DNA from: Flavivirga amylovorans
Lineage (GTDB): Bacteria > Bacteroidota > Bacteroidia > Flavobacteriales > Flavobacteriaceae
DNA: 64,000 bases
Reading direction: 5' to 3'
Assembly (NCBI RefSeq): GCF_030540875.1
Contig: NZ_JAUOEM010000006.1
Coordinates: 124,001-188,000, forward strand
The position numbers and the translations under genes are program-made. Positions 1-64,000 of the stretch are shown here, piece after piece. Each line of letters starts with the position of its first letter. Position 1 is the first letter of the stretch. Under the pieces are notes generated by a model, which was given only the letters and a program-made list of their open reading frames with translations, made no database searches and was not told the DNA's origin.

Positions 1-960
1 GATTTTCCTTGGACAGGATTATTAATTGGAGGCACCATTGTAGGTATTTGGTATTGGTGTACAGATCAATATATCGTGCAAAGAACATTAGCCGCTAACA
101 ATATTAAGATAGGGAGAAGAGGCGCTATTTTTGGTGCGTACTTAAAATTATTACCAATTTTAATCTTTTTAGTACCAGGAATTATTGCGTTTGCATTATC
201 CATACAAAACCCAGAAGTATTTTCGGTTGAAAAAGCAGATAGAGCATTTCCAATGTTAGTAAAAACATTATTACCTGTTGGTTTAAAAGGGCTGGTAGCA
301 GGTGGTTTAATGGCCGCATTAATGAGTTCTCTAGCATCGGTATTTAATTCTTGTTCTACTATATTTACTATTGATATTTACAAAAAATTAAAGCCTGAAA
401 AATCTGAAAAGTCATTACTTAGAACTGGTAAGGTTGCCACTGGGTTTATTGTAATATTAGGTATTATATGGATTCCTATTATGGAAAAAATTGGAGGTGG
501 TGTCATGTATCAGTATCTTCAAAACGTACAATCGTATATAGCGCCACCAGTAACAGCTGTATTTTTACTTGGTATTATATGGAAACGTGTAAACTCTACA
601 GCCGCAATTACAACCTTATTGGCTGGATTAGGCCTATTAGTTATACGACTGAGTTCAGAAATTTACTATCAGCCACAAATAGCAGCTGGAGAAAGTATAG
701 ATGGTTTTATTTATAGTTTTGCGACTATCAATTTTGCTCATATGGCAATATTCATGTTTGTTTTCTCTGTCATACTTTGTATTTCGGTAAGCTTAACAAC
801 TACAGCACCTGACTATAGCCTTATTAAAGGACTTGCGTTTGGAACACTTACTAACGAACAGAAAGCCTCTAACAAAGATAGTTATGATAAAATAGACGTT
901 GTATTATCTATCATTCTAGTTGTATTGGTAATTGGTGTTTTAAGTTACTTTACAGGATGA
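1..960 (+). CDS. Sodium/solute symporter (SSS/SGLT family), C-terminal part
   Basis: The frame is open from the first base, so the start lies upstream; 319 residues are visible. The visible N-terminus contains W-Y-W-C-T-D-Q then Y-I-V-Q-R (visible residues 17-28), the signature of SGLT-type sodium:solute symporters, which couple Na+ entry to solute uptake across the inner membrane. Hydrophobic helices follow throughout, including a final one in the last 25 residues. The family is usually 500-570 residues, so the N-terminal 40 percent or so is outside the window. Sugar is the usual substrate of this branch, but the substrate cannot be read here. A strong terminator follows the stop. Confidence 0.93.
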   Translation, partial: DFPWTGLLIGGTIVGIWYWCTDQYIVQRTLAANNIKIGRRGAIFGAYLKLLPILIFLVPGIIAFALSIQNPEVFSVEKADRAFPMLVKTLLPVGLKGLVAGGLMAALMSSLASVFNSCSTIFTIDIYKKLKPEKSEKSLLRTGKVATGFIVILGIIWIPIMEKIGGGVMYQYLQNVQSYIAPPVTAVFLLGIIWKRVNSTAAITTLLAGLGLLVIRLSSEIYYQPQIAAGESIDGFIYSFATINFAHMAIFMFVFSVILCISVSLTTTAPDYSLIKGLAFGTLTNEQKASNKDSYDKIDVVLSIILVVLVIGVLSYFTG

Positions 961-1004
961 TAATCATTAAAAACAATTAAGTTAATTAATTTAGCTTTCT
1001 CAAT

Positions 1005-1042
1005 AAAAAACCCTTTTGAAGATATCTTCAAAAGGGTTTTTT
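1005..1042. terminator. Bidirectional intrinsic terminator
   Basis: A perfect 38-bp palindrome: A6, then CCCTTTTGAAGAT, its exact complement, then T6. It has a U-tract on either strand and lies between the end of the plus-strand symporter and the end of the convergent minus-strand gene at 1079-1348, so it can serve both. Confidence 0.9.
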
Positions 1043-1078
1043 ATTACTTTTATTTAAAAGGTTGGTATTATTTTTTAA

Positions 1079-1348
1079 TTAACCAGCTTTTTGTTTTTCT
1101 TTCATTTTTTCTAGCAACATAAGTTCATGCTTAATTTCTTCTTTCCGTTTATTAAATTTTCGGAATTTCTCATCTCTAGCTTCTTGATTTATAACACGCT
1201 GTTGACGTCTTAATTCTTCTTTTTGAGCTTCTTTTTTCTTTTCTTTTTTAAGCTTCATTTTTTCCATAGCTACCGATAAATACGAGTAACCATACATACT
1301 TAAAAATAATAGCGCAATTATGCCTAATATAACGTAACCGTTTTCCAT
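1079..1348 (-). CDS. Small membrane-anchored coiled-coil protein of unknown function
   Basis: An 89-residue protein with one hydrophobic helix (about residues 5-26) followed by a very charged Lys/Glu/Arg-rich helix (27-88), likely a cytoplasmic coiled coil. Many residues of the second half are E, K or R, as in the soluble tails of small membrane scaffolds. No domain is recognised and no function is proposed. It ends against the bidirectional terminator at 1005-1042. Reality as a gene is supported by the clean membrane-helix plus coiled-coil layout and the absence of a competing frame. Confidence 0.7.
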   Translation of the reverse strand: MENGYVILGIIALLFLSMYGYSYLSVAMEKMKLKKEKKKEAQKEELRRQQRVINQEARDEKFRKFNKRKEEIKHELMLLEKMKEKQKAG

Positions 1349-1553
1349 TTTTTCTATAAATATATAAGACTTTATTAAATAATTAAAACCTTAAAAAGAA
1401 GCTATTTAAATTCTAAAACAGCAAGCTTTTACATAAAGATATAAAAAATCATTTCTCACTTAAAAATAAAAAAGGTAAAGTACCCAAAAAGTAGTTGAAT
1501 GAGCTAATTAGTCAAAAAAACAGAATGGGCTATTATTATAAATTGAATAGCTC

Positions 1554-1952
1554 TTACTCAGTCTTGATATGAAAGCCCTCTTTTTTCCACCTAAGAATCC
1601 CTCCTTCTATATCATAAATCTCAGTAAAACCAGCATCAAATAGCTTCCTACTACTTTTTGCACTACGCCTCCCCGATTTACAATACAAAATGACAGGCTT
1701 TGTTTTATCTAATTTTTTAATATTTTCATCAAAATCATCCGAAAAGAAATCGATATTTTGTGCCCCTTCTATATACCCTTCTTTAAACTCTTTAGGTGTT
1801 CTAACATCTATAATTTGTAAAGATTTTTCAATTAAAAGTGTTTTTACCTCTTTTGGAGAAACTACTTTAATAACATCTTTAGATAGCGACTCCTTACAAC
1901 TAGTTGCGCCTATACTAAATATAGTGCATAAAAATATTAATAATCGCTTCAT
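1554..1952 (-). CDS. Rhodanese-domain lipoprotein
   Basis: A 132-residue exported lipoprotein: hydrophobic signal then lipobox G-A-T-S-C with Cys19 as the lipidated residue. Residues about 30-130 form a single rhodanese domain with the loop C-K-S-G-R-R-S; Cys91 is the predicted persulfide-carrying residue. Rhodaneses move sulfane sulfur between thiol acceptors; here the site would be in the envelope. The gene lies 10 bp after a second, cytosolic rhodanese (1963-2280), so the two are probably co-transcribed. Downstream on the same strand is the small coiled-coil gene. The acceptor is unknown. Confidence 0.88.
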   Translation of the reverse strand: MKRLLIFLCTIFSIGATSCKESLSKDVIKVVSPKEVKTLLIEKSLQIIDVRTPKEFKEGYIEGAQNIDFFSDDFDENIKKLDKTKPVILYCKSGRRSAKSSRKLFDAGFTEIYDIEGGILRWKKEGFHIKTE

Positions 1953-1962
1953 GTAAGCAGTA

Positions 1963-2280
1963 TTAATCTAAATCAACTAAATCACCAGTCCATTCTAAAA
2001 TGCCACCTTCTAGATTATAAGCATTTTCAAAACCTAGCTCTTCCATGATATTACAAGCTTGACCACTTCTGTTACCAGAGCGGCAATAAACATAATAATT
2101 TTTACTTTTATCTAAACCTTCAATTTCTGATATAAACTCTTGCCCTTTGTATATATCTACATGTATGGCATTAGGTATAATACCATCAGCAACTTCAGCA
2201 TCCGTTCTAACATCTAATACGATTGCGTTATTATCATCAGCTAATTGTGATGCCCATTCTTCTTGTGTTAAATCTTCCAT
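1963..2280 (-). CDS. Cytosolic rhodanese-like protein
   Basis: A 105-residue single-domain rhodanese without a signal peptide. It has the L-D-V-R-T motif near residues 22-26, the E-G-G-I-L-E-W motif near the C-terminus and the active loop C-R-S-G-N-R-S with catalytic Cys66. Single-domain rhodaneses of this size are stand-alone sulfurtransferases. It leads the lipoprotein rhodanese gene by 10 bp. A TAATTTTG box (minus strand, 2306-2313) fits the Bacteroidota -7 element and would give a leader of about 20 nt; no good -33 element is visible. Confidence 0.88.
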   Translation of the reverse strand: MEDLTQEEWASQLADDNNAIVLDVRTDAEVADGIIPNAIHVDIYKGQEFISEIEGLDKSKNYYVYCRSGNRSGQACNIMEELGFENAYNLEGGILEWTGDLVDLD

Positions 2281-2332
2281 TTTTTTTAATATAATATTGT
2301 GTATACAAAATTAGTACATCTAAAATTATAGA

Positions 2333-2367
2333 CGAAAAAAAATCCGAAGTATTACACTTCAGATTTT
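2333..2367 (-). terminator. Intrinsic terminator after the thioredoxin-fold gene
   Basis: On the minus strand AAAATC-T-GAAGT pairs with ACTTC-G-GATTTT around a 5-nt loop, with one mismatch, and is followed by eight T residues. It lies downstream of the repeat element and of the gene at 2556-3179 and separates that transcript from the rhodanese pair. Confidence 0.75.
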
Positions 2368-2391
2368 CATATAAACATAACTTTTATTTTT

Positions 2392-2551
2392 GAACTCATT
2401 TAGGTTTTTTGGATTTAAGCGAAAATTAGAAGTTTTTGCCTATGTTGAAGACTTTTTTGAGTTGCATAGCAGAGCTACGGAAGGAAAAAAAGACAAAAAC
2501 AGAGCTGAAAACAGCAATCTTTCAGCAAATTGAAAAAGTCTAAATGAGTTC
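2392..2551. repeat. Dispersed terminal-inverted-repeat element, copy 1 (160 bp)
   Basis: Begins GAACTCATTTAG and ends CTAAATGAGTTC, an inverted repeat at its ends. The interior shares GGATTTAAGCGAAAATTAG, GCATAGCAGAGCTACGGAAG and GACAAAAACAGAGC with copies at 31987-32153 and 48498-48655. It carries no ORF and is intergenic, like a MITE or a large palindromic repeat. Confidence 0.92.
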
Positions 2552-2555
2552 TTTA

Positions 2556-3179
2556 TTAAACTTTAATAGAGCAACCAATTGCTTTGGTTTCTGTTTGTTT
2601 AACGTCCTTTCCTTCTAAAAGAGCATCAACCGCATTCTCAACATATCTAGTTTTTACTGCTGAGGCATCTTTATAATTATCATCAATAGCTCCAATATAT
2701 TTTACAACATTACCACGATCTGTTTTTTGTAGTAAAAACACATGAGGTGTCTTAGTAGCTCCATACTTAGGATATACTTTTTGTCCTGCATCAATTAAAT
2801 ATGGAAACGTAAACCCTTTATTTTTTGCTCGAGTTTTCATGGCTTCCATACTATCTCCCGGTTTAACATCTGTATTATTTGGCATAATGGCAATTACAGG
2901 ATATCCTTTTGAAGCATATTTTTTGTTTAAGGCTATAAGTCTATCTTCATACATAACAGCATACGGACATGTGTTACAAGTAAATGTTACAATAAAACCT
3001 TTTGCATCTTTGTAATCTGATAACGATACCATATTATCATCTACGTTTTTAAGTGAGAAATCTTCAGCAACATCACCTATTTTGTATCCATCACCAATCG
3101 TTGTTGTTTCATAAACAGTAAATGCACTTATAAAAAATACGGCACATACCACAGACATTATTTGAACTGCTTTTTTCAT
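2556..3179 (-). CDS. Exported thioredoxin-fold (redoxin) protein
   Basis: A 207-residue protein with an N-terminal hydrophobic signal (residues 3-22) and an AhpC/TSA-Redoxin type thioredoxin fold. The redox motif is C-N-T-C-P (Cys68, Cys71) and the cis-proline segment T-K-T-P-H-V-F is present. Such proteins act as periplasmic thiol reductants or peroxiredoxin-like enzymes; this subfamily with a CxTC motif is common in Bacteroidota and mostly unassigned. It lies beside the TlpA-like lipoprotein gene upstream and the rhodaneses downstream, suggesting a local thiol/sulfur redox group. The partner is not known. Confidence 0.85.
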   Translation of the reverse strand: MKKAVQIMSVVCAVFFISAFTVYETTTIGDGYKIGDVAEDFSLKNVDDNMVSLSDYKDAKGFIVTFTCNTCPYAVMYEDRLIALNKKYASKGYPVIAIMPNNTDVKPGDSMEAMKTRAKNKGFTFPYLIDAGQKVYPKYGATKTPHVFLLQKTDRGNVVKYIGAIDDNYKDASAVKTRYVENAVDALLEGKDVKQTETKAIGCSIKV

Positions 3180-3269
3180 CTTTTTAAAAATTTATATTTA
3201 ATATTTTAATTATAAAGGTTAACTATTAGCCTCTTCATGTCAAATACCATTATTAGGCTTTCATAATGT

Positions 3270-3815
3270 TTAATTTAAAAAATGCTTAACTTCTGTTTCT
3301 AATGCTTCATAAGTAAATGATCCTTCAAAAAACTTATTATTGTCATTTCTATATATTATAGTTGCTGGTATGGCTCCAGACCAATCTTTACTCACTTTTG
3401 GTATCCACGTGTCCATATCTACATCATCTAAAGCTATTACTTTAGATTTCAATTTTCTTTCTTTAATAAACGGCTTTAGTTTAGATTCATATAAATGCGG
3501 AAAATCCAAACTCACCAAAATAACCTCAACATTCTTATCACTATACTGTCCTCTTAATTTTTCAAAATATGGTAGTTCCTTTACGCAAGGTGCGCACCAA
3601 GTAGCCCAAAAGTTAATAACATATATTTTATCATCTTTCCTATTCAGGAATTTTTTAAAACCATTATAGTCGTAAACTTCTAATTCAATGTCATTTAAGC
3701 TAACATCATCACTAATTTCTTTCTTAGCGATGACTACACTTTTATCAACAGTTTTATTCTCATGCTTGCAACTTGTTATTATCAATATTGCAATGATTAA
3801 TAGTTTTAATTTCAT
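3270..3815 (-). CDS. TlpA-like thioredoxin-family lipoprotein
   Basis: The frame opens earlier, but the start at 3815 places a proper lipoprotein signal at the N-terminus, with lipobox I-T-S-C and Cys16 lipidated; the longer version would bury it. The 181-residue product has a thioredoxin fold with active site W-C-A-P-C (Cys74, Cys77) preceded by N-F-W-A-T, the TlpA/ResA signature, and a cis-Pro segment A-I-P-A-T. Such lipoproteins reduce disulfides in periplasmic proteins, for example during cytochrome or cell-wall protein maturation. It is divergent from the trp leader region. Confidence 0.87.
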   Translation of the reverse strand: MKLKLLIIAILIITSCKHENKTVDKSVVIAKKEISDDVSLNDIELEVYDYNGFKKFLNRKDDKIYVINFWATWCAPCVKELPYFEKLRGQYSDKNVEVILVSLDFPHLYESKLKPFIKERKLKSKVIALDDVDMDTWIPKVSKDWSGAIPATIIYRNDNNKFFEGSFTYEALETEVKHFLN

Positions 3816-3891
3816 AGCATTAAATTTAATTAATACTTCATTGTTTATATTACAGTTTAACAAACTTTTATATAAAAAATGTTTTAAACTA

Positions 3892-3922
3892 TTGTGTATT
3901 TATATTTTCATTTCTATATTTG
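3892..3922 (+). promoter_or_regulatory. Predicted trp operon promoter
   Basis: TTG (3892-3894), 20-bp spacer, then TATATTTG (3915-3922), a full match to the Bacteroidota TAnnTTTG -7 element with correct spacing. Transcription would begin near 3929, about 13 nt before the leader peptide start. Confidence 0.75.
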
Positions 3923-3941
3923 AACCAATTAAAAGTATAAA

Positions 3942-3998
3942 ATGAATATAATTTTAAATAATACTTGGTGGTGGAGCTTCAGAAACTTACGTTCGTGA
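3942..3998 (+). CDS. trpL: Putative trp leader peptide with three consecutive Trp codons
   Basis: A short ORF encodes MNIILNNTWWWSFRNLRS. Three adjacent TGG codons (3966-3974) in 18 residues, just downstream of a good promoter and upstream of an intrinsic terminator and trpE, is the arrangement of a transcription attenuator leader peptide. The Trp codons lie in a segment (GGT, GCTTC) that can pair weakly with GAAG-AAACC at 3997-4006. Ribosome stalling at these codons under Trp shortage would free 3993-3999 (TCGTGAA) to pair with TTCACGA at 4047-4053 inside the terminator. No Shine-Dalgarno is expected in this phylum. Confidence 0.78.
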   Translation: MNIILNNTWWWSFRNLRS

Positions 3999-4031
3999 AG
4001 GAAACCTAGTATATTTAAAACTTAAAATATC

Positions 4032-4065
4032 AAAAAAGGCTTGTCATTCACGACAAGCCTTTTTT
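4032..4065 (+). terminator. trp attenuator terminator
   Basis: A6-GGCTTGTC, loop ATTCAC, GACAAGCC-T6: a perfect 8-bp GC-containing stem with a six-T tail, between the leader peptide (ends 3998) and trpE (4152). No other gene ends here on the plus strand, so its natural role is to stop leader transcripts when Trp is plentiful. Confidence 0.85.
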
Positions 4066-4068
4066 AAT

Positions 4069-4083
4069 GAACTCATTTAGATT
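4069..4083. repeat. Solo end of the dispersed TIR element
   Basis: GAACTCATTTAGATT matches the outer end of the elements at 2392, 31987 and 48498, but no opposite end or interior follows before trpE. Probably a decayed remnant lying directly after the attenuator terminator. Confidence 0.55.
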
Positions 4084-4151
4084 AATAATAAAATTTCTGC
4101 TCTAGTTTTCTCTTTAGTGAAAACGAAAAGCGGAAAAGACATAACATTAGT

Positions 4152-5555
4152 ATGACAACATATAATTTATACACGCATTACAAAAAAATTCTGGCAGATA
4201 CTATTACTCCAGTAAGCATCTACCTAAAAATCAGAGATAAATACCCTAATAGCATTCTACTTGAGAGTAGTGATTATCATGCAAACGATAATAGTTTTTC
4301 GTATATCTGCTTTAATCCAATAGCTTCTATTAAAGTTGAAAATGATGTTATTAGTCAAACGTTTCCTGATGGAAGTTCATTAGAAAAAACAATAACAGAT
4401 CATATTGATGTTTCAGAAGAAATTCATCAATTCACAAAACGATTTGATGTTAACTCTGATACTGAATTTAAATTCATTAACAATGGTATTTTTGGCTATA
4501 TAGCGTATGATGCAGTTCGTTATTTTGAAGATGTTGATATTTCTAAAAAAGATGATTCAATACATATTCCTGATGTTTACTATGCTGTTTATCAAAATAT
4601 CATTGCTATAAATCATCATAAGAATGAAGCCTATATTTTTGCACATTGTCACGACACTGAAAACAATATCGATGAGATAGATCATTTAATCAAAGTAAAA
4701 AACTTTGCATCCTACAACTTCTATTCAAAAGGAGATATCACATCTAATTTAACGGACGATGAATATAAAACACATGTCGAGCTAGCAAAAAAACACTGTG
4801 CACGAGGCGATGTATTTCAATTGGTATTATCAAAGAGCTTCGCACAAGAGTTTAAAGGTGATGAATTTAATGTATATCGTGCTTTACGAAGTATAAATCC
4901 GTCTCCCTACTTATTTTATTTTGATTACGGAAACTTTAAGATTTTTGGTAGTTCGCCAGAAGCACAGCTTATTGTAAGCGATAATAAAGCTGAGATTCAC
5001 CCTATTGCAGGAACGTTTAAGCGTACAGGAAATGATTCTCAAGATGCCGAATTAGCTAAAAAACTAGTAAAAGACGATAAAGAAAATGCAGAGCATGTTA
5101 TGCTTGTGGATTTAGCGAGAAATGATTTAAGCAGGCATGGAAGTCATGTTAGTGTAGATACTTATAGAGAAGTTCAGTTTTTCTCCCACGTTATTCATCT
5201 AGTAAGTAAAGTTACTGGTCAAAAACACAAAGACACATCAACGATGCAAGTTGTTGCAGATACATTTCCTGCAGGTACTTTAAGTGGTGCTCCAAAACAC
5301 AGAGCAATGCAACTTATTGAACAATACGAAAAAACAAGCCGTTCTTTTTACGGGGGTGCCATTGGTTTTATGGACTTTGAAGGTAATTTTAATCATGCCA
5401 TTATGATTAGAACCTTTTTAAGCAAAAACCACAAACTACATTGGCAAGCAGGAGCAGGATTAGTTTCAAAATCTAATTCAGAAAACGAATTACAAGAAGT
5501 ATATAATAAATTAGGGGCATTAACAAAAGCTATTAAATTAGCTGAAGAAATATAA
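4152..5555 (+). CDS. trpE: Anthranilate synthase component I
   Basis: A 467-residue enzyme with the N-terminal anthranilate synthase I domain and the C-terminal chorismate-binding domain. Conserved chorismate-site motifs are visible: I-A-G-T-F-K-R-T-G, L-V-D-L-A-R-N-D, G-T-L-S-G-A-P-K and Y-G-G-A-I-G-F. It converts chorismate to anthranilate using ammonia supplied by TrpG (5845-6411). It is the first structural gene after the leader and attenuator. Length is typical for Bacteroidota TrpE. The 289-bp gap to trpG is unusually long for this operon and is filled by repeat-like sequence. Confidence 0.97.
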   Translation: MTTYNLYTHYKKILADTITPVSIYLKIRDKYPNSILLESSDYHANDNSFSYICFNPIASIKVENDVISQTFPDGSSLEKTITDHIDVSEEIHQFTKRFDVNSDTEFKFINNGIFGYIAYDAVRYFEDVDISKKDDSIHIPDVYYAVYQNIIAINHHKNEAYIFAHCHDTENNIDEIDHLIKVKNFASYNFYSKGDITSNLTDDEYKTHVELAKKHCARGDVFQLVLSKSFAQEFKGDEFNVYRALRSINPSPYLFYFDYGNFKIFGSSPEAQLIVSDNKAEIHPIAGTFKRTGNDSQDAELAKKLVKDDKENAEHVMLVDLARNDLSRHGSHVSVDTYREVQFFSHVIHLVSKVTGQKHKDTSTMQVVADTFPAGTLSGAPKHRAMQLIEQYEKTSRSFYGGAIGFMDFEGNFNHAIMIRTFLSKNHKLHWQAGAGLVSKSNSENELQEVYNKLGALTKAIKLAEEI

Positions 5556-5844
5556 GAGGAGTTAATTAAGTAATAAAATGTATAAATATAAATCAATCTT
5601 GAAATTCCGGCACAGTCGGAAAAGTCAAAATTAAGAAATAATGAGTGAAGGAATGGAGATGCAAAACAAAGCTTTAAGCACGTAATTCCGGAAGCGAATG
5701 GTGCTTCAGCAATTTCCTGATTTTTGACATGATTTTTGGCTTGGTTAATCCTGAGCGTAGTCGAAGGGTTTTGTATCAAGACAAAATGAATAAAGAAAAG
5801 TTTAACTAAAAATAGATTCCTGCCTTCGCAGGAATGACAAAAAG
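5556..5844. repeat. trpE-trpG spacer made of palindromic repeats
   Basis: The 289-bp gap has no credible gene. It holds TTCCG-N7-CGGAA near 5605, a GCAC-N-GTGC structure around TTCCGGAA near 5680-5705, a CCTGAGCGTAGTCGAAGG unit near 5751-5768 related to the repeat that brackets the gene at 37367, and a 20-bp palindrome ending just before trpG (5816-5835). These have the character of REP-like intergenic repeats. Confidence 0.7.
5816..5835. repeat. 20-bp palindrome of the ATTCC...GGAAT family
   Basis: ATTCCTGCCTTCGCAGGAAT, a hairpin with loop CTTC, followed by GACAAAA and nine bases later by the trpG start. The same 20-bp layout and GAATGACAAAA tail recurs before trpB. Confidence 0.85.
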
Positions 5845-6411
5845 ATGATAAAAGTATTAGTTATAGATAATTACGACAGCTTCACATATAATTTGGTTCA
5901 TTATTTAGAAGATTTAAATTGTGACGTCACTGTTGTCAGGAACGATAAATTGGCTTTAGATGATGTAGAGCCATTCGATAAGATCGTATTATCACCAGGC
6001 CCTGGTATCCCAGATGAAGCAGGCTTGTTGAAACCTATTATTAAAAGGTTTGCACCTACTAAAAGTATTTTAGGAGTTTGCCTAGGGCAACAAGCCATTG
6101 GTGAAGTATTCGGAGGGTCACTCATCAATTTAGATGATGTATATCATGGCGTTTCAACAAATGTGACTATTAGTGTTGATGACGAACCTATTTTTAAAGG
6201 TTTAGAAAAAAACATAGAAGTTGGTAGATATCACTCTTGGGTAGTTAATCCTGATTTACCAGATAGTTTGGAAGCCACTTCCTTTGATGAAAACGGACAA
6301 GTGATGTCTCTTCGTCATAGAGTTTATGATGTAAAAGGTGTGCAATACCATCCTGAATCGGTATTAACTCCTAACGGTAAAAAGATATTAGAAAACTGGC
6401 TGAATAGTTAA
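5845..6411 (+). CDS. trpG: Anthranilate synthase component II (glutamine amidotransferase)
   Basis: A 188-residue class I glutamine amidotransferase. The triad is visible: Cys79 in G-V-C-L-G-Q-Q and His169/Glu171 in Y-H-P-E-S. The N-terminal D-N-Y-D-S-F-T-Y-N-L and the S-P-G-P-G oxyanion segment are those of TrpG/PabA. It hydrolyses glutamine and channels ammonia to TrpE. In this phylum the same subunit may also serve PabB; the operon position favours the trp role. The start at 5845 follows a palindromic repeat directly. Confidence 0.96.
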   Translation: MIKVLVIDNYDSFTYNLVHYLEDLNCDVTVVRNDKLALDDVEPFDKIVLSPGPGIPDEAGLLKPIIKRFAPTKSILGVCLGQQAIGEVFGGSLINLDDVYHGVSTNVTISVDDEPIFKGLEKNIEVGRYHSWVVNPDLPDSLEATSFDENGQVMSLRHRVYDVKGVQYHPESVLTPNGKKILENWLNS

Positions 6412-6480
6412 TAACAGTTAATAGTACTCAGTAGCAGTAGGCAGTGCTTACTCAAACGAAACATATATATTAATTAAAAC

Positions 6481-6526
6481 ATTTCTCTCCCTTTGGGAGA
6501 GATGTCGTAAAACGACAGAGAGGGTT
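6481..6526. repeat. Palindromic repeat before trpD
   Basis: CTCTCCC-TTT-GGGAGAG followed by GTCGT-AAA-ACGAC and AGAGAGGGTTA, ending at the trpD start. Two stacked hairpins without coding potential, fitting the pattern of repeats in every long trp spacer. The preceding bases (6421-6445) carry degenerate CAGTAGCAGTAGGCAGT units also seen at 7521-7542. Confidence 0.75.
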
Positions 6527-7519
6527 ATGAAAAACTTATTAAACAGACTTATAAATCACGAAAGCATCTCAAGTGAAGAAGCTAGACAAGTATTGGTAAA
6601 CATATCTAACGGTATGTATAACCAGAGTCAAATTGCATCTTTTCTAACCGTTTTTATGATGCGAAGTATTACACTAGAAGAGTTGCGTGGTTTTAGAGAT
6701 GCCCTTTTAGAATTATGTATTGCTATAGATTTAAAAGATTTTAATGCTATAGATCTCTGCGGAACTGGTGGCGATGGAAAAGACACTTTTAATATCTCAA
6801 CCCTATCATCATTTGTATCGGCTGGTGCTGGTATAAAAGTAGCAAAACATGGTAATTACGGGGTGTCTTCTGCTTGTGGATCTTCAAACGTCATGGAACA
6901 TTTAGGTATTAAATTTTCTAATGATGAAGATTTCTTAAAACGCTCCATCGACAAGGCTGGCATCTGTGTTTTACACGCACCTTTATTCCATCCTGCCATG
7001 AAAAATGTAGCACCTATTCGTCGCGAATTAGGTGTTAAAACATTTTTCAACATGCTAGGTCCTATGGTAAATCCGTCATTTCCTAAAAATCAAATGGTGG
7101 GAGTCTTTAATTTAGAATTGTTGCGTTTATACGGTTATCTATATCAAAATACTGACAAAAATTACAGTATCGTTCATGCATTAGATGGTTACGACGAAAT
7201 TTCTTTAACTGGAAATACTAAAGTTATTTCTAATAACTCTGAAACCATGTTTTCACCAGAAGATTTAGGAATTTCAGCAATTACTCAAGAATCTATTTTT
7301 GGAGGAAACACAGTTGAAGATGCCGCTAGAATATTCATAAATGTGATTCAAGGAAAAGGAACAGAACCACAAAACAATGTCGTTTGTGCCAATGCAGGTT
7401 TAGCTATAGCAACAACAAAACAAATTAGTCATAAAGAAGGGTTTGAGCAAGCTAAAGAATCGTTGCTTTCCGGAAAAGCAAAAGCAAGTTTAGATACATT
7501 AATAGAAATGAGTAAATGA
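6527..7519 (+). CDS. trpD: Anthranilate phosphoribosyltransferase
   Basis: A 330-residue enzyme joining anthranilate to PRPP. The PRPP-binding loop C-G-T-G-G-D-G-K-D-T-F-N-I-S-T and the second motif K-H-G-N-Y-G-V-S-S-A-C-G-S-S are intact, as is the anthranilate-site R-R-E-L-G-V-K-T-F-F-N. Length is normal for the family. It is separate from TrpG, unlike the enteric fused form. The start at 6527 overlaps the end of a palindromic repeat, and the 64-bp gap to trpC carries degenerate CAGT-rich repeat. Confidence 0.96.
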   Translation: MKNLLNRLINHESISSEEARQVLVNISNGMYNQSQIASFLTVFMMRSITLEELRGFRDALLELCIAIDLKDFNAIDLCGTGGDGKDTFNISTLSSFVSAGAGIKVAKHGNYGVSSACGSSNVMEHLGIKFSNDEDFLKRSIDKAGICVLHAPLFHPAMKNVAPIRRELGVKTFFNMLGPMVNPSFPKNQMVGVFNLELLRLYGYLYQNTDKNYSIVHALDGYDEISLTGNTKVISNNSETMFSPEDLGISAITQESIFGGNTVEDAARIFINVIQGKGTEPQNNVVCANAGLAIATTKQISHKEGFEQAKESLLSGKAKASLDTLIEMSK

Positions 7520-7520
7520 T

Positions 7521-7583
7521 AGTTAGCAGTATGCAGTCTGCTCACTAAATACTGATTACTGAACACCGAACAGAATACAAAAA
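7521..7583. repeat. Degenerate CAGT-rich repeat in trpD-trpC spacer
   Basis: AGTTAGCAGTATGCAGTCTG and ACTGATTACTGAACACCGAA form a low-complexity segment like the one between trpG and trpD (6421-6445). No gene or hairpin terminator is visible. Confidence 0.5.
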
Positions 7584-8369
7584 ATGACCATACTAGATAA
7601 AATAGTGAAAGATAAACGTCAGGAAGTTAACCTCCGTAAAGGCCTGATTCCTGTAATGCAATTAGAACAATCTGTTTTGTTTGAAAGAAAAACAGTTTCT
7701 CTGGCTAACAACTTAAGACAAAGCGAATCGGGCATTATTGCAGAACATAAAAGACGTTCACCGTCAAAATCAGTCATAAATCAAAGCTTAAACGTTCAAG
7801 ACGTAGCAAAAGGCTATGAAGATGCAGGAGTTTGCGGTATGTCCGTTTTAACCGATGGGAAATATTTTGGAGGATCTTTAGACGACTTATTGCTTGCTAG
7901 AGCTAGTTGTAATTTACCATTACTTCGTAAAGAATTTATAATAGACGAATATCAACTACTAGAGGCGAAAGCATACGGTGCAGATGTTATTTTATTAATA
8001 GCTGCTATTTTAAGCAGAGAAGAAATCAAACAATTTTCAGAATTTGCAAAAAGCCTGAACTTAGATGTTTTATTAGAAGTCCATAACGAACAAGAACTTC
8101 ATAAATCTGTTATGCCTTCATTAGATATGTTAGGTGTGAATAATAGAAATTTAAAAACCTTTGAAGTTAGTTTGGAAACCAGCAAAACATTAAGTGCCCT
8201 TATTCCAACTGATTTTGTTAAAGTTTCTGAGAGCGGTATTAGTAATATTGAAGCTATTAAAGAATTAAAACCCTACGGGTATCAAGGTTTTTTAATAGGT
8301 GAAAACTTTATGAAAACAGATAATGCTGGTGAAAGTGCCAAACATTTTATAAAAGATTTACAATCATGA
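7584..8369 (+). CDS. trpC: Indole-3-glycerol phosphate synthase
   Basis: A 261-residue TIM-barrel enzyme closing the indole ring. Diagnostic segments are E-H-K-R-R-S-P-S-K (substrate and catalytic lysine), L-R-K-E-F-I-I-D, G-V-N-N-R-N-L and the phosphate-binding V-S-E-S-G-I. Length is typical of the monofunctional enzyme. Its stop overlaps the start of trpF by four bases (ATGA at 8366-8369), which indicates translational coupling. Confidence 0.96.
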   Translation: MTILDKIVKDKRQEVNLRKGLIPVMQLEQSVLFERKTVSLANNLRQSESGIIAEHKRRSPSKSVINQSLNVQDVAKGYEDAGVCGMSVLTDGKYFGGSLDDLLLARASCNLPLLRKEFIIDEYQLLEAKAYGADVILLIAAILSREEIKQFSEFAKSLNLDVLLEVHNEQELHKSVMPSLDMLGVNNRNLKTFEVSLETSKTLSALIPTDFVKVSESGISNIEAIKELKPYGYQGFLIGENFMKTDNAGESAKHFIKDLQS

Positions 8370-9034
8370 AACTGAAAGTTTGTGGAATGAAATATGAAGA
8401 TAATATAACTCAAGTTGCAAACTTGCTTCCTGATTATCTTGGATTTATATTTTATAAAAAATCGGCACGACATCTAAATGGTAGTATTCCGAAATTGCCT
8501 GAGTCTATTAAAAAAGCAGGCGTTTTTGTAGATGAAAGTTTAGAAAACGTCATCGAGCAAATAAATACACATCAACTACATGCAGTTCAATTACACGGAA
8601 AAGAAACGCCAGAATACTGTGATGCTTTGCGTCATGCTGAACTAGTTTCGGCATCTCATAAAAAGAACCAGAAACAAGTTCAGGTTGAGATAATCAAAGT
8701 ATTCTCTATCAAAAACGAATTCAATTTTGAAATTTTAAAACCTTACGAAGACGTTTGTGATTACTTTTTATTCGATACGAAAGGGAAGCTTCCTGGAGGT
8801 AATGGCTATACGTTTGATTGGAATGTATTGAATCAATATCCATCAACAAAGCCTTTCTTTTTAAGCGGTGGTATTGGATTAGATCAAGTTGAAGACATTA
8901 AAAAATTTAAACGAAGTGACGCTTCAAAATATTGCTATGCCTTAGATGTGAATAGCAAATTCGAAATAGAACCTGGATTAAAGAATATAGAAAAATTAAA
9001 AGAATTTAAAAAGCATTTGTCATTCCGTACTTGA
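8366..9034 (+). CDS. trpF: Phosphoribosylanthranilate isomerase with an in-frame repeat insertion
   Basis: A 222-residue TIM-barrel isomerase with catalytic Cys6 (K-V-C-G-M), V-Q-L-H-G near residue 74, the F-D-T-K-G segment with the catalytic Asp, and the C-terminal L-S-G-G-I-G phosphate site. The family is usually about 205 residues. The excess is in residues 89-107, R-H-A-E-L-V-S-A-S-H-K-K-N-Q-K-Q-V-Q-V, encoded by a palindromic repeat (8631-8689) inserted between Y-C-D-A-L and E-I-I-K-V-F-S. The last five codons and the stop come from another palindrome (9022-9042). All catalytic residues remain, so activity is likely. Confidence 0.93.
   Translation: MKLKVCGMKYEDNITQVANLLPDYLGFIFYKKSARHLNGSIPKLPESIKKAGVFVDESLENVIEQINTHQLHAVQLHGKETPEYCDALRHAELVSASHKKNQKQVQVEIIKVFSIKNEFNFEILKPYEDVCDYFLFDTKGKLPGGNGYTFDWNVLNQYPSTKPFFLSGGIGLDQVEDIKKFKRSDASKYCYALDVNSKFEIEPGLKNIEKLKEFKKHLSFRT
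8631..8689. repeat. REP-like palindromic element inside trpF
   Basis: CTGAACTAGTTTC on the left and GAAACAAGTTCAG on the right form an inverted repeat with one mismatch. The outer and inner flanks (CATGCTGAACT, AGAACC) are shared with a reverse-oriented element inside the methyltransferase gene at 59234-59313. It is in frame and adds about 19 residues. Confidence 0.85.
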
Positions 9035-9042
9035 TACGGAAT
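9022..9042. repeat. Palindrome containing the trpF stop codon
   Basis: ATTCCGTA-CTTGA-TACGGAAT: an 8-bp stem whose loop holds the TGA stop of trpF (9032-9034). Related to the 20-bp palindromes at 5816, 9073, 10296 and 10627. Confidence 0.85.
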
Positions 9043-9072
9043 CCATTATAAATTATAACTAAAGTTAAACAG

Positions 9073-9092
9073 ATCCCCTCCTTCGAGGGAAT
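9073..9092. repeat. 20-bp palindrome before trpB
   Basis: ATCCCCTCCTTCGAGGGAAT, loop CTTC, followed by GACAAAAA. It differs from the palindrome at 5816 in the stem but keeps its loop, length and tail. An ATG formed by its end (9091) gives a spurious earlier start for trpB. Confidence 0.85.
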
Positions 9093-9102
9093 GACAAAAA
9101 AT

Positions 9103-10287
9103 ATGAAAAATTACAACGTAAACGAAAAAGGATATTATGGTGAATTTGGGGGTGCTTATATTCCTGAAATGCTATATCCCAATGTAGAAGAGTTACGCCA
9201 AAACTATCTTAAAGTCATGGCAGAACCTGAATTTAAAAAAGAATTTGATCAACTTTTAAAAGATTATGTGGGACGTCCTTCCCCACTCTACTTTGCTAAA
9301 CGCCTTTCAGAAAAATATAATACCAAAATTTATTTAAAACGTGAAGATCTTAACCACACAGGAGCTCATAAAATAAATAATACTATTGGTCAAATACTCA
9401 TGGCCAAACGTCTGGGTAAACATCGTATTATAGCCGAAACTGGTGCAGGACAACATGGTGTTGCTACAGCTACCGTTTGTGCTCTAATGGGGTTAGAGTG
9501 TATTGTTTATATGGGTGAAATCGATATTAAAAGGCAAGCACCAAATGTTGCCAGAATGAAAATGTTAGGAGCTACCGTAATCCCTGCGCTTTCTGGAAGT
9601 CGCACTTTAAAAGATGCTACTAACGAAGCCATTAGAGATTGGATCAACAACCCAGTAAACACACATTATATTATAGGTTCTGCAATAGGACCTCATCCTT
9701 ATCCAGATATGGTTACCAAGTTTCAATCTGTTATTTCAGAAGAAATTAAATGGCAGTTAAAAGAACATGAAGGTCGAGAAAACCCAGATTACGTTGTTGC
9801 TTGTATTGGAGGAGGAAGTAATGCTGCTGGCACCTATTACCATTATTTACATGAAGACGATGTTAATATTATTGCTGTAGAAGCTGCTGGTTTAGGAGTA
9901 GATTCTGGAGAAAGTGCTGCTACATCTGTTTTAGGAAAAGAAGGTATTATACACGGCTGTAAAACCTTATTAATGCAAACAAACGACGGTCAGATAACTG
10001 AGCCTTATTCCATTTCTGCAGGTTTAGATTATCCTGGTGTAGGCCCTATGCATGCACATTTATGCAAAACAGGCCGTGCAGAATTTATGGCAATCACAGA
10101 CGATGATGCTATGACATCCGGATTAGAATTATGTAAATTAGAAGGTATTATTCCTGCTATAGAAAGCTCTCATGCACTAGCTATTTTCGAACATAAAACA
10201 TTTGAACCCGACGATGTTATTGTAATGAGTTTATCTGGTAGAGGTGATAAAGATTTGAATACATACATAAATTATTTTAATTTATGA
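9103..10287 (+). CDS. trpB: Tryptophan synthase beta chain
   Basis: A 394-residue PLP enzyme (TrpB1 type) joining indole and serine. The PLP lysine is Lys90 in H-T-G-A-H-K-I-N-N; the phosphate loop G-G-G-S-N-A-A-G and the E-T-G-A-G-Q-H-G segment are intact. The start at 9103 is preferred to the in-frame ATG at 9091 because the latter is formed by the GGAATGACAAAA end of a palindromic repeat also found before trpG. TrpB and TrpA (10666-11430) form the alpha2-beta2 complex with an indole tunnel; here the two genes are separated by an inserted GIY-YIG gene. Confidence 0.96.
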   Translation: MKNYNVNEKGYYGEFGGAYIPEMLYPNVEELRQNYLKVMAEPEFKKEFDQLLKDYVGRPSPLYFAKRLSEKYNTKIYLKREDLNHTGAHKINNTIGQILMAKRLGKHRIIAETGAGQHGVATATVCALMGLECIVYMGEIDIKRQAPNVARMKMLGATVIPALSGSRTLKDATNEAIRDWINNPVNTHYIIGSAIGPHPYPDMVTKFQSVISEEIKWQLKEHEGRENPDYVVACIGGGSNAAGTYYHYLHEDDVNIIAVEAAGLGVDSGESAATSVLGKEGIIHGCKTLLMQTNDGQITEPYSISAGLDYPGVGPMHAHLCKTGRAEFMAITDDDAMTSGLELCKLEGIIPAIESSHALAIFEHKTFEPDDVIVMSLSGRGDKDLNTYINYFNL

Positions 10288-10295
10288 TTTTTTGT

Positions 10296-10315
10296 ATTTC
10301 CGTGAAGACGGAAAT
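10296..10315. repeat. 20-bp palindrome left of the GIY-YIG gene
   Basis: ATTTCCGT-GAAG-ACGGAAAT, a perfect 8-bp stem nine bases after the trpB stop and 13 bases before the nuclease start. Confidence 0.8.
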
Positions 10316-10327
10316 CGCATAAATGAA

Positions 10328-10612
10328 ATGGATATCCATTATGTTTACATACTAACTAATAAAAATCACACGACATTATATGTTGGTAGATCAAAACAAT
10401 TGAAACAACGTTTAGTACAACATAAAAATAATAATTTAAAAAGTTTTACTGGAAAATATAATGTAAACAAGTTAGTATATTTTGAGACAACCAAATATGT
10501 AAATAATTCTATAAAGCGAGAAAGGCAAATAAAAAAATGGAATCGAGAATGGAAAATCAATCTGATAAACAGTTTGAATCCTGACTGGAAGGATCTTTCA
10601 GAATATATTTAA
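10328..10612 (+). CDS. GIY-YIG nuclease-domain protein inserted in the trp operon
   Basis: A protein of 94 residues from the ATG at 10328 (an upstream in-frame start at 10292 lies before and within the palindrome and is less likely). It reads H-Y-V-Y-I-L-T-N then L-Y-V-G-R-S-K-Q-L-K-Q-R-L-V-Q-H, the GIY-YIG core with the catalytic Arg, then the Y-F-E-T and E-R-Q-I-K-K-W segments typical of the UPF0213/YhbQ-like single-domain branch. A DNA nuclease role is a family-level inference. It splits trpB from trpA and has a palindrome on each side (10296-10315, 10627-10646). A paralogue sits in the kynurenine cluster (37367-37687). Confidence 0.85.
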   Translation: MDIHYVYILTNKNHTTLYVGRSKQLKQRLVQHKNNNLKSFTGKYNVNKLVYFETTKYVNNSIKRERQIKKWNREWKINLINSLNPDWKDLSEYI

Positions 10613-10626
10613 ATTAAAATTAAAAG

Positions 10627-10646
10627 ATTCCCTCCTACTAGGGAAT
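10627..10646. repeat. 20-bp palindrome right of the GIY-YIG gene
   Basis: ATTCCCTCCTACTAGGGAAT, that is ATTCCC-N8-GGGAAT, between the nuclease stop and trpA. Same size and layout as the palindromes at 5816 and 9073. Confidence 0.8.
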
Positions 10647-10665
10647 AAAAAAATTCATTCACACA

Positions 10666-11430
10666 ATGAACAGAATAAATCAAAAACTACAAGAAAATAA
10701 GAAGTTACTTTCAATATACTTCACAGCAGGTTATCCGAGTATTAATGATACCGTTTCCATCATACAAAAATTGGAAAAAAATGGTGTTGACATGATCGAA
10801 ATAGGACTTCCTTTTAGCGACCCTTTAGCAGACGGCCCAACCATTCAAACAAGTTCTACACAGGCTTTAAAAAATGGCATGACAAGCGAGATTCTTTTTG
10901 ATCAATTAAAAGACATCAGACAATCGGTTACTATTCCTTTAATCATCATGGGGTATTTTAATCCGATGTTTCAATATGGTGTTGAAGCGTTTTGTAAAAA
11001 ATGTCAGGAAATCGGAATTGATGGTTTAATAATACCTGATTTACCAGTAGATGTGTATCATGAAAAGTACCAGGCTATTTTTGAAAAATATGGCTTAATA
11101 AATGTGTTTTTAATAACACCACAAACCAGTGATGAGCGTATTCGTTATATCGATTCCATTTCAGACGGTTTTATTTATATGGTTAGCAGTGCAAGTACAA
11201 CAGGCGCCAAAGTCGGTTTTGGAGAAGAACAAACCCAATATTTTGAACGCATAGGAAGTATGAATCTTAAAAACCCACAAATTGTTGGTTTTGGCATCAG
11301 TAATAATCAAACGTTCACACAAGCCACCCAATATGCAAAAGGAGCTATTATTGGAAGTGCTTTTCTAAAACATGTTACCAACCAAGGAGTAAACAGTATT
11401 GACAAATTTGTAAAATCTATATTAAATTAA
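10666..11430 (+). CDS. trpA: Tryptophan synthase alpha chain
   Basis: A 254-residue TIM-barrel lyase that releases indole from indole-3-glycerol phosphate. Catalytic Glu45 (I-E-I-G-L-P-F-S-D-P) and Asp56 (L-A-D-G-P) are present, as are L-I-I-P-D-L-P-V and the phosphate site G-F-G-I-S. Length is slightly shorter than the enteric 268 but normal for Bacteroidota. It ends the trp operon; a membrane protein gene follows after 12 bp and could be co-transcribed. Confidence 0.96.
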   Translation: MNRINQKLQENKKLLSIYFTAGYPSINDTVSIIQKLEKNGVDMIEIGLPFSDPLADGPTIQTSSTQALKNGMTSEILFDQLKDIRQSVTIPLIIMGYFNPMFQYGVEAFCKKCQEIGIDGLIIPDLPVDVYHEKYQAIFEKYGLINVFLITPQTSDERIRYIDSISDGFIYMVSSASTTGAKVGFGEEQTQYFERIGSMNLKNPQIVGFGISNNQTFTQATQYAKGAIIGSAFLKHVTNQGVNSIDKFVKSILN

Positions 11431-11442
11431 AAGTTAAATTTT

Positions 11443-11856
11443 ATGAAGTGGTATTTAGACGTTCTCATAAAGAATTATGCTACATTTAGTGGCAGAGCAA
11501 GACGTAAAGAGTTTTGGATGTTTTTTTTATTTAACTTAATTATCGTATTTGCAATAGCATTCTTACTTGGTTTTACATCTGACTTTATTGATAATGATTT
11601 TCTACCTACCATTTTAGGTATATACTTTCTTGGAATACTGATTCCTTACATTGCTTTAGCTGTAAGGAGGCTGCACGACTCTGGAAAAAGTGGAGGCTAT
11701 ATATTTGTATATTTCATCCCGTTTATAGGAGGCATCTGGTTTTTAATCCTAATGGCTACTGAAGGAGATAAAGGTCCTAACAAATATGGTCCTGATCCAA
11801 AAGGTCTAAATTTTGATGAAATTGACGATATTGGAAAACCATTATCAGAGAACTAA
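11443..11856 (+). CDS. DUF805 family membrane protein
   Basis: A 137-residue protein with the DUF805 pattern: N-terminal Y-A-T-F-S-G-R-A-R-R-K-E-F-W-M-F, about four membrane helices, A-V-R-R-L-H-D-S-G-K-S-G, and a C-terminal G-D-K-G-P-N-K-Y-G-P-D-P tail. The family is an inner-membrane protein of unknown function (E. coli YhaH-like). It lies 12 bp after trpA and 3 bp before trmL, so it is probably in the distal part of the trp transcript, though nothing ties it to tryptophan. Confidence 0.9.
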   Translation: MKWYLDVLIKNYATFSGRARRKEFWMFFLFNLIIVFAIAFLLGFTSDFIDNDFLPTILGIYFLGILIPYIALAVRRLHDSGKSGGYIFVYFIPFIGGIWFLILMATEGDKGPNKYGPDPKGLNFDEIDDIGKPLSEN

Positions 11857-11859
11857 ACT

Positions 11860-12318
11860 ATGGCTTTAAACATTGTTTTAATAGAACCTGAAATCCCTAA
11901 TAATACGGGTAATATAGGAAGACTGGCACTAGCATCTGGTTCTCATTTGCATCTGGTAAAACCTTTTGGTTTCAAAATTGATGATACACGATTAAAACGA
12001 GCCGGACTTGACTATTGGCAGCATTTATCTGTGACTTACTATGATAACGTAGACGATTTTTTCTTGAAAAATAAGAATCAAAAAATGGTTTTTCTCTCCA
12101 GTCACGGAAATAAAAATCATTGGGACATTCCTTTTGAAGAGAACCTGTTTTTAATCTTTGGCAAAGAGTCTGTTGGTTTATCCAAAGCTATCACCGAACC
12201 CAATCACGATAAACTTTTTAAAATACCTTTGTATAGCGAGCATGTTAGAAGTTTAAACATTGCAAATGCTGTAAGTATTGTTGTTTATGAAGGATTAAAA
12301 CAATTACAGTCCCCCTAA
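11860..12318 (+). CDS. trmL: tRNA (cytidine/uridine-34 2'-O)-methyltransferase
   Basis: A 152-residue SPOUT-family methyltransferase. The N-terminal I-E-P-E-I-P-N-N-T-G-N-I-G-R motif, the L-I-F-G-K-E-S-V-G-L knot segment and I-P-L-Y-S-E-H-V-R-S-L-N-I-A-N-A-V-S at the C-terminus identify the TrmL/YibK group, which methylates the ribose of the wobble base in tRNA-Leu using SAM. Length is normal. It starts 3 bp after the DUF805 gene. Confidence 0.93.
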   Translation: MALNIVLIEPEIPNNTGNIGRLALASGSHLHLVKPFGFKIDDTRLKRAGLDYWQHLSVTYYDNVDDFFLKNKNQKMVFLSSHGNKNHWDIPFEENLFLIFGKESVGLSKAITEPNHDKLFKIPLYSEHVRSLNIANAVSIVVYEGLKQLQSP

Positions 12319-12334
12319 CTTTAATTTTAAAAAA

Positions 12335-12847
<513 letters not shown>

Positions 12848-12850
12848 GCT

Positions 12851-13016
12851 GATCTCTTATTTAGCATTGATGGTAGAAAAGTATTAGAAAAACAGATAGA
12901 CTCATCAAATTACAAAACATAATTAAATGTTTCTAATTTAAAAAATGGTATGTATATTATAGTTTTTTAACGGAAGTTATATTAAGTCAATTAAAATGAT
13001 AAGTATTTCAAAATAA
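12851..13016 (+). pseudogene. Remnant of a T9SS type A C-terminal sorting domain
   Basis: Translation gives L-L-F-S-I-D-G-R-K-V-L-E-K-Q-I-D then, after an in-frame stop, L-N-V-S-N-L-K-N-G-M-Y-I-I-V-F and, after a frameshift, N-G-S-Y-I-K-S-I-K with a terminal stop. This is the usual order of the Por-secretion tail (D-G-K/R, L-x-x-G-x-Y, K-x-I-K) that directs proteins to the type IX system. At least one stop and one frameshift break it and no passenger domain remains, so it is a gene fragment. It supports a T9SS-bearing Flavobacterium-type host. Confidence 0.75.
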
Positions 13017-13023
13017 ACCATAA

Positions 13024-13977
13024 ATGAAACCTATTACGAGACGAACTTTTACAAAAAAATCATCATTAGTTTTAGGTGCGATTCCTTTTTTAAGCATTCC
13101 TTGCAATGTATTTGCCAACAAAAGTATTAAAGAATCTTTATCGGTAAATATTTTTTCAAAGCATTTACAATTTCTAAATTATAAAGATGCTGGAGAGGTT
13201 AGTGCAGAATTAGGATTTCAAGGTTTAGACCTAACCGTAAGACCCAAAGGTCACGTACTTCCTGAATCTGTTACAAAAGATTTACCTAAAGCCATTGAAG
13301 ACATACGTAAAGGAGGTTCTAATTGTACCATGATGACTACAGCTATTACTGATTCTGCTAATAAGACTGATATAGACATTCTTAAAACAGCCTCTAAGTA
13401 TGGTATAAAATATTATAGAACTAATTGGTTTAAGTATTCCAATGATAATACTATGGAAGCAGATTTAGAATACTATCAGCAAAACGTAAAAGGACTCAGT
13501 AAACTCAATAAAGAGCTTAGTATTATAGGTTGTTATCAAAACCACGCAGGAAAACATTCCATTGGAGCTTCAATATGGGAAATTAAAAAACTTCTTGAGT
13601 TTGCAGATCTCGACTATTTTGGAGCTCAATACGATATTCGACACGCTCAAGTAGAAGGGGGTTTATCTTGGGAAAACGGAATAAAACTTATAAAAAAATC
13701 TATAAAAACAATCGTATTAAAAGATTTTAAATGGGGGCAAATAAACGGTATCTGGAAACCTATTAATACACCTATTGGAGAAGGGATGGTTGATTTTAAA
13801 ACATACTTTTCTCTATTAAAAAAATATCAAATAAATGTCCCTGTAAGTCTACATTTAGAATATAATCTAGGCGGAGCTGAAAAGGGTCACAAAAATATAA
13901 CTATTGATAAGAAAACTGTTTTTAGTGCTATGAAAAAAGACTTAGAAACTATACAAATCCTTTGGAAAGAGGCTTAA
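13024..13977 (+). CDS. Sugar phosphate isomerase/epimerase-like TIM-barrel protein
   Basis: A 317-residue protein with an export signal containing a twin-arginine motif (T-R-R-T-F-T-K-K, Arg6-Arg7) followed by a hydrophobic stretch ending near residue 31. The rest resembles the xylose isomerase-like/AP endonuclease 2 TIM barrel: G-F-Q-G-L-D-L-T-V-R-P-K-G-H-V, N-H-A-G, Y-D-I-R-H-A and H-L-E-Y near strand ends supply metal-ligand-type residues. Exported proteins of this kind are frequent in Bacteroidota sugar metabolism; the substrate is unknown. It is monocistronic here, followed by repeat-rich DNA. Confidence 0.83.
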   Translation: MKPITRRTFTKKSSLVLGAIPFLSIPCNVFANKSIKESLSVNIFSKHLQFLNYKDAGEVSAELGFQGLDLTVRPKGHVLPESVTKDLPKAIEDIRKGGSNCTMMTTAITDSANKTDIDILKTASKYGIKYYRTNWFKYSNDNTMEADLEYYQQNVKGLSKLNKELSIIGCYQNHAGKHSIGASIWEIKKLLEFADLDYFGAQYDIRHAQVEGGLSWENGIKLIKKSIKTIVLKDFKWGQINGIWKPINTPIGEGMVDFKTYFSLLKKYQINVPVSLHLEYNLGGAEKGHKNITIDKKTVFSAMKKDLETIQILWKEA

Positions 13978-14044
13978 ATAAACTACTATGTATTGAAAAT
14001 CCATAGTTTAAAAAAAGAATGGAATTCTTTGTTTAGAGTTGGTT

Positions 14045-14167
14045 TGTGATTCCGAATGCTATCGAAAACAAAATATATTTTGTTTGAAGATATAAGCGAA
14101 GCTTACAAAGAGGAATCTCATTATTTTGGAATTTGTGATGAGATTTCTCTCTGTGTTCGAAATGACA
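14045..14167. repeat. REP-doublet-like intergenic element (about 123 bp)
   Basis: Starts TGTGATTCCGAATGCT and ends GTGTTCGAAATGACA, so the outer ends are an imperfect inverted repeat (TGTnATTnCGAA). The interior has ACAAAATATATTTTGT, a palindrome, and GAGGAATCTCAT/ATGAGATTTCTC. No coding potential. An element of similar size and style lies at 18091-18210. Confidence 0.65.
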
Positions 14168-14267
14168 ATAGGCACGCAAAAAAGTTTATGGAAACTAAAG
14201 TAACTGCAATGAAATTGTAGGGTTTTAACCTTTAACTAGATAATAAAATTTGCAAAATAGCACCGTT

Positions 14268-14495
14268 TTAACGTGTCCTCTGTTGCTTAAGCATGTTTAA
14301 ATACAGAGCCTCTACTTTAGTTCTAGCCCAAGGGGTTCGTCGTAAAAATTTCAAACTCGATTTTACTGAAGGGTTATCTGTAAAACATTTAATCTTAATA
14401 GTGTACCCCATATATTCCCAACCATAGTGAGCTACCAAATCGTTTATGATTTGTTCTAATTTTATACCATGTAATGGATTGTTAGGTTGTTCCAT
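14268..14495 (-). CDS. VF530/DUF2132 family small DNA-binding-type protein
   Basis: A small protein beginning [11 protein letters not shown] (75 residues; an ATG two codons upstream at 14501 is the alternative). The body, I-I-N-D-L-V-x-H-Y-G-W, I[23 protein letters not shown] and V-E-A-L-Y, matches the VF530 family, a small conserved fold described as DNA-binding-like, of unknown function. Upstream (14502-14526) is an AGGTC...GACCT palindromic repeat related to the units around 37341 and 37691. Confidence 0.85.
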
Positions 14496-14501
14496 CCTCA
14501 A

Positions 14502-14526
14502 TGTCAGGTCAAACGCAGTCGAGACC
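14502..14526. repeat. Palindromic repeat with GCAGTCGAGA core
   Basis: AGGTC-AAACGCAGTCGA-GACCT, carrying the CGCAGTCGAGA core seen at 37343-37358 and 37691-37706. It separates the VF530-like gene from the gene at 14538-14747. Confidence 0.65.
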
Positions 14527-14537
14527 TATATTTTAAA

Positions 14538-14747
14538 TTATTCTACTAAACTTTTTATTTTCACAGCTTTTTCAAAATGGTCTAGCTTATGCTCCATAAT
14601 CCACCAAGTAGCAGCTTCCATAAGCAATTCTGGGTTATCATTTTTATTTGCAAAAAAAGCATAAAAAGAGAGTCCGACATTGGTGCCTTTCTCCTTTATT
14701 TTTTTATCACAAACCTCAACAATCTTATCCTTTAAAACTTTACGCAT
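14538..14747 (-). CDS. Small conserved hypothetical protein
   Basis: A 69-residue soluble protein (M-R-K-V-L-K-D-K-I-V-E-V-C, then F-Y-A-F-F-A-N-K-N-D-N-P-E-L-L-M-E-A-A-T-W-W). The compact, aromatic-rich sequence looks like a conserved family (possibly DUF6500), though I cannot confirm the name. It lies 5 bp after the RNA helicase gene on the same strand, so it is probably co-transcribed with it. No function proposed. Confidence 0.72.
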   Translation of the reverse strand: MRKVLKDKIVEVCDKKIKEKGTNVGLSFYAFFANKNDNPELLMEAATWWIMEHKLDHFEKAVKIKSLVE

Positions 14748-14752
14748 ACTGT

Positions 14753-16054
14753 TTAACGTCTTCTATCATTATTACGTTTATCATTATTTTTTTTAGGACG
14801 GCGTCTAGAATTATTACGTCGTTGTCCACCAGCCCTAGAGTTTTCAGAACCAGAATTACTTCTTGATCTATTTCCTCCCCCACCACGCTGTTGTTTTTTT
14901 ATAGGAGCCGTAGAAGCATTGGGATCGGGTTCAAACCCTTCAATAATCTCTACAGGAAGTTTCATATCTATCAACTTTTCAATATCCCGTAAATATGTTG
15001 TCTCATCAGCACTTACTAACGACAAAGCTTCTCCCTTGGCACCCGCTCTACCCGTTCTTCCTATTCTATGTACATAATCTTCAGAGATATTTGGTAATTC
15101 GAAATTTATAACATGAGGCAATAAAGGAATATCCAATCCTCTAGCAGCAATATCTGTAGCGACTAAAACGCGAATACTTCCATTTTTAAAACCTGCCAAA
15201 GCTTTTGTTCTAGCGCCCTGACTCTTGTTTCCATGTATGGCAGCTGCACTAATATTAGAGCTTATCATTTTTTTACAAAGCTTATTCGCACCGTGTTTAG
15301 TCCGCGTAAATACAAGCACTTGTTTCCAATTACCATCAGAGATTAATTTAATAATCAAACCCGTTTTTAAACCTTTAGCAACTCGATAAACTTTCTGACT
15401 AATAGCTTCAACAGTAGTATTCTCTGGAGTAGCTTCCACCTGTACCGGGTTCTGCAAAATACCATGAGCCAACTTCTTTATATCTTTTGAAAACGTTGCC
15501 GAAAACATTAAGTTTTGTCTTTTGGTTGGCATCATTTTTATAACACGTTCAATATCTCGTAAAAACCCCATGTCTAACATGCGATCTGCTTCGTCTAGAA
15601 CAAAAATTTCAATTCTCTTTAGAGATAGTAAACCTTGATTTTCTAAATCTAACAAACGTCCAGGTGTAGCTACTAAAACATCAACACCTTGACGAATCCT
15701 TGCCGCCTGTGGCTTCTGATTTACACCTCCAAAAATAACGGCACTTCGTAAGTTCAAAAACTCACTATATTCTTTAACATTAGCGTATACTTGTGCAGCT
15801 AATTCCCTTGTTGGCGTTAAAATTAAGGCGCGTATCGGTCTGTGCTTATCTTTAGGGTTTTCAGAAAGAAAATGCAAAAGTGGTAATGTAAAACCAGCTG
15901 TTTTCCCTGTACCAGTCTGAGCAGAAGCTAAAATATCTTTTCCTTCTAAAATAGGTGGAATTGCTTTTTCCTGTATAGGTGATGGCGTTGTGTATCCTTT
16001 TTTGCTAATCGCTTTTAGCAAGGCTTGAGATAAACCTAATGAGTTAAATGACAT
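14753..16054 (-). CDS. rhlE: DEAD-box RNA helicase, RhlE type
   Basis: A 433-residue helicase from the ATG at 16054 (a TTG 45 bases upstream at 16099 is unnecessary). Both RecA lobes are complete: F-x-x-L-G-L Q-motif region, [28 protein letters not shown], and [10 protein letters not shown]. The C-terminal 55 residues are rich in R, N, G and S, a disordered RNA-binding tail common in RhlE. It unwinds RNA in ribosome assembly or decay. A TACATTTG box on the minus strand (16135-16142) is a possible -7 element with a long leader. Confidence 0.93.
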
Positions 16055-16229
16055 ATAAATTGTTTGGCTAGCCCTATTATTGGGTATGTGAGATGACAAT
16101 TTATAAATTAAACACCACCTCTTTAATTAAGGCGCAAATGTACAGCTAATTTTCTCCACGACCTTTTAATTATTCATTTTAAAAGAAAACAGCTAACTTC
16201 GTCCAACGTATAAAATATTTAAATTTAAC

Positions 16230-18083
16230 ATGAAAAAAATTGCATTACAATTAGGATGTTTAATTCTATTAATATCAAGCTGTTCTAACAAACAAAAAAC
16301 AACCATACCTAGCTATATTGAAGAATCACATTCTTTTGCCCAACCAAACGATGCTGCTATTACGCACTTAGATTTAGATATTAATGTAGATTTTAACAAT
16401 GAAATAATACATGGAAAAGCATCCTATTTAATTAAAAACAATAATGCTTCACAAATTATTCTTGATTCAAAATTTTTGACCATTGAAAGTGTACAAGCTG
16501 ATGGTAAAGACACGACATTTTCTTTAGGAGATTTTGATGAACAGCTTGGAAACCCTTTAAAAATTGATATTGATAAGAATACGAAACGTATCACTGTTTT
16601 TTATAAAACCACTCATAAAACGGAAGCTTTACAATGGTTAAAACCTCAACAAACAGCAGATAAAGAACATCCCTTTTTATTCACACAAGGACAAGCCATT
16701 TTAACACGAACTTGGATTCCCATTCAAGACAGCCCACAAATTAGGATCACTTATAATGCAAAAGTACAAGTACCGACAGATTTAATGGCTGTTATGAGTG
16801 CTAAAAACCCGAAAACAAGAACGGCAGATGGTCATTACACTTTTAAAATGGTGCAACCAATCTCTCCTTATTTAATTGCGCTTGCTGTTGGAGATATTGA
16901 ATATAAAGCTATTAGTAATCGAACTGGAATTTACGCCGAAAAATCTATGGTTGAAAAAGCACATTATGAGTTTTCAGATATGGAAAATATGGTTGCCTCT
17001 GCAGAAGCTTTATATGGAAACTATGCTTGGGAACAATTTGATGTGATTGTACTCCCCCCTAGTTTTCCTTTTGGCGGCATGGAAAACCCACGATTAACCT
17101 TTGCAACTCCTACAGTAATTGCTGGAGATAAAAGTTTAACATCATTGATTGCTCATGAATTGGCACATTCTTGGTCTGGAAACTTAGTAACCAATGCTAC
17201 TTGGGATGATTTTTGGCTTAATGAAGGCTTTACAGTATACTTTGAAATGCGTATCATGGAAGCCCTTTACGGAGAAGAAAGAGCTAATATGTTAGCAAGT
17301 ATTGGAAGACAAGATTTAGAAGAAGAAATAGAAGGTTTTAAAGATTCTCCAAATGACACAAAGCTAAAACTAAACTTAAAAGGCCGTAATCCTGATGATG
17401 GTATGAATAGTATTGCGTACGATAAAGGATACCTCTTTTTAAGAACATTAGAAGAAACTGCTGGTCGTGAAAAATTTGATACGTTCTTAAAAAGTTATTT
17501 TCAAAAACATGCTTTTTCGACAATTAATACTGAAAAATTCGTTGCTTTTTTAAATGAAAATTTATTAGAAAAACACAGTATAACATTCAATACAGACGAA
17601 TGGATTTATACAGCTGGTATTCCAGATAATCAATCAATTATTACTTCCGATAAATTTGAAACCGTTGAAAAAACAATTCAGCAGTTTGTTAAGAACAATA
17701 AAATAGATAAGGCACTTACTAAAGATTGGACAGTACAAGAATGGGTACATTTTGTTCGAAATTTCCCTAATGATATTAAAACGAAACATCTAGTCATGAT
17801 TGATGATGCTTTTAACTTGACGAACTCTAACAATTCATACATAGCTATGGTTTGGTATGAACAAGCTATTAATCATGATTATCATGGAAATGATGTAGAT
17901 ACTAAAATTGAAGCGTTTTTAACTCAAGTTGGTAGACGTTGGTATGTTTCTACACTCTATAAAGCCTTTAAAAGAAATGACAAAACAGAGGCTGCTTTAG
18001 ATATTTATAAGAAAGTAAGATCTAACTATCATTCAGTAACAGCTAATACTATTGATGATATGTTGGGTTATAAGCAAGAGTAA
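16230..18083 (+). CDS. M1 family aminopeptidase lipoprotein
   Basis: A 617-residue lipoprotein (lipobox I-S-S-C, Cys19) with an M1 metallopeptidase domain of the leukotriene A4 hydrolase/aminopeptidase B branch. The exopeptidase motif G-G-M-E-N is at 282-286, zinc motif H-E-L-A-H at 309-313, third ligand Glu332 in L-N-E-G-F. The C-terminal 150 residues match the helical LTA4H C-terminal domain. It would trim N-terminal residues from peptides in the periplasm or at the outer membrane. Family length is normal. Confidence 0.92.
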   Translation: MKKIALQLGCLILLISSCSNKQKTTIPSYIEESHSFAQPNDAAITHLDLDINVDFNNEIIHGKASYLIKNNNASQIILDSKFLTIESVQADGKDTTFSLGDFDEQLGNPLKIDIDKNTKRITVFYKTTHKTEALQWLKPQQTADKEHPFLFTQGQAILTRTWIPIQDSPQIRITYNAKVQVPTDLMAVMSAKNPKTRTADGHYTFKMVQPISPYLIALAVGDIEYKAISNRTGIYAEKSMVEKAHYEFSDMENMVASAEALYGNYAWEQFDVIVLPPSFPFGGMENPRLTFATPTVIAGDKSLTSLIAHELAHSWSGNLVTNATWDDFWLNEGFTVYFEMRIMEALYGEERANMLASIGRQDLEEEIEGFKDSPNDTKLKLNLKGRNPDDGMNSIAYDKGYLFLRTLEETAGREKFDTFLKSYFQKHAFSTINTEKFVAFLNENLLEKHSITFNTDEWIYTAGIPDNQSIITSDKFETVEKTIQQFVKNNKIDKALTKDWTVQEWVHFVRNFPNDIKTKHLVMIDDAFNLTNSNNSYIAMVWYEQAINHDYHGNDVDTKIEAFLTQVGRRWYVSTLYKAFKRNDKTEAALDIYKKVRSNYHSVTANTIDDMLGYKQE

Positions 18084-18090
18084 ACGATTA

Positions 18091-18210
18091 TCATCCTGAG
18101 AGAGGAACGATCGAAGCATCTAAAAAAACGAAACTGCAATATATTTTTTTTTGATGTACTGGTGGTGAGATTCTCTACCTACGGCAGACAAGTTCGCTTC
18201 GCTCTGATGA
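18091..18210. repeat. REP-doublet-like intergenic element (about 120 bp)
   Basis: Starts TCATCCTGAG and ends CTCTGATGA, imperfect inverted ends, with GAGATTCTC and GACAAGTTCGCTTC inside. Size and design resemble 14045-14167. It lies between convergent genes and may also act as a terminator structure. Confidence 0.6.
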
Positions 18211-18239
18211 CACAAAAATTCAAAATAGAACAAACCCCT

Positions 18240-18920
18240 TCAAAAAAACTCACGATACTGCATAACCCTGAAATCAAATGTATTGAATTTAGGGTTTTTA
18301 GCTTTTAATTGTTTGTATAAAGGAATTCTACTTATTGAAATATTGGCAGCACCAGATCCTGAGGTTAAAGACACCGTTTTTATGATGCGTCTAGGTTCTG
18401 TAAATTCTTGCACTGTGCATGGCATGGTAAACTGATGAATTCTAGGAATCTCATTACTTACCAACTCCAGCTTTATTTTGTAATCTCTTATATGCCTTCT
18501 AAAAAAATACTCTGGTCCATTTTTACTGTTTCCTCCTGTGAATAATAAAGTATCAATATTTGGATATTGTTTTAAATACCCGACTACGTCCCGAAGTTTT
18601 ATATTTTGCATCCCTAAATCGGATGCATCGATTTTTTCACGTTCGGCACTTTCAACAATATCGCAAACGCCTATTTTATTTTTAATTAAAAATTGTTTAC
18701 GTTGGGCAATCGCTTCTTGCGAATTATCGTAGCGCAAGTTTAAATTATGAATTGTATCAATAAATAACCATAACGAGTTATAGTAGCTTCCATAACAAAA
18801 ATCTACATTCTTTTCTAAAAGTTCTCCAGTTGTAAAACGTGGCGGTGGCAACGTGCCAACAATTAGCTTTTTAGTATCCTTTTGTATAAATGGTTCGTAT
18901 GGATGCTTGTGTTTAAACAT
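18240..18920 (-). CDS. Uracil-DNA glycosylase superfamily-like protein
   Basis: The start at 18920 (M-F-K-H-K-H-P-Y-E-P-F) is preferred; the frame also opens at 18968. The 226-residue product has K-L-I-V-G-T-L-P-P-P-R-F, which resembles the water-activating motif region of the uracil-DNA glycosylase superfamily, and a later L-L-F-T-G-G-N-S-x-x-G-P. This is a Bacteroidota group usually annotated as uracil-DNA glycosylase family; whether it excises uracil is unproven, since the C-terminal motif is not typical. It ends against a repeat element. Confidence 0.6.
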   Translation of the reverse strand: MFKHKHPYEPFIQKDTKKLIVGTLPPPRFTTGELLEKNVDFCYGSYYNSLWLFIDTIHNLNLRYDNSQEAIAQRKQFLIKNKIGVCDIVESAEREKIDASDLGMQNIKLRDVVGYLKQYPNIDTLLFTGGNSKNGPEYFFRRHIRDYKIKLELVSNEIPRIHQFTMPCTVQEFTEPRRIIKTVSLTSGSGAANISISRIPLYKQLKAKNPKFNTFDFRVMQYREFF

Positions 18921-19116
18921 ATTTATTCCTGTAAAAGGAGAAATCATTTCGTATTGTATATTAATCAAATTTAATCATTCCACATCAAACCTCACTTTCT
19001 TCATCATATTTGGTTATACAGTATATTAAAAGTAATAATATCTGAAAAATTTCAAATTAACTTTATAAGAATATATGTACCTTTAAGTACACAACCGAAA
19101 AAACAGTTAAATAAAT

Positions 19117-19749
19117 ATGATACCTATAAACGATTTACTACTTTTTGGATTAGCTGTATTAATTATGGTTCTTTCACCTGGTCCCAATATGATTTATCTT
19201 ATTTCAAGGTCATTATCTCAGGGAAAAAAAGCTGGAATCATCTCACTTTTGGGAATCATGTGCGGGTTTTTATTTCACATACTTATGGTTTCTTTTGGGC
19301 TTACAGCCATATTTTTTGCCGTTCCATACGCATTCATAGTTGTTAAGTTTCTTGGTGTAGGGTATTTATTGTATTTAGCTTATAGCACTGTTAAATCAAA
19401 AAATAAAATTTTTGATGCAGATCAAAACCTAAAATCAGATAAACCGCTTAAGCTTTTTAATATTGGATTATTGACTAATGTTTTAAATCCAAAAATGGCC
19501 ATATTTTATCTTTCATTTTTTCCACAATTCATTAAACCAGAATATGGTTCTGTTTTAGTACAAAGCTTTCAGCTTGGAATAGTTCAGATCATTATAAGTT
19601 TTGCAATAAACTTTTTGATTGTAATATCTGCAGCTAAAATGGCAACTTGGTTCTCGAAAAAACCAATTTGGTTGAGAATTCAGAAATGGTTTATGGCTTC
19701 AGTATTAACAGGACTTGCAGTTAAAATGGCTCTGACAAAAGCGAAATAA
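19117..19749 (+). CDS. LysE/RhtB family exporter
   Basis: A 210-residue inner-membrane protein with about six helices and the LysE-family signature L-S-P-G-P-N-M-I-Y-L-I at residues 19-29, G-x-x-x-G near residue 50, F-L-G-V-G-Y-L-L-Y-L-A and the N-P-K-M-A-I-F-Y-L-S-F-F-P-Q motif. The family exports amino acids or homoserine lactones; the substrate is not readable. Upstream, TGTAC-N6-GTACA (19076-19091) is an inverted repeat that could be an operator overlapping a weak TACCTTTA -7 box. Confidence 0.9.
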   Translation: MIPINDLLLFGLAVLIMVLSPGPNMIYLISRSLSQGKKAGIISLLGIMCGFLFHILMVSFGLTAIFFAVPYAFIVVKFLGVGYLLYLAYSTVKSKNKIFDADQNLKSDKPLKLFNIGLLTNVLNPKMAIFYLSFFPQFIKPEYGSVLVQSFQLGIVQIIISFAINFLIVISAAKMATWFSKKPIWLRIQKWFMASVLTGLAVKMALTKAK

Positions 19750-20080
19750 AATACGTTCTATAAAACAGGTTTTATAAGCTCAAAATTAGTTGAAAAACTA
19801 CTATAGCATTTACAGTTAGAATCGCACAATCAACGTAAAGGTTCAAATCTTTCTAATTTTCAATCTATATCTAATGGATTTCACACCGCTTTTCATTTCT
19901 ATTATTATACTTAATAAGGAAACATTCTGTTAGATTATTTAGTAAAATCTACCATATCCATACAATATAAATTATTTTTCATAGGAATAGAACTACATTT
20001 ATATGTATATTTAGAAAATAAACACAAGATTTTTTTATTCAATTTTCATAGGTAATAATAAAACCGAAAATGAGAAAATC
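19750..20080. other. 331-bp intergenic region
   Basis: Contains TATAAAAC-AG-GTTTTATA (19759-19776), a short perfect hairpin after the exporter that may act as a weak terminator. Nothing else is recognised; no TAnnTTTG box is obvious before the gene at 20081. Confidence 0.6.
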
Positions 20081-21589
20081 ATGAATACTCACGCTGACAA
20101 AGTACAAGAAAATAAAACCCAATCGGTTTCAAATGATCATTCTCAAAAGGAGAATAACAGTGAATCTACACTTCAATTTATAGATAATCGGTCTGATTTT
20201 ATAGCACAAAGAAAACTGCAAGACCTAGCCAACAATAGTGGACAAGCCATGCAATTAAAAGCTTTTCAAGAAATGGCGAATAATAGCCCTCAGCATAAAC
20301 AAATAATGCAATTGCAAGCTTCTGCTGATAATTTTTCTATCCAAAAGCAACAATCCATTCAAGAAAAGCCTAATAACACAGGACTACCAGATAACTTAAA
20401 ATCTGGCATTGAAAAGCTCTCTGGCTACTCAATGGATGATGTAAAAGTACATTACAATTCAGACAAGCCAGCTCAACTACAAGCGCATGCGTATGCACAA
20501 GGGTCAAGTATCCATCTGGCTAGTGGTCAAGAAAAACATTTACCTCATGAAGCCTGGCATGTAGTACAACAAAAGCAAGGACGTGTAAAGCCTACCATGC
20601 AGATGAAGAGCAAAACCTTTATAAATGATGATGTCAACCTGGAGAAAGAAGCGGATATTATGGGAGAAAAAGCTTTTCAGCTTATTGACAATTATTCTGA
20701 AGTAATTACCCAAAAAAAATCACAAAACTTAATAAATAACAAGGAAAAAGCTTATCAACCTGGATATTCTAAGGTGGAAAGTTATATGTACATATCTAAT
20801 CAAGCCATTCAGCTTTCAAGGATATTTGGTGCGGAAATGGATAATGCAGAAGTCAAAGAAGTTATTAAAGCCGTTCTAGATGCCAGTCCTATTTTAATGG
20901 CTATGTGGCAATGGTTAAAATATCACCCTGTATTTGAATTGAATATTATAAAAACCGAAACATTTGCTGCGGTAAATGCTAAATTAAGTGATAGCAAAAT
21001 CAACCTAAAATTTGATCCAACAAAAACTGTAGGAGATAGTCGAGCCGCATTAATTGGCACAATATCTCATGAGCTAAATTTACATATGTTACCTTGGGCT
21101 AGGGTAATGATGTCAAATGAGATTTCTAACAATTCAGATAATATAGCTACTTATGATGCCAGTCAACTTGAGAGAGTAGTAACTGTATTATCGCCAGTAA
21201 TGCCTGATGTCGAAACAGCAATTTTAAATTATAAAGCAGATTTCACTAATAAAACCACAGATTCGTTTGGTGGCAATCATTCAGATTTAGGACTATGGAT
21301 ACTCCACTTAGAAACGGTTCTTACGATGGCTATGAAAGAGCATAATTACATCGTAGTAGAGGAAGCGATAAATAAAATGCCAATGCCAATGACTCTAACT
21401 GGGCAGCCTAAAGATGCTATTGAAAGGGGACCAGCTGTTTATGAAAAATTCATCGCTATTTTAGATCAAGCAGCTTCTTTTTCAGAAAATATACCCTTAG
21501 AAAGAAGAGCTTTTTTTGAAAGTAATATAGAAACAATTAAAAAAAGAGCTAAATTGTATGAAACGGAATTAGGTCGAGATAGAGGATAA
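20081..21589 (+). CDS. DUF4157 (eCIS core-type) metallopeptidase-like protein with unknown C-terminal domain
   Basis: A 502-residue protein without signal peptide. Residues 1-115 are Gln/Asn-rich with short repeats (D-N-R-S-D-F-I-A-Q-R-K-L-Q-D-L-A-N-N-S). Residues about 118-175 are a DUF4157 domain (L-S-G-Y-S-M-D-D-V-K-V-H-Y-N-S) with zincin motif H-E-A-W-H at 156-160. Residues 230-502 are an unrecognised helical domain with H-E-L-N-L-H at 330-335 (HExxxH, not canonical HExxH) and G-G-N-H-S-D-L. DUF4157 proteins are often cargo or toxins of extracellular contractile injection systems, but no such structural genes lie nearby, so it is an orphan here. Confidence 0.82.
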   Translation: MNTHADKVQENKTQSVSNDHSQKENNSESTLQFIDNRSDFIAQRKLQDLANNSGQAMQLKAFQEMANNSPQHKQIMQLQASADNFSIQKQQSIQEKPNNTGLPDNLKSGIEKLSGYSMDDVKVHYNSDKPAQLQAHAYAQGSSIHLASGQEKHLPHEAWHVVQQKQGRVKPTMQMKSKTFINDDVNLEKEADIMGEKAFQLIDNYSEVITQKKSQNLINNKEKAYQPGYSKVESYMYISNQAIQLSRIFGAEMDNAEVKEVIKAVLDASPILMAMWQWLKYHPVFELNIIKTETFAAVNAKLSDSKINLKFDPTKTVGDSRAALIGTISHELNLHMLPWARVMMSNEISNNSDNIATYDASQLERVVTVLSPVMPDVETAILNYKADFTNKTTDSFGGNHSDLGLWILHLETVLTMAMKEHNYIVVEEAINKMPMPMTLTGQPKDAIERGPAVYEKFIAILDQAASFSENIPLERRAFFESNIETIKKRAKLYETELGRDRG

Positions 21590-21741
21590 ACAAAACTTAC
21601 TCGCACCTTATCTTTTTATATTAAACAGCTATAATTATTGGTTTATACAAAAGGCTTAAAGAATAATTAATAAAGCCTATAACAAAAAATAAATATGTTC
21701 TATAGAAAATAATTCTGAATTTATTAAATGTTAAATCACAT

Positions 21742-22464
21742 TTAAAAATCACTCAAAAGCTTTTCAACCTCTAATATAGTCGCTCTATAAATACGTTTAT
21801 TAGGCTTCGTCATATGTTGCGACTCAGTATGCACATCTTCTAAGATTTCTTTCGCCTGTTCTTTTTTATCTCTGCTTAATAAAAACTTAGCATAAATTAA
21901 GCGTTCATCGTAAAAGGAATATCGAATATCAATTTGCTTTAAATTTTCTTCAGCTTCTTCTAATTTGCCTAACCTTTCTAAAGCAAGTCCATATAAAAAC
22001 TGTGTTCTTGATTTTTTAAATTCTGGACGTTCTTTTATTTTTTCTACATGTAAAATAACATTTTCGGAATCTTCAAGATTAAAATATGTTTCTATCAATT
22101 GTTTAATAACATAAAAGTCTCTTTGCGAATTATCTTCTAAAGCTTCTAAATAATGAAAAATTGCATTGTTATAATCCTTTATTTCCAAATAAGCATCAGC
22201 CAAATTAACTCTGTTTTGATATGATTCTGAGAACTGTAATTGTTTTTCTAAATCCCTTACTTTTTTAGTTGGGTTGATAATATGAGTGATTTCATCTGTT
22301 ATTTTTTCAGCATCTTGTTTATTATAAACTTGAGTGATTAAATAAACAATGCACCCTACAATTGGAATAAATAATATTATAAAAAACCAATAATAAGAAT
22401 TTCTATTTTTATAAATATGGTAAAAGCAATAGACTTTAAGTCCAATAATTAAGTAATACCCCAT
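21742..22464 (-). CDS. Membrane-anchored TPR protein
   Basis: A 240-residue protein with two N-terminal membrane helices (about residues 3-17 and 23-45; the second Y-Y-W-F-F-I-I-L-F-I-P-I-V-G-C resembles the PLDc_N module) followed by TPR-like helical repeats (about 75-240: A-D-A-Y-L-E-I-K-D-Y-N-N-A-I-x-H-Y-L-E-A-L). It is probably a cytoplasmic-facing scaffold. It begins 1 bp from the end of yaaA on the same strand, suggesting co-transcription. Function unknown. Confidence 0.8.
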   Translation of the reverse strand: MGYYLIIGLKVYCFYHIYKNRNSYYWFFIILFIPIVGCIVYLITQVYNKQDAEKITDEITHIINPTKKVRDLEKQLQFSESYQNRVNLADAYLEIKDYNNAIFHYLEALEDNSQRDFYVIKQLIETYFNLEDSENVILHVEKIKERPEFKKSRTQFLYGLALERLGKLEEAEENLKQIDIRYSFYDERLIYAKFLLSRDKKEQAKEILEDVHTESQHMTKPNKRIYRATILEVEKLLSDF

Positions 22465-22465
22465 A

Positions 22466-23224
22466 CTATCTAATAAAAACTAAATCTGTTTCAGTAGACA
22501 TAGGTTCACTAAAATTATAGCCTTCATAATTAAACGCCTTAATATCATCAAGAGTTTCAGCGTTTGTATCAATAACATACCGAGCCATAAAACCACGAGC
22601 CTGTTTAGCAAACGTCATAATCATTTTGTATTCACCGTTTTTAAAATCTTTAAAATTAGCAGTAATCACTGGCACTTTTAATGTTTTAATATCTATAGCT
22701 TTAAAATACTCATTACTAGCAAGGTTTAAAAATAATTCATCGTCTTCTAATTCTTCGTTTAAAGCATTAGTAATTTGCTTTTTCCAAAACTCATAAAGGT
22801 TTTTATTTTTCCCAACAGGAAATTTAGTTCCCATTTCCAAGCGGTAAGGTTGAATTAAATCGGTTGGTTTTAAGACTCCATATAAACCAGAAATAATTCT
22901 AACCGTATTTTGTAGCGTAGCAATTTTTTCCTCTGGAATATTATAAGCATTTAAGCCACGATACACATCACCACTAAAAGCATAAACAGCTGGTCTGGCA
23001 TTATCTGCTGAAAAAGGCAATTGCCATTCTTGATTACGTTGATAATTTAACTGACCTAAAGCGTCAGAAATACGCATGAGTTTCGATAAACTTTTAGCAG
23101 ATTTCTTTTTAAGTAACTTATTTAAACGTTCAGACTGTTTTAGAAACTGAGCTTCTGTATTTATAGTTGTTGGTAATTGACTTTCAAAATCAAGGGATTT
23201 TGCTGGTGACAAGACTAATTTCAT
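22466..23224 (-). CDS. yaaA: Peroxide stress protein YaaA
   Basis: A 252-residue YaaA/DUF328 protein: N-terminal L-V-L-S-P-A-K-S-L-D-F, then Y-x-F-S-G-D-V-Y-R-G-L-x-A, I-S-G-L-Y-G-V-L-K-P-x-D-L-I-x-P-Y-R-L-E-M-G-T-K and A-S-N-E-Y-F-K-A-I are hallmarks. The family limits free iron and DNA damage during H2O2 stress in E. coli. Length is standard. The TPR gene follows by 1 bp and a small gene plus rluD precede it. Confidence 0.94.
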   Translation of the reverse strand: MKLVLSPAKSLDFESQLPTTINTEAQFLKQSERLNKLLKKKSAKSLSKLMRISDALGQLNYQRNQEWQLPFSADNARPAVYAFSGDVYRGLNAYNIPEEKIATLQNTVRIISGLYGVLKPTDLIQPYRLEMGTKFPVGKNKNLYEFWKKQITNALNEELEDDELFLNLASNEYFKAIDIKTLKVPVITANFKDFKNGEYKMIMTFAKQARGFMARYVIDTNAETLDDIKAFNYEGYNFSEPMSTETDLVFIR

Positions 23225-23250
23225 TAAAACCGTATTTTAAGATAACTAAA

Positions 23251-23550
23251 TTACAATAATTCTTTTATTTCTCCATTTTCATAACTAAAGTTATAATCAC
23301 CTTTAATAATAAAATTTGAAGTAAATGCTTCTTCTTGAGTGGGATGCCATGTCTTTATAGTTTTGTTTATTAATATAAACAAACCATTTTCATTTCCTAA
23401 TGCACAAAAACGTTCTAAGCTTCCATCAAAAACAGGAATACTTTTAATGTTATTTATTGAATTATAAATAGACTCAAGGTTGGTAGCTACTATACCTATT
23501 TCACTTATTGATAGTAACAACCTACTACTCTTATTCCTGATGCTTTGCAT
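23251..23550 (-). CDS. Small protein, possibly glyoxalase/VOC-like
   Basis: Taken from the ATG at 23550 (99 residues), which gives a 20-bp overlap with the end of rluD rather than the 74 bp implied by the longer frame. The segment F-D-G-S-L-E-R-F-C-A-L-G-N-E-N-G-L-F-I is like the C-terminal half of vicinal-oxygen-chelate (glyoxalase-fold) proteins found next to rluD in relatives. No full metal site is visible, so assignment is tentative. Confidence 0.55.
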   Translation of the reverse strand: MQSIRNKSSRLLLSISEIGIVATNLESIYNSINNIKSIPVFDGSLERFCALGNENGLFILINKTIKTWHPTQEEAFTSNFIIKGDYNFSYENGEIKELL

Positions 23551-24562
23551 AAGTTTTCCATTTTTCAATGCATTGTTGCATATCGTTTGGAATTGGTGTG
23601 TCAAACCTCATAAACTCACCTGTTTTAGGATGTTTAAACCCTAAGGTCTTGGCATGTAATGCCTGCCGTGGTAATACCTTAAAACAATTCTCTACAAACT
23701 GTTTGTATTTAGTAAAGGTGGTTCCTTTTAATATTTTTTCGCCACCATAACGTTCATCATTAAAAAGTGTATGACCAATGTGTTTCATATGTACACGTAT
23801 TTGGTGTGTACGTCCGGTTTCAAGTTTACAGGATACTAAAGTAACATATCCTAAGCGTTCTAAAACTTTATAATGGGTTACAGCTGGTTTCCCCTTATCG
23901 GCTTCATCATCTAAAAAGACCGTGTTTTGCAGTCGGTTTTTAGGATGACGACCAATATTACCTTCAACAGTGCCTTCTTCCTCATCTATATGTCCCCAAA
24001 CAATAGCGACATACTCACGCTCACTAGTTTTTTTAGCAAATTGCAACGATAAATGAGCCATCGCCTTTTCGGTTTTAGCAACAACCAAAAGTCCACTGGT
24101 ATCTTTATCTATTCTGTGTACTAATCCTGGTCGTTTACTAGAATTATTAGGTAAGTTATCAAACCTATGAATCAAAGCGTTTATAAGTGTTCCTGAATAA
24201 TTCCCATGACCTGGATGCACGACCATACCTGCTGGCTTATTAACTACCAAAAGCTCATCATCTTCATAAACTACATCTATAGGAATATCTTCACCTACTA
24301 ATAAGTTCTCGTGTGGTGGGTGGGTAAATAAGACTCGAATTTTGTCTAAAGGTTTTACTTTATAACTAGACTTTACAGTTTCATCATTAACAAAAATACT
24401 TCCGTTTTTTGCTGCTGCCTGAATTTTATTTCTGGTAGCATTTTCTACAAAATTCATTAAATATTTATCTATACGTAAAGGCGTCTGCCCTTTATCAACG
24501 GTAAAAGCGTAATGCTCGTAAAGACTATCTTCTTCAGGCAATTGTGGTGTATAATCGTCCAT
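23531..24562 (-). CDS. rluD: RluA/RluD-type 23S rRNA pseudouridine synthase
   Basis: A 343-residue enzyme with an N-terminal S4 RNA-binding domain (R-I-D-K-Y-L-M-N-F, about residues 30-90) and the RluA catalytic domain. The catalytic Asp lies in H-R-I-D-K-D-T-S-G-L; R-T-H-Q-I-R-V-H-M is also intact. RluD-type enzymes modify helix 69 of 23S rRNA. It follows the PASTA protein gene by 37 bp, an arrangement conserved in Flavobacteria together with the divergent ddl and coaD. Confidence 0.93.
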   Translation of the reverse strand: MDDYTPQLPEEDSLYEHYAFTVDKGQTPLRIDKYLMNFVENATRNKIQAAAKNGSIFVNDETVKSSYKVKPLDKIRVLFTHPPHENLLVGEDIPIDVVYEDDELLVVNKPAGMVVHPGHGNYSGTLINALIHRFDNLPNNSSKRPGLVHRIDKDTSGLLVVAKTEKAMAHLSLQFAKKTSEREYVAIVWGHIDEEEGTVEGNIGRHPKNRLQNTVFLDDEADKGKPAVTHYKVLERLGYVTLVSCKLETGRTHQIRVHMKHIGHTLFNDERYGGEKILKGTTFTKYKQFVENCFKVLPRQALHAKTLGFKHPKTGEFMRFDTPIPNDMQQCIEKWKTYAKHQE

Positions 24563-24599
24563 TTACAGTAAAAATCAGATATTAATAAGTAGTCTAATT

Positions 24600-25154
24600 T
24601 TAAGGTCTCTCGCCGTTACCTAAAACTAAATCTATTTTTGAAGTCTTAGCAAGCTTGTCCCCTTCTTTAATGGTTTTTCCTTTATGACGCATTTTAAGAA
24701 CAAGGTCTTTACCAATATTGTTCTCGTAAATTATTTTACCCACTTGAAACCCTAAGGCTTCTAACATTGGTTTTGCTTGTCTAAAAGTACGCTCTTTTAA
24801 GTTTGGAACTTGTATTTTTCTATATCCTGATGGATTAAGTGTTAAATATATTTTCCTATTCTCCTTAACCTTCGTTCCTGCTGGCGGCTCTTGTTCGATA
24901 ACCGAAAACTTAGGGTAATCTGGATTAAAATTTGCTGAGTCTTGAATTTGCATCACCAACTTATTCTCTTTTAATTCAATATTCGCTACACTTATGGATT
25001 TACCTGTTAAATTAGGAACCGTCTCAAAATCACCATGATTTGTTGAAGACTTTAACCATTGAAGCATTATAAAGCATAATACAAATACAGCAACTAGTGC
25101 TAATAGAACTTGTTTTAAGAATGTTTTACTGGTAATAAATTTAATTAGACTCAT
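24600..25154 (-). CDS. Single-pass PASTA domain protein
   Basis: A 184-residue protein with one membrane helix (about residues 13-32) and an outside region with two PASTA repeats (about 40-112, 113-182): V-P-N-L-T-G-K-S-I, E-Q-E-P-P-A-G-T-K-V, then V-P-N-L-K-E-R-T and K-E-G-D-K-L. PASTA domains bind peptidoglycan or beta-lactam-like ligands; here there is no kinase or transpeptidase attached. The neighbouring D-Ala-D-Ala ligase gene is consistent with a cell-wall link. A TATATTTG box (minus, 25175-25182) is a plausible -7 element. Confidence 0.9.
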   Translation of the reverse strand: MSLIKFITSKTFLKQVLLALVAVFVLCFIMLQWLKSSTNHGDFETVPNLTGKSISVANIELKENKLVMQIQDSANFNPDYPKFSVIEQEPPAGTKVKENRKIYLTLNPSGYRKIQVPNLKERTFRQAKPMLEALGFQVGKIIYENNIGKDLVLKMRHKGKTIKEGDKLAKTSKIDLVLGNGERP

Positions 25155-25302
25155 TTATTATTTTTTCGATAAGGCAAATATATAAAAACAGAACTGTTTT
25201 TTCTTTTGCAATATATATGATATTTTAGCTTGATGGATATTATCTTAATAATAGATACGTTTTATTATCTGTTTTTAGATGGATTAATTTACTCAAACAT
25301 CA

Positions 25303-26283
25303 ATGAAAAAAAATATTGCCATAATTATGGGAGGCTTTTCAAGTGAATATAAAATCTCTTTGAAAAGCGGAAATGTTGTTTATGAAACACTGGATACTAC
25401 AAAATATAATGCATATCGTATTCATGTTTTTAAAGACAAATGGGTTTATGTAGATGCGAACAATGTTGAATTCCCTGTAAATAAAGATAATTTTTCTGTT
25501 CGGGTTGCCAATCGTGTAATTACTTTCGATTGTGTATTCAATGCTATTCATGGGTCTCCTGGCGAAGATGGATTTATTCAAGGGTATTTTGAGTTACTTA
25601 ATATACCTCATACAAGTTGTGACATGTATCAAGCTGCATTAACATTTAATAAACGCGATTGTTTAAGTGTTTTAAAAGCTTATGGTATTAAAACGGCAAC
25701 ATCTTTTTATTTAAACTCAGGAGATACAATTAATGAAGACGATATTATTAAGAAAGTAAATTTACCGTGTTTTGTTAAAGCGAATAAAGCAGGAAGTAGT
25801 TTTGGAATTACCAAAGTACATAAAAAGGAAGATTTACAACATGCTATAGATGTTGCTTTTAAAGAAGATGATGAAATTATTATTGAATCCTTTTTAGATG
25901 GCATTGAAGTATCTGTTGGAGTTATTACTTATAAAGGAGAAACTAAGGTATTACCTATTACTGAAATTGTGAGTGAAAACGATTTTTTCGATTATGAAGC
26001 TAAGTATTTGGGTAAATCTCAAGAGATAACACCTGCAAGATTAAATAAAGAAGAAGAAGATAAAGTAACTTTCCTTGCCAAAAAGATCTATGAAGTTTTA
26101 AAAATGAAAGGCTTCTCTCGTACTGAATTTATTTTTAAAGATGGTGAACCGCATTTGTTGGAAATGAATACTATTCCTGGACTAACCAAAGAAAGTATTT
26201 TACCGCAACAAGCTGCAGCTGCTGGTATTCCGTTAGTCGAACTATTCGATAATGCTATCACAGAAGCTTTAAAACAATCATAA
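25303..26283 (+). CDS. ddl: D-alanine--D-alanine ligase
   Basis: A 326-residue ATP-grasp ligase forming the D-Ala-D-Ala dipeptide of peptidoglycan. Motifs: I-M-G-G-F-S-S-E-Y at the N-terminus, H-G-S-P-G-E-D-G, V-K-A-N-K-A-G-S-S-F-G, and at the C-terminus R-T-E-F-I and L-E-M-N-T-I-P-G-L-T with the metal-binding Glu/Asn. The A-G-S-S-F-G loop is complete. It is divergent from the PASTA gene and 87 bp upstream of coaD. Confidence 0.95.
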   Translation: MKKNIAIIMGGFSSEYKISLKSGNVVYETLDTTKYNAYRIHVFKDKWVYVDANNVEFPVNKDNFSVRVANRVITFDCVFNAIHGSPGEDGFIQGYFELLNIPHTSCDMYQAALTFNKRDCLSVLKAYGIKTATSFYLNSGDTINEDDIIKKVNLPCFVKANKAGSSFGITKVHKKEDLQHAIDVAFKEDDEIIIESFLDGIEVSVGVITYKGETKVLPITEIVSENDFFDYEAKYLGKSQEITPARLNKEEEDKVTFLAKKIYEVLKMKGFSRTEFIFKDGEPHLLEMNTIPGLTKESILPQQAAAAGIPLVELFDNAITEALKQS

Positions 26284-26370
26284 CTAATAACAAATCAAAC
26301 ATTTACCACAACCTCAATTAAACGATAATAAATTTACTACAGGTAAAATAAAATTTGTATTTTTAAGAAC

Positions 26371-26826
26371 ATGAAACGAGCCATATTCCCTGGATCTTTT
26401 GATCCTATTACATTGGGACATTATGATATTATAAAACGTGGTGTTACTCTTTTTGATGAAGTAATTGTGGCCATAGGCGTAAATGCCGATAAAAAATATA
26501 TGTTCTCATTAGAAGAGCGTAAACAATTTATTGAAGAAACTTTTGCTGACGAACCAAGAATAAAAGTTGTTACCTATAAAGGGTTAACAGTAGATTTTTG
26601 TAAGGAAATTGATGTAGAATTTATTTTACGTGGACTCCGTAATCCAGCAGATTTTGAATTTGAAAAGGCTATTGCTCATACCAACCGAGACTTAGCACCT
26701 ATTGAAACTGTGTTCCTTTTAACATCGGCAGACACATCATATATTGCATCATCTATTGTTAGAGATGTTATAAGGAATAATGGAGATTACACAAAACTCG
26801 TACCTAAAAGCGTAAAAATTAAATGA
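26371..26826 (+). CDS. coaD: Pantetheine-phosphate adenylyltransferase
   Basis: A 151-residue nucleotidyltransferase of CoA synthesis. Signature segments: F-P-G-S-F-D-P-I-T-L-G-H with the HxGH-type site, L-R-G-L-R-N and the C-terminal I-A-S-S-I-V-R-D. It adenylates 4'-phosphopantetheine. Length is slightly short but normal for the phylum. The downstream gene starts on the four-base overlap ATGA (26823-26826), indicating coupling. Confidence 0.95.
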   Translation: MKRAIFPGSFDPITLGHYDIIKRGVTLFDEVIVAIGVNADKKYMFSLEERKQFIEETFADEPRIKVVTYKGLTVDFCKEIDVEFILRGLRNPADFEFEKAIAHTNRDLAPIETVFLLTSADTSYIASSIVRDVIRNNGDYTKLVPKSVKIK

Positions 26827-27293
26827 AACTAATCTGGACAACTAGTTTATTTTTTATAGTTATTTTCAATAGCTACAGTCAAAAAAACTTAAACGACGAG
26901 AGTAAAGAAATTATCACTCTTGAAATTAAAGAGATGTTTAAAAACTATCACAATGACATTACAAAAAATGGCTTAGAAAGTGAGTTTAAATATTTAGATG
27001 CTTCTTCCGATTTTTTCTGGGTACCTCCTGGGTATAAGGAAACATTAGACTATGATACTGTAAAGAAGATATTAATCGAAAATTCTAAAATCGTTAATTT
27101 TATTGAATTTTCTTGGGAAAGCATAAAAATAGTTCCATTAACAAATGAAATAGCGAATTACTCGGGCATTATAAAATGTGTACAAGTTGACACTGATCAT
27201 AATCCTATGATGTTTAAAATAATTGAATCAGGAACACTAATTAAACGTAAAGATGGCTGGAAATTCTTAAATGGCCAATCCAGAACGTTATAA
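26823..27293 (+). CDS. Exported SnoaL/NTF2-like protein
   Basis: A 156-residue protein with a signal peptide (about residues 1-20, ending N-S-Y-S-Q) and an alpha+beta domain resembling the DUF4440/SnoaL NTF2-like fold: early amphipathic helix, D-F-F-W-V-P-P-G, and a late W-K-F-L-N-G-Q-S-R strand. Such proteins lack conserved catalytic residues and their roles are mostly unknown. Translation is probably coupled to coaD through a four-base overlap. Confidence 0.75.
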   Translation: MKLIWTTSLFFIVIFNSYSQKNLNDESKEIITLEIKEMFKNYHNDITKNGLESEFKYLDASSDFFWVPPGYKETLDYDTVKKILIENSKIVNFIEFSWESIKIVPLTNEIANYSGIIKCVQVDTDHNPMMFKIIESGTLIKRKDGWKFLNGQSRTL

Positions 27294-27441
27294 TTAACTA
27301 AATTATCATTCTATTTCTATTGGCTTCTTTATAACATAGCAGCAATTCCATTAATGTATAAAAAGGACTAAAACAACTGTTTATTAGTAACAAATTTCAC
27401 TTATTATATACTAATAAGTAAATAATATGTTCTAACAGGTC

Positions 27442-27888
27442 ATGATCCAAGGTATCAAATACATACTTATTAAATTAAAACTTATTCAGCCTTCTGAAAG
27501 AGATATTCAAATATGGGTATCAACAAAACGGGTTAAAAGAATAGAGTATGCATTAGAACATGGCAATTATAAAACTAGAAAATTAGCCGCAGAAGCTCTA
27601 GGTGAAACAGGGTATACATCTTCGATTCCAATACTTTTTAAAGCCATTAATGATAATGTACATAATGTATCAATAGCAGCTTTAAATGCTCTTGAAACGA
27701 TTGGTTGCGATGATGAATTAGAAACTACAATTATTAAAAAAAGGTTTAATTGGGTTAAAAGTAAACGTGAAAAAGACGCTAAGCTCGAAGCCAATAAAGG
27801 AAAAAAGTATACCATTTATAGATGGGAACGTGCCAGTAAAAAATCTTTTGATCGTGTGAAAGAACAACTCAAAAGACCTATGCGGTAG
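27442..27888 (+). CDS. HEAT-repeat protein
   Basis: A 148-residue soluble protein with two HEAT-like repeats (about residues 34-65 and 66-95: R-K-L-A-A-E-A-L-G-E-T-G, N-V-S-I-A-A-L-N-A-L-E-T-I-G). The C-terminal third is strongly basic. HEAT repeats mediate protein contacts; partner unknown. Its TAG stop is the first three bases of a long heptanucleotide tandem repeat, so the current C-terminus may have been set by that repeat. Confidence 0.8.
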   Translation: MIQGIKYILIKLKLIQPSERDIQIWVSTKRVKRIEYALEHGNYKTRKLAAEALGETGYTSSIPILFKAINDNVHNVSIAALNALETIGCDDELETTIIKKRFNWVKSKREKDAKLEANKGKKYTIYRWERASKKSFDRVKEQLKRPMR

Positions 27889-27993
27889 TTCTTAGTTCTT
27901 AGTTCTTAGTTCTTAGTTCTTAGTTCTTAGTTCTTAGTTCTTAGTTCTTAGTTCTTAGTTCTTAGTTCTTAGTTCTTAGTTCTTAGTTCTTAG
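27886..27993. repeat. Heptanucleotide tandem repeat (TAGTTCT)15 plus TAG
   Basis: Fifteen perfect TAGTTCT units (105 bp) and a final TAG. The first TAG is the stop codon of the HEAT-repeat gene; the array ends 30 bp before the convergent SulP stop. All copies appear identical, suggesting recent expansion or active homogenisation. Confidence 0.98.
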
Positions 27994-28022
27994 CAAAAAA
28001 AAACTTTTAACTTTTAACAAGC

Positions 28023-29636
28023 TTACAACTTATATTCTGAAAGCCCTTTGGTAAAAGCCTCAGGGTTTTCTGCTAAGTGGTAACGCGGATCATCAATATC
28101 TTCAATAATAACTTCTCTGAATTTTGGACTAGATTTGTATAATAAGATTTTACAATCTTCGCTTAAATGTTTCAGTTTTACTGTTTTTCCTTCAGCTTCA
28201 TACTTATTAACTAAATTAAAAATAGCCTCTATCGCAGAATGATCACTTATTCTTGATTCTACAAAGTCAACCTCTACTTCTTGCGGATCATTTTTTATAT
28301 CAAACTTTTCATTAAAAGCGATAATAGATCCAAAAAATAAAGGCCCCCAAATTTCGTATACCTTAGTACCATCCTCACGCATACGTTTTCTAGCTCTAAT
28401 ACGTTTTGCATTTTCCCATGAAAACACTAAAGCACTTATAATAACACCTGCAATAACAGCAATTGCTAAATCGAAAATAACAGTTAATGTAGATACTGCT
28501 ATTAAAACTATAACATCTGTAACTGGAATTTTATTTAAGATTCTAAAACTACTCCAGGCAAATGTGCCTATTACAACCATAAACATAACACCAACTAAAG
28601 CTGCAATTGGTACCTGCTCAATAAGCCCAGAAGCGAATAAAATAAAAACCAACAGCATTAATGCTGCGACAACACCAGACAATCTACCACGTCCACCACC
28701 TTTAATATTAATAAGTGATTGCCCTATCATGGCACAGCCTCCCATACCACCAAATAATCCAGTAATAATGTTAGCACCACCTTGTGCCAAACATTCTCTG
28801 TTGGTGTTTCCTCTAGTATCTGTTAATTCATCAACAAGGTTCAATGTCATTAAAGATTCTATTAAACCTATGGCTGCTAATATTAAAGCATAAGGGCCAA
28901 TAAATTTAATAGTCTGCCAGTTAAATGGCACTTTACTAAATATATCTGTTTGAAATTGCGGTAAGCCACCTTTTAAACCTTCACCACCTCCATCACGAAT
29001 AAAACTACCAACCGTTGCCACATCAAAATCACCAAAAATAGCAATAGCAGACACCACTAAAATAGCAATTAAAGCTTCTGGTAGTTTTTTAGTTAGTTTA
29101 GGCAAACCAAACATAATCCCCATAGTTAAGGCTACAAGACCTAACATAATCCACATTTGAGACCCGTTAAACCAATCGCCATTAACATCCTTGAACATTC
29201 CTAATTGTGAAATAAAAATTACAATAGCTAAGCCATTTACAAACCCCATCATAACTGGATGCGGAATCAACCTTACAAATTTTCCAAGTTTTAAAACACC
29301 TGCAAGCATTTGTATGCCCCCCATTAAAATAACCGTAGCAAACAAATAATAAAGACCAAGGTTTTCTCCTTCTGCTCCAAAAGCATTTCCCTCTGCAACT
29401 AAACTTACCATAACGACAGCTAAAGCTCCTGTAGCACCACTAATCATCCCTGGTCGACCACCAAAAATAGATGTTATTAAACCAATCATAAAAGCAGCAT
29501 ATAACCCAACTAATGGATCCACACCTGCAACAAATGCAAAAGCTACAGCCTCTGGCACTAAAGCCAAAGCTACCGTTATTCCACTTAAAACATCGTTTTT
29601 GGCATTCGCTGTACGCTTTCTGATAAATTCTGTCAT
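28023..29636 (-). CDS. SulP family anion transporter
   Basis: A 537-residue inner-membrane transporter with 10-12 helices and a short C-terminal STAS domain (about residues 430-537). The N-terminal A-L-A-L-V-P-E-A-V-A-F-A and the I-P-H-P-V-M-M-G-F-V-N-G-L-A segment are SulP hallmarks. Bacterial SulP proteins carry sulfate, bicarbonate or dicarboxylates, often with Na+ or H+. Substrate cannot be read; the N-Q/H-P-type motif and absence of a fused carbonic anhydrase leave both sulfate and bicarbonate possible. A small gene (29753-30118) precedes it on the same strand. Confidence 0.92.
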   Translation of the reverse strand: MTEFIRKRTANAKNDVLSGITVALALVPEAVAFAFVAGVDPLVGLYAAFMIGLITSIFGGRPGMISGATGALAVVMVSLVAEGNAFGAEGENLGLYYLFATVILMGGIQMLAGVLKLGKFVRLIPHPVMMGFVNGLAIVIFISQLGMFKDVNGDWFNGSQMWIMLGLVALTMGIMFGLPKLTKKLPEALIAILVVSAIAIFGDFDVATVGSFIRDGGGEGLKGGLPQFQTDIFSKVPFNWQTIKFIGPYALILAAIGLIESLMTLNLVDELTDTRGNTNRECLAQGGANIITGLFGGMGGCAMIGQSLINIKGGGRGRLSGVVAALMLLVFILFASGLIEQVPIAALVGVMFMVVIGTFAWSSFRILNKIPVTDVIVLIAVSTLTVIFDLAIAVIAGVIISALVFSWENAKRIRARKRMREDGTKVYEIWGPLFFGSIIAFNEKFDIKNDPQEVEVDFVESRISDHSAIEAIFNLVNKYEAEGKTVKLKHLSEDCKILLYKSSPKFREVIIEDIDDPRYHLAENPEAFTKGLSEYKL

Positions 29637-29752
29637 GGCTTATTTTTTGAAGGTGCAAATTTACACTTAAAATACAGAGAAGCAATAAGTAATCTTCATT
29701 TTGATAAGGAATTACACTAAAACGATTGAGTAACACACTAATATACAGCAAT

Positions 29753-30118
29753 CTAATTGTTATTCAGCCACACTAACGCTTTTTCTCTATCTTGAAATAC
29801 TTGAATATTTTTATAAATATTTCCATTAACATTTAGTAATGTTTCGGTAGACATTAATGCTCCACTGGTACCAATAACAATAGCTAATGCATGGAGTCCT
29901 TTTAAATGAGCAATTTTTCTTTGGGCTTGAAATGTATAACTATAAGAATGTTTTTTGTTTACCAATAGCGAAAAAGGGGGTTCTAAATTATCTAACAAAA
30001 AGTCATGAAGCTCTACAACTTTTATTTCGTCCATGAGTATGGCTTCTTTAGCAATTACTTCTGCCAAATTGTTTCTTATAATAAAGATAGTACCAAAAGA
30101 TAATTCATAACTTTTCAT
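29753..30118 (-). CDS. Conserved hypothetical protein (SpoIIAA-like fold suspected)
   Basis: A 121-residue soluble protein with alternating beta strands and helices (S-F-G-T-I-F-I-I-R, P-F-S-L-L-V-N-K, L-H-A-L-A-I-V-I-G-T-S-G-A) and a terminal V-F-Q-D-R-E-K-A-L-V-W-L-N helix. That layout is like STAS/SpoIIAA-type proteins of Bacteroidota. It is 116 bp upstream of the SulP gene on the same strand, so they might be co-expressed. No catalytic residues are identifiable. Confidence 0.65.
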   Translation of the reverse strand: MKSYELSFGTIFIIRNNLAEVIAKEAILMDEIKVVELHDFLLDNLEPPFSLLVNKKHSYSYTFQAQRKIAHLKGLHALAIVIGTSGALMSTETLLNVNGNIYKNIQVFQDREKALVWLNNN

Positions 30119-30283
30119 ATAAAACCCTTTTTTGAGAGATTAATAAAATCATAAACAACTTCAAAAAAAACTGCCACATGGTTAGCATGGAAGATATTAC
30201 CTACAAGACTAAGTTAGTTATTTTTTTCTAATTTTAGATTTTTTAAAAATATATTTACAAATTAATAACATACCTATTACTAC

Positions 30284-30472
30284 ATGAGGCTAGTTTTTAT
30301 CTTCCTGATTTTATGTATTTCTTGCACAAATTCAAATAAAAAATCGGTACCTAATTTTGAGACACATTTCGAAAAATCGAAAGGATTAGAAACCGCTACG
30401 TACCAACAAACCATTCAGTTTCTGCAAAACATTTACAATCTACAATTTAACAGCTTTCAACGTAAAAATTAA
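30284..30472 (+). pseudogene. Truncated lipoprotein, likely M14 carboxypeptidase N-terminus
   Basis: A 62-residue ORF with signal and lipobox C-I-S-C then F-E-T-H-F-E-K-S-K-G-L-E-T-A-T-Y-Q-Q-T, which resembles the mature N-terminus of flavobacterial M14 zinc carboxypeptidases (the Y-x-x-T/V-I-x-F-Y segment before the catalytic domain). It stops shortly after and its end overlaps the convergent methyltransferase by 33 bp, so the catalytic domain is missing. I read it as a gene remnant; a genuine small lipoprotein is the alternative. Confidence 0.5.
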
Positions 30473-31240
30473 TGGGTACAATTTATCTTTTGTTACATAC
30501 ATTCCTGATTCCGTTTCCTCTAAATCTGATAAAACATTATAGGGGCTCTCATCATATTCTTTTAAATACTCAATATGCAAGCCAGCTTCAGTTAAAGCAG
30601 AAACGACCTCGCCCAAACCATGATTCCACCCATATTCCTTACTAACCATTTTTGATTCTTGATTAGCGTAAGTACCTTCATATTCTTCATAAATCACATC
30701 GGCTTGCATATAACCATATTTCATTACTGGCGTATTACCTAGATAATCAAACATCCAAACAATGGGATGAAATTCAGCCATAAAAAATGTCCCTCCCAGT
30801 TTTAAGCGTTCAGCAATCATTTGTCCCCAAGGTTTTAAGTCAGGTAACCAACCAATCACGCCATAACTCGTATAAACAATATCAAATGTATCTTTTATAA
30901 ACTCTGACGTATTTAAAACATTGCAACAAACAAATTCAGCGTCTAAGTTTAGTTCCTCATTTAAACGCTGCGCTAATGCAATACCTTCATCACTTAAATC
31001 GACACCAGTACATTTAGCACCTAACCTACTCAAACTTAATGTATCCTGTCCAAAATGGCATTGTAAATGTAAAAGCGATTTACCTTTTACATGCCCCAAA
31101 GCATCTAATTCATAAGACATTAAAGAAGATTTACCTTTTTTAAAGTTCTCTAAATCGTACATATCACTTTTTGCATGTACTTTTACTTTATCATTCCAAG
31201 TAGCCTTGTTTGTATTAAAATAAATATCGTTAGTTTTCAT
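30440..31240 (-). CDS. Class I SAM-dependent methyltransferase
   Basis: A 266-residue methyltransferase with SAM motif I L-L-H-L-Q-C-H-F-G-Q-D-T at about residues 56-67, acidic loop G-V-D-L-S-D-E, and D-I-V-Y-T-S-Y-G-V. The N-terminal N-K-A-T-W-N-D-K-V and the H-F-G-Q-D-T-L-S-L variant occur in a small-molecule methyltransferase group in Bacteroidota. Substrate unknown. Its C-terminal codons overlap the M14-like remnant on the other strand. Confidence 0.85.
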   Translation of the reverse strand: MKTNDIYFNTNKATWNDKVKVHAKSDMYDLENFKKGKSSLMSYELDALGHVKGKSLLHLQCHFGQDTLSLSRLGAKCTGVDLSDEGIALAQRLNEELNLDAEFVCCNVLNTSEFIKDTFDIVYTSYGVIGWLPDLKPWGQMIAERLKLGGTFFMAEFHPIVWMFDYLGNTPVMKYGYMQADVIYEEYEGTYANQESKMVSKEYGWNHGLGEVVSALTEAGLHIEYLKEYDESPYNVLSDLEETESGMYVTKDKLYPLIFTLKAVKL

Positions 31241-31310
31241 TGTATAAATTTAATTCTTCAAGATAAAACATCTTGTTGAATGTTCTATATCTTTACCAAA
31301 AATTTCGATT

Positions 31311-31982
31311 ATGAAAAAATTTATCCTTATAGCACTTATCATATCTGTAAGCGTTTCTTCTTGTAAGCAAAAACAAGAAAAAGCAATAGAAACTAAACCA
31401 TTAACTATTGCCGAAAAAATAGCAAATGCGCATGGTTTTGAAAACTGGAAACATGTTACTAGTATCAATTTCACTTTTAATGTAGACAAAGACAGCATCC
31501 ATTTTGAAAGAACCTGGATCTGGAAACCGAAAACAAATGATGTTATAGCAACAAGTAAAAATGACACAATTAGTTATAATAGAACTAAAATTGATTCAAC
31601 TCTAACAAAAACAGATAGCGGGTTTATAAACGACAAATTCTGGTTATTGGTCCCATTTCAATTGGTTTGGGATGAGGGCTTAAATATTTCTGTACCAACA
31701 AAGGAAATCTCACCAATTAGTAAAACAGAGATAAATAAAATCACATTAACCTATTCTAATAAAGGTGGTTATACGCCTGGCGATGCCTATGACATCTATT
31801 ATGGAGATGATTTTTTAATTAAAGAATGGATTTTTAGAGAAGGAAATTCTAATGAACCATCTATGATTACTACTTTTGAAAACTATCAAGATTATAATGG
31901 TATTAAGATTGCTTTAGATCACAAAAAAGCAGATGCTAATTGGAATCTTAACTTCACTAATATAAAAATTGAAGTTGATTAA
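31311..31982 (+). CDS. Lipoprotein of unknown function
   Basis: A 223-residue lipoprotein (lipobox V-S-S-C, Cys18). After a short linker comes a beta-rich domain beginning A-N-A-H-G-F-E-N-W-K-H-V-T-S-I-N-F-T-F-N with paired beta strands to the end, like LolA-type half barrels often found in Flavobacteria. No enzyme motif is seen. It is the last gene before a 380-bp gene-free stretch containing a dispersed repeat and a terminator. Confidence 0.75.
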   Translation: MKKFILIALIISVSVSSCKQKQEKAIETKPLTIAEKIANAHGFENWKHVTSINFTFNVDKDSIHFERTWIWKPKTNDVIATSKNDTISYNRTKIDSTLTKTDSGFINDKFWLLVPFQLVWDEGLNISVPTKEISPISKTEINKITLTYSNKGGYTPGDAYDIYYGDDFLIKEWIFREGNSNEPSMITTFENYQDYNGIKIALDHKKADANWNLNFTNIKIEVD

Positions 31983-31986
31983 AACT

Positions 31987-32153
31987 GAACTCATTTAGAC
32001 TTTTAGGATTTAAGCGAAAATTAGAAGTTTTTGGCTGTGTTGTCCCGCAAATGCGGGATTGAGTTACATAGCAGAGTTACGGAAGGAAAAAAAGACAAAA
32101 ACAGAGTAGAAAACAGGAATTTTTTAGCAAATTGAAAAAGTCTAAATGAGTTC
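31987..32153. repeat. Dispersed terminal-inverted-repeat element, copy 2 (167 bp)
   Basis: Ends GAACTCATTTAGACTTTT and AAAAGTCTAAATGAGTTC are inverted. Same interior and orientation as copy 1 (2392) except for a replaced segment GTCCCGCAAATGCGGGAT, itself a small palindrome. It starts two bases after the TAA of the lipoprotein gene. Confidence 0.92.
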
Positions 32154-32310
32154 ACTGATTATTTGTATCTCAAAAAGTTAAAATGAAATCTAAATAACAA
32201 AATTTTGGCAAAATTCTTTATTTCCTCTGTAATGTAAACATCTAAACTACGACTAAATCCGTATATAAAGTATAATATAGAATTTTCCGCATTTGCGCCT
32301 ATATATATTC

Positions 32311-32349
32311 AAAGCGCTTCAGTCAATGGTTGAAGTGCTTTTTCTTTTA
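32311..32349 (+). terminator. Intrinsic terminator
   Basis: AAAGCGCTTCA-N9-TGAAGTGCTTT, an 11-bp stem with one G-T pair followed by a T-rich tail. It would end plus-strand transcripts from the lipoprotein gene, about 330 nt after its stop. The 157 bp between the repeat and this hairpin hold nothing recognisable. Confidence 0.75.
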
Positions 32350-32362
32350 ATTTATTCTTTTT

Positions 32363-32791
32363 TTAATCTTTAAACTCATTAGCTACATGAGCACCATCAC
32401 AAAAAGGTTTGTTTGCCGAAGCACCACATCTACAAAAGGCCGTAGTTTTATTTTTAGTTTCTTGATTTCCATCTTTATAAGTTACTTTCAATGTACCGTA
32501 AATCAATAACGGCCCATTTTTTAAAACCTCAACTTTTGTCTCAAAAGATTCTTCTGCTTTATCATCTTTATCAACCTCAGCATTCATATAATAACGCAAT
32601 GCCCCAGAAGGACACTGTTTAACTTGATCTATAATAACATCTGTAGAAGCAGCATCTATTTTAATCCATGGTCGGTCTCTTGGCTGAAAGACTTCAGGTA
32701 AACCTTTAGCACAAATTGCCGAATGTATACATTTTTCAGCTTCCCAAACAACTGTAGTTTCTCCGTTTGAATATTCCTTTATTTTACCCAT
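32363..32791 (-). CDS. CDGSH iron-sulfur domain protein with ferredoxin-like N-terminal domain
   Basis: A 142-residue protein in two parts. Residues 1-70 are a divergent single-cluster ferredoxin-type domain (W-E-A-E-K-C-I-H-S-A-I-C, then Q-C-P-S-G-A-L). Residues about 115-135 carry the CDGSH signature F-C-R-C-G-A-S-A-N-K-P-F-C-D-G-A-H, which binds a redox-active 2Fe-2S cluster with three Cys and one His. The fusion is common in bacteria and likely serves electron transfer. It is next to, and oriented with, the IclR regulator of the kynurenine cluster but need not be part of that pathway. Confidence 0.88.
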   Translation of the reverse strand: MGKIKEYSNGETTVVWEAEKCIHSAICAKGLPEVFQPRDRPWIKIDAASTDVIIDQVKQCPSGALRYYMNAEVDKDDKAEESFETKVEVLKNGPLLIYGTLKVTYKDGNQETKNKTTAFCRCGASANKPFCDGAHVANEFKD

Positions 32792-32858
32792 AATGTCTGT
32801 TTTTTACTAAAGGTACAAAATAATGGTCTTTTTAAATATTTATGATAACTCGTTTGGT

Positions 32859-33629
32859 TTAATTATAATCATGCAAATGCCTCTCTATTTCCATAGCCCC
32901 TTTTTTTATTATAGATAAATAAGAGGCTATATTCTCAGACTTAAACCTGCTTGATGGCCCTGAAACACTAATACCTGCAACAACTTCTTTATTTTTATTA
33001 AATACAGGTATAGCTATACAAATAAGACCTAATTCAAGCTCTTCCATATCTAATGCATATCCTTTTGTTTTTATCTGTTCCAGTTCAACCAATAAATTCT
33101 TAGAAGTAATAATGGTATTTGTAGTAAACGCTTCTAGTTTGACATGTTTCAAATAATCTGATATTAAATTTGCAGACGAAAACGCCAAAAGCACTTTCCC
33201 TAAAGCCGTACAATATGCTTTTTGATACGACCCTATTTGTGTACTAACCTTCAACCCCTGTTCACTTTCTGCCTTATTTAAATACAATACTTGATTATTT
33301 CTCAATATTCCGAAATGTACTGTTTCTTTAATATCCTTAGCTATATTCTCTAAAGGAATTCTAGAAAAGGTTCTTAATGATTTATGTACAGAAACTAAAT
33401 TTCCCAGTTCGAACAATTTAAGTCCTAAAATATATTTATCATCATCATTCTTTTGTACAATATCCAAAGATTCTAATGTGCTTAATAAACGATAGGTCGT
33501 CGTCTTATTATAACCTGTTTTTTTTGCCAACTCACGTACACCCCACTCTTGTTTATTATCTAAATACACCTCTAAAAGCTTAAATGCTTTTATAACAGAT
33601 AAATTTAAATCTTTATTAACCTCCTCCAT
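32859..33629 (-). CDS. IclR family regulator, likely of the kynurenine genes
   Basis: A 256-residue regulator: winged HTH (about residues 8-70, W-G-V-R-E-L-A-K-K-T-G-Y-N-K-T-T-T-Y-R) and C-terminal IclR effector domain (about 85-250). It is divergent from kynU, with 150 bp between the starts, the classic position for a local regulator. The intergenic region holds GAAACA-G-TGTTTC and an overlapping TGTTTC-N7-GAAACA, the type of dyad used by IclR proteins such as KdgR. The inferred effector would be kynurenine or a downstream metabolite. Confidence 0.88.
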   Translation of the reverse strand: MEEVNKDLNLSVIKAFKLLEVYLDNKQEWGVRELAKKTGYNKTTTYRLLSTLESLDIVQKNDDDKYILGLKLFELGNLVSVHKSLRTFSRIPLENIAKDIKETVHFGILRNNQVLYLNKAESEQGLKVSTQIGSYQKAYCTALGKVLLAFSSANLISDYLKHVKLEAFTTNTIITSKNLLVELEQIKTKGYALDMEELELGLICIAIPVFNKNKEVVAGISVSGPSSRFKSENIASYLSIIKKGAMEIERHLHDYN

Positions 33630-33676
33630 ATAAGCGTATTAATTAAAATTTATTTTGTTTTGAAAGACAAAATAGT

Positions 33677-33706
33677 TTTGTTATTCAAAAATAAGTATTA
33701 TTTTTG
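33677..33706 (+). promoter_or_regulatory. Predicted kynU promoter
   Basis: TTTG (33677-33680), 18-bp spacer, TATTTTTG (33699-33706), matching the Bacteroidota -33/-7 consensus. The predicted start of transcription falls inside the adjoining dyad, about 65 nt before kynU. Confidence 0.7.
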
Positions 33707-33731
33707 AAACAGTGTTTCGTATTGTGAAACA
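33706..33731. promoter_or_regulatory. Candidate IclR-type operator
   Basis: GAAACA-G-TGTTTC (33706-33718) and TGTTTC-N7-GAAACA (33713-33731) share their middle half-site, giving three GAAACA/TGTTTC half-sites in 26 bp. It starts at the last base of the -7 box, a position suited to repression by the IclR protein. Confidence 0.65.
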
Positions 33732-33779
33732 TTTTTTCATTAACAGCATCATAATCAACATTAAACCCTAAGCTTTAAA

Positions 33780-35051
33780 ATGCATAAAGCAACCTTAGAT
33801 TACGCAAAACAACAAGATGAGTTGGACGAGCTTTCTATGTATCGCAATCAATTTCATATTCCTAAAGACAAAAACGGGAATGAACTGATTTATATGACAG
33901 GAAACTCGCTTGGGCTTCAACCAAAACAAACAAAAGCATATATAAACCAAGAACTGGAAGATTGGGCTAATTTAGGTGTAGAAGGACATACTGAAGCAAA
34001 AAATCCTTGGTTAGCTTATCATGAATTTTTAACAGAAAGCATGGCAAATGTGGTTGGTGCAAAACCTATTGAAGTAGTTACCATGAATACGTTAACAGCT
34101 AATCTGCACTTTATGATGGTCTCTTTTTATAAGCCAACAAAAACGCGTTATAAAATAATTATTGAAAGTGATGCTTTTCCATCTGACAAATATGCTGTAG
34201 AATCTCAATTACGACATCATGGTTTTGATGAAGCAGACGGACTAATTCTTTGGAAACCAAGAAAAAATGAAGAACTTCTACGTTATGAAGATCTAGAAAC
34301 TATTCTAGAAAAGCATGGTAACGAAGTGGCATTAATAATGATTGGTGGTGTAAACTATTATACAGGGCAATATTTCAATTTAAAACGCATTACAGAACTT
34401 GGACACAAGTATAATTGTATGGTTGGATTTGATTGTGCTCATGGTGCTGGAAATGTAGAACTTAATCTACATGATTCTGGAGCAGATTTTGCCGTTTGGT
34501 GTACTTACAAGTATTTAAATTCTGGTCCAGGAAGTCTAGCTGGTTGTTTTATACATGAAAGACACGCATATAACAAAGACTTAAATCGTTTTACAGGTTG
34601 GTGGAGTCATAATAAGAAAACTCGTTTTAACATGCGTCATGAATTTGATGTGCTTCCAGGAGCAGAAGGGTGGCAGCTTAGTAACCCTCCTATATTATCA
34701 ATGGCAGCTATTAAAGCATCTTTAGATATTTTTAATGAAGTAGGCATAAAAAAATTAACAGAAAAATCTAAAAAACTAACAGGTTACTTTGAGTTTTTGC
34801 TAAAGCAATTAGGAGAAGATACTATTAAAATAATAACACCTGTCAATTCAAATGAACGTGGTTGTCAACTATCCATACAAGTTTTAAATGCAGACAAAGC
34901 ATTACACAATAAATTAACAGAAGCAGGAGTAATAAGTGACTGGAGAGAACCCGATGTTATTCGTTGTGCTCCTACGCCACTTTATAATTCATTTCAAGAC
35001 GTTTATCACATGGTTGATAAATTAAAAGATATTTTAAATAAGAAAAACTGA
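33780..35051 (+). CDS. kynU: Kynureninase
   Basis: A 423-residue PLP enzyme cleaving kynurenine or 3-hydroxykynurenine to anthranilate or 3-hydroxyanthranilate and alanine. Diagnostic segments are Y-M-T-G-N-S-L-G-L-Q-P, G-F-D-C-A-H-G-A-G-N and W-C-T-Y-K-Y-L-N-S-G-P-G, with the PLP-binding lysine at Lys244, and G-W-W-S-H. Length and motifs are complete. It leads the plus-strand cluster; with KMO present the usual substrate here is probably 3-hydroxykynurenine. Confidence 0.96.
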   Translation: MHKATLDYAKQQDELDELSMYRNQFHIPKDKNGNELIYMTGNSLGLQPKQTKAYINQELEDWANLGVEGHTEAKNPWLAYHEFLTESMANVVGAKPIEVVTMNTLTANLHFMMVSFYKPTKTRYKIIIESDAFPSDKYAVESQLRHHGFDEADGLILWKPRKNEELLRYEDLETILEKHGNEVALIMIGGVNYYTGQYFNLKRITELGHKYNCMVGFDCAHGAGNVELNLHDSGADFAVWCTYKYLNSGPGSLAGCFIHERHAYNKDLNRFTGWWSHNKKTRFNMRHEFDVLPGAEGWQLSNPPILSMAAIKASLDIFNEVGIKKLTEKSKKLTGYFEFLLKQLGEDTIKIITPVNSNERGCQLSIQVLNADKALHNKLTEAGVISDWREPDVIRCAPTPLYNSFQDVYHMVDKLKDILNKKN

Positions 35052-35064
35052 AATAGAGTAAATC

Positions 35065-35403
35065 TTGTCTAAAAAGAATAAAACATTAATGATAAAAAAA
35101 GTATCCGAATATCGTTTTTTAGACCTATTGGTAACCTCAAACAAATCACTTTTAGGGGTTTTATATTTTTTAAAACGTAAAAAATTTGATTATTTAATAA
35201 TTACAAAAATTAGGATACTATATATTATTAGAAATAAAGTTATAAAGAATATATCATATAATTATAACTTTAAAGTTAGTTTCAATTCTATGAAAAATAG
35301 AATCGAATTTTATAATAGTAAACAAAAAAAAGAATATATTGAGTTACATGATTTCAAAATCACTCTCAATGAAATTCAACAAATAAAAAGCATCTTAAGT
35401 TAG
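35065..35403 (+). CDS. AT-rich orphan ORF between kynU and kmo
   Basis: Read from a TTG at 35065 (112 residues) or, more probably, the ATG at 35089 (104 residues). The sequence is rich in Lys, Ile, Asn and Tyr with no membrane helix; alternation of short beta strands and a last helix (E-I-Q-Q-I-K-S-I-L-S) suggests a small PH-like fold. It is visibly more AT-rich than the kyn genes around it and has no role in the pathway that I recognise, so it may be a later arrival. Confidence 0.55.
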   Translation: MSKKNKTLMIKKVSEYRFLDLLVTSNKSLLGVLYFLKRKKFDYLIITKIRILYIIRNKVIKNISYNYNFKVSFNSMKNRIEFYNSKQKKEYIELHDFKITLNEIQQIKSILS

Positions 35404-35431
35404 TATCGTAACGTAAGGCGAGAATGAAACT

Positions 35432-36847
35432 ATGAAAACAAAACAAAACATACTCATTATAGGTGCTGGGCTTTGTGGTTCTCTTTTAGCTTTACGCTTA
35501 GGTCAAAGAGGTTATAATGTATCGGTTTACGAGATGCGTCCAGACTTACGTAAAGTAGATATTAGTGCAGGACGTTCCATAAATTTAGCGTTTTCAGACC
35601 GTGGCAATAAAGCCATGGAACTAGTTGGTATTGAAGAGAAAGTAAAAGCCCTTTGTATTCCTATGAACGGGCGTATGATTCATAATAAAGCAGGTGATAC
35701 TTTTTTATCAAATTATAGCGGACGTAGCCATGAATATATCAATTCCGTTTCTCGCGGCGGACTCAACGCATTGCTTTTAGACGAAGCTGAAAAACACGAA
35801 AATGTTTCTATCTATTTCAACAAAAAATGCAAATCAGTAGATTTCACGAAAACAACAGCATTATTTAAAGATTACGAAACAAAATCAGAATTCATAGAAG
35901 ATGCCGATGTCATTATTGCCACAGATGGCGCAGGCTCTGCATTACGAAAAAGCTACTATTTATCTAAAAAATTCCTATTCAGCTTTTCACAGGACTATTT
36001 AACACATGGTTATAAAGAACTAAGTATTCTACCAACCAAAACTGGTGATTATAAAACTTATAAAAATGCATTACACATATGGCCTCGTGGTTCTTTTATG
36101 CTCATTGCCCTACCAAATTTAGATGGTAGTTTTACAGTTACCTTATTTTTAGGTTATGATGAAGGCACATACAATTTCAATAATTTAACAACCCCAGAAA
36201 TGGTATCAGAGTTTTTTCAAAAAGAATTCCCTGATGCTTTAGAACTAATGCCTAATCTCACTGAAGACTTTTTTAATAACCCAACAGCGCCATTAGGGAC
36301 CGTAAAATGCTCTCCTTGGCATTATAAAGGCAATACACTATTAATGGGTGATTCTGCACATGCCATTGTACCATTTTATGGACAAGGCATGAATGCCTCT
36401 TTTGAAGATGTTGTAGAGTTCGATGCTGTTTTAGATCAGAATTTAGAAAACTGGGAAACTGTATTTAAATCCTATGAAGCCACTCGTAAAAAAGATACCG
36501 ATGCTATTGCAGATTTGGCCATAGATAACTTTCATGAAATGAAAGATCACGTTGCCAATCCTATATTTCAGGAAAAGCGTAAATTAGAAATGGCTTTAGA
36601 ACAACATTTTCCAGACGCGTATTCATCAAAATACTCTTTGGTTACTTTTAATGAAAACATGGGTTACCATGGAGCCATGACAAGAGGACGCGCACAAGAC
36701 AAGGCCATTTTAAACATGATCGCAAATAAGGATATCCCGACTGTGCTTGATATGACAAAAGATGAATTAAAGCAGACCTTAAAAAGAATTCAACAAGAAA
36801 CCAATGATATTCTTGAAGACGATAAAATTGCTGCATTAAAAAAATGA
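35432..36847 (+). CDS. kmo: Kynurenine 3-monooxygenase
   Basis: A 471-residue FAD-dependent aromatic hydroxylase making 3-hydroxykynurenine with NADPH and O2. The N-terminal [14 protein letters not shown] fold, [12 protein letters not shown], and [18 protein letters not shown] are the KMO signature segments. The C-terminus carries the extra helical region of this family. Its stop overlaps the RidA-type gene by four bases (ATGA, 36844-36847), implying coupling. Confidence 0.96.
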
Positions 36848-37269
36848 TTATGAGTGAAAACAAAAACGTAACACCAAGAGGCGCTTATCCACATACAAAA
36901 CGTGTTAGTGATTTTATATTTGTATCTGGAACAAGTTCTCGCAGAGCAGATAATACAATTGCTGGGGTCGATATTATTGACGACATGGGCACGAAACATT
37001 TAAACATTGAAGTACAAACCCGTGAGGTTTTAAAAAACATAGAAAAGAATTTAGCTAAAGAAGGTGCTACTTTAAAAGATGTGGTTGATGTGACATCTTT
37101 TCTAGTAAACATGAATGATTTTTCTGGTTATAATAAAACCTATGCGGAATTCTTTGATGTTGAAACCGGGCCTACACGAACCACTGTTGCAGTACACCAA
37201 TTACCACATCCTGATTTGGTTGTGGAGATTAAGGTTATGGCTTATAAGAAATTAAAACCTAATCATTGA
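36844..37269 (+). CDS. RidA-family 2-aminomuconate deaminase
   Basis: A 141-residue RidA/YjgF-family protein (an ATG two codons in, at 36850, is the alternative start). Typical features are [26 protein letters not shown] and G-P-T-R-T-T-V-A. The G-T-S-S-R variant and the N-terminal [10 protein letters not shown] are those of the aminomuconate deaminases rather than the general enamine deaminase. In a cluster with HAAO, ACMS decarboxylase and an aldehyde dehydrogenase the role is hydrolysis of 2-aminomuconate to 4-oxalocrotonate plus ammonia. Four-base overlap with kmo. Confidence 0.88.
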
Positions 37270-37340
37270 CTAGAACCTTCATTAGATGATAGTCTGTAAA
37301 ATGTTAGAAAATGATAATTATAAAAATTAATCAAATGTCC

Positions 37341-37361
37341 CCTCGAGCGCAGTCGAGAGGT
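37341..37361. repeat. Left inverted repeat of the GIY-YIG cassette
   Basis: CCTCGAGCGCAGTCGAGAGG; its core TCGAGCGCAGTCGAGA (37343-37358) recurs inverted at 37691-37706. Lies 6 bp before the nuclease start. Confidence 0.85.
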
Positions 37362-37366
37362 TTATA

Positions 37367-37687
37367 ATGAAAACGTATTATGTATATATCATAAAATGTT
37401 CTGATGGACTCACTTACACTGGAGTTACAAATAATATTTCAAGACGTTTTGAAGAACATCAAAAGGGCTTGAATAAAAGTTGTTTCACTTTTAAAAGAAG
37501 ACCTTTAGAATTGATTTTTAATCAAAATTTTAATGATATTAATCAAGCTATCTATTTTGAAAAGAAAATTAAAAATTGGAGTGCAAAGAAAAAGTTAGCT
37601 TTAGCTAACGAAAATTTCGATATGTTACAAATTTTAGCTGAATGTAGAAATGCAACACATTCAAATTATAATCCAGAAAACAATTGA
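37367..37687 (+). CDS. GIY-YIG nuclease-domain protein inserted in the kynurenine cluster
   Basis: A 106-residue single-domain GIY-YIG protein: Y-Y-V-Y-I-I-K-C then L-T-Y-T-G-V-T-N-N-I-S-R-R-F-E-E-H (catalytic Tyr and Arg), Y-F-E-K-K-I-K-N-W-S-A-K-K-K. It belongs to the UPF0213-like group and is a distant paralogue of the trp operon protein at 10328-10612. A nuclease activity is inferred from the family. It separates two consecutive steps of the pathway (deaminase and semialdehyde dehydrogenase) and is bracketed by inverted 16-bp identical cores, leaving 28 bp to the next gene. Confidence 0.87.
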   Translation: MKTYYVYIIKCSDGLTYTGVTNNISRRFEEHQKGLNKSCFTFKRRPLELIFNQNFNDINQAIYFEKKIKNWSAKKKLALANENFDMLQILAECRNATHSNYNPENN

Positions 37688-37690
37688 GGT

Positions 37691-37707
37691 CTCGACTGCG
37701 CTCGACC
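37691..37707. repeat. Right inverted repeat of the GIY-YIG cassette
   Basis: TCTCGACTGCGCTCGACC, the exact reverse complement of the left core over 16 bp. It begins four bases after the nuclease stop and ends seven bases before the dehydrogenase start. Confidence 0.85.
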
Positions 37708-37714
37708 AGACAAA

Positions 37715-39157
37715 ATGAATAAAATCAAAAACTACATAAACGGTCAATTTCTTAATCCATCATCAAACGTTTGGATAGACAACTATTGTCCTGCTAATGG
37801 TAAAGTTTACGGACAAATACCAAACGCTTCAAAAGCCGATGTAGAAAACGCATATATCGCTGCAAAATCTGCTTTTCCAAGTTGGTCGGAAACCACTCTA
37901 GAAGAACGAAGTAGAATTTTAATTAAGATTTCAGAATTACTAGAAGCTAATTTGCAACGCTTTGCAGAAGCTGAAAGTAAAGACAATGGTAAACCTGTTA
38001 GTTTAGCAAAAACTATCGATATACCAAGAGCAGCAAGTAACTTCCGTTTTTTTGGGAATGCTATTACACAATTCGCTAGCGAAAGTCATGAAAGTATTGG
38101 GCAAGATGCTATAAATTATACATTACATCAACCCATAGGTGTAGTAGGCTGTATTTCTCCATGGAACCTCCCTCTCTATCTCTTTACCTGGAAAATAGCT
38201 CCTGCTATTGCTGCAGGAAATTGTGTAGTTGCCAAACCAAGTGAAATAACGCCTATGACAGCTTATTTATTAGGAGAAATTTGTACCGAAGCAGGCTTGC
38301 CCAGAGGTGTTTTAAACATTGTTCATGGTTTAGGCTCCACAACAGGCCAAGCCATTATAGAACACCCAGACATTAAAGCCATTTCGTTTACAGGTGGTAC
38401 GGAAACGGGTGCACATATTGCGAGAGTAGCCGCACCCATGTTTAAGAAATTGTCACTGGAATTGGGTGGTAAGAATCCAAATATCATTTTTGCAGATTGC
38501 AATTATAATGATATGTTAGAGACTACGGTGCGTTCATCGTTTGCTAATCAAGGTCAAATTTGTTTATGTGGAAGTCGCATTTTTGTTGAAGCAACTATTT
38601 ACGAGAAGTTTAAAACTGATTTTGTTAAAAAAGTCAAACAACTTAAAGTTGGACATCCTTCAAAGGAAGATACCAATATAGGTGCTTTAGTTTCTAAACC
38701 TCATCTGGAAAAGGTTATGCAATACATTGACATTGCAAAAGAAGAAGACGGAACCATTCTTTATGGAGGCAATAAAGTTACTATTGCTGGTTACGAAGAT
38801 GGTTATTATATAGAACCTACTATTATTGAAGTAACAACAGACGAATGCAGAGTAAATCAAGAAGAAATTTTTGGTCCTATAGTAACAATCATGCCTTTTA
38901 ATACTGAAGATCACGTTTTGCAAATGGCTAATAAAGTCAAATATGGCCTATCAGCTACATTATGGACAAATAACTTAAAGCGTACCATGAGAATGAGTAA
39001 TCAATTACATGCTGGTATTATTTGGGTAAATACATGGATGTTGCGCGACTTACGAACACCTTTTGGAGGCGTTAAAGCTTCTGGTGTTGGAAGAGAAGGT
39101 GGTTTTGAAGCATTCCGTTTTTTCACTGAAGCTAAAAACGTATGTATAAAGTATTAG
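37715..39157 (+). CDS. 2-aminomuconic 6-semialdehyde dehydrogenase
   Basis: A 480-residue NAD-dependent aldehyde dehydrogenase. Rossmann and active-site features are complete: S-P-W-N-L-P-L-Y, F-T-G-G-T-E-T-G, the general base Glu in L-E-L-G-G-K-N-P, catalytic Cys in N-Q-G-Q-I-C-L-C, and E-I-F-G-P. The W-N-L-P-L and G-Q-I-C-L-C pattern fits the hydroxymuconic/aminomuconic semialdehyde dehydrogenases (NbaE/AmnC type). Context with HAAO and the ACMS decarboxylase makes oxidation of 2-aminomuconate semialdehyde the likely role. A GNAT gene follows 4 bp later. Confidence 0.9.
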   Translation: MNKIKNYINGQFLNPSSNVWIDNYCPANGKVYGQIPNASKADVENAYIAAKSAFPSWSETTLEERSRILIKISELLEANLQRFAEAESKDNGKPVSLAKTIDIPRAASNFRFFGNAITQFASESHESIGQDAINYTLHQPIGVVGCISPWNLPLYLFTWKIAPAIAAGNCVVAKPSEITPMTAYLLGEICTEAGLPRGVLNIVHGLGSTTGQAIIEHPDIKAISFTGGTETGAHIARVAAPMFKKLSLELGGKNPNIIFADCNYNDMLETTVRSSFANQGQICLCGSRIFVEATIYEKFKTDFVKKVKQLKVGHPSKEDTNIGALVSKPHLEKVMQYIDIAKEEDGTILYGGNKVTIAGYEDGYYIEPTIIEVTTDECRVNQEEIFGPIVTIMPFNTEDHVLQMANKVKYGLSATLWTNNLKRTMRMSNQLHAGIIWVNTWMLRDLRTPFGGVKASGVGREGGFEAFRFFTEAKNVCIKY

Positions 39158-39161
39158 CATT

Positions 39162-39602
39162 ATGATAGCTTTAGAAAACAATATTTATTTTTCGTCTGAA
39201 ACCAATGATATGGATTTAAACCTTATCTATACATTTATTAAAAACTCTTATTGGGGGGAATCAAGAACCTTAGAAGAACAGAAAAAAGCTATGGAGAATA
39301 CAATCAATTATGGGCTCTTTCATAATGGAAATCAAATTGCTTATGCCAGAGTCATGACCGATAAAGTGTTTTTTGCTTACCTATTAGATGTTTTTGTTAT
39401 TGAAGATTACCAAGGTAAAGGGTATTCAAAATTATTAATTGACAAGATTTTAAACTTTCCTGAATTAAAAAACGTTGATAAATGGATGCTTGCAACAAAA
39501 GACGCGCATAAACTTTATGAACGATTTGGGTTTAAAACTGTGAAAAGTCCTGAAAAATTAATGGAAAAATTAAGCCAACGTGCTAAAATAATATACGAAT
39601 AA
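39162..39602 (+). CDS. GNAT family N-acetyltransferase
   Basis: A 146-residue acetyltransferase with the acetyl-CoA loop V-I-E-D-Y-Q-G-K-G-Y-S-K-L-L-I (about residues 84-98) and the C-terminal A-H-K-L-Y-E-R-F-G-F. The N-terminal Y-W-G-E-S-R-T and A-R-V-M-T-D fit a small GNAT group common in bacteria. It lies 4 bp after the dehydrogenase and 1 bp before the SDR gene, so it is part of the kyn transcript; its acceptor is unknown and it is not a known pathway step. Confidence 0.87.
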   Translation: MIALENNIYFSSETNDMDLNLIYTFIKNSYWGESRTLEEQKKAMENTINYGLFHNGNQIAYARVMTDKVFFAYLLDVFVIEDYQGKGYSKLLIDKILNFPELKNVDKWMLATKDAHKLYERFGFKTVKSPEKLMEKLSQRAKIIYE

Positions 39603-39603
39603 T

Positions 39604-40386
39604 ATGAATTTAAACTTAAATAATAAAAATGCTTTGGTTTGTGGAAGCACACAAGGCATTGGCAAAGCAACAGCAATAGCATTAGCTCAAGAAGGCGTTA
39701 ATTTAACTCTAGTGGCCAGAAACAGAGATAAACTCAAGGACGTATTAAATGAATTACCAAAACATAGAAATCATAACTTTATTGTAGCCGATTTTTCAGA
39801 GCCTAGAGATTTACAAGAAAAAGTAATCAATTTTATAGATAAAAACCATGGATTTCATATTCTTGTTAACAATACTGGTGGGCCTAAAAGTGGCAATATT
39901 TTAACAGCTAGTTTAGAAGAATTTGAAAATGCCTTTATACAACATCTTAAATGCAATCATGTGTTAGCTCAAGCTACTATCCCATTTATGAAAGAAGAAG
40001 GTTTTGGAAGGATTATAAATATTATTTCTACCTCAGTTAAAGAGCCTATTCCTGGACTTGGCGTTAGCAACACTACCAGAGGAGCAGTTGGTAATTGGAG
40101 TAAAACCTTATCTAATGAAGTAGCTGAATTTGGCATTACCGTGAATAATGTATTACCAGGCTTTACTGAAACCGAACGCTTAGAAGAGATTATTCAAATA
40201 AAAGCAAAAAGTGTTGGTACTACCGTTGAAGAAATGACTAAGATCATGAAAAGTCACACACCAGCTAAACGTTTTGCAAAACCTGAAGAAACGGCAAATA
40301 CCGTTACGTTTTTAGCAAGTGAAGCAGCCAGTTATATCAATGGAATTAATATTCCTGTTGATGGTGGGCGAACAAAAAGTTTGTAA
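39604..40386 (+). CDS. Short-chain dehydrogenase/reductase
   Basis: A 260-residue SDR: cofactor loop C-G-S-T-Q-G-I-G-K-A near residues 13-22, N-N-T-G-G, and C-terminal S-Y-I-N-G-I-N-I-P-V-D-G-G. At the catalytic position the usual Y-x-x-x-K is replaced: the segment reads I-I-S-T-S-V-K-E-P-I-P-G-L-G-V-S-N-T-T-R, so the Tyr and Lys are not in their standard places. This atypical subgroup is found in kyn clusters of Flavobacteria-like genomes, but its reaction is not known to me. Confidence 0.85.
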   Translation: MNLNLNNKNALVCGSTQGIGKATAIALAQEGVNLTLVARNRDKLKDVLNELPKHRNHNFIVADFSEPRDLQEKVINFIDKNHGFHILVNNTGGPKSGNILTASLEEFENAFIQHLKCNHVLAQATIPFMKEEGFGRIINIISTSVKEPIPGLGVSNTTRGAVGNWSKTLSNEVAEFGITVNNVLPGFTETERLEEIIQIKAKSVGTTVEEMTKIMKSHTPAKRFAKPEETANTVTFLASEAASYINGINIPVDGGRTKSL

Positions 40387-40499
40387 CTTTATAAAGTAAG
40401 AGGTTTATGCATTAAAACGTCGATAACTTTCGAGATATTTAAAACGTAAGTTTTACTCGCAAGTTGGTAAGTCTGATAATAAAAATAATATATAAACAA

Positions 40500-41024
40500 A
40501 TGAGCAAATTAGTTTCTCCTTTAAATTTTAAAACTTGGATTGAAGAAAACAGACATCTTTTAAAACCGCCCGTTGGGAATAAATGTGTTTGGAAAGATGG
40601 AGATTTTATTGTTATGGTTGTTGGTGGTCCCAACAACAGAAAGGATTACCATTATAATGAAACTCCAGAGTTTTTCTATCAAGTTGAAGGTGATATGGTT
40701 TTAAAAATCATAGATGGTAACACACCAAAAGATGTACATATTAAAGAAGGCGACATCTATTTACTGCCTCCAAAAGTACCTCATTCACCTCAACGTTTAG
40801 CGAATACAGTTGGTTTAGTTATTGAGTATCCGCGTTCTAAAAAGATGAAAGATGCTCTAGAATGGTACTGCGAAAATTGCAATAATTTACTATATAGAAA
40901 GAACTTTAAGCTTGATAATATAGAAACAGATATGCCTAAAATTTTTGACAAATATTACTCCAGCGAAAAAAAATGCACTTGTAAAAAGTGTGGAACAAAA
41001 ATGGAAGCTCCTAAAAAAGTTTAA
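40500..41024 (+). CDS. nbaC: 3-hydroxyanthranilate 3,4-dioxygenase
   Basis: A 174-residue cupin dioxygenase from the ATG at 40500 (the frame opens at a TTG 36 bases earlier). Fe ligands His51, Glu57 and His95, with substrate-site Arg47 and Arg99, lie at exactly the positions known for the bacterial enzyme. A C-terminal rubredoxin-like site with C-E-N-C and C-K-K-C is also present, as in the bacterial/homodimeric type. It opens 3-hydroxyanthranilate to 2-amino-3-carboxymuconate semialdehyde (ACMS), the substrate of the next gene 10 bp downstream. Confidence 0.96.
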   Translation: MSKLVSPLNFKTWIEENRHLLKPPVGNKCVWKDGDFIVMVVGGPNNRKDYHYNETPEFFYQVEGDMVLKIIDGNTPKDVHIKEGDIYLLPPKVPHSPQRLANTVGLVIEYPRSKKMKDALEWYCENCNNLLYRKNFKLDNIETDMPKIFDKYYSSEKKCTCKKCGTKMEAPKKV

Positions 41025-41034
41025 GAAAAAAAAT

Positions 41035-42120
41035 ATGACACGCAAACTCCGAATCAATGGGCATTCACATTTACTTCCTTATCCTGAGGAGATTCCCCAA
41101 TTCATGAAAGAAAAAGAAATCTTCTGGGTAGATGACGAACGTAAATACATGCTCCAAAAGGGCTGGAGAAGACCCGTAACAGATTCTAGTTTCTTCTTAC
41201 ATGAAAAACTGGAATGGATGGAACGTAATAAATTAGACCATGCTGTTGTTTTAAACTTATCTCAACTTTATGGTAATGGATTGCGTTTGGAAGAAATGAA
41301 AAAAGCGCTCCGTTTTCAAAATGACTTTAATGCTAAAGTACAGCATGATCACCCAGATAAATTTACCTGCGGTTTTGTCGTGCACCCAGGATTTATCCAC
41401 GGTGCTTTGTACGAAGTAGAGCGTTGCGTTGAGCAACTGGAAATGAAAGTACTGTGTTTACCGACTCATTTTATGGATTCTATCGGACAATGGCGTTCTG
41501 TTTTTGACAAAGAAAATGATGCCATCTTTGAGTTGGCTAACAAGTATAAATTAGCCATTGAAATACATCCTTATGACGGAGATAAAATGATTAATCTAGA
41601 AAATTCATCATGGCGATTTCATTTAATATGGATGCTGGCGCAATGTGGAGATGCTTATCATTTTTACACATTAAATGGAATGCAAGAACGTTTTCCTAAT
41701 ATAAGAACTTGTTTTGCGCATGGAGGTCAACTAGCACAAATGAATTTGGGAAGACGTATTCAGGGATTTGATGGCAGACCAGATTTATTTAAAGGGAAAC
41801 ACCATCCTAGAAAAGCCGTTGGACATCCTAATATTTATTTTGATACTTTGGTACATGATACCGATTCGTTAAAACTCATGATAGACCGTCAAGGTAGCAA
41901 TCAAGTTATTATGGGCTTAGATGATCCCTACCCGTTAGGTGAAATGGAAAGTGATGCACAATCTTCTTATCCTGGAAAATTACTAGACTTGGCTATTGAG
42001 AAGCATGTAATTAACGAAAAACAATACGACGATATATGGGAAGACAATGTATTACGGTGGCTATTTGGTGATGATGATATTGCGAAACAAAAATTGATAA
42101 ATAGAATTCTAGCTAATTAA
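41035..42120 (+). CDS. nbaD: Aminocarboxymuconate-semialdehyde decarboxylase
   Basis: Taken from the ATG at 41035, 10 bp after nbaC (the frame also extends into nbaC). A 361-residue amidohydrolase-fold decarboxylase with the zinc motif H-S-H (His10, His12), V-H-P-G-F, C-F-A-H-G-G-Q and M-G-L-D-D-P-Y-P with the metal-binding Asp. ACMSD diverts ACMS from quinolinate (NAD synthesis) toward 2-aminomuconate semialdehyde. Length and motifs agree with the family. It would feed the dehydrogenase at 37715. Confidence 0.94.
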   Translation: MTRKLRINGHSHLLPYPEEIPQFMKEKEIFWVDDERKYMLQKGWRRPVTDSSFFLHEKLEWMERNKLDHAVVLNLSQLYGNGLRLEEMKKALRFQNDFNAKVQHDHPDKFTCGFVVHPGFIHGALYEVERCVEQLEMKVLCLPTHFMDSIGQWRSVFDKENDAIFELANKYKLAIEIHPYDGDKMINLENSSWRFHLIWMLAQCGDAYHFYTLNGMQERFPNIRTCFAHGGQLAQMNLGRRIQGFDGRPDLFKGKHHPRKAVGHPNIYFDTLVHDTDSLKLMIDRQGSNQVIMGLDDPYPLGEMESDAQSSYPGKLLDLAIEKHVINEKQYDDIWEDNVLRWLFGDDDIAKQKLINRILAN

Positions 42121-42128
42121 AATTAATT

Positions 42129-42773
42129 ATGCATTTTATACCCGAAGAGTTAGACCATTATATTGTAAAACATTCTGAAAATGAACCTGAATTATTACAA
42201 CAACTAGGCAGAGAAACCTATCAAAAAATATTACAACCACGAATGCTTAGCGGACACTACCAAGGACGTGTGCTAAGTATGATTTCTAAACTAGTGAATC
42301 CAATAAACATATTGGAAATAGGAACTTACACAGGCTATTCAGCGTTATGCCTAGCTGAAGGGATGCATGCTTCTGGAGCTTTACACACCATTGATATAAA
42401 TGAAGAGTTGGCTGATTTTCAGCGAAAGTATTTTGACAAATCAAATTATGGAAATCAAATTTTTCAACATATAGGAAATGCCTTGGAAATTATTCCAGCT
42501 TTAGATGTAACTTTCGATTTAGTTTTTATTGATGCCGATAAAGAAAACTACCCTAATTATTTTAACATCGTTATTGATAAATTAAACCCAGGTGGTATTA
42601 TTTTATCCGACAACGTACTTTGGAGTGGTAAAATACTTGAAGACTTAAAACCTGATGACACCTCTACAAAAGCGCTCTTAGAATACAATACACTCTTAAA
42701 AAACGATGATAGAATTGAAACGGTGGTCCTACCTATTAGAGATGGCTTAACAATTAGTAGAAAAATCAAATAG
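42129..42773 (+). CDS. Class I SAM-dependent O-methyltransferase
   Basis: A 214-residue methyltransferase of the O-methyltransferase family 3 (catechol/caffeoyl-CoA O-methyltransferase-like). Motifs: N-I-L-E-I-G-T-Y-T-G-Y-S-A-L-C-L, T-I-D-I-N-E, D-L-V-F-I-D-A-D-K-E-N-Y and L-S-D-N-V-L-W-S-G. Such enzymes need a divalent metal to methylate hydroxyls of catechols or 5-hydroxyuridine-type bases; substrate unknown. It ends the kyn-strand block 8 bp after nbaD and 10 bp from the convergent kinase gene. Confidence 0.9.
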   Translation: MHFIPEELDHYIVKHSENEPELLQQLGRETYQKILQPRMLSGHYQGRVLSMISKLVNPINILEIGTYTGYSALCLAEGMHASGALHTIDINEELADFQRKYFDKSNYGNQIFQHIGNALEIIPALDVTFDLVFIDADKENYPNYFNIVIDKLNPGGIILSDNVLWSGKILEDLKPDDTSTKALLEYNTLLKNDDRIETVVLPIRDGLTISRKIK

Positions 42774-42783
42774 CAACCTTCCC

Positions 42784-45081
42784 TTATACAGCTACGAGTG
42801 ATTTTATAGATTCATTTTTTTCTGAAAATTTTGATTTGCTAAGCTGAATATTTGTTTCAATTATTTGATAAAACTCATAAGTATCAAATGGTTTATAAAT
42901 AATATCATTGAAACCAATACCATTATCGTAACAATCCTTCTTTATACTATCAACATCAGACGCTGTTAATGCTAGTATAGGAATTTGATTATCAAACTCT
43001 CTAATGTGACGAGTGGCCTCTTTTCCATTCATTATGGGCATATTAATATCCATTAAGATAAGATCAAACTTATTAACCTTGGCTATATTTAATGCCTCTA
43101 AACCATTACTAACAACAACAGATTCGTAATTAGCCTTTTTTAATAAGTTTTGTGTAACAACTTGGTTTATCTTATTATCTTCTACTATTAAAATCTTATA
43201 CTTTTTGTTTAAAGATTTTAATTCTACTTCATTTTTCGATTTAAGTTTATTTTTTTCTACTTCAACTTCATCAATGTCAAAAGTGATATTAAAACTGAAC
43301 ATACTACCGACTCCTAATTCACTTTGAAGTTCAATTTTACTATCAAATAACTCAACTAAATTTTTAGTAATAGAAAGTCCTAAACCAGTTCCTTGATAGT
43401 TAATATTATTATTCTCATCTAATTGAGAAAAATTATCAAAAACCGTATCGAATTTATGCCTCGGAATACCACAACCATCATCTTCAATTTCAAAACGTAT
43501 ATTAACTTCTTTAGCGTCTGTTTCTAACATTTTTACTCGAAGATCAATACAGCCACTTTCAGTAAATTTTATACTGTTACCTATTAAATTAATTAAAATT
43601 TGTGACAACCTTACATTATCACATTTTATAAATTCCGGAAGTCGCTTATCTATTAATACATTAATTCGATTATTAGTTTCCTTCAACCTGAAATCAAAAG
43701 AATCGACAATATTTTTTATTAATGTTTTTAAATTAACCGAAGTGTTTTTTAACTCTATTTTTTGTGATTCTATTTTACTTACTTGTAAAATATCATTAAT
43801 AAGGTTCAACAAATAATCTCCTGAGTATTTTAGTGAATTTATTAGCTTGGCATCACTTTCTCTTAAATCATTATTTTCAAGAAGTAATGATGTAATTCCA
43901 ACAACTCCATAAAGCGGCGTTCGTAATTCGTGCGTTACATTTGATATAAATTTAGATTTTAACTCTGATGATTTTACAGCTTCGTTTCGGGCAATTTCTA
44001 ATTGTTCATTCTGGTCTTTTAAAATATTAGTCAGTTTTCTTTTAGAAACGTAACTTCTATAAACTGTAATTAGCGACACCAAAAACAAAAACAATGCTAT
44101 CGTAATAATAATGTTTAAGTTTTTTACTTTATTAGTAATTTCAATTTGATGTATTCGTTTGGTGTTTGCTATTTGAGCGTCTTTTTTATAATCCTCAATA
44201 AGAAATTTTGATTCTGCAATAGACTTACTTTCCGATAACGTCTCATCTGTATATTTATACTTGTAAGTATTATATTTCTGCAATGCAGCATAAGCCTGCT
44301 TATCTAAATTTTGTTTATCTAAAGACAAGGCTAGTTTTTCATAGACATTAAGCAGAAGTAAATTATTATGTCTTTTATTACCATCTTCGTTTTTTTCTAA
44401 ATATAATAATGCTTCATTAAATTTTTTATTAGCACTGTTGAACAATTCTTTAGTAAGAAAATAGATTCCTTGGGTATACTTTAAATATCCGTATGCGTTT
44501 GCATCTGCTTGGTAATTGTATAAGCTTTCTTCAGCTCTTAAAAGGTGTATTAAAGCGTCTTCTGTTAAGTTATTATCTAAATAGACTTGACACAAATTAA
44601 TTTGAATATCAAATAGAAGACTTTGTTGTTTATCTAGATTGTTATGATCCTTAATATTACCTATTGATGCATACTCTAATGCATTCTCAAAATAAGGACT
44701 TAACTCTTTAAATGATTTCTTTTGTTTGTAAAGCTTTCCCAGATTTAGATATGAATTAGCTATTAAATAGTTATCATCTATTTCTAATGAAGAATTAAGA
44801 GAAGTAATAAATCTTTTCTCGGCAGCATCATACTCATCTATGGAACTATAAATCTGACCTTGAATAAAATTCGCTAATGAACTGCCATAAATATCATTAA
44901 TAGATTCTGACAATTTTTTAGATTCATTAATAGAAGATAATGCATGAATCACTTCGTTATTATCATAATAACGTAAAGCATTAGAGTTTAAACTATCAAT
45001 TTGAAACAGTAAATGTTTGTCATCTTGAGAAAAAGCAAGAGTAATAGTACACAGAAAACATACAAGCAAGCTCGTTTTCAT
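42784..45081 (-). CDS. Hybrid sensor histidine kinase/response regulator with TPR sensor region
   Basis: A 765-residue hybrid kinase: signal peptide (1-18), periplasmic TPR region (about 25-290), a membrane helix (about 320-342), coiled linker, HisKA with phosphorylated His384 in T-H-E-L-R-T-P, HATPase (I-G-N-S-I-K-F-T, D-D-G-C-G-I-P, G-T-G-L-G-L), and a C-terminal receiver domain with phospho-acceptor Asp678 in L-M-D-I-N-M-P. No output domain is attached, so phosphate must pass to another protein. Although adjacent to the kyn cluster, it is on the opposite strand and a functional link is not shown. Confidence 0.92.
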   Translation of the reverse strand: MKTSLLVCFLCTITLAFSQDDKHLLFQIDSLNSNALRYYDNNEVIHALSSINESKKLSESINDIYGSSLANFIQGQIYSSIDEYDAAEKRFITSLNSSLEIDDNYLIANSYLNLGKLYKQKKSFKELSPYFENALEYASIGNIKDHNNLDKQQSLLFDIQINLCQVYLDNNLTEDALIHLLRAEESLYNYQADANAYGYLKYTQGIYFLTKELFNSANKKFNEALLYLEKNEDGNKRHNNLLLLNVYEKLALSLDKQNLDKQAYAALQKYNTYKYKYTDETLSESKSIAESKFLIEDYKKDAQIANTKRIHQIEITNKVKNLNIIITIALFLFLVSLITVYRSYVSKRKLTNILKDQNEQLEIARNEAVKSSELKSKFISNVTHELRTPLYGVVGITSLLLENNDLRESDAKLINSLKYSGDYLLNLINDILQVSKIESQKIELKNTSVNLKTLIKNIVDSFDFRLKETNNRINVLIDKRLPEFIKCDNVRLSQILINLIGNSIKFTESGCIDLRVKMLETDAKEVNIRFEIEDDGCGIPRHKFDTVFDNFSQLDENNNINYQGTGLGLSITKNLVELFDSKIELQSELGVGSMFSFNITFDIDEVEVEKNKLKSKNEVELKSLNKKYKILIVEDNKINQVVTQNLLKKANYESVVVSNGLEALNIAKVNKFDLILMDINMPIMNGKEATRHIREFDNQIPILALTASDVDSIKKDCYDNGIGFNDIIYKPFDTYEFYQIIETNIQLSKSKFSEKNESIKSLVAV

Positions 45082-45212
45082 TTGGTTTAGTCTTTTAGGT
45101 TAGATTTGGATTTACAATATATTTTTATCTACAATAGAAAATAAAAATACTCGTTGAAACCATAATTAAAACGTTAACAGGTAATTTAAAGAGATAAAAA
45201 CTTACAAATATA

Positions 45213-45500
45213 TTAAAATTTACGTTTTACAGAACCAGTAAAATCCTCTAAATCATCTTTTACCTTGTTAAGTTCTTTCTTAACATCGTCTGTAAGGTTT
45301 GTATCAATACCATTTTTTTCTGCAGTTTTAGTAATCTCATGCTTAATATCATTTGTAGCATCTTTTAGGGTACGCATCCCTTTTCCTAAACCACGGGCAA
45401 TTTCCGGTAGCTTATCTGCTCCGAAAACCATGATAACAATAAATAGTATAAATGCTATTTCTGCACCACTGATAAATAAAAATGTAGCTTGTTGTATCAC
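45213..45500 (-). CDS. tatA: Twin-arginine translocase TatA/E family subunit
   Basis: A 95-residue protein: short N-terminal hydrophobic helix (F-I-S-G-A-E-I-A-F-I-L-F-I-V-I-M-V-F), hinge F-G-A-D-K-L-P, then the amphipathic helix E-I-A-R-G-L-G-K-G-M-R and a charged tail. This is the TatA/E layout forming the pore of the Tat export system. tatC is not in the window. A CAAATATA (minus TATATTTG) sequence at 45505-45512 is unusually close to the start, so the mRNA may be nearly leaderless. The twin-arginine TIM-barrel protein at 13024 would be a possible client. Confidence 0.92.
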   Translation of the reverse strand: MIQQATFLFISGAEIAFILFIVIMVFGADKLPEIARGLGKGMRTLKDATNDIKHEITKTAEKNGIDTNLTDDVKKELNKVKDDLEDFTGSVKRKF

Positions 45501-45532
45501 AACGCAAATATAGTGAGTTGTTTTGTTAGAAT

Positions 45533-45562
45533 AAAAAAAGCCGATTGTAAAAATCGGCTTTT
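45533..45562 (-). terminator. Intrinsic terminator after the M1 peptidase gene
   Basis: On the minus strand AAAAGCCGATT-N5-AATCGGC followed by seven T: a 7-bp GC-rich stem with flanking A/T pairing. It separates the M1 peptidase transcript from tatA. Confidence 0.88.
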
Positions 45563-45578
45563 AACTTAAATATTTATT

Positions 45579-47846
45579 TTATCCTTTAACCTTTTCCTTA
45601 AATTGGTCAAAATCACTTTGTTTTACTTCTTTAGGCCATGAGTTATTTGACACATCTACATCTGCTGTTTCTAAATCAGGATCCACGACTATATTTGTAA
45701 TAGCTTTTTGAGTTTTAAAAACCTTTTTTACTTCATGCTCGTTATACCTCCATATCTGGGCAGGAAATGTTTTTCTTTCTTTAACGCCATCTTCATAGGT
45801 TAACTCTAAAATTATTGGCATTACTAACCCTCCTGGTTTTTCAAAAGTAACTTCGTAAAAATATCTTGGTGCTTCGGCTTCTGTTATCTTTGCCTTCTTC
45901 TCTTCATCACTTAAACTATTTAAATGATTGTTTAAGGCAGGGAAATCTGAAATGTTCTTTGCATTTTCAGGAATCTTACCTTCTTCGGCTTCTGCAAAAT
46001 AAACTAGCTTATCTTTATAATTATCAAGGTTTAAATTATTTTGCTTAGCTATTTCTTTAGCTTTTTCTGTTGGTTTATCCGTTAAATAATAACTCTTAAC
46101 TTCTTTAATACCTACATCAGTATAGTCTGTAGTATAAAACCACCCTCTCCAAAACCAATCTAAATCCATTGCAGATGCATCTTCCATGCTTCTAAAGAAA
46201 TCCGCAGGCGTTGGGTGCTTAAACATCCATCGTTTTGAATATGTTCTAAAAGCATAATCAAATAATTCTGGCCCCATAATAGTATGTCTTAGCATATATA
46301 AACCAGCTGCAGGTTTAGCATAAGCATTAGGTCCAAATTGATGCACATAATCTCCTTGAGACATGATAGGAGAAATATAACTCTGATCTCCTCCCATATA
46401 TGTTACCATATCTTTAGGTAGGTTTCCTGTTATAAAGTTAGGGTCATAATCTAATTCTGCTAATGTTTCTACAAATGAGTTTAAACCTTCGTCCATCCAT
46501 GTCCACTGGCGTTCGTCACTATTTACAATCATTGGAAAAAAGTTATGTCCAACTTCATGAGTAATAACACCTATCATACCTCTTTTAAGTCTTTCCGAAT
46601 ATGTTCCATCAGGATTTGGTCTTCCATAGTTAAAACAAATCATAGGGTATTCCATTCCCATTTGAGCATGTACAGAAACAGCTTTATTATATGGATAATC
46701 GAAAGTAAGTTTAGAATATTCCTCTAATGTATTGGCTACAACTCGTGTTGAATGCTCTTCCCACAGTGGGTTTCCTTCTTTAGAATATAATGAAATTGCC
46801 ATTACAGACCTTCCATTTATATCTACTGCCATGGCATCCCATAAAAATTTTCTTGATGTTGCAAAAGCAAAATCCCTTACATTATTAGCTTTAAAATGCC
46901 ATGTCTTTGTTTTTGTACTTCTTTCTTTTTCAGCTTTTTCGGCCTCTTCCTGTGTTACAATAAAAACAGGGTCTTTATACGATTTTTTAGCTTGCTCAAA
47001 ACGCTTAAGCTGTAGTTTTGTTAAAACATCTTTTTCATTTTGCAAGACTCCTGTAGCCTCTAATTTGTGATCTGCAGGAACTGTTAACTTAACATCGAAA
47101 TCTCCAAACTCTAAAGCAAACTCACTACGTCCCCAAAACTGCATATTTTGCCAACCTTCTACATTATTATAAACACAAAGCCTTGGATAAAACTGAGCGA
47201 TTACATAAGTATTATTTCCATCAGGAAATGCTTCATACCCAGATCGTCCACCTTCTATAATATGGTTATTAACATTATACCACCATTTTATTTGAAATTT
47301 AAAGGTATCGCCTGGTGCTAATGGTTTTGGTAAATTAATTCGCATCATGGTTTGATTTATCATAAAAGATAAATCTGAACCATCAGAGTTTTTTACTGCA
47401 TCAATATTAAAACCACCATCAAAGGTTTTTTTTAAATTTGCTTTCGTGAAACTTACTGGCCCATTAAATGCACCATTAAATTTATCTGAATTTATATCTG
47501 GAGTTTTTGAATCTTTAGCTCTCATATTTTGATCAAGCTGTACCCATAAATACTCTAAGTAGTCTTTGGAGTTATTATGGTATGTTATCTTTTCGTTTCC
47601 ATAAATCTGATTTTTAGATTCATCTAAACGAATATCCATTATATAATCAACTTTCTGTTGCGTATATTCGTGACCAGGCGCACCAGAAGCTGTTCTAGTA
47701 TTACTTGGTGTCGGCAACACATCTTTCATTTGCCTAAATTTATTCTGATCTGTATGACCTTGAGGCTTTGCTTTTTCTTGATTTTGTGCAAAAATACTTG
47801 TTGAAACAAAAACCACAGAAAGGAAATAATACTTAAGTTTTTTCAT
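45579..47846 (-). CDS. Exported M1 family metallopeptidase
   Basis: A 755-residue protein from the ATG at 47846 (M-K-K-L-K-Y-Y; the ATG at 47852 adds two residues). Signal peptide about 1-20 ending F-A-Q-N. The M1 catalytic domain has H-E-V-G-H near residue 430 with the third ligand in W-M-D-E-G-L-N-S-F-V-E, and F-Y-P-R and M-E-Y-P upstream in place of the usual GxMEN (M-G-M-E-Y-P). The C-terminal 200 residues are beta-rich. It probably acts on peptides in the periplasm or outside. Distinct from the lipoprotein M1 at 16230. Confidence 0.9.
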   Translation of the reverse strand: MKKLKYYFLSVVFVSTSIFAQNQEKAKPQGHTDQNKFRQMKDVLPTPSNTRTASGAPGHEYTQQKVDYIMDIRLDESKNQIYGNEKITYHNNSKDYLEYLWVQLDQNMRAKDSKTPDINSDKFNGAFNGPVSFTKANLKKTFDGGFNIDAVKNSDGSDLSFMINQTMMRINLPKPLAPGDTFKFQIKWWYNVNNHIIEGGRSGYEAFPDGNNTYVIAQFYPRLCVYNNVEGWQNMQFWGRSEFALEFGDFDVKLTVPADHKLEATGVLQNEKDVLTKLQLKRFEQAKKSYKDPVFIVTQEEAEKAEKERSTKTKTWHFKANNVRDFAFATSRKFLWDAMAVDINGRSVMAISLYSKEGNPLWEEHSTRVVANTLEEYSKLTFDYPYNKAVSVHAQMGMEYPMICFNYGRPNPDGTYSERLKRGMIGVITHEVGHNFFPMIVNSDERQWTWMDEGLNSFVETLAELDYDPNFITGNLPKDMVTYMGGDQSYISPIMSQGDYVHQFGPNAYAKPAAGLYMLRHTIMGPELFDYAFRTYSKRWMFKHPTPADFFRSMEDASAMDLDWFWRGWFYTTDYTDVGIKEVKSYYLTDKPTEKAKEIAKQNNLNLDNYKDKLVYFAEAEEGKIPENAKNISDFPALNNHLNSLSDEEKKAKITEAEAPRYFYEVTFEKPGGLVMPIILELTYEDGVKERKTFPAQIWRYNEHEVKKVFKTQKAITNIVVDPDLETADVDVSNNSWPKEVKQSDFDQFKEKVKG

Positions 47847-47957
47847 TGTCAATTTTTATGTTTTTTTTAATAGATCACCTGTTTGAGTAATAATAATTCG
47901 TTTATTATTACAAAAAACGCTCGAAAATAATTAATTCGGAAAGGTTTTAACTTAGTT

Positions 47958-48461
47958 TTAATTAAACTTTAACAATGCACTTTCCTTTTCTGGAGTAAGT
48001 ATAAAGCTTTTTTGTTTGGAGTTAATTTTTGTTTTTATAATATTCTGCTGCTCTTCAAATAAACCAAACAGCACTTTGTTACTAATTTCAAAAGATTTAA
48101 TATTTGTTACGCCTTCTATTTCTAAATAGCAACGCATTATATCTTGATCGTATTCTTTACCAATAAAAGTAAGATTAGTTTCTTCGTTATTAATCTTAAC
48201 TTTTATACTTTCATTTAAATATCTTTTAATATAAACATCAATGGTTTTTGGTTCTTCTTTAGTGGCTAACGTAATAGACTCATCATAGCGATCTCGTAGT
48301 AAATTTTCAAAATCGTCAATAAAAATTCTTGTAATTATTTGTACAGATTGTTTCTCTTTTATAAAATCTATTTGAGTAACGCTTAAATAATATTTATGTA
48401 CACTAGTAAATGCAAAAAGTGGTATAATTAAAAAAAAAAGAAATGGTTTAATAAATGTCAT
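47958..48461 (-). CDS. Exported DUF6702-like protein
   Basis: A 167-residue protein with signal peptide (about 1-20) then H-K-Y-Y-L-S-V-T-Q-I-D-F and repeated beta strands. The H-K-F/Y-Y-x-S opening and R-C-Y-L-E-I-E-G pattern match a small flavobacterial family usually found beside an M1 peptidase like the one downstream (DUF6702, name from memory). Function unknown. The gene is 105 bp upstream of the peptidase on the same strand and likely co-transcribed. Confidence 0.75.
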   Translation of the reverse strand: MTFIKPFLFFLIIPLFAFTSVHKYYLSVTQIDFIKEKQSVQIITRIFIDDFENLLRDRYDESITLATKEEPKTIDVYIKRYLNESIKVKINNEETNLTFIGKEYDQDIMRCYLEIEGVTNIKSFEISNKVLFGLFEEQQNIIKTKINSKQKSFILTPEKESALLKFN

Positions 48462-48497
48462 CTATATATTTTTTGCTAAAGTAATTATTTTGATGTT

Positions 48498-48655
48498 GAA
48501 CTCATTTAGACTTTTTCAATTTGCTAAAAAATGGCTGTTTTCAGCTCTGTTTTTGTCTTTTTTCCTTCCGTAGCTCTGCTATGCAACTCAAAAAAGTCTC
48601 AACATAGGCTAAATCTTCTAATTTTCGCTTAAATCCAAAAAGTCTAAATGAGTTC
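48498..48655. repeat. Dispersed terminal-inverted-repeat element, copy 3 (158 bp)
   Basis: Reverse orientation relative to copies at 2392 and 31987: starts GAACTCATTTAGACTTTTTC and ends AAAAAGTCTAAATGAGTTC, with CTTCCGTAGCTCTGCTATGC and CTAATTTTCGCTTAAATCC inside. The terminal 18 bp are a perfect inverted repeat in this copy. Confidence 0.93.
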
Positions 48656-48680
48656 GTTTCAAAAAGCATTCCAAAAAGGT

Positions 48681-49481
48681 TTAGTCTTTTTCAGAATTTA
48701 AATTTTCTGTATACTGTTTGTATTTACTCTTTAAAAAAATTAATATTTCGAAATCGGTTTTATTTTTGCAGTATTTAACAAAATGTTCATCGTCTGCACA
48801 GAAATAAAAGAAGTCCATCCTTAAGTCTTCATCTAATGGATTAGAAGCAAAAAAATCTTTCGACAGCTTGGCTTTTACGGTATTCATTAAAGCTTCTTTT
48901 GTTTCAACCTCTACACGATTTTTAAGTATTTTAGTTCTACCAGAAATACCATTTAATATGGGGTTTAAAGGAATGCCTCCAGTTAGTACTCCAAGTAACA
49001 TTTTTGGTTTAAATTCTCCTGCTTCACTTAAACGACGTTCACTTTGAGTCGCTATTTTACCTTTATAACCTGGTATTCCTACATCATAAAAATTAATAGG
49101 TGGATCCCCTTCTACATTAGCAATATCTTTAAGTAAATCTCCTGTTAAAACCTTACCTACTATAACCTCTTCAAGTTCATTTATTTGTTCCTCCAATTTT
49201 ACTAGGATTGCTCTATTAGAAATATTTTCATTAGAAATAACAACTTCTTTTAATTTATGTTGAATAGATGAAAAGACCAACGAATCGTTTAAGGTAACTT
49301 TAATTTTAAACTCACCTTTTTCATTCGTTATGGTAAAAATTTGAGCTGTTTTATTAATGACGTGAATATTCTCAACTCCAGAATTACTTTGAACTTTCCC
49401 TAGTATTTCTATAGATTGAGAAATAATTGTTTGAAAAGAAAACAACATAAACACTATTACAATGTCCTTGGCTTTTACCAT
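48681..49481 (-). CDS. Secreted CarboxypepD_reg-like protein, paralogue 1 of 3
   Basis: A 266-residue protein with signal peptide (about 1-22) and a CarboxypepD_reg-like beta sandwich (about 25-105: I-L-G-K-V-Q-S-N-S-G-V-E-N-I-H-V, T-N-E-K-G-E-F-K-I). The remaining 160 residues are unlike known domains, with L-S-E-A-G-E-F-K-P and G-I-P-L-N-P-I-L-N-G. The same N-terminal design occurs in the next two genes. The first domain is common in TonB-dependent receptors, but here no beta barrel follows. Function unknown; it is 1 bp downstream of paralogue 2. Confidence 0.8.
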   Translation of the reverse strand: MVKAKDIVIVFMLFSFQTIISQSIEILGKVQSNSGVENIHVINKTAQIFTITNEKGEFKIKVTLNDSLVFSSIQHKLKEVVISNENISNRAILVKLEEQINELEEVIVGKVLTGDLLKDIANVEGDPPINFYDVGIPGYKGKIATQSERRLSEAGEFKPKMLLGVLTGGIPLNPILNGISGRTKILKNRVEVETKEALMNTVKAKLSKDFFASNPLDEDLRMDFFYFCADDEHFVKYCKNKTDFEILIFLKSKYKQYTENLNSEKD

Positions 49482-49482
49482 T

Positions 49483-50286
49483 TTAGCGTTTTAAAAACAA
49501 TTCACTTTGCTTTACTAAAAACTCGATAAGATGTATTGTATTATCATTCTTAAAAAGTTTTGGATCAATACCCTTATCTTCTACAAAAGCAATAAAGTCT
49601 GCAATATCTTTTAATGGTATATTTAAAGTGTCGCTTAAATATTTATGATCATAAACGTCTAATATTCCTTTTGGCTCTCGTTCTGGTTTTTCTTTTACTT
49701 TTGTCTTGTATACGTTTTGTTTGAAAGGTAAATCTTTTTTAAATAATAATTTAAAAATTTTCTCAACGTCTGGAAGGTAATCACGTGCGTCTGGATTTAT
49801 TATAGCTTTTAAATGATTACTTGCTACCTTATTGTCAAATGCTTTCACATCATTGTATTCAAAAGATCTGTTTATATTTCCCATATTCACACGTATAGGT
49901 TCAACGATTTTAACATCGTTTACATCTGCCAACATATTTCCTGTAAGTCCAGATGAAAGTGTAACTGCATCAAGTTGATTAATCCGTTCAACCAATTGTA
50001 TTTTTAATTGTTTTCTCTTTATAACATCTTCATCAACTGTAATAGAAACTGTTTGAAATTGTAATGCAGAAATTTCAATAACATCAAATAATGCTACCTC
50101 AATAATAAATTCCCCCTTTTTATTCGTGATAGTTCCTTTATTTGAAGACGTATTAAAAATAGTAACCACTTCGACATCATTGGTAGCAGAAAGAAGAATA
50201 CCTTTTATTTGTAATCTATTAATTGATTGACCACTTAAATTAAATGATAAAAAAAGAAGTGCAGATGATATTAATGTTCGCTTCAA
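49483..50286 (-). CDS. Secreted CarboxypepD_reg-like protein, paralogue 2 of 3
   Basis: A 267-residue secreted protein with signal peptide (about 1-20) and CarboxypepD_reg-like domain (about 25-105: I-F-N-T-S-S-N-K-G-T-I-T-N-K-K-G-E-F-I-I-E-V-A). L-S-S-G-L-T-G-N-M-L-A-D-V closes the domain, as L-T-G-D-L-L-K-D-I does in paralogue 1. The C-terminal half, ending F-I-A-F-V-E-D-K-G-I-D-P-K-L-F, resembles the same part of paralogue 3. Its partner is unknown. Confidence 0.8.
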   Translation of the reverse strand: MKRTLISSALLFLSFNLSGQSINRLQIKGILLSATNDVEVVTIFNTSSNKGTITNKKGEFIIEVALFDVIEISALQFQTVSITVDEDVIKRKQLKIQLVERINQLDAVTLSSGLTGNMLADVNDVKIVEPIRVNMGNINRSFEYNDVKAFDNKVASNHLKAIINPDARDYLPDVEKIFKLLFKKDLPFKQNVYKTKVKEKPEREPKGILDVYDHKYLSDTLNIPLKDIADFIAFVEDKGIDPKLFKNDNTIHLIEFLVKQSELFLKR

Positions 50287-50389
50287 GTTGATTAAATTAA
50301 AGTATAAAGAACGCTTATCAATTCTTAAATAAATTTAAAAACCGTTCTAAACTTTTGTTAAAACACAACTTAAAACTTATAGGAGTCTA

Positions 50390-51193
50390 TTATTTTTTCT
50401 CATGTAAACTTAAAAACTCAAGGCTTTTTTTGTTCAACAATTCAAGAAATTCCATTTCTTTTCCATAGTTAAGCAAGGAAAAATCAAAACCTTTACGCTC
50501 AACAAATCTTATAAAGTCCTCAACTCGGTGACTTGGAATATTAAAGTTATCAACTAAAAACTCAGATCCGAAATAGTACTTTATTGATTCTACGGGAACA
50601 TCGGGAATACCTAATTCCTTTTTATCTGCCACTTCAGACCTAAATAATGGTAACAATAGTTGGTCTACTACATTTACTATATTAAGACCATTTACCATGG
50701 CTAGATGCTCTGTCTTTACAATATTTGTGGATTCAGACCTATTATCAGCCCTAAAATCAAAATCATCACTATGCTTAATTCCAAAGTATAAAGCATCTAA
50801 TTTGGGCTTAAAAACCTCGGTATTATCTATATCTGTATTTAAATTTCCTGATAGCCCCTTTGACGATACAACAATCTCTTCTAGCTTATAAATCTCTTCA
50901 ATTAAAAAAAGTTTTATCTTTTTAGATTCAATAATTGCCTTATTAACCTTAAAATTAATATTTTGATATTGTAATGCACTTACTTCAATTAAATCATCTA
51001 ATGCAACACGTAGTTTAAATTCTCCATTTTCATCAGTAATGACTCCCTTATTTGATGATACATTGTAAATAGTAATACCAGAAATATCACTGCTTTCAAC
51101 TATTATTTTCCCACTAACCTTCACACGGTTAGCGTTTTGAGATATCATATGCATTGTAGAGAGTAATACTAAAAAGAAAATGGCTTTTTTCAT
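50390..51193 (-). CDS. Secreted CarboxypepD_reg-like protein, paralogue 3 of 3
   Basis: A 267-residue protein, signal peptide about 1-18, CarboxypepD_reg-like domain (about 25-105: I-T-I-Y-N-V-S-S-N-K-G-V-I-T-D-E-N-G-E-F-K-L-R-V-A) followed by S-G-N-L-N-T-D-I-D-N. The C-terminus D-F-I-R-F-V-E-R-K-G-F-D-F-S-L-L aligns with paralogue 2. First gene of the tandem array on this strand; a 103-bp gap separates it from paralogue 2. Confidence 0.8.
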   Translation of the reverse strand: MKKAIFFLVLLSTMHMISQNANRVKVSGKIIVESSDISGITIYNVSSNKGVITDENGEFKLRVALDDLIEVSALQYQNINFKVNKAIIESKKIKLFLIEEIYKLEEIVVSSKGLSGNLNTDIDNTEVFKPKLDALYFGIKHSDDFDFRADNRSESTNIVKTEHLAMVNGLNIVNVVDQLLLPLFRSEVADKKELGIPDVPVESIKYYFGSEFLVDNFNIPSHRVEDFIRFVERKGFDFSLLNYGKEMEFLELLNKKSLEFLSLHEKK

Positions 51194-51318
51194 GTTATTT
51201 TTTTTATTGAAATTAAGGATTTTATTAGACTTTTCAACACTACAACCTATAAAATTTTCTTATAGATCGCATAAATATTAGTTTTATAATATTAGTTTTA
51301 CTGTGAAAAATATTTATT

Positions 51319-52026
51319 ATGAAAAACATAATTATAGCAAGCACTTCAACAATTCACGGAAGTGATTATTTAGATTACATTTTAGATGATTTAACTATTT
51401 TCTTCAATGAGGTTAAAGATATTTTATTTATCCCTTATGCTAGACCTGGAGGTATATCTCACGATGAATATACTAAAATTGTTAATACTGCTTTTTCTAA
51501 AATAGACAAAAGAGTAGAAGGTATTCATACTTTCGAGGATCCCATTGATGCTATAAAAAAGGCTAAGGCTATTTTTATTGGAGGTGGTAATACATTTGTT
51601 TTAACAAATCAACTTTATAAAAACAATATAATAAATACCTTACAAACAGTTGTAAAAAATGGAACACCCTACTTAGGTACTAGTGCTGGTAGTAATATTT
51701 GTGGATTAACTATTAATACAACTAACGACATGCCAATTGTGTACCCGCCAAGTTTTAAAGCTCTAGGTTTTGTTCCTTTTAATATCAACCCACATTATTT
51801 AGACCCCGACAAAAACAGTAAGCATATGGGTGAAACCCGAGAAACCAGAGTAAAAGAATTTCATAACTTTAATACACAGCCAGTTATAGGTATAAGGGAA
51901 GGTAGCTGGCTACACGTAAAAGACGACTCTATTATCTTGAAAGGGCATTTAACAGCTCGTGTTTTTGAATATAGCAAAGTACCATATGAGGTAGAATCTG
52001 GAACAGAGCTAAAGCATTTAAAATAA
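51319..52026 (+). CDS. pepE: Dipeptidase E (peptidase S51)
   Basis: A 235-residue S51 peptidase that cleaves Asp-Xaa dipeptides. The nucleophile elbow is G-T-S-A-G-S with Ser122; F-I-G-G-G-N-T-F, D-M-P-I-V-Y-P-P-S and N-P-H-Y-L-D-P carry the other conserved residues, including the active His. Length is normal. Divergent from paralogue 3 and followed by a hairpin terminator shared with the tRNA. Confidence 0.94.
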   Translation: MKNIIIASTSTIHGSDYLDYILDDLTIFFNEVKDILFIPYARPGGISHDEYTKIVNTAFSKIDKRVEGIHTFEDPIDAIKKAKAIFIGGGNTFVLTNQLYKNNIINTLQTVVKNGTPYLGTSAGSNICGLTINTTNDMPIVYPPSFKALGFVPFNINPHYLDPDKNSKHMGETRETRVKEFHNFNTQPVIGIREGSWLHVKDDSIILKGHLTARVFEYSKVPYEVESGTELKHLK

Positions 52027-52054
52027 AAAAGCTTCATATTTCTATGAAGCTTTT
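52025..52054. terminator. Bidirectional terminator between pepE and tRNA-Gly
   Basis: A6-GCTTCAT-ATTTCT-ATGAAGC-T4: a perfect 7-bp stem with A and T tracts on either side, between convergent pepE and the minus-strand tRNA. Confidence 0.85.
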
Positions 52055-52057
52055 AAG

Positions 52058-52130
52058 AGCGGGAGACCAGGTTCGAACTGGCGACATTCAGCTTGGAAGG
52101 CTGACGCTCTACCAACTGAGCTACTCCCGC
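52058..52130 (-). tRNA. tRNA-Gly (TCC anticodon)
   Basis: Minus-strand cloverleaf: acceptor GCGGGAG pairs CTCCCGC; D arm GCTC-AGTTGGTA-GAGC; anticodon loop CTTCCAA with anticodon TCC in stem TCAGC/GCTGA; TpsiC arm CCAG-TTCGAAC-CTGG. The 73-nt gene has no encoded CCA. Confidence 0.97.
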
Positions 52131-52181
52131 ATTATTGAGCTGCAAATATATACAAACTCTTAAGTCATATGCAAGAAAAAA

Positions 52182-52607
52182 TTATAACTTTTTTAAAAAA
52201 TGATATCCCAAAATACTAAAGCCCTCATTATAATAAAACTTATGTGAAGCATAATTGCTTACATAGGTATTTAATTCTACAGCTTCATATCCTTTTTCTA
52301 TAGCATAATTATAAATCCATTCAAAAAATTGTTTTCCTAAACCTTGACCTCTATAAGCTTTATCTATGTATACATGGTCTGGTTCTACGCTCTTTCCAGA
52401 ATAATGTCGTGTACAAAACCATAAACCTGTAACACCTATTAGCTTATCATCATCGTATATTACTGCACATTCATAATTTTGAGTAATCATCTCAGCAAAA
52501 CGTTGCTCTAAAATGGCATAAGAAACCTTATTTTCATTTAGTTCTTGTACCAAAGGAATAACAGCATTTATATTTTCTTTTTCTATAATTTTAAATATAA
52601 AGGACAT
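52182..52607 (-). CDS. GNAT family N-acetyltransferase
   Basis: A 141-residue GNAT protein with acetyl-CoA loop K-A-Y-R-G-Q-G-L-G-K-Q-F-F-E-W (about residues 88-102) and the C-terminal A-S-H-K-F-Y-Y-N-E-G-F. The E-L-N-T-Y-V-S-N strand is typical. Acceptor unknown. It is alone on the minus strand downstream of a poly-T-rich gap. Confidence 0.87.
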   Translation of the reverse strand: MSFIFKIIEKENINAVIPLVQELNENKVSYAILEQRFAEMITQNYECAVIYDDDKLIGVTGLWFCTRHYSGKSVEPDHVYIDKAYRGQGLGKQFFEWIYNYAIEKGYEAVELNTYVSNYASHKFYYNEGFSILGYHFLKKL

Positions 52608-52792
52608 CGATTTTTTTTTTTTATAAATGAATGCTTAAAATTAGTTTATATTTTCCATAATCCCTCTAGTGACTTATTATAAAATATAGTGTCTTATAAA
52701 TAACTAATTTTTTATTTATACTAGTATTAATTTCAAATGAAATCACTTAATGCAGAAAATTTCATATTTTTAATTGCATTAAACTTCAAAAA

Positions 52793-53560
52793 ATGAGAGG
52801 AAAAAACCTTAAAGTCCGTTTATTAATAGGTGCTGCTATTGCATTATTTTTTATTTTTAAAAGATGTAGTCAACAAGAAGTGAATCCTTATACAGGGAGA
52901 ACACAAACCATATCTATGTCTCCGGATAAAGAAATTGCTATTGGATTACAAAGCGCTCCTCAAATGGCACAACAACATGGTGGTCTACATCCAAATAACG
53001 AATATCAAGCTTTAGTTGATAATATTGGAAACAAACTAGTAAATAATAGTATTGCTAAAGACACACCTTATCAATACGAGTTTCATTTGCTTGCAGATCC
53101 TAACACTATTAATGCTTTTGCGTTACCCGGAGGACAAATTTTTATAACCTATGCTTTATTTTCTAAATTAGACAATAAGGATCAGTTAGCAGGCGTATTA
53201 GGTCATGAGATAGGACATGTTCTAGGGCGTCATAGTGCAGAAAGAATAGCCGAAAGCGAATATTGGCAAGGCTTAACAACTGCAGGATCTGTTGGAGCAG
53301 ATATGGGTGGACTTATTAATGGTATTGGACAAAACACACTACTTACCAATGGTAGAGATGATGAATTAGAAAGTGATGAACTTGGCGTCCTTTTTATGCT
53401 TAAAGCTGGTTATAACCCAGAAGAAATGATTGGTGTTATGGAAATTTTAAAAACTGCTGCCGGACCTAATCGGGTTCCTGAATTTCAAAGTACACATCCA
53501 GATCCAGATAATAGAATTGAAAAAATTCGAGAAGCTATAGAAAAATACAAAAATCAATAA
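52793..53560 (+). CDS. Membrane-anchored M48 family metallopeptidase
   Basis: A 255-residue protein with an N-terminal membrane anchor (about residues 6-22) and an M48 domain: H-E-I-G-H at 138-142, A-L-P-G-G-Q-I-F-I before it, and E-S-D-E-L-G-V as the third ligand region, then S-T-H-P-D-P-D-N-R-I-E-K-I at the end. This is the Oma1/BepA-like branch, which degrades misfolded envelope proteins. A terminator follows directly. Confidence 0.92.
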   Translation: MRGKNLKVRLLIGAAIALFFIFKRCSQQEVNPYTGRTQTISMSPDKEIAIGLQSAPQMAQQHGGLHPNNEYQALVDNIGNKLVNNSIAKDTPYQYEFHLLADPNTINAFALPGGQIFITYALFSKLDNKDQLAGVLGHEIGHVLGRHSAERIAESEYWQGLTTAGSVGADMGGLINGIGQNTLLTNGRDDELESDELGVLFMLKAGYNPEEMIGVMEILKTAAGPNRVPEFQSTHPDPDNRIEKIREAIEKYKNQ

Positions 53561-53564
53561 AATA

Positions 53565-53591
53565 AAATAGCCTTGAAAATCAAGGCTATTT
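53565..53591. terminator. Terminator between M48 peptidase and ankyrin genes
   Basis: AATAGCCTTG-AAAAT-CAAGGCTATT, an 11-bp near-perfect stem counting the flanking A-T pair; lies between convergent genes and is usable on both strands, although the T-tract is short. Confidence 0.75.
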
Positions 53592-53630
53592 AAGAGTGAC
53601 TAACTCAAAATAATTATTTAAGTTTTATAA

Positions 53631-54041
53631 TTATTTTCTCTTTTTTGCTGCTTTAGCTTCCGCTATAGTAGCTTTTATAATTGCTGCTGCATCGGTTGCT
53701 CCATGCAATTCAGCATATTGTAATGCGGTCATTTTTTTAGTAGATTTTGCTTTTAAATTGGCTCCTTTTGCTATTAAAAGTTTTAAAATATCCGTTCTGT
53801 TAAATTTAGCGGCATACATGACTGGGGTCATTCCATTAGACATTTCATTTATATCTGCACCTCTTTCAATAAGTTTTTGTACAGTTTCTATATCTCCTTT
53901 AGCAATTGAAACACAAAATGAGTTCACTTTAAACACATACTCAACATTAGTAGTGTTAACATTTTCGGAAATAGGATTAGCATTAACTGTTACAATAGAA
54001 AAACATAATGCAATGGCGGTAATAATGACTGATTTTTTCAT
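53631..54041 (-). CDS. Secreted ankyrin-repeat protein
   Basis: A 136-residue protein with signal peptide (about 1-21, ending V-N-A-N-P) and three ankyrin repeats (about 45-130): G-D-I-E-T-V-Q-K-L-I-E-R-G-A-D-I, T-P-V-M-Y-A-A-K-F-N-R-T-D-I-L-K-L-L-I-A-K-G-A, L-Q-Y-A-E-L-H-G-A-T-D. A basic, Lys/Ala-rich tail ends the protein. Small exported ankyrin proteins occur in Flavobacteria and bind proteins; the partner is unknown. Confidence 0.88.
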   Translation of the reverse strand: MKKSVIITAIALCFSIVTVNANPISENVNTTNVEYVFKVNSFCVSIAKGDIETVQKLIERGADINEMSNGMTPVMYAAKFNRTDILKLLIAKGANLKAKSTKKMTALQYAELHGATDAAAIIKATIAEAKAAKKRK

Positions 54042-54256
54042 GATGAACGATTTAATTTGATTAATGATTGTTTTTTTGATATACTAAAGAGACGATATTA
54101 TTTCTAATCTGTTACACAAAAAATAATAAATAACACATTTTTAACTTTTTTTTCACAAATAGTTAACTGAATGATTCTTTTTTTAAAAACCTCGAAAAAG
54201 CCTTGAAAACTCTAGTATTAAAAAGACTATTTACGTATTCTTTTGTTTAACTTTTT

Positions 54257-54264
54257 TATCTTTG
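54257..54264 (+). promoter_or_regulatory. Candidate -7 box of gpmI
   Basis: TATCTTTG matches TAnnTTTG 25 bp before the gpmI start; no clear -33 element is present at the expected spacing. Confidence 0.55.
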
Positions 54265-54288
54265 TTTTTTATCAAAATTTAAAAAAGA

Positions 54289-55806
54289 ATGAACAAAAAA
54301 GTTATCTTAATGATACTTGATGGCTGGGGTAATTCTCCAGATCCTAAAGTTTCCGCTATCGATCATGCAAATACATCTTTTATAGACTCTCTTTATAAAA
54401 AATACCCGTTTGCTACTTTAAGAACTGATGGATTACATGTTGGATTACCAGAAGGTCAAATGGGAAACAGCGAAGTTGGACACATGAATCTTGGCGCTGG
54501 ACGTATTGTCTATCAAGACTTGGTGAAAGTCAATTTAGCTGTAAAAGATAAAACATTAAATAACGAAAAAGTATTGGTAGATGCATTCAACTATGCAAAA
54601 ACTAATGATAAAGATGTTCATTTTTTAGGGTTGTTAAGTGATGGTGGTGTGCATTCACATATCAATCATTTATTTGGATTACTAGATGCTGCTAACGATT
54701 TTGGTTTAACCAAAACTTTTGTACATGCATTTACAGATGGCCGTGATGTAGATCCAAAATCTGGCTATGGTTTTCTTTCTGAGTTAGAAAGTCATTTAGA
54801 AAAAACAAATGGCAAATTGGCCAGTGTCACTGGTCGTTATTATGCTATGGATAGAGACAAACGTTGGGAACGTGTAAAATTTGCTTATGATGCTTTAGTT
54901 AATGGACAAGGTGAGAAATCTACTAATATTACGGAAACCATTCAAAAAAGTTATAAAAATGATATCACCGATGAATTTATTAAACCCATTATTATGGTTG
55001 ATGAATCTGGGACCCCTCAAGCAAGCATAAAAGAAGGTGATGTTGTTATCTTTTTTAATTTTAGAACAGACCGTGGAAGAGAATTGACAGAAGCGTTATC
55101 TCAAAACGATTTCCATGAGCAAAACATGCATAAATTAGATTTGCATTATGTAACACTTACTAATTATGATGAAACTTATAAAAATGTAAATGTTATTTTC
55201 AATAAAGATAATTTAACTGAAACACTAGGTGAAGTTTTAGAAAAACACAATAAAAAACAAATACGTATCGCTGAAACAGAAAAATACCCACACGTTACTT
55301 TCTTTTTCTCAGGTGGACGCGAGGAGCCTTTTAATGGTGAATCTCGTATTTTAAGAAACTCTCCAAAAGTAGCCACATACGATTTAAAACCAGAAATGAG
55401 TGCTTACGAATTACGAGATGCTTTAATTCCTGAGCTTCAAAAAGGAGATGTTGATTTTGTATGTTTAAATTTTGCAAATGGTGATATGGTAGGTCACACA
55501 GGCGTTATGGAAGCTGCTATAAAGGCCTGCGAAGCAGTTGATACATGTGTAGAAGATGTTATATCTACTGCTCTAGAAAATGACTATACAACATTACTTA
55601 TAGCTGATCATGGAAATTGTGAAACCATGATAAATCCTGATGGTACGCCTAATACAGCACACACAACAAACCCGGTTCCTGTTATTTTAATCGATAAGGA
55701 ATTAAAAACTATTAAAGATGGTATTTTAGGAGATATGGCTCCTACTATTTTAAAGTTAATAGGTATTGAACAACCAGAGTCTATGACACAACATCCTTTA
55801 GTTTAA
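54289..55806 (+). CDS. gpmI: 2,3-bisphosphoglycerate-independent phosphoglycerate mutase
   Basis: A 505-residue two-metal (Mn) enzyme of the alkaline phosphatase superfamily interconverting 3- and 2-phosphoglycerate in glycolysis. The phosphoserine nucleophile is Ser61 in G-N-S-E-V-G-H; L-D-G-W-G, F-T-D-G-R-D-V, A-D-H-G-N-C-E and H-T-T-N-P-V-P are metal and substrate segments. Length is standard. It is monocistronic, with its own promoter-like box and another before the next gene. Confidence 0.97.
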   Translation: MNKKVILMILDGWGNSPDPKVSAIDHANTSFIDSLYKKYPFATLRTDGLHVGLPEGQMGNSEVGHMNLGAGRIVYQDLVKVNLAVKDKTLNNEKVLVDAFNYAKTNDKDVHFLGLLSDGGVHSHINHLFGLLDAANDFGLTKTFVHAFTDGRDVDPKSGYGFLSELESHLEKTNGKLASVTGRYYAMDRDKRWERVKFAYDALVNGQGEKSTNITETIQKSYKNDITDEFIKPIIMVDESGTPQASIKEGDVVIFFNFRTDRGRELTEALSQNDFHEQNMHKLDLHYVTLTNYDETYKNVNVIFNKDNLTETLGEVLEKHNKKQIRIAETEKYPHVTFFFSGGREEPFNGESRILRNSPKVATYDLKPEMSAYELRDALIPELQKGDVDFVCLNFANGDMVGHTGVMEAAIKACEAVDTCVEDVISTALENDYTTLLIADHGNCETMINPDGTPNTAHTTNPVPVILIDKELKTIKDGILGDMAPTILKLIGIEQPESMTQHPLV

Positions 55807-55828
55807 ATTAGTGAAAAATAAATTATTG

Positions 55829-55836
55829 TACTTTTG
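55829..55836 (+). promoter_or_regulatory. Candidate -7 box of the HAD-like gene
   Basis: TACTTTTG (TAnnTTTG) 26 bp before the start at 55862; the -33 element is weak. Confidence 0.5.
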
Positions 55837-55861
55837 TTATAAACCCAAGTTTATAACTTAA

Positions 55862-56266
55862 ATGAATTTTAACAATCAACTTATTATAGCAATAGATTTT
55901 GATGGTACCATTGTTGAAGATGCGTATCCCAAAATAGGTAAGCCCATATTATTTGCTTTTGAAACTTTAAAAAAGTTACAAGATGATGGGCATAGGCTTA
56001 TTTTATGGACTTATAGATCTGGAGAAAGGTTAAATGAAGCTGTTAAATTTTGTGAGGATAATGGGATCTCTTTTTATGCTATAAATAATAGTTTTCCTGA
56101 AGAAGAATATACCAATGATGTTAGCAGAAAGATTAATGCTGATTTATTTATTGATGATAGAAATATAGGAGGTTTTTTAGGCTGGGGTGAAATATATCAA
56201 TTACTTACAAATACAAAACCTCCAGAAGTAGAAAAAAAGAAAGGATTGTTTGGTTTTCTAAAATAG
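55862..56266 (+). CDS. HAD-like phosphatase (BT0820 type)
   Basis: A 134-residue minimal HAD protein: motif I I-D-F-D-G-T-I (Asp nucleophile near residue 13), T-Y-R-S-G as motif II and D-L-F-I-D-D-R-N as motif IV. The small cap-less form with G-W-G-E-I-Y near the end is like the Bacteroidota BT0820 group, whose substrate is unknown. Active-site residues are complete, so hydrolysis of a small phosphate ester is plausible. Confidence 0.85.
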   Translation: MNFNNQLIIAIDFDGTIVEDAYPKIGKPILFAFETLKKLQDDGHRLILWTYRSGERLNEAVKFCEDNGISFYAINNSFPEEEYTNDVSRKINADLFIDDRNIGGFLGWGEIYQLLTNTKPPEVEKKKGLFGFLK

Positions 56267-56273
56267 TTTTTTC

Positions 56274-57539
56274 TTAAATTAACTCATAATAAGTCTTATC
56301 GATAGACTCTCTATGGTCCGGATGTGCAATCCCCACCAAGGCCTTAACTCTTTCTTGAATGGTCTTACCATATAAGTTAGCGATACCATATTCTGTAACA
56401 ACATGATGCACATGTGCCCTGGTAGTAACTACGCCTGCTCCCGGTTTTAAAGACGGTACGATTCTACTAACACCTTTTTTTGTAATGGAAGGCAATGCTA
56501 TGATAGCTTTTCCTCCATCACTTAAGGATGCACCTCTAATATAATCCATTTGACCACCTACTCCCGAATACATTTTAGCTCCAATTGAATCTGCACAAAC
56601 TTGGCCTGTTAAATCGACCTCAATAGCAGAATTAATAGCGACCATCTTAGGGTTTTGTTTAATAACAGATACATCATTTACATAATCTGAAGCGCGCATT
56701 TCAACAAAAGGATTATCATCTACATAATCATACAACCGTTTAGAGCCTATTAAAAATGTAGACAATGTACGTCCTGGATTAACACCTTTAAAGTTTCCAT
56801 TAATTACATTTTTCAAAATTAGATCAATAACACCATCCGAAAACATTTCAGTATGCAACCCCAAATCTTTATGATTCGTTAAACGTGATAATACAGCATT
56901 AGGAATGGCTCCTATCCCCATCTGTAGTGTACTTCTATCTTCTATTAAACTAGCTACATAATCGCCTATTTTATTTTCGATAACTGATGGATTTCCATAT
57001 AAATGTGTAGGAATAGGTTCATTACATTCAACAAATAAATCTATCTCTGTAATATGAATAATACCATCTCCATGAGTTCTTGGCATTTGCTCATTTACTT
57101 GTGCAATGACAGTTTTTGCGTTATCTATGGCAGCCAAACAAGCTTCAACCGAAACACCCAATGAGCAATATCCGTGCTTATCCGGAACAGATACATGAAT
57201 TAATGCCACATCTAGCGGTATAATATTCCTCTTAAACAATAATGGTAATTCACTTAAAAAAACGGGGGTATAAGATCCGTTTCCAGCAGTTAATGTGTGA
57301 CGTACATTATTTCCTATAAAAAAAGAATTTACATGAAAACTATCTCTCAGTTCTGGATTGGCATAACCTGTATCTCCTTCTACATGTAAATGACATACTT
57401 CAACATTTCTTAATTCCTCATGCCTCTCTGTCATAGCGTTCATTAACAACTGCGGAGCTGCTGCAGCTGCTTGTACATAAACCCTATCATTGCTTTTAAT
57501 GACTTTAACAGCATCCTCCGCGCTAACAATTTTATACAT
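56274..57539 (-). CDS. Acetyl-CoA hydrolase/CoA-transferase family protein
   Basis: A 421-residue class I CoA-transferase of the acetyl-CoA hydrolase/4-hydroxybutyrate CoA-transferase type. Visible segments: R-V-Y-V-Q-A-A-A-A near the N-terminus, Q-M-G-I-G-A-I-P-N-A-V-L, G-G-Q-M-D-Y-I-R-G-A and the catalytic-Glu region V-T-E-Y-G-I-A-N-L-Y-G-K-T. It moves CoA between acyl-CoA and a carboxylic acid, probably acetate or a C4 acid. Convergent with the HAD gene and divergent from map. Confidence 0.91.
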   Translation of the reverse strand: MYKIVSAEDAVKVIKSNDRVYVQAAAAAPQLLMNAMTERHEELRNVEVCHLHVEGDTGYANPELRDSFHVNSFFIGNNVRHTLTAGNGSYTPVFLSELPLLFKRNIIPLDVALIHVSVPDKHGYCSLGVSVEACLAAIDNAKTVIAQVNEQMPRTHGDGIIHITEIDLFVECNEPIPTHLYGNPSVIENKIGDYVASLIEDRSTLQMGIGAIPNAVLSRLTNHKDLGLHTEMFSDGVIDLILKNVINGNFKGVNPGRTLSTFLIGSKRLYDYVDDNPFVEMRASDYVNDVSVIKQNPKMVAINSAIEVDLTGQVCADSIGAKMYSGVGGQMDYIRGASLSDGGKAIIALPSITKKGVSRIVPSLKPGAGVVTTRAHVHHVVTEYGIANLYGKTIQERVKALVGIAHPDHRESIDKTYYELI

Positions 57540-57634
57540 CTTGTTTAATTTAGTATATAAATTTATTCTTTTTGAACCTCATAAAAAATGTCAAAAGTCA
57601 TGTTATCGTTAAAATATTAGTACTTAATTTTAAG

Positions 57635-57642
57635 TATCTTTG
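57635..57642 (+). promoter_or_regulatory. Candidate -7 box of map
   Basis: TATCTTTG matches TAnnTTTG 17 bp before the map start at 57659, which supports that start over the upstream in-frame ATG at 57572. Confidence 0.65.
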
Positions 57643-57658
57643 CCATTATTTTTTAGAC

Positions 57659-58477
57659 ATGATTGTAGTAAAAACAAAAGAAGAAATAGAGTTAATGCGC
57701 CAAAGCGCATTAATAGTTTCAAAAACACTTGGCATGCTTGCCAAAGAAGTAAAGGAAGGGGTTTCCACAATGCAACTTGATAAACTTGCTGAAGAATTTA
57801 TAAGAGATCAAGGCGCTTTACCTGGTTTTTTAGGACTGTATGACTGCCCGTCAACGCTACTTTGTAGTGTAAACGAAGCCGTAGTACATGGCTTACCAAC
57901 AAACACACCTTTAAAAAATGGAGACATTGTTTCTATTGATTGTGGAGCACTAATGAACGAGTTTTACGGAGATCATGCTTATACTTTTGAAATTGGTGAT
58001 GTAGATCCTAAAACTAAAAAACTCATACAAGTAACTAAAGAATCTCTATATATTGGTATTAGGGAGTTTAAAGCAAATAATCGCGTTGGTGATGTTGGTT
58101 ATGCCATACAAAAACATTGCGAAGATCATGGTTATGGCGTTGTTCGCGAATTAGTTGGTCATGGCTTAGGAAAAAAGATGCATGAAGATCCAGAAATGCC
58201 AAATTACGGTAAACGTGGTCGTGGTAAGAAATTCATTGAAGGTATGGTAGTTGCCATAGAACCTATGATAAATGGAGGCACTCATAAAGTGAGGCAATTA
58301 AAAGACGGTTGGACTATTGTTACTCAAGATGGTAAGCCTAGTGTTCATTTTGAGCATGATGTGGCACTTGTAGATGGAAAACCTGAAATATTATCAACGT
58401 TTGCTTACGTACATGAGGCTTTAGGAATTGTGAGCACTGAAGAAGATGAGTTTAGACAAAAGGCTTTAGTCCTTTAA
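57659..58477 (+). CDS. map: Methionine aminopeptidase type I
   Basis: A 272-residue enzyme from the ATG at 57659; the frame also opens at 57572, but that part overlaps the promoter and codes for no conserved sequence. It removes initiator Met. Metal ligands are in D-C-G-A, Y-G-D-H-A-Y, G-H-G-L-G-K-K-M-H, I-E-P-M-I and F-E-H-D-V. Type I features (V-V-H-G-L-P) are present. The 3' end is followed after 4 bp by the left inverted repeat of the GxxExxY cassette. Confidence 0.96.
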   Translation: MIVVKTKEEIELMRQSALIVSKTLGMLAKEVKEGVSTMQLDKLAEEFIRDQGALPGFLGLYDCPSTLLCSVNEAVVHGLPTNTPLKNGDIVSIDCGALMNEFYGDHAYTFEIGDVDPKTKKLIQVTKESLYIGIREFKANNRVGDVGYAIQKHCEDHGYGVVRELVGHGLGKKMHEDPEMPNYGKRGRGKKFIEGMVVAIEPMINGGTHKVRQLKDGWTIVTQDGKPSVHFEHDVALVDGKPEILSTFAYVHEALGIVSTEEDEFRQKALVL

Positions 58478-58481
58478 TTTT

Positions 58482-58510
58482 TTTGACACGAATTTCACGA
58501 ATTTTCACTA
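58482..58510. repeat. Left terminal inverted repeat (29 bp) of the GxxExxY cassette
   Basis: TTTGACACGAATTTCACGAA then TTTTCACTA. Its reverse complement matches 58930-58958 at 27 of 29 positions. Internal TTCACGAA units are themselves repeated. Confidence 0.92.
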
Positions 58511-58550
58511 ATACTTACTCAACATCTTTTTTCTATTTGCCTAATACTAT

Positions 58551-58925
58551 ATGTCTGATTTAATTTATAAAGAAAAAGCCTATAAAATCATTGGTATTTG
58601 TATGGAAGTACATAATCAATTAGGAAAAGGTTTTAATGAAGTTGTTTATGCAGATGCTTTGGAAATAGAATTAATGGATAATGGAATACCGTATTCCAGA
58701 GAAAGGAAATTTGGCATTATTTACAAAGGAAATTTGCTCCCACATAAATATAAAGCTGATTTTATTATAAATGAGAAAATAATATTGGAACTAAAAGCAA
58801 TTAACTGTTTAACGACTTCTCACATAAAACAGACATTAAACTATCTTGCAGTGTCAAAATTGAAACTTGGTTTATTAATTAACTTTGGAGAAGATAGCTT
58901 AAAATACAAACGAATTATATTATAA
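58551..58925 (+). CDS. GxxExxY family protein, probable PD-(D/E)XK nuclease
   Basis: A 124-residue protein with the family signature G-F-N-E-V-V-Y (residues 26-32) and a PD-(D/E)XK-like core: K-A-D-F-I-I-N then I-L-E-L-K-A-I, with the Asp and E-x-K in place, and a final Y-L-A-V-S-K-L-K-L-G-L-L-I-N-F-G. GxxExxY genes occur as scattered paralogues in Bacteroidota and are thought to be nuclease-like; activity has not been assigned. Here the gene sits between map and a methyltransferase, enclosed by 29-bp inverted repeats (58482, 58930). Confidence 0.9.
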   Translation: MSDLIYKEKAYKIIGICMEVHNQLGKGFNEVVYADALEIELMDNGIPYSRERKFGIIYKGNLLPHKYKADFIINEKIILELKAINCLTTSHIKQTLNYLAVSKLKLGLLINFGEDSLKYKRIIL

Positions 58926-58929
58926 TGAT

Positions 58930-58958
58930 TCGTGAAAATTAGTGAAATTCGTGTCAAA
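58930..58958. repeat. Right terminal inverted repeat (29 bp) of the GxxExxY cassette
   Basis: TCGTGAAAATTAGTGAAATT then CGTGTCAAA, beginning five bases after the GxxExxY stop. Two mismatches against the left end. The whole cassette spans 58482-58958 (477 bp). Confidence 0.92.
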
Positions 58959-58975
58959 CAACTCAGCGAAACAAC

Positions 58976-59809
58976 TTGAAAAAAATTTTTAAATTCATAC
59001 TAAATTTTATCCCAAGAACTTTACTCATAAGGTTAAGTTACATTATTCGTCCTGTTTTAGGCTTCATTTTAAAAGGTAATACATATACCGACCCTATAGA
59101 TAATAAGAGCTTTAAAACGTTCTTACCTTATGGTTATGGAAATCAAAGAAACAATGTGCTCTCCCCTTCTACGCTTTCATTAGAACGTCATAGACTGCTA
59201 TGGTTATATTTAAAAAACGAAACCGATTTCTTTCAACCTGAACCTGTTTTAGGTTCTTCGACAAAAGAATCGAAAAGAATTATTTTAAGAGCTACCGAAA
59301 CAAGTTCGGCATTAAAGGTATTGCATTTTGCTCCAGAACAAGCATTTTACAAACGCTTTAAAAAGATGAAAAACCTTGATTACATTACAACCGATTTGAA
59401 TTCCCCTTTAGCTGACGTAAAAGCCGATATTTGTAACCTGCCGTTTGAAGATGATGCGTTCGACATTATTTTTTGCAATCACGTTTTAGAACATATTCCA
59501 GACGATACCAAAGCCATGCAAGAATTGTATCGCGTTTTAAAAGTTGGAGGCATGGGGATTTTTCAAATCCCGCAAGATTTAACTAGAGAAAAAACGTTTG
59601 AGGATAATACCATAACTGATAAGAAAGAACGCGCCAAAATATTTGGTCAATATGATCATGTTCGTGTTTACGGTCGTGATTTTTTTGATAAGCTTCGTAG
59701 TATTGGTTTTAAAGTCGATGAAGTAGATTACACAGCTAACCTTTCAAAAGAAGTTATTGAAAAGTACTGCTTAGCAAAAGGTGAAATTATTCCCGTAGTT
59801 TATAAATAA
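58976..59809 (+). CDS. Class I SAM methyltransferase with in-frame repeat insertion
   Basis: A 277-residue protein read from a TTG at 58976. The N-terminal membrane-associated region (I-F-K-F-I-L-N-F-I-P-R) is followed by a methyltransferase domain: L-H-F-A-P-E-Q-A as motif I variant, T-T-D-L-N-S-P, D-I-I-F-C-N-H-V-L-E-H-I-P and R-V-L-K-V-G-G. Between T-D-F-F and V-L-H-F-A-P lie about 27 residues (87-113, Q-P-E-P-V-L-G-S-S-T-K-E-S-K then R-A-T-E-T-S-S-A) encoded by a palindromic repeat homologous to that in trpF. The SAM core is otherwise intact. Substrate unknown, possibly a cell-envelope glycan. Confidence 0.85.
   Translation: MKKIFKFILNFIPRTLLIRLSYIIRPVLGFILKGNTYTDPIDNKSFKTFLPYGYGNQRNNVLSPSTLSLERHRLLWLYLKNETDFFQPEPVLGSSTKESKRIILRATETSSALKVLHFAPEQAFYKRFKKMKNLDYITTDLNSPLADVKADICNLPFEDDAFDIIFCNHVLEHIPDDTKAMQELYRVLKVGGMGIFQIPQDLTREKTFEDNTITDKKERAKIFGQYDHVRVYGRDFFDKLRSIGFKVDEVDYTANLSKEVIEKYCLAKGEIIPVVYK
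59234..59313. repeat. REP-like palindromic element inside the methyltransferase gene
   Basis: Reverse complement begins ATGCCGAACTTGTTTCGGTA and ends AGAACCTAAAACAGGTTCAG; the trpF element at 8631-8689 reads ATGCTGAACTAGTTTCGGCA to AGAACCAGAAACAAGTTCAG. Same family, opposite orientation, about 80 bp against 59 bp. Confidence 0.85.
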
Positions 59810-59836
59810 AAATGATTTATTAAATTTATTCTTTTT

Positions 59837-60205
59837 ATGACACAACAAATTATAATTGCTACAGGTGCTTTTTTTGGTATGCTATCTGTGATTTTTGGAG
59901 CTTTTGGAGCTCATGCATTAAAGAAAATTTTATCTACCGAACAGCTACATAGTTTTGAAGTTGGTGTAAAATACCAAATGTATCATGCTATTGTTTTATT
60001 AGCTATAGGTTTTAATTTCAACAATATAACTCCTACAACCTATTGGTGCTTCACCTTAGGAATTATATTGTTCTCTTTTAGTATTTATGGGTTAGTATTG
60101 TCAGATGCTAAAGGGAAAAAGTTTCGGTTTTTAGAACCTATTACTCCAATAGGAGGTTTACTTCTAGTTATTGGCTGGTTACTTTTACTCATTAACGTTT
60201 TATAA
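59837..60205 (+). CDS. DUF423 family membrane protein
   Basis: A 122-residue inner-membrane protein of four helices with the family signature G-A-F-G-A-H-A-L-K and Y-Q-M-Y-H-A-I-V-L-L. DUF423 (YgdD-like) proteins are widespread and uncharacterised. It follows the methyltransferase by 27 bp and may be co-transcribed. Confidence 0.92.
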   Translation: MTQQIIIATGAFFGMLSVIFGAFGAHALKKILSTEQLHSFEVGVKYQMYHAIVLLAIGFNFNNITPTTYWCFTLGIILFSFSIYGLVLSDAKGKKFRFLEPITPIGGLLLVIGWLLLLINVL

Positions 60206-60344
60206 ACACGCTTACTTTATAAGTTACTGTTCTGTAAACCCATTCAAAAACAAAGTTTCCTACTCTTTTTTTATCATTATCAAAATTAACCAATTATAGA
60301 CCTAAAATTCGTTTTAAAACAAAACTGAAACTAGGCAAAGACAC

Positions 60345-61631
60345 CTAATTCACGTATTTACATTCCAGAATATTTTGTCCAGGTGTAATACCTTCTGTGA
60401 ATACTTTTTGATAACCACTCCCATTGCATTGTTGTGCAAAAACAGCATAATGATAACTACATCTTCCATCTTTACGTTTCATAACTATAACACCAGAAAT
60501 ACGTCTTCCAAGTTGAGCCCCAGTTAATGAATTTCTATAAATAGACCAATCTGTGTCTGTAAAATAGACTTTAGTTATCGTTTCTTGCCAACCATATTGA
60601 TTTGCCCAATTTTTTGAAGCCACTAAGGCTTGTGCTTCTAATGAGAGGTTCTGTAAGCCCTTTTTTGGTAAACGTTCATTTTTAATTTTTTCTGTCTGCT
60701 TATCGCTATATTTCTTATCGCCATAAACTTTAGCCTTTTTTGTCCAAACCAATAATTTAGTACCTATGTCTTCTTGCTTACTTTTATCTAAATCCAGCTT
60801 GCGAATAGTTTGTTGGTCTTTATGAAAATAGTTAAACACATCGTATTCACCCCATGTTTCCTGTCCTAATTCGCCGCTACCTCTAAATTTAGCCCAAATG
60901 AATGCTATATTATTTTCAGAAAATATGTATTCCCGTAAGTTACCTCTATCTCCATAAACATCAAATCCTAACAATTTACTGTACTCAGGTAAAAAATAAT
61001 AGGTTCCAACAGAATACCCAGAAGACACTAACATTTTTATTTGTTTTTCTCCACTTTCAACAAATTCGACTTGAACACTTTTATAATATTCTCCAGCATG
61101 TTTTAATTTAGAAACTGCAAAAAACTCACCATTTCCACCTGCAACATTTATATCTTTTGTACCATTTATAATGTCTTCTGAAAATTTAATAGCATAGGCT
61201 TCAACTTTATCTTTGGTCATAGCTGTTACTTTATTTTTATCAGTACTAAAAAAATTGTAGTAAGCAAAGGTTCCCCAAACTCCTTCTCCCAAAGCAACCA
61301 TAGGGCTTTTAGGCATTACCGATATATAACTATTAGCATCATAAGTAATCACATAAATCCCTGATTTTCCATATACAGGTTTACCAACATCATTACTAGC
61401 TTTGGCATTATACATATAAGTTGCTGGTATACATTGCTCGCAAGATGCCATTACTAAAATTTTAACACCATTATTTTCTCCTACTTGTAAAAATTGTTTT
61501 TTACTGCCATCTCTAGCTGGTACTAATAAATGATATGTTCCATTTATCGCTTTTGTTGGTATTTCTTTTTGTGCATGTATGTTGTTCCTAAAAAACAGTA
61601 AGCATAATACTATCAAAATTACTTTCTTCAT
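60345..61631 (-). CDS. Secreted protein of unknown function
   Basis: A 428-residue protein with signal peptide (about 1-21, ending N-I-H-A-Q). The mature part has an early beta-rich domain (N-G-T-Y-H-L-L-V-P-A-R-D-G-S-K-K) with C-E-Q-C, a middle region with many Tyr and Gly, and a last 80 residues containing T-D-W-S-I-Y-R-N-x-L-T-G-A-Q-L-G-R-R and two or three Cys (D-G-R-C, Q-Q-C-N-G, L-E-C). No domain is recognised. The gene follows three lipoprotein/secreted genes on the same strand. Confidence 0.72.
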   Translation of the reverse strand: MKKVILIVLCLLFFRNNIHAQKEIPTKAINGTYHLLVPARDGSKKQFLQVGENNGVKILVMASCEQCIPATYMYNAKASNDVGKPVYGKSGIYVITYDANSYISVMPKSPMVALGEGVWGTFAYYNFFSTDKNKVTAMTKDKVEAYAIKFSEDIINGTKDINVAGGNGEFFAVSKLKHAGEYYKSVQVEFVESGEKQIKMLVSSGYSVGTYYFLPEYSKLLGFDVYGDRGNLREYIFSENNIAFIWAKFRGSGELGQETWGEYDVFNYFHKDQQTIRKLDLDKSKQEDIGTKLLVWTKKAKVYGDKKYSDKQTEKIKNERLPKKGLQNLSLEAQALVASKNWANQYGWQETITKVYFTDTDWSIYRNSLTGAQLGRRISGVIVMKRKDGRCSYHYAVFAQQCNGSGYQKVFTEGITPGQNILECKYVN

Positions 61632-61645
61632 TTTTTATTTTTATA

Positions 61646-61697
61646 AAGTAGCCTAAAATTATTTTATTAGAGAACCCTCAATAACTTTAGGCTACTT
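61646..61697. other. Long hairpin between the secreted and cadherin-like genes
   Basis: AAGTAGCCTAAA (61646-61657) and TTTAGGCTACTT (61686-61697) form a perfect 12-bp stem with a 28-nt loop. It lies just after the minus-strand cadherin-like gene and so may end its transcript or stabilise its 3' end, but there is no U-tract on either side. Confidence 0.65.
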
Positions 61698-61714
61698 ATA
61701 TATTTACTGATTAA

Positions 61715-62671
61715 TTAAGGAGTATCATCAACATCTGTAACATAAACAGTTACCTGACGGCTAATAGTAATGGTTCCATCAGAAACTCTTACCGGAAAAT
61801 TATGGAAGGTATTAGTCTCATAATCTAAACTACTGCCTGCTTTTAAGCTTATTATTCCTAAGGAACTTATTTCAAAATCACGAGATGCAAAAGTATCTCC
61901 AAGGGAAAAGATTAAAGTGTCGCGATCTTCATCGCTTGTGGGAATACCTCCTATTGCAAAAGTATCATCTATGTCTTCTGCAACTGTAAATACTGTGGTT
62001 CCAATATTTGGAGCATCATTTACATCATTGATATTGATGATGATGTCTGTACTTGTTTGTAAATTGTTATCAGAAGTCACAATTTCTAGCGTATAGCTTG
62101 ATTTCTGTTCAAAATTTAAGGTGCTATTTACTGCCAAACTAATTTCTCCTGAATTGTTAATTTCAAATGGGAAACTACTTCCTATAATACTAAACACTAA
62201 AGAATCTCCATCTGGGTCTGATGCTACTAACGTACCGATTAATACTCCTGAAGCGCTGTTTTCATCTATTGAAAAATTTTGAGGTGCAACCACTGGAGCT
62301 TCATTATCATTAATAACATTAATTGTGATAATGCTGTTTGCTTTTAAAGCACCATCAGACACCTCAACAGTTAATGTATGGCTTGTAGATACTTCATAAT
62401 CTAGGGTTTTACCCAAGATAAGACTTAAATCTCCCGTTGTACTTATTTCAAATAAATTGTCACTATTGGTTGTTATGCTATAATTTAGTGTATCACCATC
62501 TGGATCTTGCGCCACAACTTTGCCTAACACATCTGTATCTAATACACCTTCATTAGCATTGAAAGATTGCGTACTCACAGTTGGTGCTACGTTAACTGGT
62601 CCATCATCGTTACTACAAGACAGTCCTAATATTGTCATTAATATGATGAAACTTCTTTTAATTGTTTTCAT
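61715..62671 (-). CDS. Cadherin-like repeat lipoprotein
   Basis: A 318-residue lipoprotein (lipobox G-L-S-C, Cys19) with three cadherin-like beta domains of about 95 residues: each has F-x-x-x-E-x-x, D-P-D-G-D-x-L-x-Y/F-S-I and I-x-I-N-V-x-D-x-N-D-A-P, the Ca-binding motif set. The start of each repeat (A-P-T-V, A-P-V-V, A-P-N-I) is easy to see. Such proteins mediate surface adhesion or binding. The protein ends at D-V-D-D-T-P with no T9SS tail, so it remains a lipoprotein. Confidence 0.9.
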   Translation of the reverse strand: MKTIKRSFIILMTILGLSCSNDDGPVNVAPTVSTQSFNANEGVLDTDVLGKVVAQDPDGDTLNYSITTNSDNLFEISTTGDLSLILGKTLDYEVSTSHTLTVEVSDGALKANSIITINVINDNEAPVVAPQNFSIDENSASGVLIGTLVASDPDGDSLVFSIIGSSFPFEINNSGEISLAVNSTLNFEQKSSYTLEIVTSDNNLQTSTDIIININDVNDAPNIGTTVFTVAEDIDDTFAIGGIPTSDEDRDTLIFSLGDTFASRDFEISSLGIISLKAGSSLDYETNTFHNFPVRVSDGTITISRQVTVYVTDVDDTP

Positions 62672-62717
62672 AATAAATAGGTTTTTGGTTTATTTAAGTA
62701 ATTATTATTTTATGTTT

Positions 62718-63398
62718 TTAATTAATACAGTTTATGTTATAATTTGAATTAGGCGTTTTTTTCCAGCCACTAAAACCATTTACTGCGCCTTGATCTACTT
62801 TTATACAAGTCAAGTTTGCATTACCTTGTAATTGCATTCTCAACATATTACTATTGTTTCCGTTTGCTATATTTATGGTTCCAGTAAGATTATTTGAATG
62901 CGCTTTTAAATCTGTTAGTTTTATCAGTTTGCTAATATCTAAGGCTTGCAGATTATTATGTTCTAACAGTAATTGCTCTAATAATATGTTAGTAGAAACA
63001 TCAATAGTTTGTATTTGATTGACAAACAACCCTAGTCTTTTAAGTTTTGTGTTTTTTTCAAGATTTATTGAAACTATACTATTCTCATTGGCAAAAAAAC
63101 TTCTTAAATCTGTTAGTTGTTGCATAGCGGTTACCGGCAGGTTGTCTATATTTTTTTTGCCAATATTTACTGCTGAGACTCTGTTATTTTCAACAGTTAT
63201 TCCATCCCAAGTCGATACATCTATTGTCGAAATATCCCAAGTGAGTGTGTTGTTTGTGTTTGCATTATAAATCTCGATTAAAGCATCCCTATCTTTTTTA
63301 AGTTCTGTTCCATTTGACTTGTTTCCGTCATCATCGTTACTACAACTTGTAAATAAAATAAGTGTAAAAATTAAGGTTAAGTGTTTTAAAATTTTCAT
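62718..63398 (-). CDS. Leucine-rich repeat lipoprotein
   Basis: From the ATG at 63398 (226 residues); the frame opens at 63446, but the shorter start puts the signal and lipobox (L-F-T-S-C, Cys19) at the N-terminus. Leucine-rich repeats occupy about 70-205: L-T-D-L-R-S-F-F-A-N-E-N, L-K-R-L-G-L-F-V-N-Q, L-L-E-Q-L-L-L-E-H-N-N-L, L-T-D-L-K-A-H-S-N-N-L. A D/T-W-D-G-I-T segment before the repeats is also common in BspA-like proteins. It likely binds a protein or glycan at the surface. Confidence 0.88.
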   Translation of the reverse strand: MKILKHLTLIFTLILFTSCSNDDDGNKSNGTELKKDRDALIEIYNANTNNTLTWDISTIDVSTWDGITVENNRVSAVNIGKKNIDNLPVTAMQQLTDLRSFFANENSIVSINLEKNTKLKRLGLFVNQIQTIDVSTNILLEQLLLEHNNLQALDISKLIKLTDLKAHSNNLTGTINIANGNNSNMLRMQLQGNANLTCIKVDQGAVNGFSGWKKTPNSNYNINCIN

Positions 63399-63418
63399 TG
63401 GAGTATATATTAATTGGT

Positions 63419-64000
63419 TTATTGAATCGTTTTTTCTTGTCCGCAACTTTGATTTGCAGTACTTATTTGTGTGGATTTAGCTGCCGATGAGTTGCCACTA
63501 AAACTGTAATATTGATTTTTTTTACAGTTGTATGTACCTTTCCCATTAACAGAAATACGTGATCCGTTACTAGATCCTTCTTCATAAATATAGATGTCTT
63601 TTCCTGTTCTATTGGTAATTGTAACTTGACTTTGGGAGGCACTTTGTGCAAAACTTTGATTACGCTCTTTAATACGTCTATACGCATCAGAATTTCTCCA
63701 ATCTGCCCTTTGTTTATTAATAGCATCGATCGTTAATTTTCGGATACTTTCGGTATTTTCAACAATGGCTGCATTTTTAGGGTTTTTCATCCATTGGGCA
63801 TACACAGTTTGTTGTTTTTCATAGGCATTGTCTAAATACTTCTTAAGGGTTTCGTGTGGCTGCATCTCTTTCATTTTTTTGGGAGAGCGCATCACTTCTT
63901 TCATTTTTTTCAATCCACCCATTTTTTTTGTCTGATGCTCCATGACAGAGACCAGATTATAACTATCCTTACTTTCCCAGTCTTCTATAACGTAAATCCT
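63419..64000 (-). CDS. Unknown protein, C-terminal part (5' end beyond window)
   Basis: The frame is open through base 64000 (19 codons upstream of the first ATG at 63943, V-I-E-D-W-E-S-K-D-S-Y-N), so the gene starts outside the window. Visible part, 193 residues: a Lys/Met-rich stretch (K-K-M-G-G-L-K-K-M-K-E-V-M), a helical region (D-A-I-N-K-Q-R-A-D-W-R), then a Ser/Asn-rich beta domain (V-T-I-T-N-R-T-G-K-D-I-Y-I-Y-E-E-G-S-S-N-G) with two Cys. No family is recognised. It lies 20 bp upstream of the LRR lipoprotein gene on the same strand. Confidence 0.75.
   Translation of the reverse strand, partial: RIYVIEDWESKDSYNLVSVMEHQTKKMGGLKKMKEVMRSPKKMKEMQPHETLKKYLDNAYEKQQTVYAQWMKNPKNAAIVENTESIRKLTIDAINKQRADWRNSDAYRRIKERNQSFAQSASQSQVTITNRTGKDIYIYEEGSSNGSRISVNGKGTYNCKKNQYYSFSGNSSAAKSTQISTANQSCGQEKTIQ

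Follow-up and report, generated by a model that had tools for sequence, protein, structure and literature searches.

A short element at the leader stop codon as the probable antiterminator of the Bacteroid-trp attenuator in Flavivirga amylovorans

What decides whether RNA polymerase enters the tryptophan operon of Flavivirga amylovorans? The question is raised by a locus within a stretch of 64,000 nucleotides of contig NZ_JAUOEM010000006.1 (positions 124,001 to 188,000), hereafter called the window, where trpE (4152-5555, plus strand) is the first gene of an operon trpE-G-D-C-F-B-(GIY-YIG ORF)-A spanning 4152-11430, as assigned with Pfam. The best TrpE match of the window among the best 80 loci by TrpE protein is that of Flavivirga rizhaonensis (97% identity). 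A sequence-only reading of the locus had placed promoter boxes, an 18-residue ORF with three adjacent Trp codons, and a terminator ending in T6, in this order, before trpE, and the coordinates of these parts are confirmed in the sequence (Table 1). It had also proposed that a heptamer at the end of the leader ORF could act as an antiterminator by pairing with the terminator, with the caveat that the mechanism may differ from the classical one. The answer given here, to which we assign a probability of about 0.8 on the basis of sequence comparisons and folding models, is that the locus, as a member of the RNA family RF01692, is a ribosome-mediated transcription attenuator of the trp operon with an antiterminator formed between the stop-codon element and the terminator apex.

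Table 1. Features of the trp leader region (positions in the window)
Feature	Positions	Strand	Details
Bacteroidota-type promoter, promoter-like boxes	3892..3922	+	TTG 3892-3894, N20, TATATTTG 3915-3922; read in sequence
RF01692 Bacteroid-trp match	3922..4045	+	cmscan 57.9 bits, gathering score 49; model 1-131 of 131, ends in terminator 5′ arm
Leader ORF	3942..3998	+	MNIILNNTWWWSFRNLRS-stop, 18 residues; ATG 3942, TGG TGG TGG 3966-3974, TGA 3996-3998
Predicted P1/P2 leader hairpin	3952..4020	+	Minimum free energy fold: P1, 3952-3969 with 4004-4020; inner pairs 3977-3981 with 3996-4000 (P2) and 3984-3986 with 3991-3993; hides the element
Putative antiterminator element TCGTGAA	3993..3999	+	Overlaps leader stop codon; TCGTGA in 181 of 189 unique family loci
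Intrinsic terminator	4032..4065	+	A6 4032-4037, GGCTTGTC 4038-4045, loop ATTCAC 4046-4051, GACAAGCC 4052-4059, T6 4060-4065
Partner TTCACGA of the element	4047..4053	+	Within loop and 3′ arm of the terminator; 181 of 189 unique family loci have TCACGA at the apex

The attenuator of the window is a member of the catalogued family RF01692 (Bacteroid-trp), which the sequence-only reading did not name and of which its own genome contains one copy. Besides the over-threshold score, it shares with this family the 5′ arm of the terminator and the leader ORF with Trp codons (here WWW) placed directly before the trp genes, as expected for RF01692. A leader hairpin of the family's layout is predicted as its minimum free energy fold, and in the covariance-model alignment 14 positions of the window sequence (about 7 model pairs) are non-standard. 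In contrast, the 3′ arm of the terminator and the pairing of the element with the apex lie outside the model, whose 131 positions stop in the 5′ arm. Other Rfam hits in the window (Atu_C9 and others) all fell short of their gathering thresholds and were put down to resemblance to a terminator. Within the same bacterial family, RF01692 was found in 208 of 299 genomes at E ≤ 0.001 (184 of them over the cut-off), in a phylum-wide draw in 42 of 395 genomes, and in draws around matching genomes of other orders in 12 of 149, 35 of 121, and 12 of 101.

In the literature, the motif table of Weinberg et al. 2010 (PMC2864571) lists Bacteroid-trp with an Rfam accession, which is the only occurrence of the name in the matched parts of the main text; the family is named in one discussion passage on Flavobacterium psychrophilum (PMC6414381), and a remark in PMC9723704 concerns leader-peptide attenuation before amino-acid operons. 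Among open-licence papers, in the matches listed, neither a printed mechanism for RF01692 nor a paper describing an antiterminator between the element and the apex was found. The part that seems to have gone unrecorded is the antiterminator itself, which is very short, overlaps the stop codon, and has the loop and 3′ arm of the terminator as its target.

Loci selected with the RNA model would have been counted for the model's own features; therefore, the TrpE protein was chosen as an anchor, and the best 80 loci were taken as a set independent of RNA similarity. Of these, 78 are evaluable: L187 starts inside trpE and L139 inside the leader (TCGTGA and the terminator are present on the L139 contig). 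Scripts parsed 76 of the 78, and L135 and L148, whose leader start is TTG, were read by eye. From the RF01692 matches, loci of 130 of the 208 matching family genomes (30 + 100) were used, with phylum-wide and other-order loci added. The leader/terminator scripts left L055, L069, L080, L092, L098, L109, L116, L135, L139, L148, L187, and L235 unparsed, and in the other-order set L235, L262, L270, L279, and L284. Removed were the mis-parsed L097, the repeat copies L232, L234, L236, L238, L239, L277, L294, and L299, and the window's own copy L001; merging of identical leader-apex pairs reduced 274 loci to 238. They comprise 189 unique loci of the window's bacterial family, found by the RNA model or by TrpE, 36 loci from other orders of the same class (group B), and a group of 12 (the L288-L299 group); L241, the sole locus from another family of the same order, stands outside the three groups.

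The expectation that relatives carry Trp-rich leaders at this site is borne out: a leader with a Trp run followed by a terminator is present in all 78 evaluable trpE-anchored loci (WWW in 76, WW in two), and among the 189 unique family loci WWW occurs in 186 and WW in three. A TAnnTTTG box lies no more than 45 nt upstream of codon -8 relative to the first TGG in 181 of the 189 loci, compared with 2 of 99 when a stretch 100-145 nt upstream is taken as control. In 52 unique loci (e.g., L006, L007, L047, and L113) the last such box ends at most 8 nt before the leader start used, and because of this proximity the mRNA from which the leader ORF is translated may be leaderless, or nearly so, in these loci. 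As for other ORFs in the operon, the small GIY-YIG ORF of the window (PF01541; 10292-10612, plus strand) is located between trpB and trpA; ORFs resembling it were seen by eye between the attenuator and trpE in L169, L183, L184, and L186, and it is possibly a recurrent insertion into the trp operon.

The transcript 3925-4068, which includes the terminator, folds with -37.1 kcal/mol, against -18.5 ± 3.2 kcal/mol in 200 shuffles, none of which was as good (z -5.8). The exact pattern GGCTTGTC-N3-10-GACAAGCC occurs at a single place in the own genome, which speaks against a repeated generic terminator. In the relatives the terminator is conserved, with a few compensated changes in its stem (GACTTGTC/GACAAGTC and GGCTTATC/GATAAGCC), and this is what the covariation check suggested along with the sequence-only reading has yielded.

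Central to the proposed switch is the element TCGTGAA, all seven bases of which are complementary to TTCACGA at the terminator apex. Its core TCGTGA begins 26 nt after the first TGG in six, 27 nt in 133, and 28 nt in 42 of the 189 family loci, the exact motif being absent in eight, while shuffled windows contain it in 55 of 9450 cases. In the trpE-anchored set, 75 of the 78 loci have TCGTGA, the exceptions being L189, L190, and L191, and 76 have TCACGA at the apex, the exceptions being L162 and L189. Of the 181 family loci with TCGTGA, 105 use the TGA of the element as leader stop codon, 33 have the stop upstream of it, and 43 have it downstream. Because the position of the stop varies, the reading of the element varies too (Ser-stop, read through as Phe-Val-Asn, or untranslated) with the bases constant; thus TCGTGA is kept at the RNA level, regardless of reading frame. 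The stop always lies within -11 to +8 nt of the first base of the element, so that a terminating ribosome should cover it. The leader frames of L249, L257, and L268 stop 31, 20, and 28 nt beyond the element, unlike those of the other loci parsed alongside; frame shifts, assembly errors, or differently terminating leaders may account for these long frames.

Outside the window's own family, the element changes together with its partner. In group B, GUCGUAAG occurs with CUUACGAC and GUCGUGAG with CUCACGAC, and compensations in single loci are UUGUGAG/CUCACAA (L258), CCGUGAG/CUUACGG (L259), and GUGAGUA/UACUCAC (L257). Contiguous pairing scores of 6 or more were obtained for 186 of the 189 family loci (shuffled mean 22.6, highest 32), for 25 of 36 in group B (mean 5.2, highest 9), and for 5 of 12 in the L288-L299 group (mean 1.9, highest 6). 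When apices were swapped among loci, by permutations that take no account of relatedness, the native duplexes of group B (n = 36) averaged -13.21 kcal/mol versus -11.62 ± 0.30 kcal/mol for swapped ones, and those of all 59 non-canonical loci -11.38 versus -9.33 ± 0.28 kcal/mol, with none of 5000 swaps as good in either case. Covariation is weak inside the window's own bacterial family, where the swap test on 14 non-canonical loci is not significant by energy (398/5000; 194/5000 by contiguous pairs), and the 12 loci of the L288-L299 group give no swap signal (2745/5000). Eight control comparisons, with other leader segments or with the apex reversed, gave z between -2.4 and +1.3, one of them reaching -2.4. 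The proposed pairing of 3993-3999 with 4047-4053 as an antiterminator is thus supported by its conservation and by its co-change in distant relatives. In Flavobacterium-type loci, a possible second pairing of AAGC with GCUU of the 5′ arm was noticed by eye.

Before the terminator is transcribed, the element is predicted to be engaged elsewhere, in a leader hairpin that the sequence-only reading leaves unmentioned. The pre-terminator RNA of the window (3942-4031) folds with -17.7 kcal/mol versus -11.4 ± 2.5 kcal/mol for shuffled sequences (z -2.5; 2 of 200 shuffles as good), and the minimum free energy fold of this part of the leader pairs the element with upstream bases in 189 of 189 family loci, 34 of 34 in group B, and 11 of 11 in the L288-L299 group; 186, 34, and 11 of these folds, respectively, have a P1 of 6 bp or longer. 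RNAalifold, applied to 190 sequences aligned with MAFFT, gave the terminator only and not P1/P2, so that support for the leader hairpin comes from per-sequence folds and the Rfam model. Masking of the 5′ side up to TGG1+18 still leaves the element with at least three paired nucleotides in 108 of 189 loci.

Stepwise folds indicate when the competing structures could form. RNAs cut 2 or 3 nt into the 3′ arm were folded with masks for two ribosome positions. A mask for a ribosome stalled on the Trp codons, its footprint ending at TGG1+15, puts the antiterminator into the minimum free energy fold of 190 of 190 family sequences, of 24 and 31 of 36 in group B, and of 7 of 12 in the L288-L299 group (7-8 of 12 over the stall-masked folds of that group); a mask for a ribosome at the stop codon does so in only 5 and 4 of the 190 family sequences, in 2 and 3 of the 36 in group B, and in 1 and 2 of the 12 in the L288-L299 group, respectively. 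The antiterminator fold of the window consists of 7 + 2 + 3 bp, with -10.3 to -10.8 kcal/mol. Once 8 nt of the 3′ arm are out, the stall mask leaves the antiterminator in 28-71 of 190 folds, depending on the footprint, and when the whole hairpin and the U run are out, the terminator prevails in 185-190 of 190, the stall mask notwithstanding. At equilibrium the completed terminator is thus favoured, so the switch must be kinetic. With no ribosome, the antiterminator appears in 76 and 88 of 190 intermediate folds, and is absent from those of the window itself, which means that hiding of the element by P1/P2 may be incomplete in many species.

The following course of events is suggested. In the nascent leader, the P1/P2 hairpin would hide the element UCGUGAA. 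With charged tRNA-Trp available, a ribosome would proceed to the stop codon and cover the element, the terminator would form, and RNA polymerase would stop before trpE. If tRNA-Trp is uncharged, the ribosome would stall on the UGG codons and open P1/P2, and the freed element could capture the emerging terminator apex before the 3′ arm is complete, allowing transcription to continue; this would require that the element engages the tip first or delays nucleation of the hairpin. Without translation, P1/P2 would keep the element hidden, and transcription would stop. Most likely, therefore, on this model the switch turns the trp operon on when ribosomes are short of tryptophan. We further consider it reasonably likely that RF01692 in general works via such a compact, previously undescribed antiterminator, in which an element of 6-8 nt at the leader stop mimics the apical 5′ arm and loop complement and invades the terminator from the loop and 3′ arm. 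On this reading, the leader hairpin or a terminating ribosome conceals the element and a Trp-stalled ribosome releases it, its place is independent of frame, and in at least one lineage the pairing has moved to the 5′ arm.

The most serious alternative is that attenuation is real but employs the usual antiterminator, in which the leader pairs with the terminator 5′ arm and the pairing with the loop plays a secondary part. Something of this kind is indeed seen in the L288-L299 group, where the best pairing involves mostly the 5′ arm and loop (e.g., UGUGGCAA with UUGCCAUA), as it does in the his leaders described below, and in the window itself the antiterminator fold comprises, besides the 7-bp loop pairing, CCU/AGG and GA/UC contacts that involve the 5′ arm. 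In L241, which also has a WWW leader, CAAAGTCTT can by eye be paired with the complementary AAGACTTTG of the 5′ arm, and such a shift of the pairing to the 5′ arm may, judging from this sequence, have happened more than once. However, in the window's family and in group B it is the loop and 3′ arm that the conserved, frame-independent block complements, and a control segment (TGG1+40 to +74) gives no signal against the apex (z +1.3), which leaves this explanation unlikely.

Two other explanations deny the apex pairing any role. UCGUGA might owe its conservation solely to its role as the 3′ strand of P2; its match to the apex would then be incidental, and the switch would consist of P1/P2 alone or of ribosome-polymerase coupling. 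In favour of this, each of the 234 folds examined pairs the element with bases upstream of it, and the intermediate folds without a ribosome are ambiguous. Yet the apex UCACGA is as well conserved as the element (181/189) and co-changes with it in other orders, so we regard this account as very improbable. Scarcely credible is the view that the palindrome is a plain terminator with no tie to trp control and the short ORF noise. In a generic sigma-70/terminator scan of the window, the palindrome figures as a terminator for the minus strand only, against the direction of trpE, and no plus-strand promoter is listed; the plus-strand terminator was possibly missed because the T6 that follows the GC stem pairs with A6. 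Against this view, relatives anchored by trpE only conserve the WWW leader, the spacing, and the apex, and the gene upstream (3270-3863), encoded on the minus strand, points away from the palindrome. The preferred reading, an attenuator with the element-apex antiterminator, turns RF01692 into a concrete three-state switch testable by a few compensatory changes, and it would allow the Rfam model to be extended through the terminator. It also suggests a rule for other amino-acid attenuators in the phylum: an element at the stop codon with its complement in the terminator.

Candidates for such attenuators exist before other amino-acid genes, with leader peptides at hisG in relatives and at pheA both in relatives and in the own genome; in PMC9723704, structured 5′ elements at pheA and hisG are, in the passage concerned, given without Rfam hits. 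ORFs with a His run (e.g., MNFIQLHHHFHICSQAK) are located upstream of hisG in L303, L310, L313, L315, L316, L319, and L322, with TCTCAAGC near the stop complementing GTTTGAGA in the 5′ arm and loop of the terminator, and by their sequence they are likely his attenuators; before hisG of the own genome (L304), the script found no His-run leader. Upstream of pheA in the own genome (L345:1292-1372), a Phe/Tyr-rich leader ORF MTTVYYTYFNNWFYFFFSKRDEALYV is followed by a terminator GAGTCTCGAT-gaaa-ATCGGGACTT, and CGAGGC near its end can by eye be paired with the 5′ arm; this sequence is likely a phe attenuator. These candidates share with the trp leader a short ORF rich in the cognate residue and a terminator after it, and several his loci also have a complementary element near the stop. 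They differ in the target, the his element being directed at the 5′ arm and loop, the phe element at the 5′ arm, and the trp element at the loop and 3′ arm.

The enteric trp attenuator, as in E. coli trpL, combines adjacent Trp codons in a leader peptide with masking by a ribosome at the stop codon and with mutually exclusive leader, antiterminator, and terminator structures, and its antiterminator is a long separate 2:3 hairpin. The window has the run of Trp codons in a short leader ORF and the intrinsic terminator between leader and trpE, and stop-codon masking and mutually exclusive structures are predicted for it as well. In place of the classical 2:3 pairing with the terminator 5′ arm, its 7-bp block uses the loop and 3′ arm, in keeping with the caveat that the mechanism may not be the classical one, and the same holds for the conserved pairing in this lineage. 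This makes an attenuator identical to the enteric type less likely and does not affect the conclusion, drawn from the model, that it most likely works like enteric attenuation. In the classical terms, region 2 would here be the stop-codon element of 6-8 nt, and region 3 the terminator loop with the apical parts of its arms.
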